Virus record (IMG/VR): IMGVR_UViG_3300024432_000029
Span: 1-42,557 of that record
Source: a virus
Reading direction: 5' to 3' (one strand)
DNA length: 42,557 bases
Part shown: in pieces, positions 1 to 42,557 of the stretch
How positions within the stretch are numbered: the first letter of the stretch is position 1
How the letters are laid out: each line of letters starts with the position of its first letter
Notes under the pieces: generated by a model
What the model was told of the DNA's origin: nothing
Database searches by the model: none
What the model saw: the letters and a program-made list of their open reading frames with translations, nothing else
Position numbers and translations under genes: made by a program

Positions 1-45
1 ATATGGCTCATCCATATAGATACTTAGCTAGAGGATGAGCCATAT
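1..45. repeat. 13-bp perfect inverted repeat at the window edge
   Basis: Bases 1-13 (ATATGGCTCATCC) are the exact reverse complement of bases 33-45, with a 19-base loop. The left arm begins exactly at base 1, so the repeat may continue outside the window. No T-run follows it on either visible side, so it is not a typical terminator. If the window is circular, the start codon of the small ORF crossing the junction (ATG at 11-9, - strand) lies inside one arm and would be base-paired in mRNA. Confidence 0.8.
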
Positions 46-83
46 TGAGTCTTGCTCCAAACAGAGGTCGGTAAGTTAAAGTA

Positions 84-362
84 TCAGACAAGATTTACTC
101 CCTCAAGGCTTTGAAGTTCTTCCTCTACCTTGCTTGACCTAATATATTGGTTTCTCCACACTTTACCAACTTCCATTAGTCTAGCTTCAACAGCCTTCTT
201 TAAAGTTTCAGACTCATACCTGTAGCAAGTAATCCCTTTTATTTCCTTCTCAGCTATAGCCACTCCGTCCTTCACTAGTTCTAAGATTGCTACCACAGAG
301 TAGTGGTCTTCGGTAGGTGAAGTTGCGCTCACCAACTCCTTTATCCTTACACTTATATCCAT
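84..362 (-). CDS. Hypothetical 92-residue protein, last late gene before the left edge
   Basis: I do not recognise this family. The product is charged and probably mixed alpha/beta, with one cysteine (GITCYRYES) and a Lys/Glu-rich C-terminal helix. The ATG is preceded by AGGAGAACAAG, a good ribosome site. It lies ten bases downstream of the large fibre-like gene and is transcribed with it, so a role in virion structure or adsorption is the contextual guess. The 80 bases after its stop hold only the inverted repeat at the window edge. Confidence 0.75.
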   Translation of the reverse strand: MDISVRIKELVSATSPTEDHYSVVAILELVKDGVAIAEKEIKGITCYRYESETLKKAVEARLMEVGKVWRNQYIRSSKVEEELQSLEGVNLV

Positions 363-372
363 CTTGTTCTCC

Positions 373-3150
373 TTACCTCTGCACTATAGCGGCTATTCTG
401 CTAGCCACCTGAGCATTGGTACTTCCATTGTTATTGTTTACTACTACCCGTAGTCTAGTAAAATCAGAAACATCAAGACTGAGGACGAATTGCTCGCCTT
501 TGCTATATATCTTCTTAGCTGCTGTCTGACTATTAGTTAGCGCATCAAGCATGGTAAAGTCAGTACCGCCAGTAATAGCTACTACCTTCATCCACTCAGA
601 ATTAGCTAGGGTAGTATTCTCCCAGAATATTATATCGTTGACTACTGGTGTGTTGGCTCCTATATCTATCTCAACCTCTCCAGCAGCCTCATTACCATCT
701 GCAGTAATCTCAGTAGCAGCAGCTATACCACAGACAGCAGAGGCTATTGCTCTCCAAGCATCGTCACCGCTTGCCTTCTCTGACACCTCAATACGGTACT
801 CCGTTCCAGCTACTACAAAGGCGGTAGTAGCTGTTCTACCATGACTTATGAGAATAGCCACCTTCTCGATATTAGTGAGAGCCAGTTCAGATGACTTCTG
901 CTGACCGTTGGCAGCTACCTTAGTGATAGCAAGTAGCTCAGTTTCTATCCTCTTAGTGATAACAGGAGTATCTGGCTCAAGATGTATCAACTCTCCATTG
1001 AGTTTAACATCTGCTACATAAGATGAGACAAATGTACCTGATGCCTGCCAGCCCTTCTCAAAGGTGATACGGTAGATAGTCATACTATTGAATCGCTCAT
1101 CACCTTGGAAGTCATCCCAGCCGAAAAGATTGGTAGCTCCAGTACCAGTTATTAGACTAGTATTGGCTATGCCTTCACCATAGTAGAAGAACTGGTCTGT
1201 AGTCTGGTTAAGTTCATGAGCGTTCCAGCCAGCACCTTTCTCCAAATCTGCGTGGTTAGCTAGCTGAGTTATCTCAGCTCTTATGTCGTAGTCATAAGGG
1301 TCATGCACCCAGATAACCATATTGACTCCAAAGGACTCTGCAGCATCCTGATAGTAAGACCACATAGCTGTACTGAATAGAGGTACTGGAAGCTCATCGA
1401 CTGGAATGTTCAGTCTCGCCCAATCATCTCCAGTCTGTACTCCACCATTCAGTTCAGCTAGCCAACCTGTACTGCCCTTCTCGGTTAGCGGAATTGTAGT
1501 ACCTCTTATCCATCCTGCTCTACCATTATTCTCACACGATAGACTAGGCTTACCAAATGGACTCCCAGTCAGTCCCTTTCTAGTTCCAAGGTCATTCAGG
1601 TCAGCAGGCTCCATCTTGACTGGTATGTCGTTTATCTGTATAGAGCCAATCCAGACATCACCAGCTGTACAAGTTCCTCCCCACATACCATAGAAAACCT
1701 CAATCTGATATACAGTCCAAGTACTGAATACAACATCATCTTGGAAGTTAGCCCAAGTATAAGGATTACCAGGTCCTTCTCCTGTGCATATATCAGGCGA
1801 ACCTACATTGTTACCAAAGTAGAATAGGCTAGCGGCTGAATTAACAAAGGTCTCATGCCATCCTTCAGTTACAGCATCGCCACCAGCAACTGCAAGAGTT
1901 ATCTCTGCTCTGGCATCATGATTATCAGGGTCATGAACTCTAATGCCAATGCTAGGAGCATAAAGACCTACATCAGCAGTTCCTGCAAGAAACTTATAGT
2001 AGGTATACATTATCTCATCAAGGTCAGTAAGCTTCATCTCATTTATAGGCAGCCAGATGGCAGCCTGGTCTTCCCACGCACCAGCCTTCTGCAAGCCACC
2101 ATTCAGATGAGCAGCCCAAGGACCTTGACGGAACTGCCTATTAGGTTCAGTACCTAAAACATAATTAGCATTTCTAACTACCTTCTCCCAGACAGCCCAG
2201 CCGCTGTTATCAGCAGTAAGAAGAGGCTTACCAACTCCCCACTCAGCCTGACGAACACCCCCCCACTTATCCAGCTGCTCAGGAGAGTAATCCAAATCTG
2301 CTGTTGCTATTGCTTCATGCTTGTCTTTCCTAACACCAAGAGCCATGAAACCTTTGTCGCCAGAAGTATGAGTAGCATCCTCAGCTTTCTCAATTACATT
2401 TCCAGCAGCATCTACTAACTTAGCATTGATTGCGTCAGCCGTATCATCAGTTATCTCAGAGCCATCAGGCGAAACCAGTTTAGCTAAGCCAATAACATTA
2501 GTACTGGTATTAAGAGATATACTGGTTTTTAGTCCCTCTATATCCATAGATATTCTACGGATTTTAGCATGGAGTGTTCCTACAGCCCCAGCAGCGACAA
2601 GTCCATCGCCCCCTACTCCAAACTCAGCATTCAGTTCGTCTATACCATCTTCAATTTCCTTCAGCCTATCCATTACTGTATTCTCAGTAGGAGTATCTGA
2701 GATAGCACCCACAAGCACTTTCAGCTCATCTATGCCATCCTCAATGTCAGAGGTGTTGACTTCAATATCGCCAACATCTATCCTCATATTCTTGATTCTG
2801 TCAATCAGAGTCACAAGTCCAGCAGAGGCATAGCTAATACCTCTAACTGCAAATGTGCGGTTTGATGTCTGAGCTGCTGATAGGTAGACTTTGATGAACT
2901 GATACTTGCCGCCTAGCGGTACTGTAGTTCTGAATCCGCCAATGGAAGATGGTACTGGCTCTTCTTGCCCGATGAGGTCAAAGGCTCCTGCTGATTGATT
3001 AGAACCTTTGATTTGAACCTCAGCTGTTTCAATAGTAGGTATGTCTATTTCGATTGCTTCAAAGGATTCGTGAAGGTCAACCTCGGGAGTGTTCTGTGAG
3101 TCTGTATCTTTGACTAGTGTAACTGGATACCATTTACTTATTAAAGACAT
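373..3150 (-). CDS. Fibre/spike-like virion protein with coiled coil and tandem lectin-like domains
   Basis: This 925-residue protein is probably a tail fibre, spike or other exposed appendage. I chose the ATG at 3150 because GGAGGGGG lies seven to eight bases upstream; a TTG five codons earlier overlaps that site. The N-terminal ~110 residues look like a beta attachment domain. A short heptad region follows (~130-175, with IEDGIDEL occurring twice). Two homologous ~200-residue domains come next (~305-515 and ~525-726), sharing LNGG(L/V)Q, VHDP and RAEIT motifs and a GW...F(F/Y)Y(F/Y)G segment. A Thr/Ala-rich C-terminal domain ends the protein. The duplicated domains resemble beta-sandwich carbohydrate-binding modules in composition, but no family can be named. 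It sits at the distal end of the capsid gene block. Confidence 0.75.
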   Translation of the reverse strand: MSLISKWYPVTLVKDTDSQNTPEVDLHESFEAIEIDIPTIETAEVQIKGSNQSAGAFDLIGQEEPVPSSIGGFRTTVPLGGKYQFIKVYLSAAQTSNRTFAVRGISYASAGLVTLIDRIKNMRIDVGDIEVNTSDIEDGIDELKVLVGAISDTPTENTVMDRLKEIEDGIDELNAEFGVGGDGLVAAGAVGTLHAKIRRISMDIEGLKTSISLNTSTNVIGLAKLVSPDGSEITDDTADAINAKLVDAAGNVIEKAEDATHTSGDKGFMALGVRKDKHEAIATADLDYSPEQLDKWGGVRQAEWGVGKPLLTADNSGWAVWEKVVRNANYVLGTEPNRQFRQGPWAAHLNGGLQKAGAWEDQAAIWLPINEMKLTDLDEIMYTYYKFLAGTADVGLYAPSIGIRVHDPDNHDARAEITLAVAGGDAVTEGWHETFVNSAASLFYFGNNVGSPDICTGEGPGNPYTWANFQDDVVFSTWTVYQIEVFYGMWGGTCTAGDVWIGSIQINDIPVKMEPADLNDLGTRKGLTGSPFGKPSLSCENNGRAGWIRGTTIPLTEKGSTGWLAELNGGVQTGDDWARLNIPVDELPVPLFSTAMWSYYQDAAESFGVNMVIWVHDPYDYDIRAEITQLANHADLEKGAGWNAHELNQTTDQFFYYGEGIANTSLITGTGATNLFGWDDFQGDERFNSMTIYRITFEKGWQASGTFVSSYVADVKLNGELIHLEPDTPVITKRIETELLAITKVAANGQQKSSELALTNIEKVAILISHGRTATTAFVVAGTEYRIEVSEKASGDDAWRAIASAVCGIAAATEITADGNEAAGEVEIDIGANTPVVNDIIFWENTTLANSEWMKVVAITGGTDFTMLDALTNSQTAAKKIYSKGEQFVLSLDVSDFTRLRVVVNNNNGSTNAQVASRIAAIVQR

Positions 3151-3188
3151 TTTAACCCCCTCCAAATGCTTTTTACTTGCTATTTTAG

Positions 3189-3371
3189 TTATTGTCCGTA
3201 GTTTAGTTCCTTACCTGTAGCTTCCCTAGCCATTCCATAAGCACGACCAGCACAGGCTTTCTGGTCAGCACCAGGCTCTTTCATACAGATCTGTATCTCT
3301 GAACTGATTGCTTCCTGTACCTGAGAGTCGGATGAATCTTTAGTTAGTGCTTCCATTTTGGGATTAGGCAT
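3189..3371 (-). CDS. Small hypothetical protein (60 aa)
   Basis: The ORF has a clear GGAGG site six bases before its ATG and lies between the fibre-like gene and another very small gene. The middle, EIQICMKEPGADQKACAGRA, has two cysteines, and the C-terminus is AREATGKELNYGQ. The pattern of a short helix with Cys-x-x-x-x-Cys-like spacing and a gly-arg-ala motif recalls small phage virion-associated proteins found between capsid and tail genes, but I cannot assign a family. Confidence 0.7.
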   Translation of the reverse strand: MPNPKMEALTKDSSDSQVQEAISSEIQICMKEPGADQKACAGRAYGMAREATGKELNYGQ

Positions 3372-3381
3372 ATTTAGCCTC

Positions 3382-3540
3382 CTATGATATAGTAAACTTT
3401 ACCTCATTAGCTTCCCACTGAACCTTATCGCTATTGGCTAATGCTTCGCCAGAAGCAGCTCCTCTGTTGATAGCTTCTTTTGCTATTGGTAGAAGTCTCT
3501 TGAGAACTTCAAACTGCACAAGTGTTAGTACTATTTCCAT
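3382..3540 (-). CDS. Small hypothetical protein (52 aa), coupled to the zinc-ribbon gene
   Basis: The ATG overlaps the TGA of the upstream zinc-ribbon gene as ATGA, which indicates translational coupling. The product is a helical, mildly acidic peptide beginning MEIVLTLVQFEVLKRLLP and ending EVKFTIS. It has no cysteines or recognisable motif. Its ten-base distance from the next gene and the shared strand place it in the late structural operon. Confidence 0.65.
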   Translation of the reverse strand: MEIVLTLVQFEVLKRLLPIAKEAINRGAASGEALANSDKVQWEANEVKFTIS

Positions 3541-3785
3541 CAGAATCTTCCTCCATGTACTTTCTCAGGCAGCATTGGAATCTCCTCCGTTGTTTGTTTC
3601 CTAGACACCACTGTACCATTACAGTCTACAACTGTATCAAAGCCAGCAAAGATTACTCTAGCCCAGGCTGACATTCTAAGCTTAGCAGTTCTGCCACATT
3701 CGCAGACAGTATTGTGTCTATCTGCTATGCTTTTGAGAGCCTCAAAGCTCCTACCACAGCCACAGTTGTATTCGTATAACGGCAT
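3540..3785 (-). CDS. FmdB-type zinc-ribbon protein
   Basis: The chosen start gives MPLYEYNCGCGRSFEAL, the classic N-terminus of the FmdB/CxxC-type zinc-ribbon family: a PxYEY strand, a first Cys pair (CGC) and a second pair (VCECG) about 20 residues on. An earlier in-frame start exists, but the ATG at 3785 has GAGGAAG at correct spacing. Such small zinc ribbons are common among phage capsid genes and have no established reaction; a structural or nucleic-acid-contact role is inferred. Confidence 0.8.
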   Translation of the reverse strand: MPLYEYNCGCGRSFEALKSIADRHNTVCECGRTAKLRMSAWARVIFAGFDTVVDCNGTVVSRKQTTEEIPMLPEKVHGGRF

Positions 3786-3846
3786 CTTATCTTCCTCAGA
3801 GAGGGCAGTTGTTAGCTGCCCTCCCAAACTGATTCTACTTCTTTCT

Positions 3847-4827
3847 CTATGGAGATATTGTTACGAATATCATCGGCAATGACTCACCCTGAAAACTACC
3901 AGTCAATGACCTTGGGTCTGATAGCAGGTAACCGATGATTGGTTTGTGGTCGTCCAAGCGGTCATAAGTACCACTATTGGAGTTACGAGCTGAGATTGAG
4001 CCGTCAGCCATCAGGATGAGAGTGTTACAACCTTCCGCTCCACCAAGAGCGTACTCCAGATGCATACAAGACATAGGGCCCCAGGTCTGATACCAGCCAT
4101 ACCCATTCATAGCAGGGTCGTTATGCATGCAGGCACCCATAACCTTGCCACGATTCGTACTGTAAGCAGACGCCGATTGCCATACAATATGCTTCCAAGG
4201 ATTCTGCATCAAGGTTGTAGCCATACCACTCTTGCTATTGATTACTGGCTGGTCAAGCTCCAGTATGCTCACATTGGAATAACTGCTAAGGCTCACCTTT
4301 GAGTAAGACTTAGTATCATCGTTCCAGATTTCAAAACTAGTGCCAGTACTAGATTGGTAGGTGTGCTTCACAATGTAGCGCCAGAACATCCGCTCATCGG
4401 CAGGTACAGTATCCTTGCCAGTTACCCAACCACCAGAGTAGTAGTCGTTAGACTGAGCAGCTGACACAGTAGTGTTGAAGACAATGTGAAGTTCGTTAGC
4501 CAACTTCCTAACCAGCAATCCATTAGCCATGTCTTGTTGGGCAGCCATAGTGAAAAGGAACTTCCCAGCTAGGTCATCGCCAGGAGTAGTAGCTGTAACG
4601 GCAGTACCACTTTCCGTCAACTTACCTAGATACCTACCATAGTGGAACACCCTCTCACCTTGAACTAGCTTAGTACCATTAGGATACAGAGCAGCAGTAT
4701 CGTCAGCCAAGTAGACGTTAGGCAGCTCCAGGTTACCCCAACCCAGCTCTCCACTAAAGTACTCAGGCATATAGATAGTTCTTCCATGATTTGACCTTAT
4801 GTCATGATTTACTTTTGAACCAGTCAT
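3847..4827 (-). CDS. Putative head decoration or minor capsid protein (326 aa)
   Basis: This gene follows the major capsid gene directly and starts at an ATG with AAGGAG eight to ten bases upstream. The sequence is rich in Gly, Ser, Thr, Tyr and Trp and in alternating polar/non-polar strands (for example FHYGRYLGKLTESGTAV). It has no signal peptide or membrane segment and no obvious catalytic motif. This composition and position suit a beta-rich virion protein such as a decoration, head-fibre or tail-attachment protein. The family is not recognised. Confidence 0.65.
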   Translation of the reverse strand: MTGSKVNHDIRSNHGRTIYMPEYFSGELGWGNLELPNVYLADDTAALYPNGTKLVQGERVFHYGRYLGKLTESGTAVTATTPGDDLAGKFLFTMAAQQDMANGLLVRKLANELHIVFNTTVSAAQSNDYYSGGWVTGKDTVPADERMFWRYIVKHTYQSSTGTSFEIWNDDTKSYSKVSLSSYSNVSILELDQPVINSKSGMATTLMQNPWKHIVWQSASAYSTNRGKVMGACMHNDPAMNGYGWYQTWGPMSCMHLEYALGGAEGCNTLILMADGSISARNSNSGTYDRLDDHKPIIGYLLSDPRSLTGSFQGESLPMIFVTISP

Positions 4828-4884
4828 TTTAGTTTATCTCCTTTTTATTTTTGGTGTTTACTGTGAGGCACACCGTTCAAAGCC

Positions 4885-5976
4885 TTACGCAACTACTGCG
4901 TGGTCTCCGATGTCGGCAATTCTGCCAAGACATAGACTAGAGCCCAGTAGCAAGGCACCGTAGTTGATTAGCCTCAAGCCGCCAGCATCGAAGTCTTCCA
5001 GTTCTGGGAAGCGGACTAGCTTGTACAGGTCTCCAGCACCTTCAGTTCCGCCGTAGGCATAGGTTAGACCAGGCTCCTGGTTCAGGACGTTTCCGCGCTT
5101 GATACCGAAGATGGAGTAGGCACGAGTACCTGTAGTATACAGTCCTCTGGCATCAGCTGAAGCTCCAGTACCAGTTCCGTCTGCCTCGGCAACGAGGTAG
5201 TCAGTTCGGATTATAGGAATACCATCCCAGAAGAGTATCCTCTTGCCCAGGTCATTGTAGCCCATAGTGATGAAGCTCATCCCACCAGCAACACTGGTCA
5301 TAAGACTAGCAAAACCCCGCTCCTGATAGGCTTCATCCATTCTGCGGATGATTTCAAAAGGAGACCAGAGCTCATCTATACCATGAAGCATAGCATCAGC
5401 CAGTACTCTCAGGAAGTGCAGACTAAGACCTACACCTGCGCCTCCATTATCAATGTTCTTCTGGTCATAAGTACTGCCATGAGTGTATGGAGTACCATGC
5501 TCAGCAGCTAGAGCGTGTAGTCCGTCAAACTGCTTAGTGCTAGTATAGGTGTTGTCGGCATAGATCATCCTCAACCCAATCTTCCGCTTGAGTCCTTTCT
5601 CAGACTCCAGAAGCACTCTTGCTTCGTAGTTAGTGTAGCTTCCGTAGATACCAGGTAGATAGTGGTCTAGCTTTCTCTGGATATAGCTTCTGCGAAGGGT
5701 CATTTCCTTCTCCTCATAGTCTACATCCTCAGTCCAGGATAGTTGCTGACCAATATCTATTTCAGTTACTGCAGCTTCAATGGCGCTTACTGCGGATGGC
5801 TTTTCTCTTAGCCACTCTATCTTAAGCCCGCTGTGAGCAGCCTGACCTACGGTTACTCTGTCTAGAGGGTTATTGCGTTTTATATCTTCTTCAAAGACAC
5901 CAGGTATCTTCATTGACTGCGTCAGCTTCTGCGCCGCCGCTAGGTTAGCCCAATGACCTCCACTTTCGTCTGCCAT
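4885..5976 (-). CDS. Major capsid protein, probable HK97 fold
   Basis: The 363-residue product follows a scaffold-like gene and has the length and layout of HK97-fold coat proteins. An N-terminal arm is followed by a long E-loop-like charged segment (~85-115, with YEEKEMTLRRSYIQRKLDHY). A helix-rich P-domain follows, and then A-domain strands with FWDGIPIIRTDYL, a segment type typical of this fold (a strand reading 'the capsid protein G-P-I...'). The start has AAAGGAGAA. There is no fused protease. Function is inferred from context and fold-like features rather than one diagnostic motif. Confidence 0.8.
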   Translation of the reverse strand: MADESGGHWANLAAAQKLTQSMKIPGVFEEDIKRNNPLDRVTVGQAAHSGLKIEWLREKPSAVSAIEAAVTEIDIGQQLSWTEDVDYEEKEMTLRRSYIQRKLDHYLPGIYGSYTNYEARVLLESEKGLKRKIGLRMIYADNTYTSTKQFDGLHALAAEHGTPYTHGSTYDQKNIDNGGAGVGLSLHFLRVLADAMLHGIDELWSPFEIIRRMDEAYQERGFASLMTSVAGGMSFITMGYNDLGKRILFWDGIPIIRTDYLVAEADGTGTGASADARGLYTTGTRAYSIFGIKRGNVLNQEPGLTYAYGGTEGAGDLYKLVRFPELEDFDAGGLRLINYGALLLGSSLCLGRIADIGDHAVVA

Positions 5977-5999
5977 GTTATTTCTCCTTTAATAGATTT

Positions 6000-6662
6000 C
6001 TAAGTTTGGGGTGGAGCGTTGCGGACTCCGCGTATAGGTGTAGCTTCCAGAGCCTTAGCTGCTCTCTCTATATTAGTCTGGGGAGCAGCTTCTCCAGAAC
6101 CACCACCTATAGCATAAGGTCCTACGCTACCACCTCTGGCTGTAGATACAGCCTTTAATGCTTCCTCAAAAGCGTCAAGCTCACTCATATTCTTCTCTTT
6201 GATAGTATCGGGAACTACTCCGTATTGTAGTACTAGATTAGCTCTCCTCAACTCTAGAGTGCTAGTTGCTAGCACATCCACTCTGCCTATGGCAGTCTCT
6301 AATTCCTGCTTGACCTTCGCAGCTTCCTCATCGGTTACTGCACCCGTCTCACGGGCTTGCTCGTTCTCTGTGATTTTAGCGTTTAGAGTAGCTATCTGCT
6401 TCTGACCTTCAGATACCTCAAGTTTGGCAGTATCTATGGCTGCCTCATGAGATGTCTGCTGAGTCTTCAGCTGCCCCTCTAAGCTGTTCTTAGCGGCTAT
6501 CAAATCTGACTCTGGCACATACTTCTTACCATCAAGAAGTGTTGCGCCGTCCTTCAACTCTACCTTAGGAAGAGTAGGAGTAGTAGGCGGAGTTGTTGGA
6601 GGAGTCTCTCCTTTATCGTCGCCAGAACCACCAGTGCCATCTGGTACTTTGTCTTCTACCAT
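6000..6662 (-). CDS. Capsid scaffolding protein
   Basis: This 220-residue protein has a Pro/Thr-rich acidic head (~10-33), a long heptad-rich coiled coil (~50-145, rich in Ala, Glu, Gln and Lys) and a basic, Gly/Pro-containing tail ending IRGVRNAPPQT. Scaffold proteins of tailed phages typically combine a central coiled coil with a short basic C-terminal segment that binds the coat protein. It lies 23 bases before the capsid gene and is the first gene behind a late promoter, which fits the high scaffold and coat expression needed for procapsid assembly. Confidence 0.8.
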   Translation of the reverse strand: MVEDKVPDGTGGSGDDKGETPPTTPPTTPTLPKVELKDGATLLDGKKYVPESDLIAAKNSLEGQLKTQQTSHEAAIDTAKLEVSEGQKQIATLNAKITENEQARETGAVTDEEAAKVKQELETAIGRVDVLATSTLELRRANLVLQYGVVPDTIKEKNMSELDAFEEALKAVSTARGGSVGPYAIGGGSGEAAPQTNIERAAKALEATPIRGVRNAPPQT

Positions 6663-6683
6663 TGTATAGTCCTCCCTTATTGT

Positions 6684-6720
6684 AGTCTACCACATATGTA
6701 GGGCGATTGCAAGGATAATA
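6684..6720 (-). promoter_or_regulatory. Late-type promoter upstream of scaffold/capsid genes
   Basis: Read on the - strand this contains ATTATCCTTGCA, then 18 bases, then TAGACT preceded by TGG (an extended -10). The same 12-base element with the same 18-base spacing and TGGTA(C/G)ACT occurs upstream of the small-terminase candidate (18877-18913). The -35 half is far from TTGACA, so recognition may need a phage activator. The scaffold start codon lies about 21 bases downstream. Confidence 0.65.
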
Positions 6721-6735
6721 AATAAACAAAACAAT

Positions 6736-9700
6736 TTATTTTATCATCTCCTTGGTCAGGTATCGCTTTCTCAAATCCTCGTATATCTCCTTAGCCTCAG
6801 ACGAGAGCAAAGCTGTAGTTGTTCCGAAGAAGTTAAGCCATGCATCGGTCTCTGGGTCAAGTATGCGGAGGCGCTGTCTAGCTTCTCTGAGCCTTTTCTG
6901 ATAGCCTGATATGAGTTTAACCCCGTCAGGACCTATTATCTCTCGCAGTTCTTCTCGCTCAGCAGCAGGAGCTACCTCATATCTGCGTATCTGCTGTACT
7001 TGTTCAGGCTCATACTCACGGAGTACTATGGCTCGGAGATTTCTATAAGGTCTCATAAACTCTCGGCTAACCTGCCAGTAGAGTTTCTCCATAGGAGTCC
7101 AGTCGGCTTGAATCCTCTGAAGTAGGCGTTCTCTGTGAGGAGCATCCAGAGACTCTAGTAGTATATCTATGTAGGCGTAGTAGGTATCAAAGTCTCTCTC
7201 CATCCGCTGAGACTCCCAGCTCCACTTATAATCTGGGCGGAGTTCATAGTAGTAATAGAGTAGCTCTTGGTCAGGTGTCTGGGTAGGAGTAGGAATATTG
7301 CGCTCCTCTAGCATCTTAGCTCTCTCTTCAAAAGTTTTAGGAACATCCTTGTAGGCAGGAGACTCTCCAAGTACTCTAACTGCCTCTGCCAGGCTTCCTA
7401 CCAAGTCACTGCGGAAACTCATCCACTGGTCAGGACCTATCTCGCCATCTACAAACTGACGATTCATCTCTACCATGCTTGGACGGACTAGTTTGCCATC
7501 CTCATAGACTCCAGTAGTCCTAGCCTCATTATATACTTTGTCCAGCTCTTCATAGTAGTCTCTAGTCTTGACATCCAGTAGCTGCCAGCTGGAAGGATAG
7601 AGAGGAGTAGTAACTCCCTGCCATCTGCGGTAAGTCTCCCACTCATATAGTAGCTTCTGCTGATAGACATCTAAGTGGTAGTAGTCAGAGAATCTCTTAC
7701 CTGTTACTGGGTATTGACGGTCAATCTGCTCTTGGACAGACACTGATACTCCAGTGGCTTCTTCAATAGCTAGTCTCATCTCCTTGCGGATTTCTGTAAA
7801 CTCCTGTGGTCTTATGCGGAACAAACCAGTTTGCTGCATCAGTATACCTTTGATACCATCAACTCGGTTAACTGCATCTAGCCAGAGCTTCTCTTCTTCT
7901 GGAGTTAGTTTCTCCCCAGTCTGCTTCTTCCGCCAGATGAGGTCAGCATCATAGCCTTCTTCTCCCAGTGTAAGCATAGTCATATAGTCTCTAAAGCGGT
8001 CTGGGTAGATATGGTCTAGCACTGCTCCTATATGCTGAGGAGATAGAGCTCTCAAACCACTAAGGCTTGTCCTCACCCAGGCAGGAGCTAGTTGCCCCCA
8101 TTCAGGCTTGTCCTTCGCCCAAGCTCCAAAGGCTACAATAGGTAGCATAACATGGACACCTGGGAAGAAGCCTGCTCTACCTATGTAGTCTATAAACTCC
8201 ATTCCAGGCATCGCATCATAGTACTCAGGGAAGTCTCGGAGGTAGAAGGATCTAAGACCGCCCATCCAGACTGAGCCTCTAAGGATATTTATCTGAAGGT
8301 CAGTGGCAGGTACTGGCAGATAGCCTTGGTCAGTATAGTCCATAAATCTGGCTAGTCCTGTCATAGTGCCAGGAGTTCGCATATAAGTTCTAGGAATCCA
8401 GCGCCAGCGGAAGAGCTCATAGTTCCAAAATGGGAAGATAGCTCGCATAGATTCATCTATGATGTTAGCATCGTCATAGGTAGGATAGGCTAGAGCGTGC
8501 ATATCTCTGGCTTTAGTCATGGCAGATTCCTTGGTAGTCCACCAGTCAGCAGTCCCAGTAATCTCCTTATAAACTGGCAGTTTCTCTACATCATCTGCTA
8601 CTCCATTTATATACTGACGCCACCTGACTATATCAGATTCAGGAATCTTGTTAGCAGCGTGTAGTCTAGTTATCTCTTGCCTTATCTCTTCCAGCTGCAT
8701 TAATGTAGGACTGTCAGGAGTTAGTATTGTAGGCTCTATTCCCAGATTCCTCCAGAGCTGGTCATAGACTTCTCCTATAGCATCATCAGTAAAGCCGAGG
8801 TCAGCAGCACTCTTGCCTAGCTTAGCAGCATAAGCATCAGCCTGCTCTACAGTATGTAGAATGAAGTCCTCTCTTGGGCGGATAGTGGCGTGGTGCTGTA
8901 TTCTAGTAAGTCCTCTGTATAAGTCATCCCCAGCAGAGCCGTACAGATAAGCTAGATGGTTAGGAGTTAGTTCACCCACTACCTCAGGAACAAAGTCAGG
9001 TACGAATACTGGTTTATCTACTGAGTTTAGGAAGTTGCGACTAGCCCTTAGCCTAAGGTCTTTAAACTTTCTAGCATTGAGGTCAAACTCATCCCAGATG
9101 GTAGCTTTCTGAGCTCGCTGCTGACCCCAGAAGCGCTCATTCCTTTGGCGCTTAGCAGTTCTAGGAATTACTGCCTCTATCTCAGATATCCTATTGCGAG
9201 TTGCTAGGATATTCTCTAGCTCAAGGCGGCTGATAGAGTCTAGGTCAGTGAGGCGAGCAAGCTGAACATCCGTGAGTCCAGAAGCTTTAGCGTTATCTAC
9301 TAACTGGCTCATTATCCTTGTCAGTTGTACCTCAGATGTATCCATATACTCTGCCAGCAACTTAGCTGAACCAACTTCAAAGTCATCCATCTCACCAGGA
9401 AGTAGCTTAGCTTTCCTCAGTTCAGTCAGGCGTCTGTAGTCATGTATTCTCTCACCAGTACCTTCTACTAGGCTACTGATATTCTGCATATCCCCAAGGA
9501 ACTCATCTAGATTGCGAGGAGGATTAGCTAGGAAGTTATCTGCCTCATTAGTTAGTACATCCATCTGATTTTTGAGGCTAACTAAGGACAGCTCCCTTTC
9601 TCGCTCTACCCAAGCAGCCATCCTACCGTCTATGTCAGTGAAGATACTGCCATCCAGTACCTCATCTCTGATACCATTCTTAGTCATCATCCTGACATCA

Positions 9701-12468
9701 GTGCAGTTATCAAATGTCTTGCCAAGGTCTTTGCTAACCTGTCTCCGCTCAAACTCTAGAACATCTATTTGAGAGTGTAGCCTAAGTGCATCAGATCCTA
9801 CTGTAGCATCTTGCAGTAGTACTCGTTCTATGTCTCTAGCATCTTTAGCAGATATAGCAACTATGTTATCCAATTCTGACCTTCGCTTAGCCAGTACTTT
9901 CACCAGACCATCCATATCGTCAGGAGCTATGTTTGCCAGTGCTTTCATGTAGTGGACTTGGTAGTCATAGGCTACCTGCATACTATTGAAGTGCGCCCAC
10001 ATATCGTAGGCATCTTGGAAGGAACCTAAGTAGTGGTCTCTGCCAGCTATGTTCATCTTAGCGCCTACAGTCTTACCGCCCAAGAAAGGAACCTTCTCAG
10101 GTATAACTACTTCCCTAGTAATAAACGGTACTTTGCCGCCCTTAAATACAGCTGTTCTGCCAGTCTTTGGGTCTATCATAGCCTGAGCTAGTCGTACCTC
10201 ACCACGCTCAAACATCTGTAACTCATAAGGTGCATTAGATAGTCCTTTGAATAGGCGGTTAGTCTCATCCACCCCACTATAAGCCTTAGGATACAAAGGC
10301 TCTGCTCCGCCCAAGAAGCTTCTCTGAATATTCTCAATGAAGTTGTAAGGACCAAAGTTAGTGAACAGCAGATTCCATCTGGCTACAGGCATTACCAGTC
10401 GGCGTTCTACAGCTACTAGCTGTGCAGAATATAATACCCTGTCTGCCACTCTACTGTGCCAGGAGGCTGACCTACCAGCCTGATTCATAAACTTAGTTAA
10501 AGGACTGTGTAGGTTATCATAGCGGATTCCTTCCAGTCTATTAAACATGCCAAAGAGAATATCGTCATACGTATCTCCTTTGAGAGCAGCCTTGGCAGTG
10601 TCAACTACCTTCTGTCTGAATGCCACTAGCTTAGCCGCCATCTTATTTACCATATCCTCAGTAGCTTCCTGTCCAAGGTCAGCTATTATCTTGCCAGCTG
10701 TTACCCTCTCACCTTGCCCACTGAACATATTGAGTACTTCATTATTAAGATGAGCTAGGCGGTTAGTATCAAAGGTTATCTCCTCAGCTATCTCCTTGGT
10801 TAGTTTCCTAGCAGCCAAGTCATCTATGTAGTTAAACTCTAGCATAGGAGCTCCTGCTCTAACTGCAATATCCCAACCTTCCATAGGTCTTGCTATAGCG
10901 TTGTCAATAGCATTAGTGGCAGTATCAAAAGCATCCTTAGCAGTTAAGCCTTTAGAATTACGAACCCTAGGAAAGAGTCTCTTTACATTCGCACTCATCT
11001 TCATATACCAGTCCTGAGCAAACCTTCTGGACATCATAGTATAAGTTCTAGGAATAGCATACTCCACTGCGCCTAACAGAGGCTTAAACCCTACCTTAGC
11101 TGGTATGTATGATGTAAACCAGTAAAATCCCCTAAAAGGAGCCAGAAATCCTTTCACTGCAGCCTTGAAGAGAGCATCCTCACCCTTTAACCATCCTTGC
11201 TCAAATGCCTGTACCCAAGGACCTATTCTAGTTCCTGCACCCCTAAGTCCTAATCTAGTAAATCCCCAGCCTATCTTCTTAGCAATCGCAGTACCCATAC
11301 CTAGTCCGATGTAGGTAACTGGGTCGAAGAAAGTCTCACCACTCATCTTTAGCCACCAAGGAGCATCCCACTCATTGAAAGCCATAGCATAGGCAGACCA
11401 GCTACCCTCTCCCATAGAACGGTAGTATTTATAGTTCTCCTCTAGCCTAGCGGCGGCGGTATCTTCAGAAGTCTTGAATAATCTGTGAGCTCCTATAATA
11501 GCAGCACTGTATAGAGGTCTCGGTAGCATATCAAAATACTTATTCAGCAGTTGCACTGTAGCCATCATAGGCTGTGTGAATAGGAGCTTGGTAAACTCCC
11601 AAGGAGTTAGCTCAGGAGCCTCCACCAGTACTGTGCCTGCTCGGATAAGATTTAGTCGGTCAGACTCTATTGCCCACTCGTTAGCTCTAGCTGCTAGCCA
11701 CTCCTTAGCACTATCCATTTCCTCATCTTGCAAGTCCATCTGACTGAGCATACCTCTTACATCTTCCTCAGACATGCCTTGTGGTAGTTCAGCCACTCCA
11801 AAGGCAAAGGACTTAGCTATCTCATCTACGGTTAGATTGTGAACTGCCTTCAGCTCCAGCTTCGGGGCAGTTAGAATCTCATTTAGTATTTTGGTCTGGG
11901 CTTCTATAGCATCGCCATCAAAGCCTTCTGGTAGTACATTAGACAGATGCTTCAGGCGGTCAAATGCAGATGTTAGCCAGACTGTGTCAGCATCACTCAT
12001 AGTATCCAGTGGAATATACTGTAGTATATCTTCTGGACTCTGGAGTTTATAGTCTGGAATTGAAAGGTAATTTGGTAGAGTAGTTAGTACTTCCTGTCTC
12101 CAGATGGTAGCCTTGAAATCCTGCAAGGCAAGGTCAAACTCCTGCTTGCGTAATTCCAACTCACGCTCATATTCCTCTGGAGTAACATACTCCCCGTAGC
12201 CTGGCATCCACGAGACAAGACGACTTAATGTTCTATCCACAGTCATGCCCCGCTGCACACTAGCTAAGCCACCTTGCGCCTCAGCAAGTCTTTTCTGAAC
12301 CTGATACTGCTTCACTCCCAACTCCTCTAGTTCTTTAGCGAAGCCTGGGAAGTACTCGGGAACTTCCACTGGAGGAGGAAGCATAGGAGCTCCAGGCTTG
12401 CCTTGCTCCCAGCCTTTTTCCTCTAATATCCTCTTAGTCTTTTCTGTCAGCTCTGTTGGTTCTGCCAT
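6736..12468 (-). CDS. Giant virion-associated protein (1910 aa), probable internal/ejected protein
   Basis: This gene takes up 13 percent of the window and lies between portal and scaffold. Its ATG overlaps the portal stop as TAATG. The product is largely helical. It has a charged N-terminal region and several Trp/Phe/Pro-rich stretches such as FDPVTYIGLGMG (~385) and a segment near residue 1340 (PFWNYELFRWRWIPRTYMR). Long coiled-coil-like Arg/Glu regions make up the last 400 residues. I see no nuclease, protease or transglycosylase signature. Size, position and helical character resemble the internal or ejection proteins of podoviruses and the polyvalent proteins injected with phage DNA. That assignment is inference, and no named domain is certain. 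Confidence 0.75.
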   Translation of the reverse strand: MAEPTELTEKTKRILEEKGWEQGKPGAPMLPPPVEVPEYFPGFAKELEELGVKQYQVQKRLAEAQGGLASVQRGMTVDRTLSRLVSWMPGYGEYVTPEEYERELELRKQEFDLALQDFKATIWRQEVLTTLPNYLSIPDYKLQSPEDILQYIPLDTMSDADTVWLTSAFDRLKHLSNVLPEGFDGDAIEAQTKILNEILTAPKLELKAVHNLTVDEIAKSFAFGVAELPQGMSEEDVRGMLSQMDLQDEEMDSAKEWLAARANEWAIESDRLNLIRAGTVLVEAPELTPWEFTKLLFTQPMMATVQLLNKYFDMLPRPLYSAAIIGAHRLFKTSEDTAAARLEENYKYYRSMGEGSWSAYAMAFNEWDAPWWLKMSGETFFDPVTYIGLGMGTAIAKKIGWGFTRLGLRGAGTRIGPWVQAFEQGWLKGEDALFKAAVKGFLAPFRGFYWFTSYIPAKVGFKPLLGAVEYAIPRTYTMMSRRFAQDWYMKMSANVKRLFPRVRNSKGLTAKDAFDTATNAIDNAIARPMEGWDIAVRAGAPMLEFNYIDDLAARKLTKEIAEEITFDTNRLAHLNNEVLNMFSGQGERVTAGKIIADLGQEATEDMVNKMAAKLVAFRQKVVDTAKAALKGDTYDDILFGMFNRLEGIRYDNLHSPLTKFMNQAGRSASWHSRVADRVLYSAQLVAVERRLVMPVARWNLLFTNFGPYNFIENIQRSFLGGAEPLYPKAYSGVDETNRLFKGLSNAPYELQMFERGEVRLAQAMIDPKTGRTAVFKGGKVPFITREVVIPEKVPFLGGKTVGAKMNIAGRDHYLGSFQDAYDMWAHFNSMQVAYDYQVHYMKALANIAPDDMDGLVKVLAKRRSELDNIVAISAKDARDIERVLLQDATVGSDALRLHSQIDVLEFERRQVSKDLGKTFDNCTDVRMMTKNGIRDEVLDGSIFTDIDGRMAAWVERERELSLVSLKNQMDVLTNEADNFLANPPRNLDEFLGDMQNISSLVEGTGERIHDYRRLTELRKAKLLPGEMDDFEVGSAKLLAEYMDTSEVQLTRIMSQLVDNAKASGLTDVQLARLTDLDSISRLELENILATRNRISEIEAVIPRTAKRQRNERFWGQQRAQKATIWDEFDLNARKFKDLRLRASRNFLNSVDKPVFVPDFVPEVVGELTPNHLAYLYGSAGDDLYRGLTRIQHHATIRPREDFILHTVEQADAYAAKLGKSAADLGFTDDAIGEVYDQLWRNLGIEPTILTPDSPTLMQLEEIRQEITRLHAANKIPESDIVRWRQYINGVADDVEKLPVYKEITGTADWWTTKESAMTKARDMHALAYPTYDDANIIDESMRAIFPFWNYELFRWRWIPRTYMRTPGTMTGLARFMDYTDQGYLPVPATDLQINILRGSVWMGGLRSFYLRDFPEYYDAMPGMEFIDYIGRAGFFPGVHVMLPIVAFGAWAKDKPEWGQLAPAWVRTSLSGLRALSPQHIGAVLDHIYPDRFRDYMTMLTLGEEGYDADLIWRKKQTGEKLTPEEEKLWLDAVNRVDGIKGILMQQTGLFRIRPQEFTEIRKEMRLAIEEATGVSVSVQEQIDRQYPVTGKRFSDYYHLDVYQQKLLYEWETYRRWQGVTTPLYPSSWQLLDVKTRDYYEELDKVYNEARTTGVYEDGKLVRPSMVEMNRQFVDGEIGPDQWMSFRSDLVGSLAEAVRVLGESPAYKDVPKTFEERAKMLEERNIPTPTQTPDQELLYYYYELRPDYKWSWESQRMERDFDTYYAYIDILLESLDAPHRERLLQRIQADWTPMEKLYWQVSREFMRPYRNLRAIVLREYEPEQVQQIRRYEVAPAAEREELREIIGPDGVKLISGYQKRLREARQRLRILDPETDAWLNFFGTTTALLSSEAKEIYEDLRKRYLTKEMIK

Positions 12469-14237
12469 TACACTTCTCCCTCTGGAGTAGTTCTAGCTGG
12501 CAAGGCAGTTCGCTCAGGCACAGTCTCTACCCTACCTCTACCTCTAGGAGGCTGTACTGGCTGCTCCTCCCTACCTTCCTCAGCAGTCAGCATAGCCAGA
12601 GTTGCATCTGCTACTGTACTATACAGTTGTGCAGTTTCTCTATCTCCAACCTTATCTAGCCAAGCAGCCTGGCGTCTATAGTATTGTATCAGAGCTATCA
12701 GGCTATTGCTAGGATGCCTCTCAGCTTGGTCAGCTCTAGTCTGAGCTCTCTCCTGCATCGGGTCTTCAATGTCAGGGAATAGTTTATTCATAACATAAGT
12801 ATAGCTTAGACGGAAGTCTGGGTCTAACATTCTAGCAGTAGTAGCTCTCTGAATCAGGTCACCAGGAATCTCTACATCGTAGTCAGCACTAACAAAAGCA
12901 CCATCTGGTAGAGCATCTGGATAGTCCCAGCCATAAGGCTTCACTCCCCGCTCCTTAATATCTGCTAACCAATCATTATCTATATCCTCATAGCGGTTGA
13001 TAAAGGCTTGGTGAAAAGGCTTCATTACCTGATTGGCAGAGGCGGCTATCTGACTCATAACATAGGCTGTTAGTTGACCTTGAACACTGCCATACATAGC
13101 CCAACTAACTCCTCCTCTCTGCATCATAGCTTCCAGGTCAATCTGAGTACTTCTTAGCTCTAGAGGTAGAGGCGGAGTACCAATGAAGTCGACAGAGTCA
13201 TCAGGACCTCCCCTAAATATAGCACCCCTGCGGAAGACATCCTCAGGTTTGACTATAGCCTTACCACTCCTACTCCGTTCAAAGATTCTAGGCTGGGCAG
13301 TATCTCTTAGTAGTTGTAGACTAAAGCTCCACCACTTATTCCAAGTTCGATAGACATGCTCATTGGTTGCTATGATAGATTGCCCTAACTCCGCCTTCCA
13401 GCGTTCAGAACTAGATTCCTGAGTCTGTAGCTTTAGTGTAGATGAGTTAGTTGGTACCATACCTTCTGTTAAACTGCCCATATCAGGCAGTCCGCCAACT
13501 GGAGCTACATAGATAGGCATACGCTTAAAGCGAGTGCGCTCAAACTTTACCAGTGTAGTACCTATAACTACTGCGTTCCATATAGCCTTATTGAAGGGGA
13601 AGACATCAGATATCTCTACCCACCAGTAGTCAGAGATAGTAACATTCCTTCCTACTGACGCTCTCCACTGGGCATAGTTACCACCCAGATTCCAGTTATG
13701 TCTCTTAGCCATATTAGTAGCTTGGCTGGAGGCTACCTGATAGATATGAGCTACTTCACTAAGCCCAAGTGTCGCATCCCACATAGGATAGACATCTATA
13801 GGATTCCAAGGTTCGTCATAGCATCTACTACCATCATCTGTTACTACTGCGAAGTCAGCATACCATCCAGTTGCCAGCATGAAGCCTAGTGAAGTTCGCT
13901 GTAAAGATTGTCTGGGATTAGTTCTGCGGAAGTTAGTCTGAACATCCTTCCAAGCAGTTCGGAAGAAGCGACTAACAGATGCTATGGCAGTTGTAACCTC
14001 TGGTTCTATTGATTCATAGTCCTTTATCCTATGAGGTATGTCAGTATCTAGAAGATGCAATACTAAGTTAAATAGAGACCTGGGGTCGTTCCCGACGAAA
14101 CTCTCCATTTTTTCTGTTTTCAACTCATCAATCATTTCTATTAATCTGTACCAAGTACGCATTTTGGCATCCCTTGTACTCCAAAAGCGTTTTAACTCAG
14201 TACATCTAGTTATAACTGTATTAGCGTTCCTGTCCAC
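12468..14237 (-). CDS. Portal protein
   Basis: The 589-residue protein lies downstream of large terminase, as phage portals usually do. It starts with GTG behind GGAGGTGTGTA and overlaps the end of the HNH gene. Portal-like features include an N-terminal helical region, a mid-domain with WNPIDVYPMWD, a long helix-rich stem region around MQRGGVSWAMYGSVQGQLTA (~385-405) and a C-terminal, disordered Arg/Pro/Glu tail. It would form the dodecameric DNA channel at the head vertex. The family-level call rests on position, length and these features. Confidence 0.8.
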   Translation of the reverse strand: MDRNANTVITRCTELKRFWSTRDAKMRTWYRLIEMIDELKTEKMESFVGNDPRSLFNLVLHLLDTDIPHRIKDYESIEPEVTTAIASVSRFFRTAWKDVQTNFRRTNPRQSLQRTSLGFMLATGWYADFAVVTDDGSRCYDEPWNPIDVYPMWDATLGLSEVAHIYQVASSQATNMAKRHNWNLGGNYAQWRASVGRNVTISDYWWVEISDVFPFNKAIWNAVVIGTTLVKFERTRFKRMPIYVAPVGGLPDMGSLTEGMVPTNSSTLKLQTQESSSERWKAELGQSIIATNEHVYRTWNKWWSFSLQLLRDTAQPRIFERSRSGKAIVKPEDVFRRGAIFRGGPDDSVDFIGTPPLPLELRSTQIDLEAMMQRGGVSWAMYGSVQGQLTAYVMSQIAASANQVMKPFHQAFINRYEDIDNDWLADIKERGVKPYGWDYPDALPDGAFVSADYDVEIPGDLIQRATTARMLDPDFRLSYTYVMNKLFPDIEDPMQERAQTRADQAERHPSNSLIALIQYYRRQAAWLDKVGDRETAQLYSTVADATLAMLTAEEGREEQPVQPPRGRGRVETVPERTALPARTTPEGEV

Positions 14238-14739
14238 TACACACCTCCGTCAAGCCAAACCTCTCAAGCATCTTCATAGCACACTCTTCCTCAATCTTAG
14301 ACTTTAGCTCTTCATACTTTTGAAGTAACCCAGTATCTACGGCTTCTATCATCCAATGGCACTTAACACATACCCAAATACCTATAGTTGGTTCCTCATC
14401 TATCCAATGATGGTAATGAAACTTGTTTCTGTCATCCTTGTATGTTGCACCACATAACTCACAAAAGCCTAGAAGCGGTCTCTTATCCTCTCCAGATGGA
14501 AGTACCTTACCACCAAGCTTGCGCTGCCTATCCCTATCCCTACCACCATTCTCCCTATACTTCCGCATCGTCTTGGCTCTGCTCTCCTTATGGCTACACT
14601 GCCATGCTTTATTGTACTCCCTAGCGTGCTTCCTATAGCAGTCGGGACACATAGAGCTTCTATGGCTAGTATTATCAAAAGGAAAGTTACATACCTTACA
14701 TACAGTATTAAACATTACTACAGTTGCATTTCTATTCAT
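14221..14739 (-). CDS. HNH homing-type endonuclease between terminase block and portal
   Basis: The N-terminus has a zinc module (CKVC ... CPDC, ~15-34) followed by a basic linker rich in Arg and Lys. The C-terminal half contains the HNH core: CELC (~93), YHHW with adjacent histidines, then CVKC (~119) and HW. Such free-standing HNH enzymes usually act as homing nucleases. Its stop lies 17 bases inside the portal gene, so the gene has been fitted tightly into the late operon. It has the same Cys4 plus HNH architecture as genes at 28.9, 30.3 and 32.9 kb. Confidence 0.8.
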   Translation of the reverse strand: MNRNATVVMFNTVCKVCNFPFDNTSHRSSMCPDCYRKHAREYNKAWQCSHKESRAKTMRKYRENGGRDRDRQRKLGGKVLPSGEDKRPLLGFCELCGATYKDDRNKFHYHHWIDEEPTIGIWVCVKCHWMIEAVDTGLLQKYEELKSKIEEECAMKMLERFGLTEVCSGQER

Positions 14740-14982
14740 TTACTGCTCCTTCAAAGCCCGCTGAACGGTTCTCTCACTAATACTAAGCTTCTTAGCTACT
14801 TCGGCTGTATCTAAGCTTTCTGACAAGCGCCTGATTTCAGCACGTCTCCGCTCAGCCTTCGGACTAGCGGATTTTTCATCGTAGATGCACTTAGGACGAG
14901 TACAAGTCAGGCAGTCATCGTGCAGTCTGCATCCAGTATTCTTAGCCAATCTATTAAGTTCAGCTGATGTTAAGTTCCCCAT
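14740..14982 (-). CDS. Cysteine-cluster/helix-turn-helix DNA-binding protein
   Basis: The chosen ATG (14982) gives an 80-residue protein overlapping the terminase end by 13 bases; an upstream start would overlap by 80. A cysteine cluster (GCRLHDDCLTCTRPKC) is followed by a basic region and a C-terminal helix-turn-helix (TAEVAKKLSISERTVQRALK) of the sigma-region-4/resolvase type. It could be a transcription regulator or a DNA-packaging accessory protein. Its place directly after large terminase in the late operon argues for a late role, but no target is visible apart from the two unusual late promoters. Confidence 0.7.
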   Translation of the reverse strand: MGNLTSAELNRLAKNTGCRLHDDCLTCTRPKCIYDEKSASPKAERRRAEIRRLSESLDTAEVAKKLSISERTVQRALKEQ

Positions 14983-17645
14983 CTGTCGTCCCAACCACCC
15001 TCGGTGGAGTTGCCTACATAACCACGTGCCACTGGCATAGCAGAGCGGCAAACGATTGCTATTGCCCCACAGTCATGGTGGTCATCAGCACCTACTACCA
15101 GTATGCCACCTCTGACTGTGGCGTTTCTGCGGATATTCTTGCACTGAGACCAGAAACGTATATCTTGACAATCTATGTCCTCCAGATGCCTACTGACCTC
15201 TGTAATCATATAGGGCTTAGTTGATACATTAGTCTGCCAGCCAATAGTTCTCATTCCCTTGCCAGTTCTTACATCCTCACGGTAGTAGAGGTCAGAGTAA
15301 TCCCTTAGGTGAGATACAATATCCAAGTTATCTTCAGGACAAATAACACCAGTATTGTAGTAGTGCGCTACTTCCTTCATAAGTTCTGCCATCTCCCACT
15401 CATCGTAGAAGCCTGCTAGAGTAGCACAGTGCTGCATTACTGGAGGAATCTCATTACCATCCTTATCCCTGAAGCCTTCTATGAAGTTCCATACATGACC
15501 AACTGATTCAGATATCTTACCCTTGCCTGGGTCAATACTAATAACATAGCCCTTGCCATCCTCTACATCGTGCCATATATCCAGAGTGGCAGTTATGGTA
15601 GTCTTAGTTATCTTATCAACTGCGACAATGCTCTTCTGTATAGGTGCTGGGATGCAGATGTGAATCTTACTAGTTATAACATCTGTATTGTATGCTTGGT
15701 CTCCAGCCACCATAAAGCAGGTCTCATCATCTTCAGGAAACTCCTGAGAGAATATAAATTGAGTTTCACCAGATCTACGCATAGATGCCATCTCAGCTAT
15801 CTTATATCTACGCCAGCGAATCTGGGCTATTGCTACTCGCTCCTTGAAGTTGTAAGAGCCTATAAGTTTATCAAGTAATACAGTCTCTTCTGAACTCATA
15901 TTAGGTAGTATCTCTTGGTCGTCCCCAGAGAGGCAAAATGGGCTATCAGGATACATAACATACTCTGGGTGCAAGAACCAAGGATAGAAGTGATTCCTAT
16001 ATACTGAGCCACCTATCACTGTTCCTTCCTTAGATGCCCTATACATCTCACAGAAAGGATTATCCTCACCATTGGCAGTAGAGTTTCCGCACCACACTGC
16101 CTTACCATTTCTCCTAACAAGCAGTAAGTGGTCAGGTACTGTAGCACAATATACATATCCTGAGTAGCTAACCTTCTCAGGTAACTTATGCCTAAAGGAT
16201 ACATTGGAACTTGTAGACCAACTAAGCATATACTCCTCTAGGTGCCTAGTATTACCGTGAGGATAGAGATTAGTTGAGTATCCTAACTTTAGCAGAATCT
16301 CCTGAAAGTCGTTCATCAGAGGTAAGCTAGTATTGTAGAGTAAGTTCCTGTTATAGGCTCCGTCCCCCATACTAAAAGCTGCGATAAGCGTACGCAAATA
16401 CTTGCTCTTAACAAACCTTATATTATCTGGAAGTATTTTAGGCTCTGTGTAACCACTGAGATAATTGTGTAGCCTACTGTCCCTTATGCACCATTCTAGC
16501 AGTGGTCTATCTTTTCTGCTACTCTCATAAAGTTCCGCTCCAAGAAGTCCAGCCAATCTTTCAGACGCAGACTTCATAACAAACCAGTAGTCGCCAATGC
16601 CATTCTGGCTTAGCCAGGTTCCAGAGGATGTGTCAGTCCAGCCCTCGGACAAGAAGTATCCTAAGAACTCAACCCACAAGGACATAGGTATATCTATATC
16701 AGGCTTACCGCCTTTACCAGGAAGAGTAAAGTAGTCATGTTCATCTCCATACCAGTCAACAGATGTATCAAACAGAGCACCAGTTTTAGGAATATCCTGA
16801 GCTTTCCTGAATCTGTTATTGCTACTATATCCGCTCGTCCTCAACTTAATCCACAGGTCATGCTCAGGTGTAACCATTAGGTCTAGTCTCTTACCGCTGA
16901 AGTGGAGCATCTCCCCATTGTAAGGATACTTTAGTACCACAGAAGGTTTAGTATAATAAGCCTCATTAGTTTGGGAGTCCTTTGTAAATATCTCCATATC
17001 GTCTGTTAAGTCAGGGAATCTAACCCAACCTTGCCTAGTTAGTATCTCTGTATCCTTGTCATAGCAACCTATGCGAATTTTAGTTCCAGTACTCAAAGGA
17101 ACTCTCTGTATTGCTGATGCCATAATAGCCTCATGAGTACCGAGTTGCCAGAAAGCGTACTCATCCAGTAGCAGATTATGAATAACCTCACCTCTACCAA
17201 TCGTATAGCTTCTGCTACTGAATATATACATAGTAGAGTAGAAGTTGGTATCCTTATCTTCCCAGCTAAGTTCAGTAGCAGATTTGTGGTCTAGCTTAGG
17301 AATAGTAGGAATCTTCCTCCGCAAGCTCTGATGGTAGCGCTTAGCTTTTAGTATCTGGCGCTGGGCACTAAACTCATCATAACTAATGATAACTGACACA
17401 GTTCCATCAATAGTTATGTTGTCAAGGAAGAAGTCTCCAACTATGATACTGGTAAATCCTACCTGAGCAGGCTTAACATATATGTCTCGAAGACCAGAAT
17501 CGACAATAATATCTTCCTGAATAGGATTAGGTATGAGAGGAACTCTCTGCCTATTCTTATCGTCAATATCCAACAGAGTGCTCAGTGTAAGGCGTCTGTC
17601 AGAGAACAGCGTTTTTAGCGCTTCGTCCTGTGTCTGAACTACCAT
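14970..17645 (-). CDS. terL: Terminase large subunit interrupted by an intein
   Basis: The product packages DNA into the procapsid. The 891-residue precursor has a 563-residue extein and a 328-residue intein (residues 194-521). Extein motifs are a Walker-A-like KPAQVGFTS (~58-66), Walker B LLLDE (158-162), and the coupling motif GSTANGEDNPF formed only after splicing. The nuclease domain has ISIDPGKG (~702-709) and a late acidic DDHHDCG. AGGAG precedes the ATG. The intein sits between G193 and S522, inside the ATPase coupling motif, so the unspliced protein should be inactive for packaging. Confidence 0.92.
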   Translation of the reverse strand: MVVQTQDEALKTLFSDRRLTLSTLLDIDDKNRQRVPLIPNPIQEDIIVDSGLRDIYVKPAQVGFTSIIVGDFFLDNITIDGTVSVIISYDEFSAQRQILKAKRYHQSLRRKIPTIPKLDHKSATELSWEDKDTNFYSTMYIFSSRSYTIGRGEVIHNLLLDEYAFWQLGTHEAIMASAIQRVPLSTGTKIRIGCYDKDTEILTRQGWVRFPDLTDDMEIFTKDSQTNEAYYTKPSVVLKYPYNGEMLHFSGKRLDLMVTPEHDLWIKLRTSGYSSNNRFRKAQDIPKTGALFDTSVDWYGDEHDYFTLPGKGGKPDIDIPMSLWVEFLGYFLSEGWTDTSSGTWLSQNGIGDYWFVMKSASERLAGLLGAELYESSRKDRPLLEWCIRDSRLHNYLSGYTEPKILPDNIRFVKSKYLRTLIAAFSMGDGAYNRNLLYNTSLPLMNDFQEILLKLGYSTNLYPHGNTRHLEEYMLSWSTSSNVSFRHKLPEKVSYSGYVYCATVPDHLLLVRRNGKAVWCGNSTANGEDNPFCEMYRASKEGTVIGGSVYRNHFYPWFLHPEYVMYPDSPFCLSGDDQEILPNMSSEETVLLDKLIGSYNFKERVAIAQIRWRRYKIAEMASMRRSGETQFIFSQEFPEDDETCFMVAGDQAYNTDVITSKIHICIPAPIQKSIVAVDKITKTTITATLDIWHDVEDGKGYVISIDPGKGKISESVGHVWNFIEGFRDKDGNEIPPVMQHCATLAGFYDEWEMAELMKEVAHYYNTGVICPEDNLDIVSHLRDYSDLYYREDVRTGKGMRTIGWQTNVSTKPYMITEVSRHLEDIDCQDIRFWSQCKNIRRNATVRGGILVVGADDHHDCGAIAIVCRSAMPVARGYVGNSTEGGWDDRWGT
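16083..17066 (-). mobile_element. Intein with LAGLIDADG endonuclease inside terL
   Basis: The first residue is Cys (CYDKDTEILT, block A), block B contains TPEHD (~66-70), and the C-terminus reads AVWCGN followed by extein Ser. The usual penultimate His is Gly (residue 327), a known variant. Two LAGLIDADG motifs, LGYFLSEGWT (~135-144) and LIAAFSMGDG (~227-236), with the expected acidic residues, suggest an intact homing endonuclease. At 328 residues it is a full-length DOD intein. Exact removal rejoins IRIG to STANGEDNPF, a normal terminase motif. Confidence 0.92.
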
Positions 17646-17650
17646 GTATG

Positions 17651-17857
17651 CTATCTCCTAGAAGTCCTCCTCAGGGATACTGCCCTTGTTGAAGTATAAG
17701 GGATACCCATAAATCTCCTGCGTGCTTTAACGGTTCTGCCAGTCACTACAGTTCCGCCGTGAGGTGTTAGTCTATATGTGAATCCTTTTCTGCGAAGTAC
17801 TCTATGAGCGTAAGCTGACACAGTAGCTATTCTTCTAGCTCTCTTAGCTTTAGGCAC
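17651..17857 (-). CDS. Arginine-rich small basic protein A
   Basis: This 68-residue protein starts at GTG behind GGAGG and overlaps the holin-like stop by one base (TAGTG). About one third of its residues are Arg or Lys, with clusters such as KRARR, LRRK, KARRRF and LRRTSRR. It has no cysteines, no membrane segment and no signal peptide. It is the gene just upstream of large terminase. Likely properties are DNA or RNA binding, for example helping package or condense DNA; the family is unknown. Confidence 0.7.
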   Translation of the reverse strand: MPKAKRARRIATVSAYAHRVLRRKGFTYRLTPHGGTVVTGRTVKARRRFMGIPYTSTRAVSLRRTSRR

Positions 17858-18102
17858 TAGTGTTTACCTCCATTCTTTAGTTTGAGATATGTAGTAAGCT
17901 CTGTTAATGCTCTAGTGTTCTCTTCACGAGATTCTTGGTCTTTAGCCAGCAACATCTCTAGCCTCTCAGAGTGAGCATTGTGGACATCATGGATTCTGCG
18001 CTCAGTATCCTTTCTGTCCTTTCGGTACATGATAAATATGATAACGGCTAGTATTGCAATAGGTCCTCCAGTTGCCAGAGCATCTAGTAAAATGGATTCC
18101 AT
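17857..18102 (-). CDS. Holin-like small membrane protein (BhlA/UviB type)
   Basis: The 81-residue protein has one predicted membrane segment near the N-terminus (about 12-26, PIAILAVIIFIMY), immediately followed by a positive cluster (RKDRKDTERR) and a charged coiled coil. This is the layout of BhlA/UviB bacteriocin-associated holins (DUF2762-like). Its start directly abuts the stop of the upstream Arg-rich gene. No endolysin is visible beside it, so a membrane-anchored adaptor or virion role remains possible. Confidence 0.55.
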   Translation of the reverse strand: MESILLDALATGGPIAILAVIIFIMYRKDRKDTERRIHDVHNAHSERLEMLLAKDQESREENTRALTELTTYLKLKNGGKH

Positions 18103-18291
18103 CTATCTTCGTCTCCTTCCTACTCTAGTCCTAACAGCTACAGAGGCAGCTGGTCGGCTATACCTGAGTCTGCTACGAGTTATTCTGCCTATAGACCTAG
18201 GCTCTCTTCTTCCTACACGACTCAATTGAGCTCTACGGATATTGCGTCTTGCTGCCCGTATGACCTTAGCTGTTGTCGGTCTTCTCGCCAC
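18103..18291 (-). CDS. Arginine-rich protamine-like protein B
   Basis: The product has 62 residues, about a third of them arginine, with few acidic residues and a C-terminal VGRRRR. It starts at GTG behind AGAGG and overlaps the end of the small-terminase candidate by 26 bases. The sequence is low-complexity and very basic, like protamines or basic virion core proteins. A role in neutralising or binding packaged DNA is plausible. Its composition also makes other frames open, but operon spacing supports it as a gene. Confidence 0.6.
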   Translation of the reverse strand: MARRPTTAKVIRAARRNIRRAQLSRVGRREPRSIGRITRSRLRYSRPAASVAVRTRVGRRRR

Positions 18292-18859
18292 TCTTACCTC
18301 TTGTCATTGATATAGTGTCTGTACGACTAAACTGGACTATCTCCCGATTCTTACTAACCCAATCAGCAAAGTTAAAGCCTCCATCACCTCCAGATGCTAT
18401 TGCTTTTAGCAACTGTAGCTGCTGAGGCGTATAGGCACTTCGGAGTTTAAGTAGATACTGCTGGTCAAAGGGAGTTAGCTGAGCATGCACCATCTCGCCA
18501 GTATCTTCATCTTCTACTAGTTCCATACCTAGTGAAGTTCGTAGTACTCTATGGTCTTTCTCCAGAACCATACGGAAGTTGCGGTAGAAGTCTAGCTCAG
18601 TATATTCTTGGCTAAGCTCCTTGCGAAGTTCAGGTATGCGTTCTTCTAACTCAGCAAACTTACTATCTAGCCTAGCATCAGTTAGCCAGCTTCTAGTAAG
18701 GCCTAGAACATATAGAGATTCTTCGTCAGAGAAGCCACAGCAGAGATAGCCAAGATACTTAGCTCTGTCATCACCTCTACGATATGGGATAAGTGCTGTA
18801 GCAGCCGACACTTCCTTCGGCTCTCCAGAGGGTAACTGTAGATTGCTATTTTGCGTCAT
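18266..18859 (-). CDS. terS: Candidate terminase small subunit
   Basis: This is the first gene of the late arm. The ATG at 18859 has GGAGG seven bases upstream; a longer in-frame start is less good. The 197-residue product contains an N-terminal helix-turn-helix-like region around GFSDEESLYVLGLTRSWLTD (~40-60), a central helical oligomerisation-like part, and a C-terminal Ser/Arg-rich tail. This arrangement, with position upstream of terL, suits TerS, which recognises packaging sites. Intervening small genes are unusual, and no family signature is decisive. Confidence 0.6.
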   Translation of the reverse strand: MTQNSNLQLPSGEPKEVSAATALIPYRRGDDRAKYLGYLCCGFSDEESLYVLGLTRSWLTDARLDSKFAELEERIPELRKELSQEYTELDFYRNFRMVLEKDHRVLRTSLGMELVEDEDTGEMVHAQLTPFDQQYLLKLRSAYTPQQLQLLKAIASGGDGGFNFADWVSKNREIVQFSRTDTISMTRGKSGEKTDNS

Positions 18860-18876
18860 AGTATCCTCCACTCTCC

Positions 18877-18913
18877 AGTGTACCATAATCTAACCCCATA
18901 TGCAAGGATAATT
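18877..18913 (-). promoter_or_regulatory. Late-type promoter upstream of the terminase block
   Basis: On the - strand ATTATCCTTGCA is followed after 18 bases by TACACT preceded by TGG. This matches the promoter before the scaffold gene in both elements and in spacing, differing mainly in the unconserved middle. The start codon of the first late gene is 17 bases below the -10 hexamer, implying a very short leader. The element lies in the divergent intergenic region, close to but not overlapping the + strand early promoter. Confidence 0.65.
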
Positions 18914-18953
18914 ATGGACAATGTTTATTGTTTTGACATAGTGGATAGAGAGG

Positions 18954-18982
18954 TTGACATAGAAGATAAAGTGTGTTATTAT
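18954..18982 (+). promoter_or_regulatory. Early promoter of the + strand arm (sigma-70 like)
   Basis: TTGACA (18954-18959) is separated by exactly 17 bases from TATTAT (18977-18982), with a TG dinucleotide one base before the -10. A second copy of TTGACATAG lies 21 bases upstream at 18933 and may be an operator half or alternate contact. The first + strand gene starts about 38 bases below. Confidence 0.85.
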
Positions 18983-19019
18983 ATAAATGTGGATGATAAA
19001 AAAGAGAGAACCTAGATAG

Positions 19020-19475
19020 TTGGATATTTATCTAACGACTTGTCGTAAGACAGTTTCTGCTTGTAGTTACTGCTCTGAGCCCATAGAGCTATCAGAACCT
19101 ATGGTCTGTGGTAAGTTGTGGCAAAAATATACTAAGGAAGGAGGTGAGCCGAGAAGATGGGTAAAGAACTTCCGATGGCACGGGAAGAGGAAGAGGGACG
19201 GTCAGTGCTGCTGGCTAGTACAAGCTCTGGAGAATCTATCACTACATCCAGTAGTGGAGACCAGAGGACGCAAGAGTCTGATTCTGCCGAAGTCAGTAAA
19301 AGAGGAAAGGTTAAAGATACTAAGACAGAGAGCAAGGTCAGTCGCAAAGCTAAGAGAACTAATGCTAGACCCAGACGCCAAAGACATAGACGAGATAATA
19401 AGGATAGGGAGCAAGATAGAGGAGATGAAGGAAAGGATAGCAAACCTAGGCGGTGTGCCTCAGAGTTGGGAATAA
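19020..19475 (+). CDS. Zinc-finger-containing early protein (151 aa)
   Basis: This is the first gene of the early arm, starting at TTG about 38 bases below the promoter, with only a weak AGAGAG site; the start is uncertain. An N-terminal CSYC plus a later VCGKLW and CC near residue 63 suggest a zinc-binding domain, possibly of the PARP-type finger kind. The C-terminal half (~95-145) is a charged coiled-coil-like helix. Being first, it may act early on host functions. Its last 10 bases overlap the next gene, in a -1 frame open over the whole second half of this gene. Confidence 0.6.
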   Translation: MDIYLTTCRKTVSACSYCSEPIELSEPMVCGKLWQKYTKEGGEPRRWVKNFRWHGKRKRDGQCCWLVQALENLSLHPVVETRGRKSLILPKSVKEERLKILRQRARSVAKLRELMLDPDAKDIDEIIRIGSKIEEMKERIANLGGVPQSWE

Positions 19476-19819
19476 CTTATCCTGGCAGTTATTGTGATGA
19501 TGCTAAGATAACTCCGCACTATTGGGTAGAGATTGAGAAGGTTAGTAAAGGCTCACTCTACCAGTGCATACTATGCCACAGGCACTTATGGCTACCTCTA
19601 CTTCATACGGACTCAAACCGCTTGGGTAGTTCAATGCAAAGGCTTGGCAAGAATGAAGGCTACTGTCACTACCTGAACAGAAACAGACCAGCTAAGCTAC
19701 TAATGGCTAAGTTGCAGGATCTAAGGAGATTGGAGGGAGAGATAGATGATAAGATAGAGTTTGCTAAGATGACAGATAAGATACTAAGCGATATGGAGTA
19801 TGATAGAAAGGAGATATAA
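19466..19819 (+). CDS. CxxC-containing small protein, start uncertain
   Basis: The well-supported part begins around a TTG at 19466 and continues to a stop overlapping the next ATG. It has ILCHRHLWL with one Cys pair (CILC), aromatic residues, then an acidic helical C-terminus. The frame is open upstream to 19157, but that part looks like the -1 reading of the preceding gene. It could instead be made by a -1 frameshift from that gene (see findings). No family was recognised; the neighbours are other early small proteins. Confidence 0.5.
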   Translation: MGITYPGSYCDDAKITPHYWVEIEKVSKGSLYQCILCHRHLWLPLLHTDSNRLGSSMQRLGKNEGYCHYLNRNRPAKLLMAKLQDLRRLEGEIDDKIEFAKMTDKILSDMEYDRKEI

Positions 19820-20109
19820 TGACTAAGCAAGAAGAGATACGTAAATTGGTAGATAGTTGTGTGAGGGCTGTAACAAACAACCGTAGCCTACAAACAGAAT
19901 GTTTATTTGAGGCAGCAGTGGATAATATCCTGCAAGGTCTTGATGAACGAGGTGTAGTGATAAAGGTGGAGAGGAAGTTGCCTACATTCCCTCCCGATAG
20001 CGAATTACATCCTTACGGACAAGCATATGTGAAGGGAGGGCGTGCCTACGTTCAGACATTAGTTGATGCTGGCTATGTAGCAGTAGAGCCGCTAATAAAG
20101 GAGGAATAA
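19819..20109 (+). CDS. Small hypothetical early protein (96 aa)
   Basis: The ATG sits after AAAGGAGATATA and overlaps the previous gene's stop. The product is mixed-charge, with an N-terminal helix (EEIRKLVDSCVRAVTN) and a C-terminal segment with PDSELHPYG and YVAVEPLIKEE. No motif was recognised. It is followed by the next gene with a stop/start overlap at 20109, so translation is probably coupled. Confidence 0.7.
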   Translation: MTKQEEIRKLVDSCVRAVTNNRSLQTECLFEAAVDNILQGLDERGVVIKVERKLPTFPPDSELHPYGQAYVKGGRAYVQTLVDAGYVAVEPLIKEE

Positions 20110-20504
20110 TGCAGTTAGATATTCATTGGGGTAGTGGTGGTGTAGAGAGTAAGGATTGGGCTTTAATGTTGGCAAGTATGTATCTGCGATGGGCTATGCG
20201 TAATCAGATGAATGCCTTCATTGAACAGATTGAAGTTGGCTTCATAGTAACTATTGATACCGAGAAGGATTTGAGTTCTGAATGTGGGGTTCATCGCCTT
20301 GTACGCATTTCCCCCTTTGATACTGAGTATTGTCGTCATACATCTTTTGCACTTGTTAGCAAGGGTAATGGAAGTGATTGGGACAATCAGATTAGAAGTT
20401 ATGTCCTTCATCCGTATAAGATGGTAAAAGACCACAGGACTGATTATAAAACAGATGATATTGATGGCATTTTGAATGGTAACTTGGATAATTTTATAAC
20501 CTAA
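20109..20504 (+). CDS. Hypothetical early protein (131 aa)
   Basis: The ATG follows AAAGGAGGAATA and overlaps the preceding stop. The protein has an N-terminal helical region with many Met and Trp residues and a middle with IVTIDTEKDLSSECGVHRL. It has few cysteines, no signal peptide and no recognisable catalytic motif. It is part of a run of closely spaced early small genes. Confidence 0.7.
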   Translation: MQLDIHWGSGGVESKDWALMLASMYLRWAMRNQMNAFIEQIEVGFIVTIDTEKDLSSECGVHRLVRISPFDTEYCRHTSFALVSKGNGSDWDNQIRSYVLHPYKMVKDHRTDYKTDDIDGILNGNLDNFIT

Positions 20505-20517
20505 TAAAGGAGGAATA

Positions 20518-20946
20518 GTGAATAAAGACTTTCACAGAGAATTCACAAAATGCCCAGTGTGCAGGCTTAGGGAAGAGCTAGCTGAAATACTGGGGAAACC
20601 AGAACTAGCCACTGGCAGTGGTGAGGACAGATTCCTTGAGCAGCTAGGCAATGAGATGAAGGAAAGAGGACTAGCTAGAGAGGAATGGAACTTCCATCTA
20701 GATGTCAAGCAGGGAGTTGTGCTAGACCAGACTAAGGCAGCTGCTATTCCTATCGGGTCAGAGGTTCCTGGCTACGGGTTCATGACTGATATCTGCATGG
20801 ACTGTGGTTGTGTCTATTCTGTAGATATTACTAGGACTGAAATCAAGAAGCCTCCTCCACCTCTTGCACAACCTAATAGAGCACAGAGGCGAAGGATGGA
20901 AAGAGATGGAGGTCCGCCACCTATCAATCCTATCAATTTAAGTTAA
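20518..20946 (+). CDS. Zinc-ribbon-like early protein with basic tail
   Basis: The start is GTG with GGAGGAATA before it. A first Cys pair (CPVC, residues ~12-15) and a second (CMDCGC, ~96-101) could form a split zinc ribbon. The C-terminus has NRAQRRRMERDGG, an RAQRR-type basic motif common in phage structural or assembly-chaperone proteins. Between them is a charged helical region. A nucleic-acid or assembly role is inferred only from these features. Confidence 0.65.
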   Translation: MNKDFHREFTKCPVCRLREELAEILGKPELATGSGEDRFLEQLGNEMKERGLAREEWNFHLDVKQGVVLDQTKAAAIPIGSEVPGYGFMTDICMDCGCVYSVDITRTEIKKPPPPLAQPNRAQRRRMERDGGPPPINPINLS

Positions 20947-20960
20947 AAGGAGGTATATTT

Positions 20961-21089
20961 GTGAAGACACCAGAGGAAATTGAAAGGTTACGAGCAATAT
21001 CATCTAGACTAAAAGAGTTGGGCTACCCTACGAAGGACTTGGACAAGAGGATAGATAAGGAAGAAGGTAAGTCCAAATCTCAAAAATGA
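20961..21089 (+). CDS. Tiny helical protein (42 aa)
   Basis: The GTG start lies seven bases after AAAAGGAGG, a strong ribosome site. The product begins VKTPEEIERLRAISSRLKEL and is a charged amphipathic helix ending KSKSQK. It is followed by a long non-coding block, so it may close the first early transcription unit. No family was recognised. Confidence 0.6.
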   Translation: MKTPEEIERLRAISSRLKELGYPTKDLDKRIDKEEGKSKSQK

Positions 21090-21208
21090 GAATTCTCTTC
21101 CTACAGATAGAGATAACATCTACATTGCAAAGCTAGGCACCCCACCCATGTGGTTCTTTCATTAGAAGGGTAGGTATGGGTATGTTGTTCTGGGCATTGC
21201 AAACAGAT

Positions 21209-21265
21209 GCAGATGCAGATCATTGCAAATGCCATTGAACTGTTCTTGCCAATGATTGCATCTGC
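21209..21265. repeat. Imperfect inverted repeat of 17/16 bases
   Basis: GCAGATGCAGATCATTG (21209-21225) pairs with CAATGATTGCATCTGC (21250-21265), with one bulged base. The 24-base loop contains a TGTTCT. It includes one of only ten GATC sites in the window. Possible roles are an origin hairpin or an operator pair. Confidence 0.7.
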
Positions 21266-21296
21266 ATATAGTTGCATTGTTCTTATGGCATGGAAT

Positions 21297-21312
21297 TAGA
21301 ACATATGTTCTA
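21297..21312. promoter_or_regulatory. 16-bp perfect palindrome, LexA-box-like operator
   Basis: TAGAACATATGTTCTA contains GAAC-ATAT-GTTC, the form of the Gram-positive LexA/DinR box. It ends 28 bases before the -35 of the promoter at 21341. A phage repressor or host LexA are the candidate ligands. A second GAACATATGTTC at 23176 lies inside a gene and is probably coincidental. Confidence 0.5.
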
Positions 21313-21318
21313 GGACCT

Positions 21319-21340
21319 TAGTACCATGACCAAAGTACTA
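21319..21340. promoter_or_regulatory. Inverted TAGTAC/GTACTA arms abutting the -35
   Basis: TAGTAC (21319-21324) and GTACTA (21335-21340) are inverted copies separated by ten bases and end directly at the TTGACA of the next promoter. This position suits an operator, but six-base arms are weak evidence. Confidence 0.4.
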
Positions 21341-21369
21341 TTGACATTGTGTTCTGGGTATGGTATTAT
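21341..21369 (+). promoter_or_regulatory. Sigma-70-like promoter 2
   Basis: TTGACA (21341-21346), 17-base spacer, TATTAT (21364-21369) with TGG before it (extended -10). A TGTTCT repeat lies inside the spacer, which could place a regulator directly on the promoter. It drives the gene at 21406. Confidence 0.85.
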
Positions 21370-21405
21370 ATGGGTAGAACTTTAATAATATATGGAGGTG
21401 ATACA

Positions 21406-21588
21406 ATGCCCACCAAAACAGGTCAAGGTATGCATGGCACAATGACAACGATGGCAGAACTTGCCATTATGGGGCAGGTCATTGAGAACATGGTAACATT
21501 TGACCACGATGGAGAACCACAAATCAAAGACCTTAACCAGTACATCTTATTGGTGCATGAGTTGACAGAACGCATAATAAACGGATAG
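21406..21588 (+). CDS. Small Met/Gly-rich early protein (60 aa)
   Basis: GGAGGTGA precedes the ATG at 21406, which I prefer over an in-frame ATG at 21349 that lies inside the promoter spacer. The product starts MPTKTGQGMHGTMTTMAELA and then has a helical segment (YILLVHELTERIING). No family was recognised. It is alone between two promoters, so it may be highly or separately regulated. Confidence 0.7.
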   Translation: MPTKTGQGMHGTMTTMAELAIMGQVIENMVTFDHDGEPQIKDLNQYILLVHELTERIING

Positions 21589-21621
21589 AACATCAACAGT
21601 CAGTAGGAATACATAGGAAGG

Positions 21622-21650
21622 TTGACAAAGGTCGGACTATCTGGTATAAT
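21622..21650 (+). promoter_or_regulatory. Perfect-consensus promoter 3 (TTGACA-17-TATAAT)
   Basis: TTGACA at 21622-21627 and TATAAT at 21645-21650 match consensus at all twelve positions, with a 17-base spacer and an extended TGG. It should be the strongest promoter in the window. The leader of about 100 bases contains a 6-bp GCTGGT/ACCAGC pairing. Confidence 0.92.
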
Positions 21651-21757
21651 ATAAAGGTACAATTAAAAAGGTGTATCGTCTTAGGACTTTACATAGCTGG
21701 TTGGTAAGTGGTAACAGACCAGCACAGCACTTTAACAATAGAATATGGAGGTGAACA

Positions 21758-22282
21758 ATGGTAGAAGAACAGCGAACTGCCGAGGTAGTAGCTGAGCCAA
21801 CTGAAGCAGAACTAATGGCACAGTTGGAGACAGCACTCCAAAGCAAGGACTTCAAGACAGTAGCCACTATCAGCCGCAAGATAGACCAGGCAGTCAAGGT
21901 AAAGGAAAAGGCAGAGCAGGCTACCAAGGTAGCCGCACTTGACGCAGTCAAGGACAAGGTTGCAACGGCAATCTCAAAGGCGGTCAAACCAATAGTTGAC
22001 AGTGGTATTCTGGATGTAGCAGATGGTATCTGGTATTCTTACGACTTCGGTGAAGAAGCACCAGTTATCAGGTTGATGAAGTCAGCACCAAGAGCCGCAA
22101 GGTCAGGTGGAGGTGGAGGCGGCAAAAAGTTTGATGTCAGTACAGATGATATGCTATCAAGGCACGGGCAGGAAGAATATAAGGACGGACTGACTTTCCA
22201 GCAAGCGTATGAGTCAAGTACTGATAAGAACTGGAGGTACGCCATAAGGCAGAAACTGCTAAAGGCTGAAGGTATCATATAG
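21758..22282 (+). CDS. Highly promoted monocistronic early protein (174 aa)
   Basis: The gene has its own perfect promoter and its own intrinsic terminator, so it is a single transcription unit likely made in large amounts. GGAGGTGAACA precedes the ATG. The product has an acidic start, a Lys/Ala-rich coiled coil (~20-75), a segment DGIWYSYDFGEEAPVIRL (~89-106), a six-glycine linker (~117-122) and a C-terminal helical domain ending RQKLLKAEGII. The two-domain layout with a flexible linker suits a nucleic-acid-binding or scaffold-like host-takeover protein. No family was recognised. Confidence 0.8.
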   Translation: MVEEQRTAEVVAEPTEAELMAQLETALQSKDFKTVATISRKIDQAVKVKEKAEQATKVAALDAVKDKVATAISKAVKPIVDSGILDVADGIWYSYDFGEEAPVIRLMKSAPRAARSGGGGGGKKFDVSTDDMLSRHGQEEYKDGLTFQQAYESSTDKNWRYAIRQKLLKAEGII

Positions 22283-22304
22283 AATAGCAGTACCAGTAAC
22301 ATAG

Positions 22305-22340
22305 AAAGGGACTAGCAAGTTGCCGCTAGTCCTTTTTCTT
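22305..22340 (+). terminator. Intrinsic terminator after the 174-residue gene
   Basis: A stem of GGGACTAGC with GCTAGTCC (one G-T pair), an eight-base loop and a following TTTTTCTTTT run is a strong rho-independent terminator. Flanking A's and T's extend the pairing. It starts about 20 bases after the stop codon. Confidence 0.9.
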
Positions 22341-22382
22341 TTACTTAAAAGTAGAGTAAGTAATAGTAACTCCTCTGCAATC

Positions 22383-22438
22383 TGCAACAGATAAGAATGA
22401 TACGCCACTGCAGGTCAGTTGTATGGTTGCAACAGATA
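22383..22438 (+). repeat. 11-base direct repeats just upstream of promoter 4
   Basis: TGCAACAGATA occurs at 22383-22393 and 22428-22438, 45 bases apart, and the second ends three bases before the -35. A near match, TTGCAAACAGAT, lies in the 21.2-kb block. This suggests a common operator, not yet proven. Confidence 0.55.
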
Positions 22439-22440
22439 GG

Positions 22441-22469
22441 TTGACATTCAGTTGGTAGTATGGTATAAT
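22441..22469 (+). promoter_or_regulatory. Perfect-consensus promoter 4
   Basis: TTGACA (22441-22446), 17 bases, TATAAT (22464-22469) with TGG before the -10. It lies just after the terminator and drives the next run of small genes. Confidence 0.9.
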
Positions 22470-22496
22470 GTATATATAACAGTGGAGGTGTAACTT

Positions 22497-22802
22497 ATGG
22501 CCATCATTCACACAGTTCTATCACCATCTGAGGTAGCACGCCTTAGTCAGAGGGACAACTCATACCTTAGGCGTCAACTGAATGACCGTACAATGCTCAA
22601 CACTCTACTCAATAGACCTATCAATAGACCACTACTCACTGAGTTGCGATGTATTCTGGATAGACAACCAATACCTAGACAGAAGACAGAGCAGTACCGC
22701 AGGAATGGTAAGGTCTATGTATATGTAGATGGTTGGCTAGTGAGGATAGAACATAGCAATGGTAAAGTAATAAGATATCTAGCATATAAGATGGAGGAGT
22801 AA
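22497..22802 (+). CDS. Basic small early protein (101 aa)
   Basis: This is the first gene below promoter 4, with GGAGGTGTAACTT before the ATG. The product is basic (many Arg, Asn and Leu) with repeated LNRPINRPLL and QKTEQYRRNGKVYVYVDGWL segments, compatible with a small nucleic-acid-binding fold. Its stop overlaps the next ATG (TAATG). Confidence 0.7.
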   Translation: MAIIHTVLSPSEVARLSQRDNSYLRRQLNDRTMLNTLLNRPINRPLLTELRCILDRQPIPRQKTEQYRRNGKVYVYVDGWLVRIEHSNGKVIRYLAYKMEE

Positions 22803-23062
22803 TGGACTTTAACTTCGTAGAAGTTGTAGACACTGAAGACATCATTAAGCAGACAGTTCAGAATATGATAGAGGCTGGCAGACTCAAGCCAGAAGAGAGT
22901 AGTAAGTTTATTGACTACCTCCAGCAGCTAGACATAGTAGGACTACTGAAGGTACTGGTAATATCTCACAACTTAAGGGAGGAGTTCAAAGACCTACCAG
23001 CAGCAGTTGAGAGAGCCACCCAGTCCTATCCTATAGATATAGAAGCTATTAGTAAGAACTAG
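22802..23062 (+). CDS. Acidic small early protein (86 aa)
   Basis: The ATG overlaps the previous stop. The product is acidic and helical (DTEDIIKQTVQNMIEAGRL), with no cysteines. Its charge is opposite to that of its upstream partner, so the two could interact, but this is only a guess from composition. No family was recognised. Confidence 0.7.
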   Translation: MDFNFVEVVDTEDIIKQTVQNMIEAGRLKPEESSKFIDYLQQLDIVGLLKVLVISHNLREEFKDLPAAVERATQSYPIDIEAISKN

Positions 23063-23079
23063 AAAGTAGGAGGAAGCTT

Positions 23080-23241
23080 ATGAGTAAGAAGCACCAAACA
23101 CTCAAGTACCGCAAGCAGAGGAAGAAAGAACTAGCTAACCGCAAGGCAAAGCAAGAGCAGGCTCATAAGTTAGAAGAACATATGTTCCCTAAGAAGGATG
23201 AGCCTATATCTCCAGCAAGGAGAGCATTTCAAAATAAGTAA
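23080..23241 (+). CDS. Lysine-rich tiny protein (53 aa)
   Basis: AGTAGGAGGAAGCTT precedes the ATG at 23080. The product is strongly basic (KYRKQRKKELANRKAKQEQ) and ends in ARRAFQNK. It may bind nucleic acid. It contains in-frame GAACATATGTTC, identical to the palindrome core at 21299, which here encodes EHMF and is probably chance. Confidence 0.6.
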   Translation: MSKKHQTLKYRKQRKKELANRKAKQEQAHKLEEHMFPKKDEPISPARRAFQNK

Positions 23242-23255
23242 GGAGGTAAACCTAG

Positions 23256-23459
23256 ATGAAGAACTACAAACTGAGCCTAGTACTGTCCTACAGCGAGGAG
23301 GATCTCAAGGATGCTGATACCCTAAGAGGTAGCGATGGGCAACTGGATGAGGGTAAGATACAGCAGTTCCTAGAGGATGAGATGGATGAGCTACTATCTA
23401 ATGCAGGCTCCATAGATACTGAGTTTACTATTGAGGAGCTAACTGCGAAGAAAGTATAA
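23256..23459 (+). CDS. Acidic tiny protein (67 aa)
   Basis: AAGGAGGTAAACCTAG gives a strong site for this ATG. The product starts MKNYKLSLVLSYSEEDL and is dominated by Asp, Glu and Leu (DEMDELLSNAGSIDTEFTIEELT). DNA mimicry or an antirestriction role is possible for such acidic phage peptides, but nothing here proves it. Confidence 0.65.
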   Translation: MKNYKLSLVLSYSEEDLKDADTLRGSDGQLDEGKIQQFLEDEMDELLSNAGSIDTEFTIEELTAKKV

Positions 23460-23644
23460 TGACTGAAAAGATACACATTACTAGTAGCTGGAGACTACCT
23501 CCTACTGCTGGACAGACAGTAGCTATCACTCACCTCTGCCAGCAGTTAGGCATCAAGGAACCTCTTGAGGATAAGCCTAGCAACAGATGGGAGGCTAGGA
23601 GACTAATGCACGAATTGAGACAAAGGAGAAGGTATGAACGCTAA
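23459..23644 (+). CDS. Small protein with Trp/Arg motifs (61 aa)
   Basis: The ATG overlaps the preceding stop as TAATG. The peptide has a C-terminal Arg cluster (RRLMHELRQRRRYER) and a segment TAGQTVAITHLCQQLGIKEP that could be a helix-turn-helix-like pair, but this is not convincing. It overlaps the ligase start by eleven bases. Confidence 0.6.
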   Translation: MTEKIHITSSWRLPPTAGQTVAITHLCQQLGIKEPLEDKPSNRWEARRLMHELRQRRRYER

Positions 23645-24506
23645 ACCTATATCTGTACTCCACGATATTGAGAGCAACAATGACCTAGTTGTAGGCAAGA
23701 AGTACAACGGATTTAGCGAGGTTCTCGTAATCAGGGGCGGTCAAGTCCACCTCCTCAACAAGTCAGGCACAGACCACACAGATAACGCACCTCACATTAC
23801 CAGCATTACAGTACCAGACAACATTGATGCAGTGGTGGTCGGAGAAGGATATGCTCCAAGCGGAAGGGTGGAAGATGCCAAGTCCATATTCGGTTCCTAT
23901 CCAGACCATGCTCTAGATGTACAAGGGCATAAGGGGCTAGCCATATTCGCTGCAGTAAGTATCATAAGGTATGATGGTAGCGACTTACGCAAGACTCCAT
24001 TCGGCGAAAGACTGCCCGTACTATCAGACCTGATAACCTACCTCCAACACCTTGGTGCAGTAAACGTTCATCAGGAGACCCTCATTAAGACTGACAAGGA
24101 GAAGTACTTTAACCACATTATATCTTCTGGAGGTGAAGGTGTAGTTGTGAAGAGCCTCAGTGGGCTGGAGTCCGACTGGTTTAAGGTAAAGAAAACAAGC
24201 ACTTGGGATGTAGTGATTACTGGATTTACTGAAGCTCAGTACGGACTAACAGGAAAGTTTGCAGGTCTCATAGGTGCCATTAAGTATGGAGTCTATGACA
24301 GTAATAATGTTCTCAAGGAGATAGGTAAGTGCTCTGGAATGAGTGACACTCAAAGGATGGAGTTCTCAGTCAACCGAGAGTTCTACATTGGAGAAGTTAT
24401 AGAAATTAGAGGGCAGGAGATAGGCAACCGAGGAGCAGTAGTATTTCCTAGGTTTGTTAGGATTAGGAGTGATAAACTACCTATTGAGTGCGGGGAGTTA
24501 ATATGA
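23634..24506 (+). CDS. ATP-dependent DNA ligase
   Basis: This seals nicks in phage DNA during replication and recombination. The 290-residue protein has the covalent-lysine motif KYNG (K23), motif III VVVGEGY (E71), motif IIIa around FAAVSIIRYDG, motif IV GGEGVVVKS (~163-171) and motif V WFKVKKTSTWDVVITGF (~182-198). The last ~90 residues are OB-fold-like. Length and motifs match the minimal phage ATP ligases. AAGGAGAAGGT precedes the ATG. It is the only clear enzyme in the 19-27 kb block of small genes. Confidence 0.9.
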   Translation: MNAKPISVLHDIESNNDLVVGKKYNGFSEVLVIRGGQVHLLNKSGTDHTDNAPHITSITVPDNIDAVVVGEGYAPSGRVEDAKSIFGSYPDHALDVQGHKGLAIFAAVSIIRYDGSDLRKTPFGERLPVLSDLITYLQHLGAVNVHQETLIKTDKEKYFNHIISSGGEGVVVKSLSGLESDWFKVKKTSTWDVVITGFTEAQYGLTGKFAGLIGAIKYGVYDSNNVLKEIGKCSGMSDTQRMEFSVNREFYIGEVIEIRGQEIGNRGAVVFPRFVRIRSDKLPIECGELI

Positions 24507-24577
24507 CGAGCACTAAGCAGTGTAACTACATATGGGATGAAGGACTTATAAAGCAAATGCACGAGAAAGGATGGTAG
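24503..24577 (+). pseudogene. Truncated tiny ORF with an in-frame amber
   Basis: An ATG overlapping the ligase stop begins MTSTKQCNYIWDEGLIKQMH and runs into TAG after 24 codons. Seven further codons (LEDVITN) remain in frame to a TAA at 24599-24601. The continuing sense of the sequence suggests a recent nonsense mutation in a ~31-residue gene. The phage does not recode TAG elsewhere. Confidence 0.35.
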
Positions 24578-24637
24578 CTAGAAGATGTCATAACTAATTA
24601 AGATGCTAATGAAAGATGAATGATAAGGAGGATAACT

Positions 24638-25051
24638 ATGAAAGACCAAGTAGTAATGCTAAAGGACCTTAAGGCAGGTGAGATGTTCAAGCGTAGTAGT
24701 GGAGACTATAGGTATGTAGTTTCAAATCAGTGGGATGAGCATTGTGGTAATGTCAGTATCTACTGCTACAATCTAGATGGTGAGAGTGAAGGCTACTGGC
24801 ACGCTGGCAGTGAGAAAGTATTGCGATTAGATTCTTACGGGGGTACTAAACAGAGCTGTTTATCTTGCTTCTGGATGTGCTGGGTTGAGGGCTCTGGCTC
24901 ACCAAAGGTTAAGCACTGCACCTCGGCAAAGGCAACTAGTGAAGCTGAGAGGCTAGCGTCTAGTACAGGTAAGCCTGTCTATATACTGAAGGCAACTCAT
25001 CTTGTTGTATCCGAGCCAGAAGGAGGTATATGGCTAAGCAATCTAAACTAA
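24638..25051 (+). CDS. Hypothetical early protein (137 aa)
   Basis: The ATG at 24638 has GGAGG six bases before it; an earlier in-frame start is weaker. The product starts MKDQVVMLKDLKAGEMFKRS, a form seen in several small phage proteins of unknown role, with YVV, YCYNLDG and a Cys-rich region (CLSCFWMCW). It overlaps the HNH gene below by 22 bases. No function was recognised. Confidence 0.7.
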   Translation: MKDQVVMLKDLKAGEMFKRSSGDYRYVVSNQWDEHCGNVSIYCYNLDGESEGYWHAGSEKVLRLDSYGGTKQSCLSCFWMCWVEGSGSPKVKHCTSAKATSEAERLASSTGKPVYILKATHLVVSEPEGGIWLSNLN

Positions 25052-25290
25052 GTTGGCAGAAGACTCACCTCCGAGACCTACTACTCTTCGTCTTAACTAA
25101 GTACAACATCACTTGTTACTTCTGCCATAAGCCTTTCACTATGGCTGACTTCCCTAAACGCTTGACTGACCTAATAACAGAACATCATATAGATGGAGAC
25201 CATATGAATATGGCACTGGATAATAGAACCTTAGCTCATCGTTCTTGCCACAAAGCCTTCCATATGAAGGAAAGGAGAGGTAGAATATGA
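25030..25290 (+). CDS. Minimal HNH nuclease (86 aa)
   Basis: The protein has a CYFC pair (~34-37), an EHHIDGDHMNM core, and a final RSCHKAFH, which together match the HNH fold without an added zinc module. AAGGAGGTAT precedes the ATG. At 86 residues it is the smallest of the six. It may be a degenerate or minimal homing enzyme. Confidence 0.8.
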   Translation: MAKQSKLSWQKTHLRDLLLFVLTKYNITCYFCHKPFTMADFPKRLTDLITEHHIDGDHMNMALDNRTLAHRSCHKAFHMKERRGRI

Positions 25291-25320
25291 ATACAGATAT
25301 CATCTACTTAGGAGGATTAA

Positions 25321-25476
25321 ATGAGTGCTCAAACTTGGTGGAGTGAGGAGCAAGTGCATCGTGAAGCGGGGCTTGCTACCGCTAGAGAATTTCATATTCC
25401 TCTTTGGGTTGTAGAAATAAACGAGATATGCTATGCTAAGGAGACAGAGTGGTTCTATATTTATGAGGGGGAATAG
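25321..25476 (+). CDS. Tiny protein with aromatic residues (51 aa)
   Basis: GGAGG lies 6 bases before the ATG at 25321. The product starts MSAQTWWSEEQVHREAGLAT and has many Trp, Tyr and Glu residues near the C-terminus. Its stop is followed directly by the next ATG. No family was recognised. Confidence 0.6.
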   Translation: MSAQTWWSEEQVHREAGLATAREFHIPLWVVEINEICYAKETEWFYIYEGE

Positions 25477-25647
25477 ATGGCTAACTCAGCAGATAAGCCA
25501 AAGATAAACCAGTACACTGTTGACCCTTACTCAGCCAGAGTTCTCATTCTCAAGATGGAGAAGGAGTATAATCTAACTATCCGAGTAAACGATAGCGAAA
25601 GGTATTGTACTATATGTATAGACAAGGAGGAGAAAGAAGATGTATGA
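25477..25647 (+). CDS. Tiny protein (56 aa) with a Cys pair
   Basis: The ATG follows the preceding TAG with no gap and AGGGGGAAT before it. The product contains CTIC near the end and a basic/aromatic segment. It overlaps the next gene by eight bases. No family was recognised. Confidence 0.55.
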   Translation: MANSADKPKINQYTVDPYSARVLILKMEKEYNLTIRVNDSERYCTICIDKEEKEDV

Positions 25648-25828
25648 GCTCATATACAAGATAGACAATCAGCAAGGCACATCAGACTCAGACCCTGAGC
25701 CTCGCCAGCACTATGAAGTCCACTGTAATCAGTGTGGCTGGTGGGGATATAAGAAGAACCTACACTCTGAACTGGGCTGTCCTATGTGCTCATCAGACCA
25801 GCAGTTAGAGTACAAGGATAACAGCTAA
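25640..25828 (+). CDS. Zinc-ribbon protein (62 aa)
   Basis: Two Cys pairs (NQCGW after HCNQC, then CPMC) spaced about 18 residues apart form a typical zinc ribbon. The N-terminus is acidic. GGAGGAGAAAGA precedes the ATG. It could bind DNA, RNA or protein; the role is unknown. Confidence 0.7.
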   Translation: MYELIYKIDNQQGTSDSDPEPRQHYEVHCNQCGWWGYKKNLHSELGCPMCSSDQQLEYKDNS

Positions 25829-25935
25829 TGGGTATTTACTATCGACTGTTATGGCGATTAATATGGCTATACTATGGCTGCTTAAAAGGAAGACGCTTCA
25901 TATCTTATAAGCACTGGCAATTTGAGAATATGTAG
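25828..25935 (+). CDS. Tiny aromatic, basic protein (35 aa)
   Basis: TAATG couples it to the preceding gene. The product (MGIYYRLLWRLIWLYYGCLK) looks partly hydrophobic, with Trp and Tyr on one face and Arg/Lys clusters, so it may be membrane-associated. The size makes the call uncertain. Confidence 0.45.
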   Translation: MGIYYRLLWRLIWLYYGCLKGRRFISYKHWQFENM

Positions 25936-25944
25936 GAGACAGTT

Positions 25945-26241
25945 TTGGAAGATATATCAACAGCAGAACTCAGGCGCAGAATAATGAAGGAGCACGGACT
26001 CACACCTCCTAAACCTCCTCCGTACTTCCTATCCGAGCAGCCTGAGTATAATGAGTCAGCCGTCGACTTCCCTAAAACTAGCCTAATGAAATACATTGAG
26101 ATGAAGTATGAGGTAAAGTTAAAGGAAGACATCTACAAGGGTAGTATCAATGATGTCTGTAGTCGCTATGGTTGGGAAGTAGATAGAGCTACTATCAGTC
26201 GCTGGAGAAAGATTATAAGGAGGTATCTAATTGATAGATAA
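25945..26241 (+). CDS. Helix-turn-helix protein (98 aa), candidate early regulator
   Basis: The TTG start has AGGAG before it. The N-terminal part is charged and proline-rich (TPPKPPPYFLSEQP). The last ~30 residues form a convincing HTH (SINDVCSRYGWEVDRATISR) followed by WRKIIRRYLIDR. It may regulate a phage promoter, and is a candidate for the unusual late element. Confidence 0.7.
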   Translation: MEDISTAELRRRIMKEHGLTPPKPPPYFLSEQPEYNESAVDFPKTSLMKYIEMKYEVKLKEDIYKGSINDVCSRYGWEVDRATISRWRKIIRRYLIDR

Positions 26242-26482
26242 GAAGGACTGGATTCAGAACAGGTGTGAGGAGATAGCATTAGAGACATTAGGCAGGGAGT
26301 ACTATGACCTAGATCCTAACCTACAACTAATGTGCTATGCGATAGCTGAGCAGGACTGGACTGATTACTACTCTAGCCAGATAGATGCTATTTACGAGAG
26401 TTTGGCAGAACAATTACTACCAAGGGTGGGAATAAAGCTATCTATGGAGGTGAAGGATGAAGCAAACTCTAACAGACCCTAG
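26231..26482 (+). CDS. Hypothetical small protein (83 aa)
   Basis: It starts at TTG with AAGGAGGTATCTAA before it and overlaps the HTH gene by 11 bases. The product is acidic, with an aromatic middle (DWTDYYSSQIDAIYESLAEQ). No motif was recognised. Confidence 0.6.
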   Translation: MIDKKDWIQNRCEEIALETLGREYYDLDPNLQLMCYAIAEQDWTDYYSSQIDAIYESLAEQLLPRVGIKLSMEVKDEANSNRP

Positions 26483-26849
26483 AGACCCTACTAGAAAGTG
26501 GGATATAGAAATAGAGGATAATGAGGTTATTAAAATGACAGATAAAGCACAAAGGAAGATAAAGGAACTTGACTATACAATGGGTAATATCATTCTATCT
26601 ACTCATATCCCGCTTGAAAAGAGGGTAACAATGATTAAGGAAGTTATGGAAGCTAATGACTACCGCAAGCTACCCAAAGAGAAACCACGACTGTTGAGTG
26701 ATGAAGAGATTGCCAGAATTGAGCGTGATTGCACTTTCCCCGATTATAGCTCAGTGAACAAAGAGGGCTACTGTGTTAATTGGGGGTTATTTGCTACAGA
26801 GGTAATAAAAGCCCAATGGGATATATGTATTAAGCACTATGGAGGTTAA
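26457..26849 (+). CDS. Hypothetical early protein (130 aa)
   Basis: GGAGGTGAAGG precedes the ATG. The N-terminus (DPRDPTRKWDIEIEDNEVI) is beta-like and is followed by a charged helical region and a Cys-containing end. It overlaps the preceding gene by 26 bases. No family was recognised. Confidence 0.65.
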   Translation: MKQTLTDPRDPTRKWDIEIEDNEVIKMTDKAQRKIKELDYTMGNIILSTHIPLEKRVTMIKEVMEANDYRKLPKEKPRLLSDEEIARIERDCTFPDYSSVNKEGYCVNWGLFATEVIKAQWDICIKHYGG

Positions 26850-26851
26850 GG

Positions 26852-27061
26852 ATGACTGAACAGAATGAATTATTGCTGACAGTAGGGGAACAAAGACCTT
26901 TTGTGGAAGCAAAGATAGTTGGATATGGCGATGTTGAGGTTACGGAGGAACACTGGGATATAGATGGTTTACTCAAAGCTCAATTAGCCAAAGTCCTCAA
27001 TCATAAGGAAGACACGGTAGAAGCCAAGAGTGCCTTCAATCGTCACTGGGACAAGATGTAA
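26852..27061 (+). CDS. Hypothetical small protein (69 aa)
   Basis: GGAGGTTAAGG precedes the ATG, two bases after the previous stop. The product is acidic with no notable motif, ending AFNRHWDKM. A +1 frame stays open after its stop (see the next entry). Confidence 0.65.
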   Translation: MTEQNELLLTVGEQRPFVEAKIVGYGDVEVTEEHWDIDGLLKAQLAKVLNHKEDTVEAKSAFNRHWDKM

Positions 27062-27122
27062 GACGGAAGAACAAGGCTTAGAGTGGATTGATAAAGCCTT
27101 AGACCAACTCATAGAATTATAA
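27030..27122 (+). other. Possible tiny ORF or frameshifted tail (+1 frame)
   Basis: A GTG at 27030 opens 30 codons in the +1 frame relative to the gene above, ending GLEWIDKALDQLIEL, a protein-like helix. There is no good ribosome site. It may be a lost C-terminus after a frameshift, or chance. Confidence 0.25.
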
Positions 27123-27167
27123 TTACTGTGTTCATTTTTGTAAAACTACTAATTTCAATCTGGGGTA

Positions 27168-27197
27168 TTGACAACTGCCTTCTCATTATGGTATAAT
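27168..27197 (+). promoter_or_regulatory. Consensus promoter 5
   Basis: TTGACA (27168-27173), 18-base spacer, TATAAT (27192-27197) with TGG before it. It drives the RepA-like ATPase gene, whose TTG start is about 42 bases below. Confidence 0.9.
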
Positions 27198-27239
27198 AAC
27201 AATAGCCTACTAATATGTTGAAAGGACACTGCGACTACT

Positions 27240-28202
27240 TTGTCTGACATACACGAAAGAGATAAGCAACTCTATACCATTCAAGACTTGCTTACTTGGG
27301 TGCCTCCCAGAAACTACCGTATCATCTCTGGAGGTGTACTTAATGTCAAGAATCGTATGCTTATCTTTGGAGATGAGGGCTCTTGGAAGTCTATACTAGC
27401 ACTCCATACTGCCCACTGTATAGCTAGAGGTAGTCGCTGGCTAGGCTTCCGCACTACTCCATCTAATGTTCTCCGTCTCCAAGTTGAGCTACCTATGTAT
27501 ATTGACCGAGAGCGGACAGAGAAGTACTGTGCGGCAAGCAAGAATATCTACCTCGCCAGAGATGGGCATAAGAATGTAGCATCTGCAGAACTTGACCGCC
27601 TTGATGCTAGAGCTACTGACTATGCCTATCCCCTTGTACTCAATCGTACTGAACAGTTTATCCACATAGATGAGTCTAGTGGTTGGGAGTCTCTACGCCG
27701 TAACATTCTAAATTGTATAGAGGAACTAGCGACACTGCCGCTAGTAGTTATCCTTGACCCTCTATATAAGATGTTCAATCGTAATCTGTCAGAAGAAACA
27801 GATGTCAAGCCTATGCTAGACAAGATAGACCTAATAATGGAAGACGCATCTAAGTCTATCCCAGGCGTATCTTTCATTATAATACACCATACTCGCAAGG
27901 CTATAACAGATTCAGGTAAGCCCATATCTATGGGTAGTCAGGATGCTACTGGTTCTAGAGCTCTAGTCCGTTGGGCAGATACTGTCCTTCGCATAGACCC
28001 AGACCCATATGACCCTACTTTAACTAAGGTAAAAGCTACCTTTACTAAGCACCGCAACGCAACGGAACCTCTGCCTACACTAATAATCCGCTGGGATAGA
28101 AGCACCTTGCATCCTCAGATACTAAGCCGCATAACTCCTAAGTATGATGAAGAAGAGGAGATAGAGCTCAGAGGTGAGCTAGATATAGGGCAGTTAGAAT
28201 AA
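27240..28202 (+). CDS. RepA-like RecA-fold ATPase (320 aa)
   Basis: It probably acts in replication as an ATPase of the RepA/AAA_25 type, perhaps a helicase loader or helicase-like motor. Walker A is FGDEGSWKS (~43-51; a Trp replaces the usual Gly before Lys). Walker B is VVILDPLYKMF. A sensor-type FIIIHHTRK follows, then SMGSQDATGSRALVRWADTVLRI, typical of these ATPases. The start is TTG with AAAGGA about 13 bases before it. A ten-codon leader ORF (27215-27247) overlaps the start. No primase or DnaB helicase is visible in the window. Confidence 0.85.
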   Translation: MSDIHERDKQLYTIQDLLTWVPPRNYRIISGGVLNVKNRMLIFGDEGSWKSILALHTAHCIARGSRWLGFRTTPSNVLRLQVELPMYIDRERTEKYCAASKNIYLARDGHKNVASAELDRLDARATDYAYPLVLNRTEQFIHIDESSGWESLRRNILNCIEELATLPLVVILDPLYKMFNRNLSEETDVKPMLDKIDLIMEDASKSIPGVSFIIIHHTRKAITDSGKPISMGSQDATGSRALVRWADTVLRIDPDPYDPTLTKVKATFTKHRNATEPLPTLIIRWDRSTLHPQILSRITPKYDEEEEIELRGELDIGQLE

Positions 28203-28212
28203 GGATGTCAAT

Positions 28213-28806
28213 TAAAATAAGGGTAACATATACATTATTTATCATCCATAGTAGGAGGTAGCTAGTATGCCAAAGATATACCCAATGAGTCCCATAGAAG
28301 CTGGAGCCTTAACCAGACAGCATCATAGCAGAGTAGCTAGCAAGAATAAGATAATTCGTATAAGTAAAGACCACCCTTACTACCGCACCAGCAATAAGGG
28401 TAGTGTATCAGAGCCTCGGCTTGTTATGGCTGTTCATCTTGGCAGGAACCTGACCAAGGATGATAATGTCTACCGTAAGAACGATGACTATGATGATAAC
28501 TCACCAGATAACCTTGTTGTTCTCTCACTCAAACAGTTCGCAGCCGCAAGGGAGCGGAAAAGGTATAAGAAACTAAGATTTAGAATTGACAGCTACATAT
28601 CTGTATATGAGCAACGTCTGACTGACTCTGGTATAGACCCAGCTGCACTAGACGCAGACACTGCAATACATATAGATGACCCTGAGGGTAGATGGAGACA
28701 ATTAGATAGAGATAGAGAAGCTTATGATAGAAGTAGGAGATATACAGGGGAGACAGAGGAATAACATACATAATATACAATATGTATATATATTACCCTT
28801 ATTTTA
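28213..28806. repeat. 14-bp perfect inverted repeats flanking an HNH gene
   Basis: TAAAATAAGGGTAA (28213-28226) recurs inverted at 28793-28806, with partial similarity (ATATACAT) extending inward. Between them lies essentially one gene, the HNH nuclease at 28267. The repeats may mark a mobile cassette, or act as paired terminators. Confidence 0.6.
28267..28764 (+). CDS. HNH endonuclease-like protein (165 aa)
   Basis: GTAGGAGGTAGCTAGT precedes the ATG. The HNH-like core is RLVMAVHLGRNLTKDDNVYR followed by DDYDDNSPDNLVVLS, in the form of HNH enzymes that lack zinc Cys residues (the Asn-Pro/Asp-Asn-Leu segment is characteristic). A basic helix follows. The C-terminus is Asp/Arg rich. It sits between inverted repeats and under its own small transcription unit. 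Confidence 0.7.
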   Translation: MPKIYPMSPIEAGALTRQHHSRVASKNKIIRISKDHPYYRTSNKGSVSEPRLVMAVHLGRNLTKDDNVYRKNDDYDDNSPDNLVVLSLKQFAAARERKRYKKLRFRIDSYISVYEQRLTDSGIDPAALDADTAIHIDDPEGRWRQLDRDREAYDRSRRYTGETEE

Positions 28807-28837
28807 TTTAACATTACTCCACCAGACCACAAGGGGG

Positions 28838-28867
28838 TTGACATCTGTATTACTTATGTGATATAAT
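28838..28867 (+). promoter_or_regulatory. Consensus promoter 6
   Basis: TTGACA (28838-28843), 18 bases, TATAAT (28862-28867). Upstream is an AT-rich stretch. It drives the HNH gene at 28901 and probably the recombination genes below. Confidence 0.88.
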
Positions 28868-28900
28868 GTTATTACACTATGAATATAGGGCGTTAAAGAA

Positions 28901-29335
28901 GTGCAAAATAGTAAACAATGGATATTGTGCCGAAAATGCGATAGGCTAAAACCCTCCTTTGATTTTTATAAAAATCATAGAACATGCAAGGTGTGTCAAG
29001 GGCATCTTGGGCAAAAATACAAAGGAGGCAGGTCTAGGTGGAGGCAGAGAAGGAAAGTTGAAGTGATATCTCACTATTCCGATGGCGAGATGACCTGTGC
29101 TAAGTGTGGTTTCTCTGACCTAAGAGCCCTATCTATAGACCATATCTCAGGAGATGGTGCTAACCACAAAAGGTCTAGGAAGGGAGATTTATACGGATGG
29201 TTAAGAAAACATAAATACCCTAGCGGTTTCCAAGTACTATGTATGAACTGCCAATTTATCAAGGCGTATGAGAATAATGAGCATCCTTCGAGAAGTACTC
29301 CGATAGACAAAGTCAAAGGAGGTGTAGCAGATTGA
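28901..29335 (+). CDS. HNH endonuclease with N-terminal zinc module (144 aa)
   Basis: The N-terminus has CRKC (~9-12) and CKVC (~30-33). The core has CAKC (~63), SIDHISGDGANHKRS and a final VLCMNCQF. This is the same architecture as the 14.2, 30.3 and 32.9 kb genes. The start is GTG with a weak ribosome site 34 bases below the promoter -10. It is a selfish homing enzyme by family; its target is unknown. Confidence 0.8.
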   Translation: MQNSKQWILCRKCDRLKPSFDFYKNHRTCKVCQGHLGQKYKGGRSRWRQRRKVEVISHYSDGEMTCAKCGFSDLRALSIDHISGDGANHKRSRKGDLYGWLRKHKYPSGFQVLCMNCQFIKAYENNEHPSRSTPIDKVKGGVAD

Positions 29336-29456
29336 AATAGTAACGTGTATTATCCTCTTCATCTTGTTTATATCAGTACCAGTTATAGTATTAAAAGTAA
29401 TTAGTTATAAAAGGAGGAAAACAACTAATGGCAGAAGAAGGAACGGTAACTACTAG
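29331..29456 (+). CDS. Possible ATT-initiated membrane microprotein (41 aa)
   Basis: An ATT overlaps the TGA of the HNH gene and lies eight bases after AAAGGAGG, ideal spacing. The frame gives about 24 hydrophobic residues (IVTCIILFILFISVPVIVL) then KRRK, a single-pass membrane layout. It overlaps the next gene by 29 bases. ATT starts are rare, so this is tentative. Confidence 0.35.
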   Translation: MEIVTCIILFILFISVPVIVLKVISYKRRKTTNGRRRNGNY

Positions 29457-30186
29457 AGGACTCATAGACGCTGAGCTCGGTCCTCTGCGGAGGTTTACTG
29501 GAATACTTGACAGTATGCCTACGGAGAGTCGGACTTATGGAGAAGGAGAGGGAGCAAGAGCAACTACTCGTATCAGCCTGAACTTCAAGGATATAGATGT
29601 AAAGGAAGCTGCAGAGCCCTATCACTTCCCAACAGCTACTCTCATAATGTCTCAGTCAAACAGGAAGAAGTCTCGCTGGGGAGTAATGTCAGAGGGAACT
29701 CCTGAGAACCGCACTATTGGCTTCAACAATGTAGCTGACCAGCAGTATAGTGCTGAGCAACTTGACCAAGCCAATGCCAACTATGTCAAACCAGCAGACA
29801 GGATGGATATGAAGGACTGCATTGGCAAGAAGCTGGGTATGGTTCTGACTGATGGCGTGGAAGGCAGACCAACTCCTATGGACTTGTTTGACGGCAGGTC
29901 TATGGAAGACAGGCCCACTCCAGCCTGGACTGTCTATGAGATAGAGGGAGTAGGAGTAGCTGGAGGTCAAGGAGTGAGTGCTACCGACTTAGCTATGAGT
30001 CTGCTAGACGGCAAGACACTGCCTGAGTTTAATAAGGTAGCTCTAGACAATCCAGTTATCAGAAATGATACAGCACTACTGCAGGCTATAAGTCTACCAC
30101 CTACTGCATCAGGCTCGTTTGCTAATACTATGAAGACAGCAGGCAGGTTTACTCAGGACGGAGCAGAAGTTTATCATAAGGTATAA
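29428..30186 (+). CDS. Hypothetical recombination-block protein (252 aa)
   Basis: AAAAGGAGGAAAACAACTA precedes the ATG. The N-terminal half appears beta-rich with SQSNRKKSRWGVMS; the C-terminal half contains GKTLPEF, NPVIRNDTALLQ and GSFANTMKTAGRF. It precedes a Cas4-like nuclease and a Sak4-like ATPase, so an ssDNA-binding role is a contextual guess, but it has no clear OB-fold signature or acidic tail. A structured intergenic element follows the stop. Confidence 0.65.
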   Translation: MAEEGTVTTRGLIDAELGPLRRFTGILDSMPTESRTYGEGEGARATTRISLNFKDIDVKEAAEPYHFPTATLIMSQSNRKKSRWGVMSEGTPENRTIGFNNVADQQYSAEQLDQANANYVKPADRMDMKDCIGKKLGMVLTDGVEGRPTPMDLFDGRSMEDRPTPAWTVYEIEGVGVAGGQGVSATDLAMSLLDGKTLPEFNKVALDNPVIRNDTALLQAISLPPTASGSFANTMKTAGRFTQDGAEVYHKV

Positions 30187-30198
30187 GGAGCCAGATAA

Positions 30199-30280
30199 AG
30201 AGAGCTTGCTAGAGTTAGCGAGTATTGCCTGATAGCCAGGCGGAGGATGCCGTGCTAAAATAAGCTCTAGCAAGCTCTCT
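30199..30280 (+). ncRNA. Structured RNA element (16-bp outer stem, multibranch)
   Basis: AGAGAGCTTGCTAGAG (30199-30214) pairs perfectly with 30265-30280. Inside, TTAGC (30215-30219) pairs with GCTAA (30254-30258), and GCCTG (30227-30231) pairs with CAGGC (30237-30241). No T-run follows, so it is not an ordinary terminator. It fills the gap before an HNH gene, whose ribosome site GGGAG lies just after the outer stem. No known RNA class was recognised. Confidence 0.55.
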
Positions 30281-30293
30281 CTGGGAGTAGCAA

Positions 30294-30674
30294 ATGGAAC
30301 TATACAGATGTGCTAGATGCAAGAGGATGTTCTGGGAAGACGAGATGGCTATGCATTCTAGTATGGATGGAGGCTACTATATTTACTGTAGGAGTTGCAA
30401 TGCCACCAGAGCTAGAGAGTGGCGACAGTGCAACAAGGAACGCTACAACAAGAGTGATAGACTAAGAAAGAAGGCAACAAGGACTATAAGCCCTCATATC
30501 CTTAATGCCAGAATGCAAGCGTTCAGGGCACACCAAGATGAACAGCCTTGTGAGGTATGCGGGGCTACTCCTGCCCTGAGACACCACGATGATTACTCCA
30601 AACCACTAGATATTAGATGGCTCTGCCCACTACATCACAAGGCTGTGCATAGGGAGGTTAGTAATGTTGCGTAA
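30294..30674 (+). CDS. HNH endonuclease with zinc module, paralogue 1 (126 aa)
   Basis: The N-terminus has CARC (~6-9) and CRSC (~31-34), then a basic linker. The core has CEVCGATPALRHHDDYSKPL and RWLCPLHHKAVH, very close to the gene at 32942. It probably arose by duplication or repeated invasion. It lies directly behind the structured element and overlaps the next gene by 11 bases. Confidence 0.85.
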   Translation: MELYRCARCKRMFWEDEMAMHSSMDGGYYIYCRSCNATRAREWRQCNKERYNKSDRLRKKATRTISPHILNARMQAFRAHQDEQPCEVCGATPALRHHDDYSKPLDIRWLCPLHHKAVHREVSNVA

Positions 30675-31368
30675 GGACAACCCTGAGCTTAAGAGAAAGA
30701 TACTAGAGCACTTAGCCTCATTATACAAGATAAAGGAGATAAGGGAAACAAACCATCTAAGTAGTTACATTACCTGCAGGACTAAAAGTTTTCTTGACCA
30801 GCAGCAAACCGTTGAGCCAACAGATATGGAAGTGATGCTGTTCTCTCTCGGATACGCACTGCAGGATGTGCTTACTCCTAAGGATGCTAGTGCACCAGTT
30901 ATAACTAAGGATGGTATTATCTATCGCCCAGATATGATTCTGGACAGTAGGTTGAATGAAATTAAGACTACAAGGAAGTCTGCTAAGTATCACTATGTAG
31001 ATGACAGCCTATCAGTTACTTGGTTGGACTATATGATGGGCGGTTGCTATATGATGGAGAGGACAGAGTATGACCTCATTATCTTATATATGATGGGCAA
31101 CTACAGTCCTCCATTTCCAGACATATATGCGGAGACTATACAGTTTGATAAGGAAGAGCTAGAGGCTAACTGGCAAAAGATACTAGAGCATAAGGCAGTA
31201 CTAGATAGTGCAATAGCTTCCAGTACTCCTCCAGAGCCATTTAAGAACTGCTATGATTGGGAGTGCAAGTACTGTAGATATAATCTAGTATGCCAGACAA
31301 TAACTCGGGCTACAGGGCAGACTATGAGTGAAGAACAATTAAAGGAGGATAAGAAACTATGGGATTAA
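30664..31368 (+). CDS. Cas4/RecB-like PD-(D/E)XK nuclease (234 aa)
   Basis: The nuclease core is RPDMILDSRLNEIKTTR, with D90, E99 and K101 as catalytic residues. One Cys (~38, YITCRTKSF) pairs with a C-terminal cluster (CYDWECKYCRYNLVC) in the manner of the Fe-S Cas4/AddB nucleases. It probably resects or trims DNA ends in phage recombination. GGAGGTTAGTA precedes the ATG. It is followed by the Sak4-like gene. Confidence 0.85.
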   Translation: MLRKDNPELKRKILEHLASLYKIKEIRETNHLSSYITCRTKSFLDQQQTVEPTDMEVMLFSLGYALQDVLTPKDASAPVITKDGIIYRPDMILDSRLNEIKTTRKSAKYHYVDDSLSVTWLDYMMGGCYMMERTEYDLIILYMMGNYSPPFPDIYAETIQFDKEELEANWQKILEHKAVLDSAIASSTPPEPFKNCYDWECKYCRYNLVCQTITRATGQTMSEEQLKEDKKLWD

Positions 31369-31406
31369 GCCTAGAACCAGATAAGCCCATCCTATAGGAA
31401 AGAATT

Positions 31407-31637
31407 ATGTGGAGACCCTATATAGTCGAATGGAACAAAGCGTACAAGCCGAAGGAGGTATATGCCAAAGCCACTAAGGACATAGATAGGGAGTTGTTTG
31501 AAGCTGGTGCTGATGCTATGATAGAAGCACTAATACTACGAGGAAAGCACACTGATGGTATAGCACCTACCCTTAGTATTAACGTTCTTCCCGAGCAAGG
31601 GGGCTACTTAGTATTTATACCTGATAAGGGGGAGTAA
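31407..31637 (+). CDS. Hypothetical small protein (76 aa)
   Basis: TAGGAAAGAATT precedes the ATG. The product is acidic and helical, with DIDRELFEAGADAMIEAL and a C-terminal beta-like GYLVFIPDKG. Its stop overlaps the next ATG as TAATG, coupling it to the Sak4-like gene. No family was recognised. Confidence 0.65.
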   Translation: MWRPYIVEWNKAYKPKEVYAKATKDIDRELFEAGADAMIEALILRGKHTDGIAPTLSINVLPEQGGYLVFIPDKGE

Positions 31638-32521
31638 TGGATGATTTAGACAGTATGATAGCCGCTATATGTGGCGACGAAGGTACAGGTAAAACAACGA
31701 TGAGTTTGACTTTCCCTAAACCACTCCGTCACTTTGACATAGATGTAGGAGGATATAGGAGAGCCGCTTGGAGACTACAGACTGAAGATGCAGAATCCAA
31801 AGGCTATCCCAGACCAATACAGATAGATAAGCTGATGGGTACTCGGGGCAGTCCTTCTACTAGGATATCTATACCTAAGAAAGTAGAAGGTATGAAGGAG
31901 CTGTGGCAACTAATAGTAACAGACTTTGTAGTAGCCTGTATGGATACTGAAGTTAAGACTGTCATTATAGACTCAGCCACTATGCTCTGGGGTATATGCC
32001 ATAACTCTCATCTGCAAGAGCTACAGGAGAGACAGCTATCTAGATGGAAAGCAGAATCCAAGACCAGAAACACTCCCTTTGATGAGAACAGCTATCGTGA
32101 GCGACTGCAACCTATGGAGTACGGTCCTGCCAATGATAGAATGAGAACTATAATCCATACTGCGAGGTCTTATAACAAGAATCTAATCCTCACTCACTAC
32201 CCTACTGACGAGTATGGACCTATGCCTGATGGTAAAGGTGGTATGGCAGATGGCAAGACAGGCAGGAAGATACTAGATGGTTTCAAGGAGACATTGAAGC
32301 TAGTAGATTTAGTTGTATGGGCTAGTGTTAAGAGTAGTATGGTACTCTCAGACCCCAGTAATCCGCAGTCTCAAAAGGTGGAAGAGAAGCAGCCAGTATG
32401 CAAGATAACTAAATGTGGGCTAGAGGGAGCAGGACTGAAGGCTGTAGGATTAGAGATACCTGCAACCTACGAAGGTATTGTAAATCTAGTTAATCTGCTG
32501 AAAGGAACTGCCAGTGCCTAA
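31637..32521 (+). CDS. Sak4-like RecA-fold recombinase ATPase
   Basis: The 294-residue ATPase has Walker A GDEGTGKTT (~13-21), Walker B VIIDSATM (~107-114) and a later LTHYPTDEYG sensor region, as in phage Sak4 single-strand annealing/RecA-like proteins. With the neighbouring Cas4-like and ERCC4-like nucleases it would form a recombination module. AGGGGGAGTA precedes the ATG. Confidence 0.8.
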   Translation: MDDLDSMIAAICGDEGTGKTTMSLTFPKPLRHFDIDVGGYRRAAWRLQTEDAESKGYPRPIQIDKLMGTRGSPSTRISIPKKVEGMKELWQLIVTDFVVACMDTEVKTVIIDSATMLWGICHNSHLQELQERQLSRWKAESKTRNTPFDENSYRERLQPMEYGPANDRMRTIIHTARSYNKNLILTHYPTDEYGPMPDGKGGMADGKTGRKILDGFKETLKLVDLVVWASVKSSMVLSDPSNPQSQKVEEKQPVCKITKCGLEGAGLKAVGLEIPATYEGIVNLVNLLKGTASA

Positions 32522-32945
32522 ACTATACACAGACGCTAATCCTAGAATGATAGCATATGTACTTGATGGAGGTGGCAGTGGCTATCAACGTATACCAGAT
32601 GGTCATACTAGTATGTCGGCAGAGTATCTAGCTATAATGTATGGGCTTAGTGAGTACTTTCTTAAGTGGAGCAAAGAATTGGACGCTAGACAGTATGATG
32701 GTGTTGGAGAGGAGCTAACTAAAGTAGCAACTCCATCTATGGAGACTCCTAGACCTCTACCACCGCCAGTACTAGTACACTGCGACAATGAGGTCGTTGT
32801 TAAGCAGCTTAGTCGCCAGTATCATATAGGTAATGACAGGCTAAGGAAGCTGGCTCAGCAGATATGGCAGATGACCCAGAACATTGATGTTAAGTACGAA
32901 TGGGTATCTCGTAAAGATAACTTGGCAGGAAAGATGCTGAAATGA
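32514..32945 (+). CDS. RNase H-fold protein (143 aa)
   Basis: Acidic residues are in RNase H order: D7 in LYTDANPR, E37 in SAEYLAI, and D near 91 in LVHCDNEVV. The C-terminal KYEWVSRKDNLAGKML resembles the motif in RNase H enzymes that normally carries the fourth acid (N..AD.L), here with Gly. It may remove RNA primers or be a divergent homologue. It starts at GTG and overlaps the previous gene by eight bases. Confidence 0.7.
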   Translation: MPKLYTDANPRMIAYVLDGGGSGYQRIPDGHTSMSAEYLAIMYGLSEYFLKWSKELDARQYDGVGEELTKVATPSMETPRPLPPPVLVHCDNEVVVKQLSRQYHIGNDRLRKLAQQIWQMTQNIDVKYEWVSRKDNLAGKMLK

Positions 32946-33376
32946 AGACAGCTATAGAAGGAATATACCAGTGCTCTAGATGCAAACACCTCTTTACTGA
33001 AGAGGAGATGATTGGAACTAAGTGCACTTACTGCAAACCTTGTCATGCTAAAAGAGCTAGGCTCAGAAGGGTGATAAGGGGAGGTAAGCAGCTAGAGTAT
33101 GAGAGAAATTACTACGCTAATAATCCTGAGCCTTACATAAACAAAGCCCATAGATATCAGGCACAATATCCAGGCAGAGTAAGAGCTGTCTCTATCGTCA
33201 ACAATGAGATATCTAGGGGAAGGCTAACTAGGCAGCCCTGCGAGGTATGCGGAGCTCTTGCTCAAGCCCATCATAACGACTACTCAAAACCACTGGAGGT
33301 GCGATGGCTATGCCAAACACATCATAGCAGACTGCATATAATATCTAAAGGAGGAAGATATGATAATAGACAGTGA
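32942..33376 (+). CDS. HNH endonuclease with zinc module, paralogue 2 (144 aa)
   Basis: The N-terminus has CSRC and CKPC, then a basic linker. The core CEVCGALAQAHHNDYSKPLE and RWLCQTHHSRLH is a clear paralogue of the gene at 30294, differing more in the linker. The ATG overlaps the previous stop as ATGA. It overlaps the next gene by 17 bases. Confidence 0.85.
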   Translation: MKTAIEGIYQCSRCKHLFTEEEMIGTKCTYCKPCHAKRARLRRVIRGGKQLEYERNYYANNPEPYINKAHRYQAQYPGRVRAVSIVNNEISRGRLTRQPCEVCGALAQAHHNDYSKPLEVRWLCQTHHSRLHIISKGGRYDNRQ

Positions 33377-34103
33377 ACATAAACAAATGCTAATGGAAGT
33401 TAGGGATATTAACTATATCCTACCCGCTTATATCCGCAGCTATCAGTTCCACTCCAAGAACCAGATACCACTGAAGATAATCCAACCTATGTTTCCTTCA
33501 GTGAAGGTAGGCAATAAGAATATACCAATAGAGTATGTACCTCCACTAGATTCAATAGCCACAGAGATAGCTAAGGATGGCAGCAATGTGCCTGAGGTTA
33601 CTCCAGAGCAGGAGGCAGCACTGGATAAGAAGGATGAGGAGATTAAGAAGCTGAAGGCGGAAGTTGAATCCCTTACAACAAATGAGCGGGGGGAGGCAGG
33701 GTTGGGTGGCACTCCTGAACAGGTGGGTGGCACTCAGATAGAGGTAACAACATCTGAACAACTGAAAGATGAAGCAGCGGATGTAGAGTTAGAGGAAGAT
33801 ACCAAAGTAACACCATCTCCTGAGTCTCCTGCCAAAGCTGCCTTTAAGGAAGAACCGTCTACTATGGATGATGCTGCTACTCTAGTTGCGCCTAACCGTA
33901 AGCCTAAGCAGCCGCCTGGCGGAGCTATACCACCAGGCCAGCCTCTGTCAGATATGGGAGCTAGAGACCGTAATGACCAGTCTAGAGCTGCAAGAGACTT
34001 AGTAGATGAGCCCAATATAGATGGAGCAACTGAGAAACCTTTTGAGAAGACGGTTAGCAGAGGTGAGGACGGAAAACCAGTAGTGGAGGACAAGAATGAA
34101 TAA
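33360..34103 (+). CDS. Acidic, partly disordered protein (247 aa)
   Basis: AAAGGAGGAAGAT precedes the ATG. The N-terminal ~70 residues look folded (aromatic, with NKNIPIEYVPP). From ~75 the protein is acidic and low-complexity, rich in Glu, Pro, Lys and Gly, with a heptad stretch (KKDEEIKKLKAEVESL). A C-terminal tail is basic/acidic. The composition suits a flexible assembly or DNA-mimic-like partner, but the role is unknown. Confidence 0.65.
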   Translation: MIIDSEHKQMLMEVRDINYILPAYIRSYQFHSKNQIPLKIIQPMFPSVKVGNKNIPIEYVPPLDSIATEIAKDGSNVPEVTPEQEAALDKKDEEIKKLKAEVESLTTNERGEAGLGGTPEQVGGTQIEVTTSEQLKDEAADVELEEDTKVTPSPESPAKAAFKEEPSTMDDAATLVAPNRKPKQPPGGAIPPGQPLSDMGARDRNDQSRAARDLVDEPNIDGATEKPFEKTVSRGEDGKPVVEDKNE

Positions 34104-34419
34104 GCAAGAACTGAACAAGAAGTTGGCAGAGTGGGCAGGGTTTAAGTGGGATGGTAGGGGATGGCACTATCCTCGTGTAGGTGAGAAGGCTCATGTTGTG
34201 TATTGTCCAGACTTACCCAACTTCACCCAATCCTTAGATGCCTGCTTTGAGTGGCTTGTGCCAAAACTAAAATATGTGATTATAAGTAACTGGAATAAAA
34301 AGAAACGACCAACCGTATCAGTATTTGACGGTGAAGGGACTTGCTTTATGGAGAGTGCAGAAACTCCAGCCCTAGCCCTCTGCCTAGCCATCGAGAAACT
34401 AATTGATAGTGAGACTTAG
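34096..34419 (+). CDS. ABA-sandwich-domain-like phage protein (107 aa)
   Basis: The layout, with LAEWAGFKWDGRGWHYP, then LPNFTQSLDACFEWLVPKL and a closing ETPALALCLAIEKLI, resembles the small 'phage ABA sandwich' proteins (BC1872-type) common in early regions. These have no known reaction. It overlaps the previous gene by eight bases. Confidence 0.7.
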   Translation: MNKQELNKKLAEWAGFKWDGRGWHYPRVGEKAHVVYCPDLPNFTQSLDACFEWLVPKLKYVIISNWNKKKRPTVSVFDGEGTCFMESAETPALALCLAIEKLIDSET

Positions 34420-35238
34420 ATGCTCCTAATAGATAGCAATGAGCCTGACAACATAGTGAAGCTACTCCAGCAGTCCTGTCCAGTTACTGTAGCCAACCTA
34501 AACATAGCAAAGATGTCAGACTATTGGTTTGCTAACTATGAGGGTAAGAGGCTGCAGTTCAGTCGCAAGCAGGCTGGAGAATTGGTAGGTAATATAGATG
34601 AAGCTGAGAGACAGATAGCTAGCTATTACGATAATGCTGATAAGAACTACCAGATTATAGAAGGTATTATCAGTCCTGACAGACTAAGGATTAAAAAGGC
34701 TTCAGTGCCTATAGATGGACATGGAGCTACTACCAGTACCAGAGACCTAGGAGCTAAGCTATACTGCTATAGAGTAGAGCCAGGCGGATACATAGAGAAG
34801 GGGCATAGCTTCTCAGCATTTAATGATTCTCTATTATACGCATGGACTCATAGGTTGGCAGAAGCAGGTGTTGTAACTTACCATACTATTAACTGGATAG
34901 GAACTGCCAGACTATTATCAGCTATATATAAGAATGAGCAGAAACCACCAGAGAATCATAGTACACTACAGAGGGTAGTCAGACCCAGAATCTATATCAA
35001 GACAGAGAAGGACATGACCGAAGCCCAGGTGAAAGATTATAGGCTTATGAAATCTTTACTCTTCATATCTAATGCTTACCAGCTAGGTATAGGAGAGAAG
35101 AAAGCTAAGGCATTAGCAGACAGATTTGTATGCATTCTGGATATAGCTACTGCCAATGTGTCTGAACTGATGGAAGTTGAAGGTATAGGGAAGAAGATGG
35201 CAGAGAAGATATTAAGTAGTTTAGGGAGGGAAATATAG
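34420..35238 (+). CDS. ERCC4/XPF-type nuclease with helix-hairpin-helix (272 aa)
   Basis: The nuclease domain reads LLIDSNEPDNI (first acid pair, ~3-13), MSDYWF (DYW ~32-36), QFSRKQAGELVGNI (a variant of the ERK motif, here SRK) and IIEGIIS (~81-87). The last ~60 residues have two HhH motifs (GIGEKKAKALADRF and VEGIGKKMAEKIL). XPF/Mus81-family nucleases cut branched DNA. The SRK replacement and size suggest a phage branch. It lies in the recombination-repair module. Confidence 0.82.
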   Translation: MLLIDSNEPDNIVKLLQQSCPVTVANLNIAKMSDYWFANYEGKRLQFSRKQAGELVGNIDEAERQIASYYDNADKNYQIIEGIISPDRLRIKKASVPIDGHGATTSTRDLGAKLYCYRVEPGGYIEKGHSFSAFNDSLLYAWTHRLAEAGVVTYHTINWIGTARLLSAIYKNEQKPPENHSTLQRVVRPRIYIKTEKDMTEAQVKDYRLMKSLLFISNAYQLGIGEKKAKALADRFVCILDIATANVSELMEVEGIGKKMAEKILSSLGREI

Positions 35239-35409
35239 ATGGTAAGACTATTAGATTGCCAAAAGACTGAAAAGGAGGTTGACAGTGAGGACCTTAGATT
35301 ATTTGCAATCGCTATGCTATGCTCCTTACTGGAGATATTTGAAAGCGACCTAACAGCTGATGAGTTAAGAGAAATAGAATTATTCGCTAAGGACTGGTGT
35401 ATAGAATGA
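35239..35409 (+). CDS. Small helical protein (56 aa) coupled to the methyltransferase gene
   Basis: The ATG immediately follows the ERCC4 stop, with GGGAGG before it. The product is acidic and helical (EKEVDSEDLRLFAIAMLCSL). Its TGA overlaps the methyltransferase ATG as ATGA. No motif was recognised; its constant linkage suggests a partner role. Confidence 0.6.
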   Translation: MVRLLDCQKTEKEVDSEDLRLFAIAMLCSLLEIFESDLTADELREIELFAKDWCIE

Positions 35410-36962
35410 CTAAGCAGTTTGCTCCAGAATACCCAAGGAATAGTAATAACTGGATTAAGTTTCCTCCTGATAGCCAGTACAGGAAGGGTATGTTTCCAGA
35501 GGAGGTAAACAGTCACCCTGCCAAGGCAAATGTCTATTTAGTTCAGGCTATCATTGAGTATGTGTCAGAAGAGAATGATATACTAATGGATATTATGGCT
35601 GGTACTGGAACTCTAATGGTAGCAGCGCTAGTTGGCAGGTCTGTCATCTGCATAGAGATTAGTGAGAAGTTCCACCAGATACAGGTAGGAGCTTTAGAGC
35701 ATCTTGAGAAGATAGCTCCTGGCATCAGTGGTATGATTAGCCTAATCAATATGCCTTGCCAGACATATCTGCCTATACCTAACTTAGTAAACCATATCAT
35801 ATTCTCACCACAGTATTGCATACACCCAGATACTAAGGTTCTGAAGTCGGATTTAACCTGGGACAGAGCATCCAGTCTAGTAGTTGGGGATGAGTTGGTT
35901 GGCTTTGACAAGGATAGCAGCGGCTCAGGAAGAGGAAGAGGTAGGAAGATGCGTAGGTCTATGGTTGAAGCTATTAAACCCACTGTGGAAGATGCTTACC
36001 TGATATGCTTGAGCAACGGAGAGTTCGTAATAGCCAGTGCTAATCACAGATGGCTAGAGTCTTACCACTTCCCGTCTGGACATATCCTTAGATGGAGCAC
36101 AACGGCATCATTGCATACTGGGTCTAGGCTGAAGTATCTTGCCAAGCCTTGGGGCACTGATAGTAGTCATAGTGGCGGATACCTTCAAGGTATATATGAC
36201 GGAGAGAGTTGGGTACATCGCCAAACCGTAGGTTTTGGACAGAACAAAGGGGATACACTAGATAAAGTCAGGTCGTTGTTAACTGAGAAGGGCTACTATG
36301 TAAGTGGCGATGTGAATGATAAGGAGAGCCAAGACACTCATAGACTCTATCTAGAAAGATTCCAAGATTCCATGAGGTTCCTAGGAAGTATCAGACCTGA
36401 AAGGCTACTAAAAGATGCAAGCAAGATATGGGAAGGTAAGGAGATACGAAGTAGGATAGAGGGTGCTACCGAAGTTGAAGTAACTAGGATAATACCATTA
36501 CCAAAGCAAGAGCTACTCCATATCCAGACTAGTACTGAAACCTTTATAGCTAGCGGACTGCTATCTCATAACTCAGGGATTTTGAAGAAGAAATCAGTAA
36601 CAGACCAGTGGAATATAGACATAGGATATGACTTTGTAGAGTACAGTACTAACCCCTTAAACCTTGGTACTATGTCAGAGTTCCTATGGACTCATGAGAT
36701 GGAGAGGGTATATGCTAAGTGCTTTGAAACTATCAAGCCTGGCGGCAGTATGACACTGATTCTGAAGGATCACATTAGTGCTGGTAAGAGGATAGAGCTA
36801 ACCAAGATGGGTATAGATGCTAGTGTTAGAGTTGGCTTCAGTTATAATCCTGAAGAGCACTGGAAATGGGCAGCACCAGGCATGCCATATACTGCTGCTA
36901 GGAGAGCTAGAGGAGAAGCAACCGTAGATGATGAATCTATTATAATATTAAGGAGGTCATAA
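35406..36962 (+). CDS. Amino-class DNA methyltransferase interrupted by an intein
   Basis: The ATG at 35406 overlaps the previous stop (ATGA); a GTG three codons earlier is less likely. The 518-residue precursor has a 266-residue extein: an N-terminal HPAKANVYL (motif X, ~36-47), DIMAGTGTLM (motif I, ~62-71), ICIEISEKF (motif II), then catalytic motif IV SPQY (~134-137), which is interrupted by a 252-residue intein (138-389). Splicing restores SPQYSG. The order X-I-IV fits N4-cytosine or N6-adenine enzymes; SPxY favours N4C. The second Pro of SPPY is Gln, which may affect activity. Confidence 0.88.
   Translation: MTKQFAPEYPRNSNNWIKFPPDSQYRKGMFPEEVNSHPAKANVYLVQAIIEYVSEENDILMDIMAGTGTLMVAALVGRSVICIEISEKFHQIQVGALEHLEKIAPGISGMISLINMPCQTYLPIPNLVNHIIFSPQYCIHPDTKVLKSDLTWDRASSLVVGDELVGFDKDSSGSGRGRGRKMRRSMVEAIKPTVEDAYLICLSNGEFVIASANHRWLESYHFPSGHILRWSTTASLHTGSRLKYLAKPWGTDSSHSGGYLQGIYDGESWVHRQTVGFGQNKGDTLDKVRSLLTEKGYYVSGDVNDKESQDTHRLYLERFQDSMRFLGSIRPERLLKDASKIWEGKEIRSRIEGATEVEVTRIIPLPKQELLHIQTSTETFIASGLLSHNSGILKKKSVTDQWNIDIGYDFVEYSTNPLNLGTMSEFLWTHEMERVYAKCFETIKPGGSMTLILKDHISAGKRIELTKMGIDASVRVGFSYNPEEHWKWAAPGMPYTAARRARGEATVDDESIIILRRS
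35817..36572 (+). mobile_element. Intein inside the methyltransferase catalytic motif
   Basis: The intein starts with Cys (CIHPDTKVL) and ends LLSHN followed by extein Ser. Block B is VIASANHRWL (H77) and the last residues are His251-Asn252, both canonical. One LAGLIDADG-like motif, LQGIYDGESW (~123-132), is visible, but no second copy, so the endonuclease is probably reduced or degenerate. At 252 residues it is smaller than the terL intein. Confidence 0.9.
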
Positions 36963-37546
36963 TGGCTAACAAAGAGGTAACTTGGATTGAGACATTCACT
37001 GGTAAGCGAGTAAACCCTATACACTTAGATGAGGAGCTGATAGACATAGTTGACATAGCACATAGTCTATCTCTCCAATGCAGATTCATCGGGCACTGTC
37101 TGGTGTTCTACAGTATAGCAGAGCATAGTATACTAGTAGCAGACTTAGTGTCTAAAGGGCTAGACTGGGCAGACGGGCACTCACCAGAGGATAATCGCAC
37201 TTGCCTAGCTGCTCTACTCCATGATGCCGCTGAGGCTTACGTGGGAGACATAGCTAGACCTATCAAGCACGACAATGCGTTCAAGTATGCCAGAGAGATA
37301 GAGCAGCAGATACTCGGCAAGATTATGCTAAAGTATAACTGCACTGGAGCTGACTGGCAACTGATTAAGAAGGCAGATAATATAATGCTGGCTACTGAGG
37401 CTAAGTATAATATGGCTGACAGTGGCAAAGGCTGGTATCTGCCAGAGGCAGCACTGGATGTGGTGAAAATTGCTGAGCTACCAGATATTGATGATACAGA
37501 ATTCATGTTTCTATGTAAGTTTGAGGAGTATGGAGGCAAGCTCTAA
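36962..37546 (+). CDS. HD-domain phosphohydrolase, YfbR-like
   Basis: The 194-residue enzyme reads ITFTGKRVNPIHLDEELIDI-type N-terminus, RFIGHC (H45), AEHS (H55), then LLHDAAEAYVGDI (HD 87-88, D96), as in phage HD phosphohydrolases related to 5'-deoxynucleotidase YfbR. It probably dephosphorylates deoxynucleotides to shape the phage dNTP pool. AAGGAGGTCATA precedes the ATG. It overlaps the methyltransferase stop and leads directly into the polymerase gene. Confidence 0.85.
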   Translation: MANKEVTWIETFTGKRVNPIHLDEELIDIVDIAHSLSLQCRFIGHCLVFYSIAEHSILVADLVSKGLDWADGHSPEDNRTCLAALLHDAAEAYVGDIARPIKHDNAFKYAREIEQQILGKIMLKYNCTGADWQLIKKADNIMLATEAKYNMADSGKGWYLPEAALDVVKIAELPDIDDTEFMFLCKFEEYGGKL

Positions 37547-39202
37547 GTGCCAGTTTACTACTATGGTTCTGGCATAGCAAAGGATAGGTTTCAATTCTTT
37601 CTTGATAATCCGCCAGAAGCTATTGCTATTGATGTAGAAACACCTAGCACAACTGAGCGGATGCCTCTAGGATTTGCTATTGCATTCTCACCAGATGAGG
37701 CTTTCTACTTCCAAGTATATCCTGAACCACCAAGAGAGCTAGAGCTATTAAAGCCTTTACTGTTCAATCCTCAGGTTTGTAAGATAGCTCACTATGCTCT
37801 GTTTGACCTTTCAGTGATTCCGCTAATATCCCAGTTGGTAGGCTTTGACCGCAGTAACCTATTTGACACTAACACAGCAGCCAGACTACTAGGTAAGGAG
37901 CTGACAGCTCTAGGTATATTAGCACCTGATATTGGTATGGAAGCCGAAGATGTTAAGTCCTTTATGCAAAGGCTTAAGGTCAATAATATGCTGGATGCCC
38001 CAGCTACGGAAGTTGCCAAGAAGTGCCAGCAAGATGCCAAGGTAGCTTTCGCCCTATACCTTGACCAAAAGCCTAAGATAGATAGCCAGTATCCTGATTA
38101 CTTTAAGGTAGAGATGGAAGTTATACCTATCCTAATAGACCTCAGCCTGAGAGGATTATCTATAGACCAGAGGGCTAGAGCAGAGCTAGAGGCAAAGCTG
38201 GAGGACGAGGTAGAGTTCTACCGCAGACAGCTAGAGGAGTATGGAGTTGAGAAACCAGGCTCCACTCAACAAGTTGGCTATATGTTAGGTAAGAGAGGTA
38301 GCTTCCTACCAATGACTAGGAGTAAGAAGCAGCTTTCCACTAGAGAAGCTGACTTAGAATTCTTAGATGACCCTATGGCAGCAGCAGTATTAGGTTGGCG
38401 ACATAAGTCCAAATTACTCAGTACATACATAAGTCCAATAGCTGGTGATGACAGGTTTTACACAGAATACTATTTGGACACAGTTGTCGGGAGACTGAAT
38501 AGTAGGAACAGAAACATACAGAATATCCCACCTGAGTGCAGGTATATCTTTCTACCTGATAATGGATGCTTTACTACTGGGGACTATGCTCAGGAGCATC
38601 TATATATTCTCATGCACTTTAGTGGCGATAGAGATATGAAGAGGGTATATGAAGAAGGCTACATGGGAGGTGATATACATCTGTTTACTGCCAAGCAGAT
38701 GAACATATCTAGGCGACTAGCTAAGACCATCAACTATGCTATCATCTATGGCGCTACCGCCAGAACCATATCTGAGGCTGCTAAGATTAAGGATAAGGAC
38801 TTCTGTGGCAAACTGCTGGACAGATGGTTCAGAGCATTTCAAGGCGCATCCGACTGGATTCAAACAGTTCAGAGAGCTGGAGTCAAGGCAGGCTGGGCTG
38901 AGCCTACACTGTTTGGTAGAAGGATTCATTTGCCTGAGGAGATAAACCGCTGGGGGAGTCTTAATACTGATGGGATGGAGAGGAAGGCAGTTAACTATCC
39001 CATAATAGGTAGTGATGGTGAGGTTATGAAGAGAGCTATTATTCTATGCAATAGTAAAGGCTTAGGTCCTCCAGTAATGGCAGCATCAGTACATGACAGT
39101 TTGAGTTTTGATGGAGATGTAGTGTTACCAGTAGAAGAGCTAGAGATGATACCAGGCTTTAGGATTCCATTTGAAGTTAAGCAGACAATGAAGTGGGAAT
39201 GA
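37547..39202 (+). CDS. polA: Family A DNA polymerase with 3'-5' exonuclease
   Basis: The 551-residue enzyme is the phage replicative polymerase. The exonuclease has DVET (29-32), FD at 86-87 and D163 (QQDAKVAF). Motif A is GDYAQEHL (D346), motif B RRLAKTINYAIIYG (389-402) and motif C SVHDSL (H516, D517). The position equivalent to E. coli Phe762 is Tyr397, as in T7. The steric-gate Glu710 equivalent is His351. The Glu after the catalytic Asp in motif C is Ser. The start is GTG directly after the HD stop, with GGAGG nearby. Confidence 0.92.
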   Translation: MPVYYYGSGIAKDRFQFFLDNPPEAIAIDVETPSTTERMPLGFAIAFSPDEAFYFQVYPEPPRELELLKPLLFNPQVCKIAHYALFDLSVIPLISQLVGFDRSNLFDTNTAARLLGKELTALGILAPDIGMEAEDVKSFMQRLKVNNMLDAPATEVAKKCQQDAKVAFALYLDQKPKIDSQYPDYFKVEMEVIPILIDLSLRGLSIDQRARAELEAKLEDEVEFYRRQLEEYGVEKPGSTQQVGYMLGKRGSFLPMTRSKKQLSTREADLEFLDDPMAAAVLGWRHKSKLLSTYISPIAGDDRFYTEYYLDTVVGRLNSRNRNIQNIPPECRYIFLPDNGCFTTGDYAQEHLYILMHFSGDRDMKRVYEEGYMGGDIHLFTAKQMNISRRLAKTINYAIIYGATARTISEAAKIKDKDFCGKLLDRWFRAFQGASDWIQTVQRAGVKAGWAEPTLFGRRIHLPEEINRWGSLNTDGMERKAVNYPIIGSDGEVMKRAIILCNSKGLGPPVMAASVHDSLSFDGDVVLPVEELEMIPGFRIPFEVKQTMKWE

Positions 39203-39276
39203 CTATAACAATCAGCCCTAAGGGGAGGTGTTGCTTTAGCAAAGAGGTGGTGGGGCATATCAGTAACTATAACTAA
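39199..39276 (+). CDS. Possible tiny ORF (25 aa)
   Basis: ATG overlaps the polymerase stop (ATGA). The peptide MTITISPKGRCCFSKEVVGH is basic and ends NYN. It has no ribosome site of its own; coupling is its only support. Confidence 0.35.
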   Translation: MTITISPKGRCCFSKEVVGHISNYN

Positions 39277-39288
39277 AGGAGGTAAGAT

Positions 39289-39456
39289 ATGAAGTGCCCT
39301 AAATGCGGAGAAGAGTTGAGACTCTTACAAGATAACGAGTACCCAGTAGGAGATACTAAGCAAGATGTGATATTCGTCTGTGGAGGAGAGAATGAAGACA
39401 ATAAGCACCGCTTCTTTATCAGGGTAGATGTAGAAGAGCTGTTAGAGGATGAATGA
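39289..39456 (+). CDS. Small zinc-binding-like protein (55 aa), end of early arm
   Basis: AAAGGAGGTAAGAT precedes the ATG. The start is MKCPKCGEELRLLQ, a zinc-ribbon half (CxxC), with one further Cys (VCGGE) near residue 31; only three Cys are present. The C-terminus is acidic (DVEELLEDE). It is the last gene of the + arm before the convergent junction. Confidence 0.6.
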   Translation: MKCPKCGEELRLLQDNEYPVGDTKQDVIFVCGGENEDNKHRFFIRVDVEELLEDE

Positions 39457-39539
39457 TGTTGGGCAGTCTACTCGGCTAGGCAACTTGCCTTTCAACTGCC
39501 CTATAAGGAGGCACCCGCCTTCGTTATGAGAGGGCAGGC
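39457..39539. terminator. Convergent junction with nested hairpins
   Basis: GGGCAGT (39461-39467) pairs with ACTGCCC (39495-39501) around an inner AGGC/GCCT hairpin. The overlapping TGCCCT (39497-39502) pairs with AGGGCA (39531-39536), with an inner AAGGAGG/CCGCCTT near-pairing. The two foldings exclude each other. T-runs are weak. It probably ends transcription from both sides. Confidence 0.55.
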
Positions 39540-39680
39540 TTATCCAACCTTAATAAAGATTGAGACTTCAGCACCGAGGACAGTTCCAGACAGCTTGGCT
39601 ACTGTAAACTTACCCTCGCCAAATCCAAAGTAGAACTCCCTCTTCATATTAAGAAAGCCAACAGTGATTCCAATTCTCAT
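39540..39680 (-). CDS. Small late protein (46 aa)
   Basis: The ATG at 39680 overlaps the upstream gene's TGA as ATGA and has GGAGG eight bases before it, so I prefer it to longer starts that overlap more. The product is MRIGITVGFLNMKREFYFGF and continues with alternating beta-like residues to FIKVG. It ends the late arm. No family was recognised. Confidence 0.65.
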   Translation of the reverse strand: MRIGITVGFLNMKREFYFGFGEGKFTVAKLSGTVLGAEVSIFIKVG

Positions 39681-40069
39681 TTCCTTTTCCTCCATGCTAA
39701 GAATCCACCGAGCCTTACCGCCCAGTACATCAATGTATACTTCCACTTGGCTACACCAAGGTCTCTCATACCGTCCCTAAAGATAGCATCAGCCTCAGCC
39801 CTAGTGAAGACATATGAAAGCTTGTAAGTCTTCTCAATCATGTGGTGCTGATATAAGTAATCGTGGATAACTGCAGCCTTATTATACCTGCCTAACTTAG
39901 GAATTAGCATCCTAGCAAACCTTGGGATAGAAGCAAAGTCAGTATCAAACCCAACTGGGACAGTTATCTTCATCTTACCCAGCTGATAAGTAAAGGCAAA
40001 GTGCAACCTAAATATCTTACCACTAGGCATGACCTCTACAATCAGTGGCGTTAAGAAACTATTCTTCAT
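39677..40069 (-). CDS. DUF1353 family protein (130 aa)
   Basis: The signature VPVGFDTDFASIPRFAR followed by AAVIHDYLYQHH (~39-76) is that of DUF1353, a family common near phage tail and lysis genes. A C-terminal segment, WKYTLMYWAVRLGGFLAW, is hydrophobic and may contact membrane. The biochemical role is unknown. The ATG overlaps the connector-like gene's stop (ATGA) and has GGGAG before it. Confidence 0.88.
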   Translation of the reverse strand: MKNSFLTPLIVEVMPSGKIFRLHFAFTYQLGKMKITVPVGFDTDFASIPRFARMLIPKLGRYNKAAVIHDYLYQHHMIEKTYKLSYVFTRAEADAIFRDGMRDLGVAKWKYTLMYWAVRLGGFLAWRKRK

Positions 40070-41949
40070 CTAACTCCCTTATTATAGTCAGGCATCTGGC
40101 GCATAGAGCCTGCGGTGAAATCACCTATATACTGGCGGCGGTCTCTCCAGATACTATAAACTTCATTCCTACGCTCATTAGCCTCAGCCCTAAATCTATC
40201 AGCCAGTGCTATGTCAGAGTTGCTAGCCACCACATACTGACTAGCCTGCTGTAGATAGGACATTACCTGACTAAGATAATGCCCAGCCTTAGCTGCAAAA
40301 GTATTAGCAATAGCATTATAGCCTGCTACCTGTTCCAAGTAAGTTCGCAAATTGCTAATCCTCTGAGCTGCCTCCTGCCCAAATACCATAGCAGCATTAG
40401 TTCTAGCAGTAGCATTCTGCTGATAGAACTGCCTATCTCGCTCATGAGCAGCTACTAGTGCTTCCTTGACTGTCTGAGCATACTCTCTATAGGCTCTTGG
40501 CACATCCTGACCTTCACCACCAACTGGTACAGTATTCAGTGTAGCATCTCCATCGTCCAGATACTTCTTAATACCAAGAGTAGTAGCGTGGTCTACATAG
40601 TTGGCAGTAGTTCCCATGTAGTTTTCTCTAGCCAAGTCAGCCTTAGCTAAGTCGCCAGTGGTCGCAGTGCCCACAACATCTAGGTAACTGTTCATAGCAA
40701 TCATAGCATCCCCTGTAGCAGCTCTCAGAGAAGCTATATCAGTAGTTATCTTTTTTAGCCAAGCAGCAGCATCTTCACCAGACTCATCTTCATTGTCATC
40801 TAGATACTTCTCCACATCAGCAAGAGCAAGAGCCAATGCTGAGTGAGTACCAGTAGCATTACCCAGTGCTGTTCTGGCACTTGTTATGTCAGTAGCTGTC
40901 TGGTGCTCCTGCTTCAATGCAAGGATGTATAGAGCATAGGCTCCTGCCATTGTCTCTACCGTATTCTCTAGGAAGATAGGTATAGTACCAGGAGCATACT
41001 CCCCAGGTGCCTGATGAACAGCATCGTAGTATATTCTGTACTGCTGGTCTTCGGCCATCCTTGCCTGCTCGCCACTCTCACCAGTGCCAGTAACGAAAAC
41101 ATACTTGCCAAAGACATCATTAGAAACAAATGTCTGTGGCACTTCCCCTACAGGATACTCTACCCTCTGCACTCTAATGAGTCCAGGCAAGCCACTAATA
41201 TCAATACCAATTTGATATTTGGAGTAAGCAAATGTGCAGGTCTCCCCCTGAGCTATACCTCCTCCACTGATAGCCTTTACTCTACCATTAGCATAGTCTA
41301 TGTAGTAGTCAGTATTCTTAACTACAGTAGCGTCACTGTCATCGTCGTTAGTAGCACTGTCACTACTCCGCCTGATAGGACTGTTAGCTAGATACACCCA
41401 GACATCAGTATGAGGCGCAAAGCCTATATTCAATACATCACTAGCGCCATTGCCTGCTATTTGGTCAATCTCTATCAAGTATACAGTTTTGAAATACTCC
41501 GCTCCAACTATGATTTTACTATCACCTATACTGTAATGGAATATCTCTTGAACAGACTGGTCATCTTTATCTATACCGCTTATGATTATAGTCATACCCT
41601 GTATACTATTATTATCATCTGTTAGAGCTAGTCTTAAAGGTCTAGGTACATCAGGCTGACCATCAATCTCAACATCAGTAAGTGTATCTCCAGCAACTAT
41701 TGTGCTTAAGTCTTCATCAGCTACTATAGCATCTGCATCAGCCTCCTTAGGAAAGACTACTTCCTCATCGGCTACACTGAACTGCAGTGAGTCCTCATAT
41801 ATCTTCTCATCTGGCAAGAAGCGATTGAAGTCAGCCACTGACCTCTCAATACTGCGGTTGAGTTCATTAGCAGACAACTCAGTATCTATGGTTATCTTTA
41901 GGTCTATTGCTAAATCTGTCCGCATCTGTAATCTAGTTTTATTACCCAT
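40066..41949 (-). CDS. Probable connector/tail virion protein (627 aa)
   Basis: The N-terminal ~55 residues form a helical bundle-like domain (RTDLAIDLKITIDTELS...) in the style of head-tail adaptor or tail proteins. Residues ~60-310 appear beta-rich (many Asp, Gly and Val). From ~310 to the end is a long helical region rich in Ala, Asp and Gln, probably a coiled-coil or bundle. This layout suits a short-tail adaptor or needle-like protein; no named family. AAGGAGGTAGAAC precedes the ATG. Confidence 0.65.
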   Translation of the reverse strand: MGNKTRLQMRTDLAIDLKITIDTELSANELNRSIERSVADFNRFLPDEKIYEDSLQFSVADEEVVFPKEADADAIVADEDLSTIVAGDTLTDVEIDGQPDVPRPLRLALTDDNNSIQGMTIIISGIDKDDQSVQEIFHYSIGDSKIIVGAEYFKTVYLIEIDQIAGNGASDVLNIGFAPHTDVWVYLANSPIRRSSDSATNDDDSDATVVKNTDYYIDYANGRVKAISGGGIAQGETCTFAYSKYQIGIDISGLPGLIRVQRVEYPVGEVPQTFVSNDVFGKYVFVTGTGESGEQARMAEDQQYRIYYDAVHQAPGEYAPGTIPIFLENTVETMAGAYALYILALKQEHQTATDITSARTALGNATGTHSALALALADVEKYLDDNEDESGEDAAAWLKKITTDIASLRAATGDAMIAMNSYLDVVGTATTGDLAKADLARENYMGTTANYVDHATTLGIKKYLDDGDATLNTVPVGGEGQDVPRAYREYAQTVKEALVAAHERDRQFYQQNATARTNAAMVFGQEAAQRISNLRTYLEQVAGYNAIANTFAAKAGHYLSQVMSYLQQASQYVVASNSDIALADRFRAEANERRNEVYSIWRDRRQYIGDFTAGSMRQMPDYNKGVR

Positions 41950-41952
41950 GTT

Positions 41953-42429
41953 CTACCTCCTTGAGTTCCAAACTGAATAATCCTCTGAACTTGACTCACC
42001 GTGCTTGACATATCCTACCATTATACTGCCAGAGGAGTTAGCATCCGCTACTGTGAACTTGAGTTTAGCATCTCTCCAACCTTGCATCCTGCCTTGTATC
42101 GCATGGGTTAGTCTCACGGCTTCATTAGTGAGCAATACAGTTATCCATGTCTCTGTGTTAGTACCATCTGAAAAATACAGGGTCACTGTACTGCCAGTAG
42201 CCTTTAGTGCTGAGAAGAACATATCGGTTATCTCAATACTACCACCACCTACGGGGGCAGCTATAATTGCCGTAGCATCGCCATCAGCTATCGTTTCACC
42301 GCTCCAAGTAACAGCCTTCCACAGTCCGAATACCTGCCTGTAGTTAAGCACGTGCAGAGCATTACCGCAGTCGGTAAGGAACTGGCATAATACTTTATTT
42401 AATGAGCCTACAATCTGTACTGCCCACAT
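41953..42429 (-). CDS. Putative small virion protein (158 aa)
   Basis: The product is beta-rich after residue 30, with GGGSIEITDMFFSALKATG, VTLYFSDGTNTETWIT and GSIMVGYVKHGESS. This composition suits a small capsid- or tail-associated beta-sandwich. TAGGAGTTAGCTT precedes the ATG. The gene below it starts three bases after its stop. Confidence 0.65.
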   Translation of the reverse strand: MWAVQIVGSLNKVLCQFLTDCGNALHVLNYRQVFGLWKAVTWSGETIADGDATAIIAAPVGGGSIEITDMFFSALKATGSTVTLYFSDGTNTETWITVLLTNEAVRLTHAIQGRMQGWRDAKLKFTVADANSSGSIMVGYVKHGESSSEDYSVWNSRR

Positions 42430-42439
42430 AAGCTAACTC

Positions 42440-42557
42440 CTATTTGTAGTAGAATGAAACAAAGCCCCTGAACTTATCACTCTTGGCGACCATCGCCATA
42501 ATGCATTGGTCTGGAGGTATGTGCCATCCAGACTGTGTTCTGAAATCGTATATTCTG
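42440..42557 (-). CDS. Partial small ORF cut by the right edge
   Basis: The open frame enters from the edge (RIYDFRTQSGWHIPPDQCIM ... FVSFYYK) and stops at TAG (42440-42442). If base 42557 is joined to base 1, the frame continues to an ATG at 11-9 and gives a 42-residue protein starting MSHIRIYDF. A ribosome site is not evident. It lies ten bases upstream of the 158-residue gene. Confidence 0.6.
   Translation of the reverse strand, partial: RIYDFRTQSGWHIPPDQCIMAMVAKSDKFRGFVSFYYK

Follow-up and report, generated by a model that had tools for sequence, protein, structure and literature searches.

Two predicted late promoters of an uncultured phage carry a conserved box beside a sigma70-type core

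Introduction

The middle promoters of T4 consist of a MotA box, which replaces the -35, and a sigma70 -10 element, and are used with AsiA; ArpU, RinA, LtrC and p4 of phi29 are small phage DNA-binding late regulators that work through the housekeeping polymerase of the host. The late promoters of Mu (lys, I, P, and mom) are activated by protein C, which acts from a site immediately before the -35, and are transcribed by the host polymerase (PMC4461284). In SPP1, the late promoter PL1 precedes gene 1, which encodes the terminase small subunit, has an atypical -35 and needs an unidentified early phage factor (PMC6316719).

Here we analyse a stretch of 42,557 nucleotides of viral DNA (positions 1 to 42,557 of IMG/VR record IMGVR_UViG_3300024432_000029; the window), in which two predicted late promoters carry a short box (consensus WTATCC) next to the -35. 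As in Mu, several late promoters of one phage share a site just upstream of the -35, at which an activator is proposed here; however, the -35 and -10 of Mu are both non-consensus, whereas in most relatives of the window the -35 is consensus and the -10 is extended, and no match to C or Mor was found among the proteins scanned. As with PL1, one of the promoters lies ahead of the terminase block and, in the window, has an atypical -35, but no consensus late promoter related to PL1 was found in SPP1, whereas the box described here is common to two promoters and conserved in the clade. The likeness to the T4 middle promoters lies in the combination of a class-specific upstream box with a sigma70 extended -10 core; the difference is that the -35 hexamer is kept here and adjoins the box, and the proteins scanned contained no match to MotA or AsiA. 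With ArpU, RinA, LtrC, and p4 of phi29 the phage would have in common a small DNA-binding protein acting with the host polymerase, although the 98-aa helix-turn-helix (HTH) protein proposed here has no significant match to them in the family databases searched.

Two Predicted Late Promoters in the Window

The pattern ATTATCCTTGCA-N15-TGGTA(G/C)ACT matches the window exactly twice, both times on the minus strand, and 100 dinucleotide shuffles of the window yielded 0 matches. The two minus-strand sites and their identical spacing, as given in a preliminary description of this DNA, thus stand, but the gap between the conserved 12-mer and the 9-mer TGGTASACT is 15 bases at both sites and not 18. 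The features concerned are:

18877..18912, minus strand: late promoter P_ter, before the terminase block, recognised by the motif match and homologous promoters in relatives; box ATTATCC 18912-18906, -35 TTGCAT 18905-18900, 17-bp spacer, extended -10 TGG-TACACT 18885-18877
18266..18859, minus strand: gene that opens the terminase block, read from its ATG at 18859; the program-made ORF begins at 18886
6684..6719, minus strand: late promoter P_cap, before scaffold/capsid, recognised in the same way; box ATTATCC 6719-6713, -35 TTGCAA 6712-6707, 17-bp spacer, extended -10 TGG-TAGACT 6692-6684
6000..6662, minus strand: scaffold/protease-like gene, weakly matched by the PHROG for head maturation protease and followed by the major capsid gene
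4885-5976: major capsid gene
18913..18940, minus strand: A-rich tract that precedes P_ter, AAAACAATAAA here and AAATAAATAA in its conserved form among relatives
18954..18982, plus strand: early promoter TTGACA-17-TATTAT, divergent from P_ter, with about 48 bp between the two -35 elements
21622..21650, plus strand: early promoter of the typical form, TTGACA-17-TATAAT, whose -10 follows a TGG; it is preceded by AGG, has no TATCC box and is listed as a contrast case

P_ter lies directly upstream of ATG 18859 and P_cap directly upstream of ATG 6662, with predicted starts at about 18870 and 6677, respectively, and GGAGG ribosome-binding sites lie between each promoter site and its gene start. Both sites have the layout of a sigma70-type extended -10 promoter: the extended -10 sequences (TGGTAGACT and TGGTACACT) lie 17 bp, within the usual 16-18 bp, from TTGCAA or TTGCAT in the -35 register, and a TGn precedes a -10 of the form TANNNT (TGG-TAGACT at P_cap, TGG-TACACT at P_ter, and TGn-TATACT in most relatives). 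Compared with TTGACA, TTGCAA matches at 4/6 and TTGCAT at 3/6 positions, so that the sigma70 -35 is evident for the class and weakly so for the window. The middle of the element had been described as unconserved, and this is borne out, the spacers of the two promoters of one genome, in relatives too, being 36% identical, which is no better than permuted sequences.

The A-rich tract is conserved near -60 (about -63 to -55) in related late promoters, is specific to them, and may possibly be an UP-like element or a second half-site; it is non-coding at P_ter and at P_cap shares bases with the stop codon of the gene upstream. An inverted-repeat site (AATAA...TTATcc), suggestive by eye only in several upstream regions, was rejected; the AAATAA of P_cap falls in this same stop codon overlap.

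Several other genes in the region deserve mention. A 1910-aa ORF (6736-12468, minus strand) between the portal-like and scaffold genes is conserved in relatives and has no PHROG or Pfam match. The 891-aa terminase-like ORF at 14970-17645 (minus strand) has LAGLIDADG and other intein-type matches and is probably an intein-bearing large terminase. On the plus strand, the frames 19020-19475 and 19157-19819 overlap and are both recognisable in most relatives, the second being broken in G005 and G032; they may represent an overlapping gene or a frameshift product. The 131-aa protein encoded at 20109-20504 (plus strand) has a stand-alone peptide-chain-release-factor PCRF domain (Pfam 7e-17) and was not found in 13 relatives.

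Recurrence in Related Genomes

We gathered 61 related contigs through the major capsid protein and then read the near-complete genomes, in which the promoter pair recurs, as the preliminary description had proposed to check. The homologous site upstream of the scaffold gene of relatives mostly reads TTATCC-TTGACA-N17-TATACT, and the pattern scan detected two sites of this TTGACA form in each of G005, G013, G014, and G015. The exact motif occurs in just two further contigs of IMG/VR, because the TTGCA of the window is rare and the TTGACA form is common. A profile built from the other genomes ranked the two window sites first and second (41.3 and 26.4 bits; the next match scored 3.0 and shuffles at most -0.7), and with each genome left out in turn P_ter and P_cap came out far ahead of the other late-strand matches in nearly every one of 14 genomes; the profile is ungapped and misses one promoter with an 18-bp spacer in G005 and in G009, and the capsid site of G006 coincides with the contig end.

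Absence of the motif from relatives with the same gene order, which had been named as evidence against a function, is not observed within the box clade but does apply to a sister clade. The seven genomes of the latter, with capsids 54-59% identical, have mostly kept sigma70 promoters on the late strand ahead of both the terminase block and the scaffold gene, but the box is absent and the C at -8 mostly so; the box is, therefore, clade-specific. Many TTGACATAA/TTATGTCAA repeats occur in and around the promoters of this sister clade (G027-G034; loci L105-L125) and are perhaps a different operator. No close relative was found among 50,697 phage records, nor any cultured close relative, and a host search in a genome collection of 84,980 species, run with the major capsid protein and the portal-like protein, yielded no relative.

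The TTGCA of both window promoters, combined with TAGACT/TACACT as -10, is rare among relatives. The near sister L002 of the window has TTGACA/TATACT, and L020 and L021 have TTGCAT/TAGACT at the capsid site, yet do not group with the window as sisters in the tree of capsid proteins. The occurrence of the variant elsewhere in this tree, with TTGACA in the sister L002, indicates that TTGCA arose in parallel or by recombination. Judged from these comparisons, TTGCAA/TTGCAT is a derived, weaker version of TTGACA.

Late and Early Promoter Classes

We compared 43 unique late promoters with 74 early-strand promoters of the related genomes, the labels "early" and "late" resting on gene content and strand. 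A TATCC box adjoining the -35 was present in 31 of the 43 late and none of the 74 early promoters (Fisher 8e-19), box position having played no part in the selection of the early set. A site specific to the late class, as in activator-dependent phage late promoters, is thus seen in these counts and in the profile scan. In the late class the box has the consensus WTATCC immediately upstream of the -35, and the last two bases before the -35 are CC or AC in 42/43 late vs. 1/74 early promoters. The C at -8 (TATACT) is likewise a late feature (35/43 vs. 2/74; 1e-19), in a comparison in which the share of TATAAT is somewhat enriched, the early set having been chosen by near-consensus score. A spacer of 17 bp occurs in 41/43 late and 41/74 early promoters.

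The -35 is TTGACA in 39 of the 43 late promoters, and the early promoters of the window (TTGACA-17/18-TGn-TATAAT) have the core that is common to the late class. As far as can be read from their sequences, the late and early classes are one kind of promoter, of which the late copies in the window are weaker matches. Coding sequence often contains the short box by itself; the box is informative only by its position next to a promoter core. An AGG just before TTGACA, the opposite of the late CC, was noted in 28 of the 74 early promoters (e.g., 18954, 21622, and 22441 on the plus strand) and may mark an early-class element.

Candidate Box-Binding Proteins

Two HTH proteins, at 25945 and 14740, had been put forward as regulators. 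The former is:

25945..26241, plus strand: early gene for a 98-aa HTH protein, the leading candidate reader of the box

A regulatory role of this protein is plausible: its C-terminal half looks DNA-binding from sequence and from the AlphaFold model, in which it is helical and confidently modelled, and it is conserved where the region is included. The family occurs in all near-complete genomes that cover its region, those of the sister clade without the box included, and has an invariant EVxRxTISxWRK-type helix. Pfam gave sub-threshold HTH matches only, in some members; Pfam, PHROGs, and NCBIfam gave no significant match to ArpU, RinA, LtrC, or p4 of phi29, a Foldseek comparison of the model with the PDB returned nothing significant, and neither these family databases nor the PDB search supplied a solved or named homologue. 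Although it leads the candidates, its assignment as reader of the box is tentative.

Where the helix has R at TIS(R/K)WRK, TATCC was found at every promoter read; where it has K (G021, G023, G036, G044, and G043), TATAC occurs at one or both promoters in 4 of the 5 genomes; and in the sister clade without the box the helices are of the TTISRWIK type, with WIK for WRK. This correlation tracks phylogeny and may reflect one event. It is conceivable, and we put it forward more tentatively still, that these proteins form a so far unrecognised family of late activators in phages, which would read WTATCC beside the -35 and enable the host sigma70 polymerase to use promoters whose -10 is weak, helix and box having co-evolved (R with TATCC, K with TATAC, and a different helix with no box).

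The ORF at 14740, assigned to PHROG 836 (late activator) and weakly HTH, is an unlikely regulator. A general reader should be present wherever the box is, and tblastn detected a relative in 2 of the 13 box-clade genomes (G012 and G014), for which reason it was rejected in this role; no similarity between it and the HTH protein at 25945 was detectable.

Discussion

That the window holds two late promoters with a shared, conserved upstream element is supported by our comparisons. We consider it fairly probable that both are late promoters of the host sigma70 type that carry a box and are assisted by an early phage DNA-binding protein at this box. The protein would occupy WTATCC beside sigma region 4 and recruit or stabilise the host polymerase, and both late operons would switch on together once it accumulates. 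The comparisons show that the box is conserved in the late class and that both classes have the sigma70 architecture; the activator step and the identity of the activator we infer. Across 15 genomes, the two promoters agree better in box, -35, and -10 when they come from one genome than when they come from different genomes (0.881 vs. 0.857, p=0.025), whereas the spacers show no such excess (p=0.38); this pattern is expected if one shared DNA-binding factor reads both promoters, to which it lends modest support. The TATAC box of G023 is displaced by 1-2 bp relative to the -35, which suggests that the box is read separately from the -35.

The core could also be read the other way. With TTGACA and an extended -10 close to consensus, the promoters of most relatives might fire without an activator, as such promoters normally do, and a repressor at the box would fit: intrinsically strong sigma70 late promoters would at first be kept silent by a protein of the phage or the host at TATCC over the edge of the -35 and released later. 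The position of P_ter back to back with an early promoter, an arrangement found in most relatives, favours this operator, but the C at -8 and the weak -35 and -10 of the window point to promoters that are kept weak, and a site adjoining the -35 is the classical position of an activator touching sigma, which renders repression rather improbable. An activator other than the HTH protein at 25945 would leave the preferred reading, host polymerase assisted at the box, otherwise unchanged, and the gene next to P_ter offers one:

19020..19475, plus strand: 151-aa protein with a PARP-type zinc-finger-like model and an RGRK motif, second candidate regulator; its gene is the first of the early genes and is divergent from P_ter

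It is present in both clades, its model resembles a PARP-type zinc finger (Foldseek probability ~0.92, E ~0.1), and the conserved RGRK motif could bind the A-rich tract. However, this structural match is weak and fingers of the PARP type usually recognise ends or structures of DNA and not sequences, so that we regard it as an unlikely reader of the box.

The preliminary description had taken the upstream element to be non-sigma70 and to point to a phage-coded activator or an altered polymerase. For recognition by an altered polymerase or a phage-coded sigma factor it counts that the -35 and -10 of the window are poor sigma70 matches, but the perfect TTGACA of relatives at the same site, in a core of -35, 17 bp, and extended -10, and the early class with this same core leave that view unsupported, and the scan of early proteins revealed neither a sigma factor nor an RNA polymerase; we deem it very unlikely. 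It is barely credible that the two sites are alike through recent duplication or conversion of one promoter. They do share the rare TTGCA, but their spacers are unrelated and nearly every clade member in which both sites are readable has kept the box at each of them, and this explanation is contradicted by the relatives.

If the host polymerase is indeed assisted by a box-binding phage protein, the combination of an intact box with a decayed sigma70 core suggests that the late genes of the window lean more on this predicted protein. The use of host polymerase together with a late activator box of a phage is a well-known principle. What the comparison provides is a late regulon, defined at the level of sequence, for an uncultured group of phages, together with a small, named set of candidate regulators.
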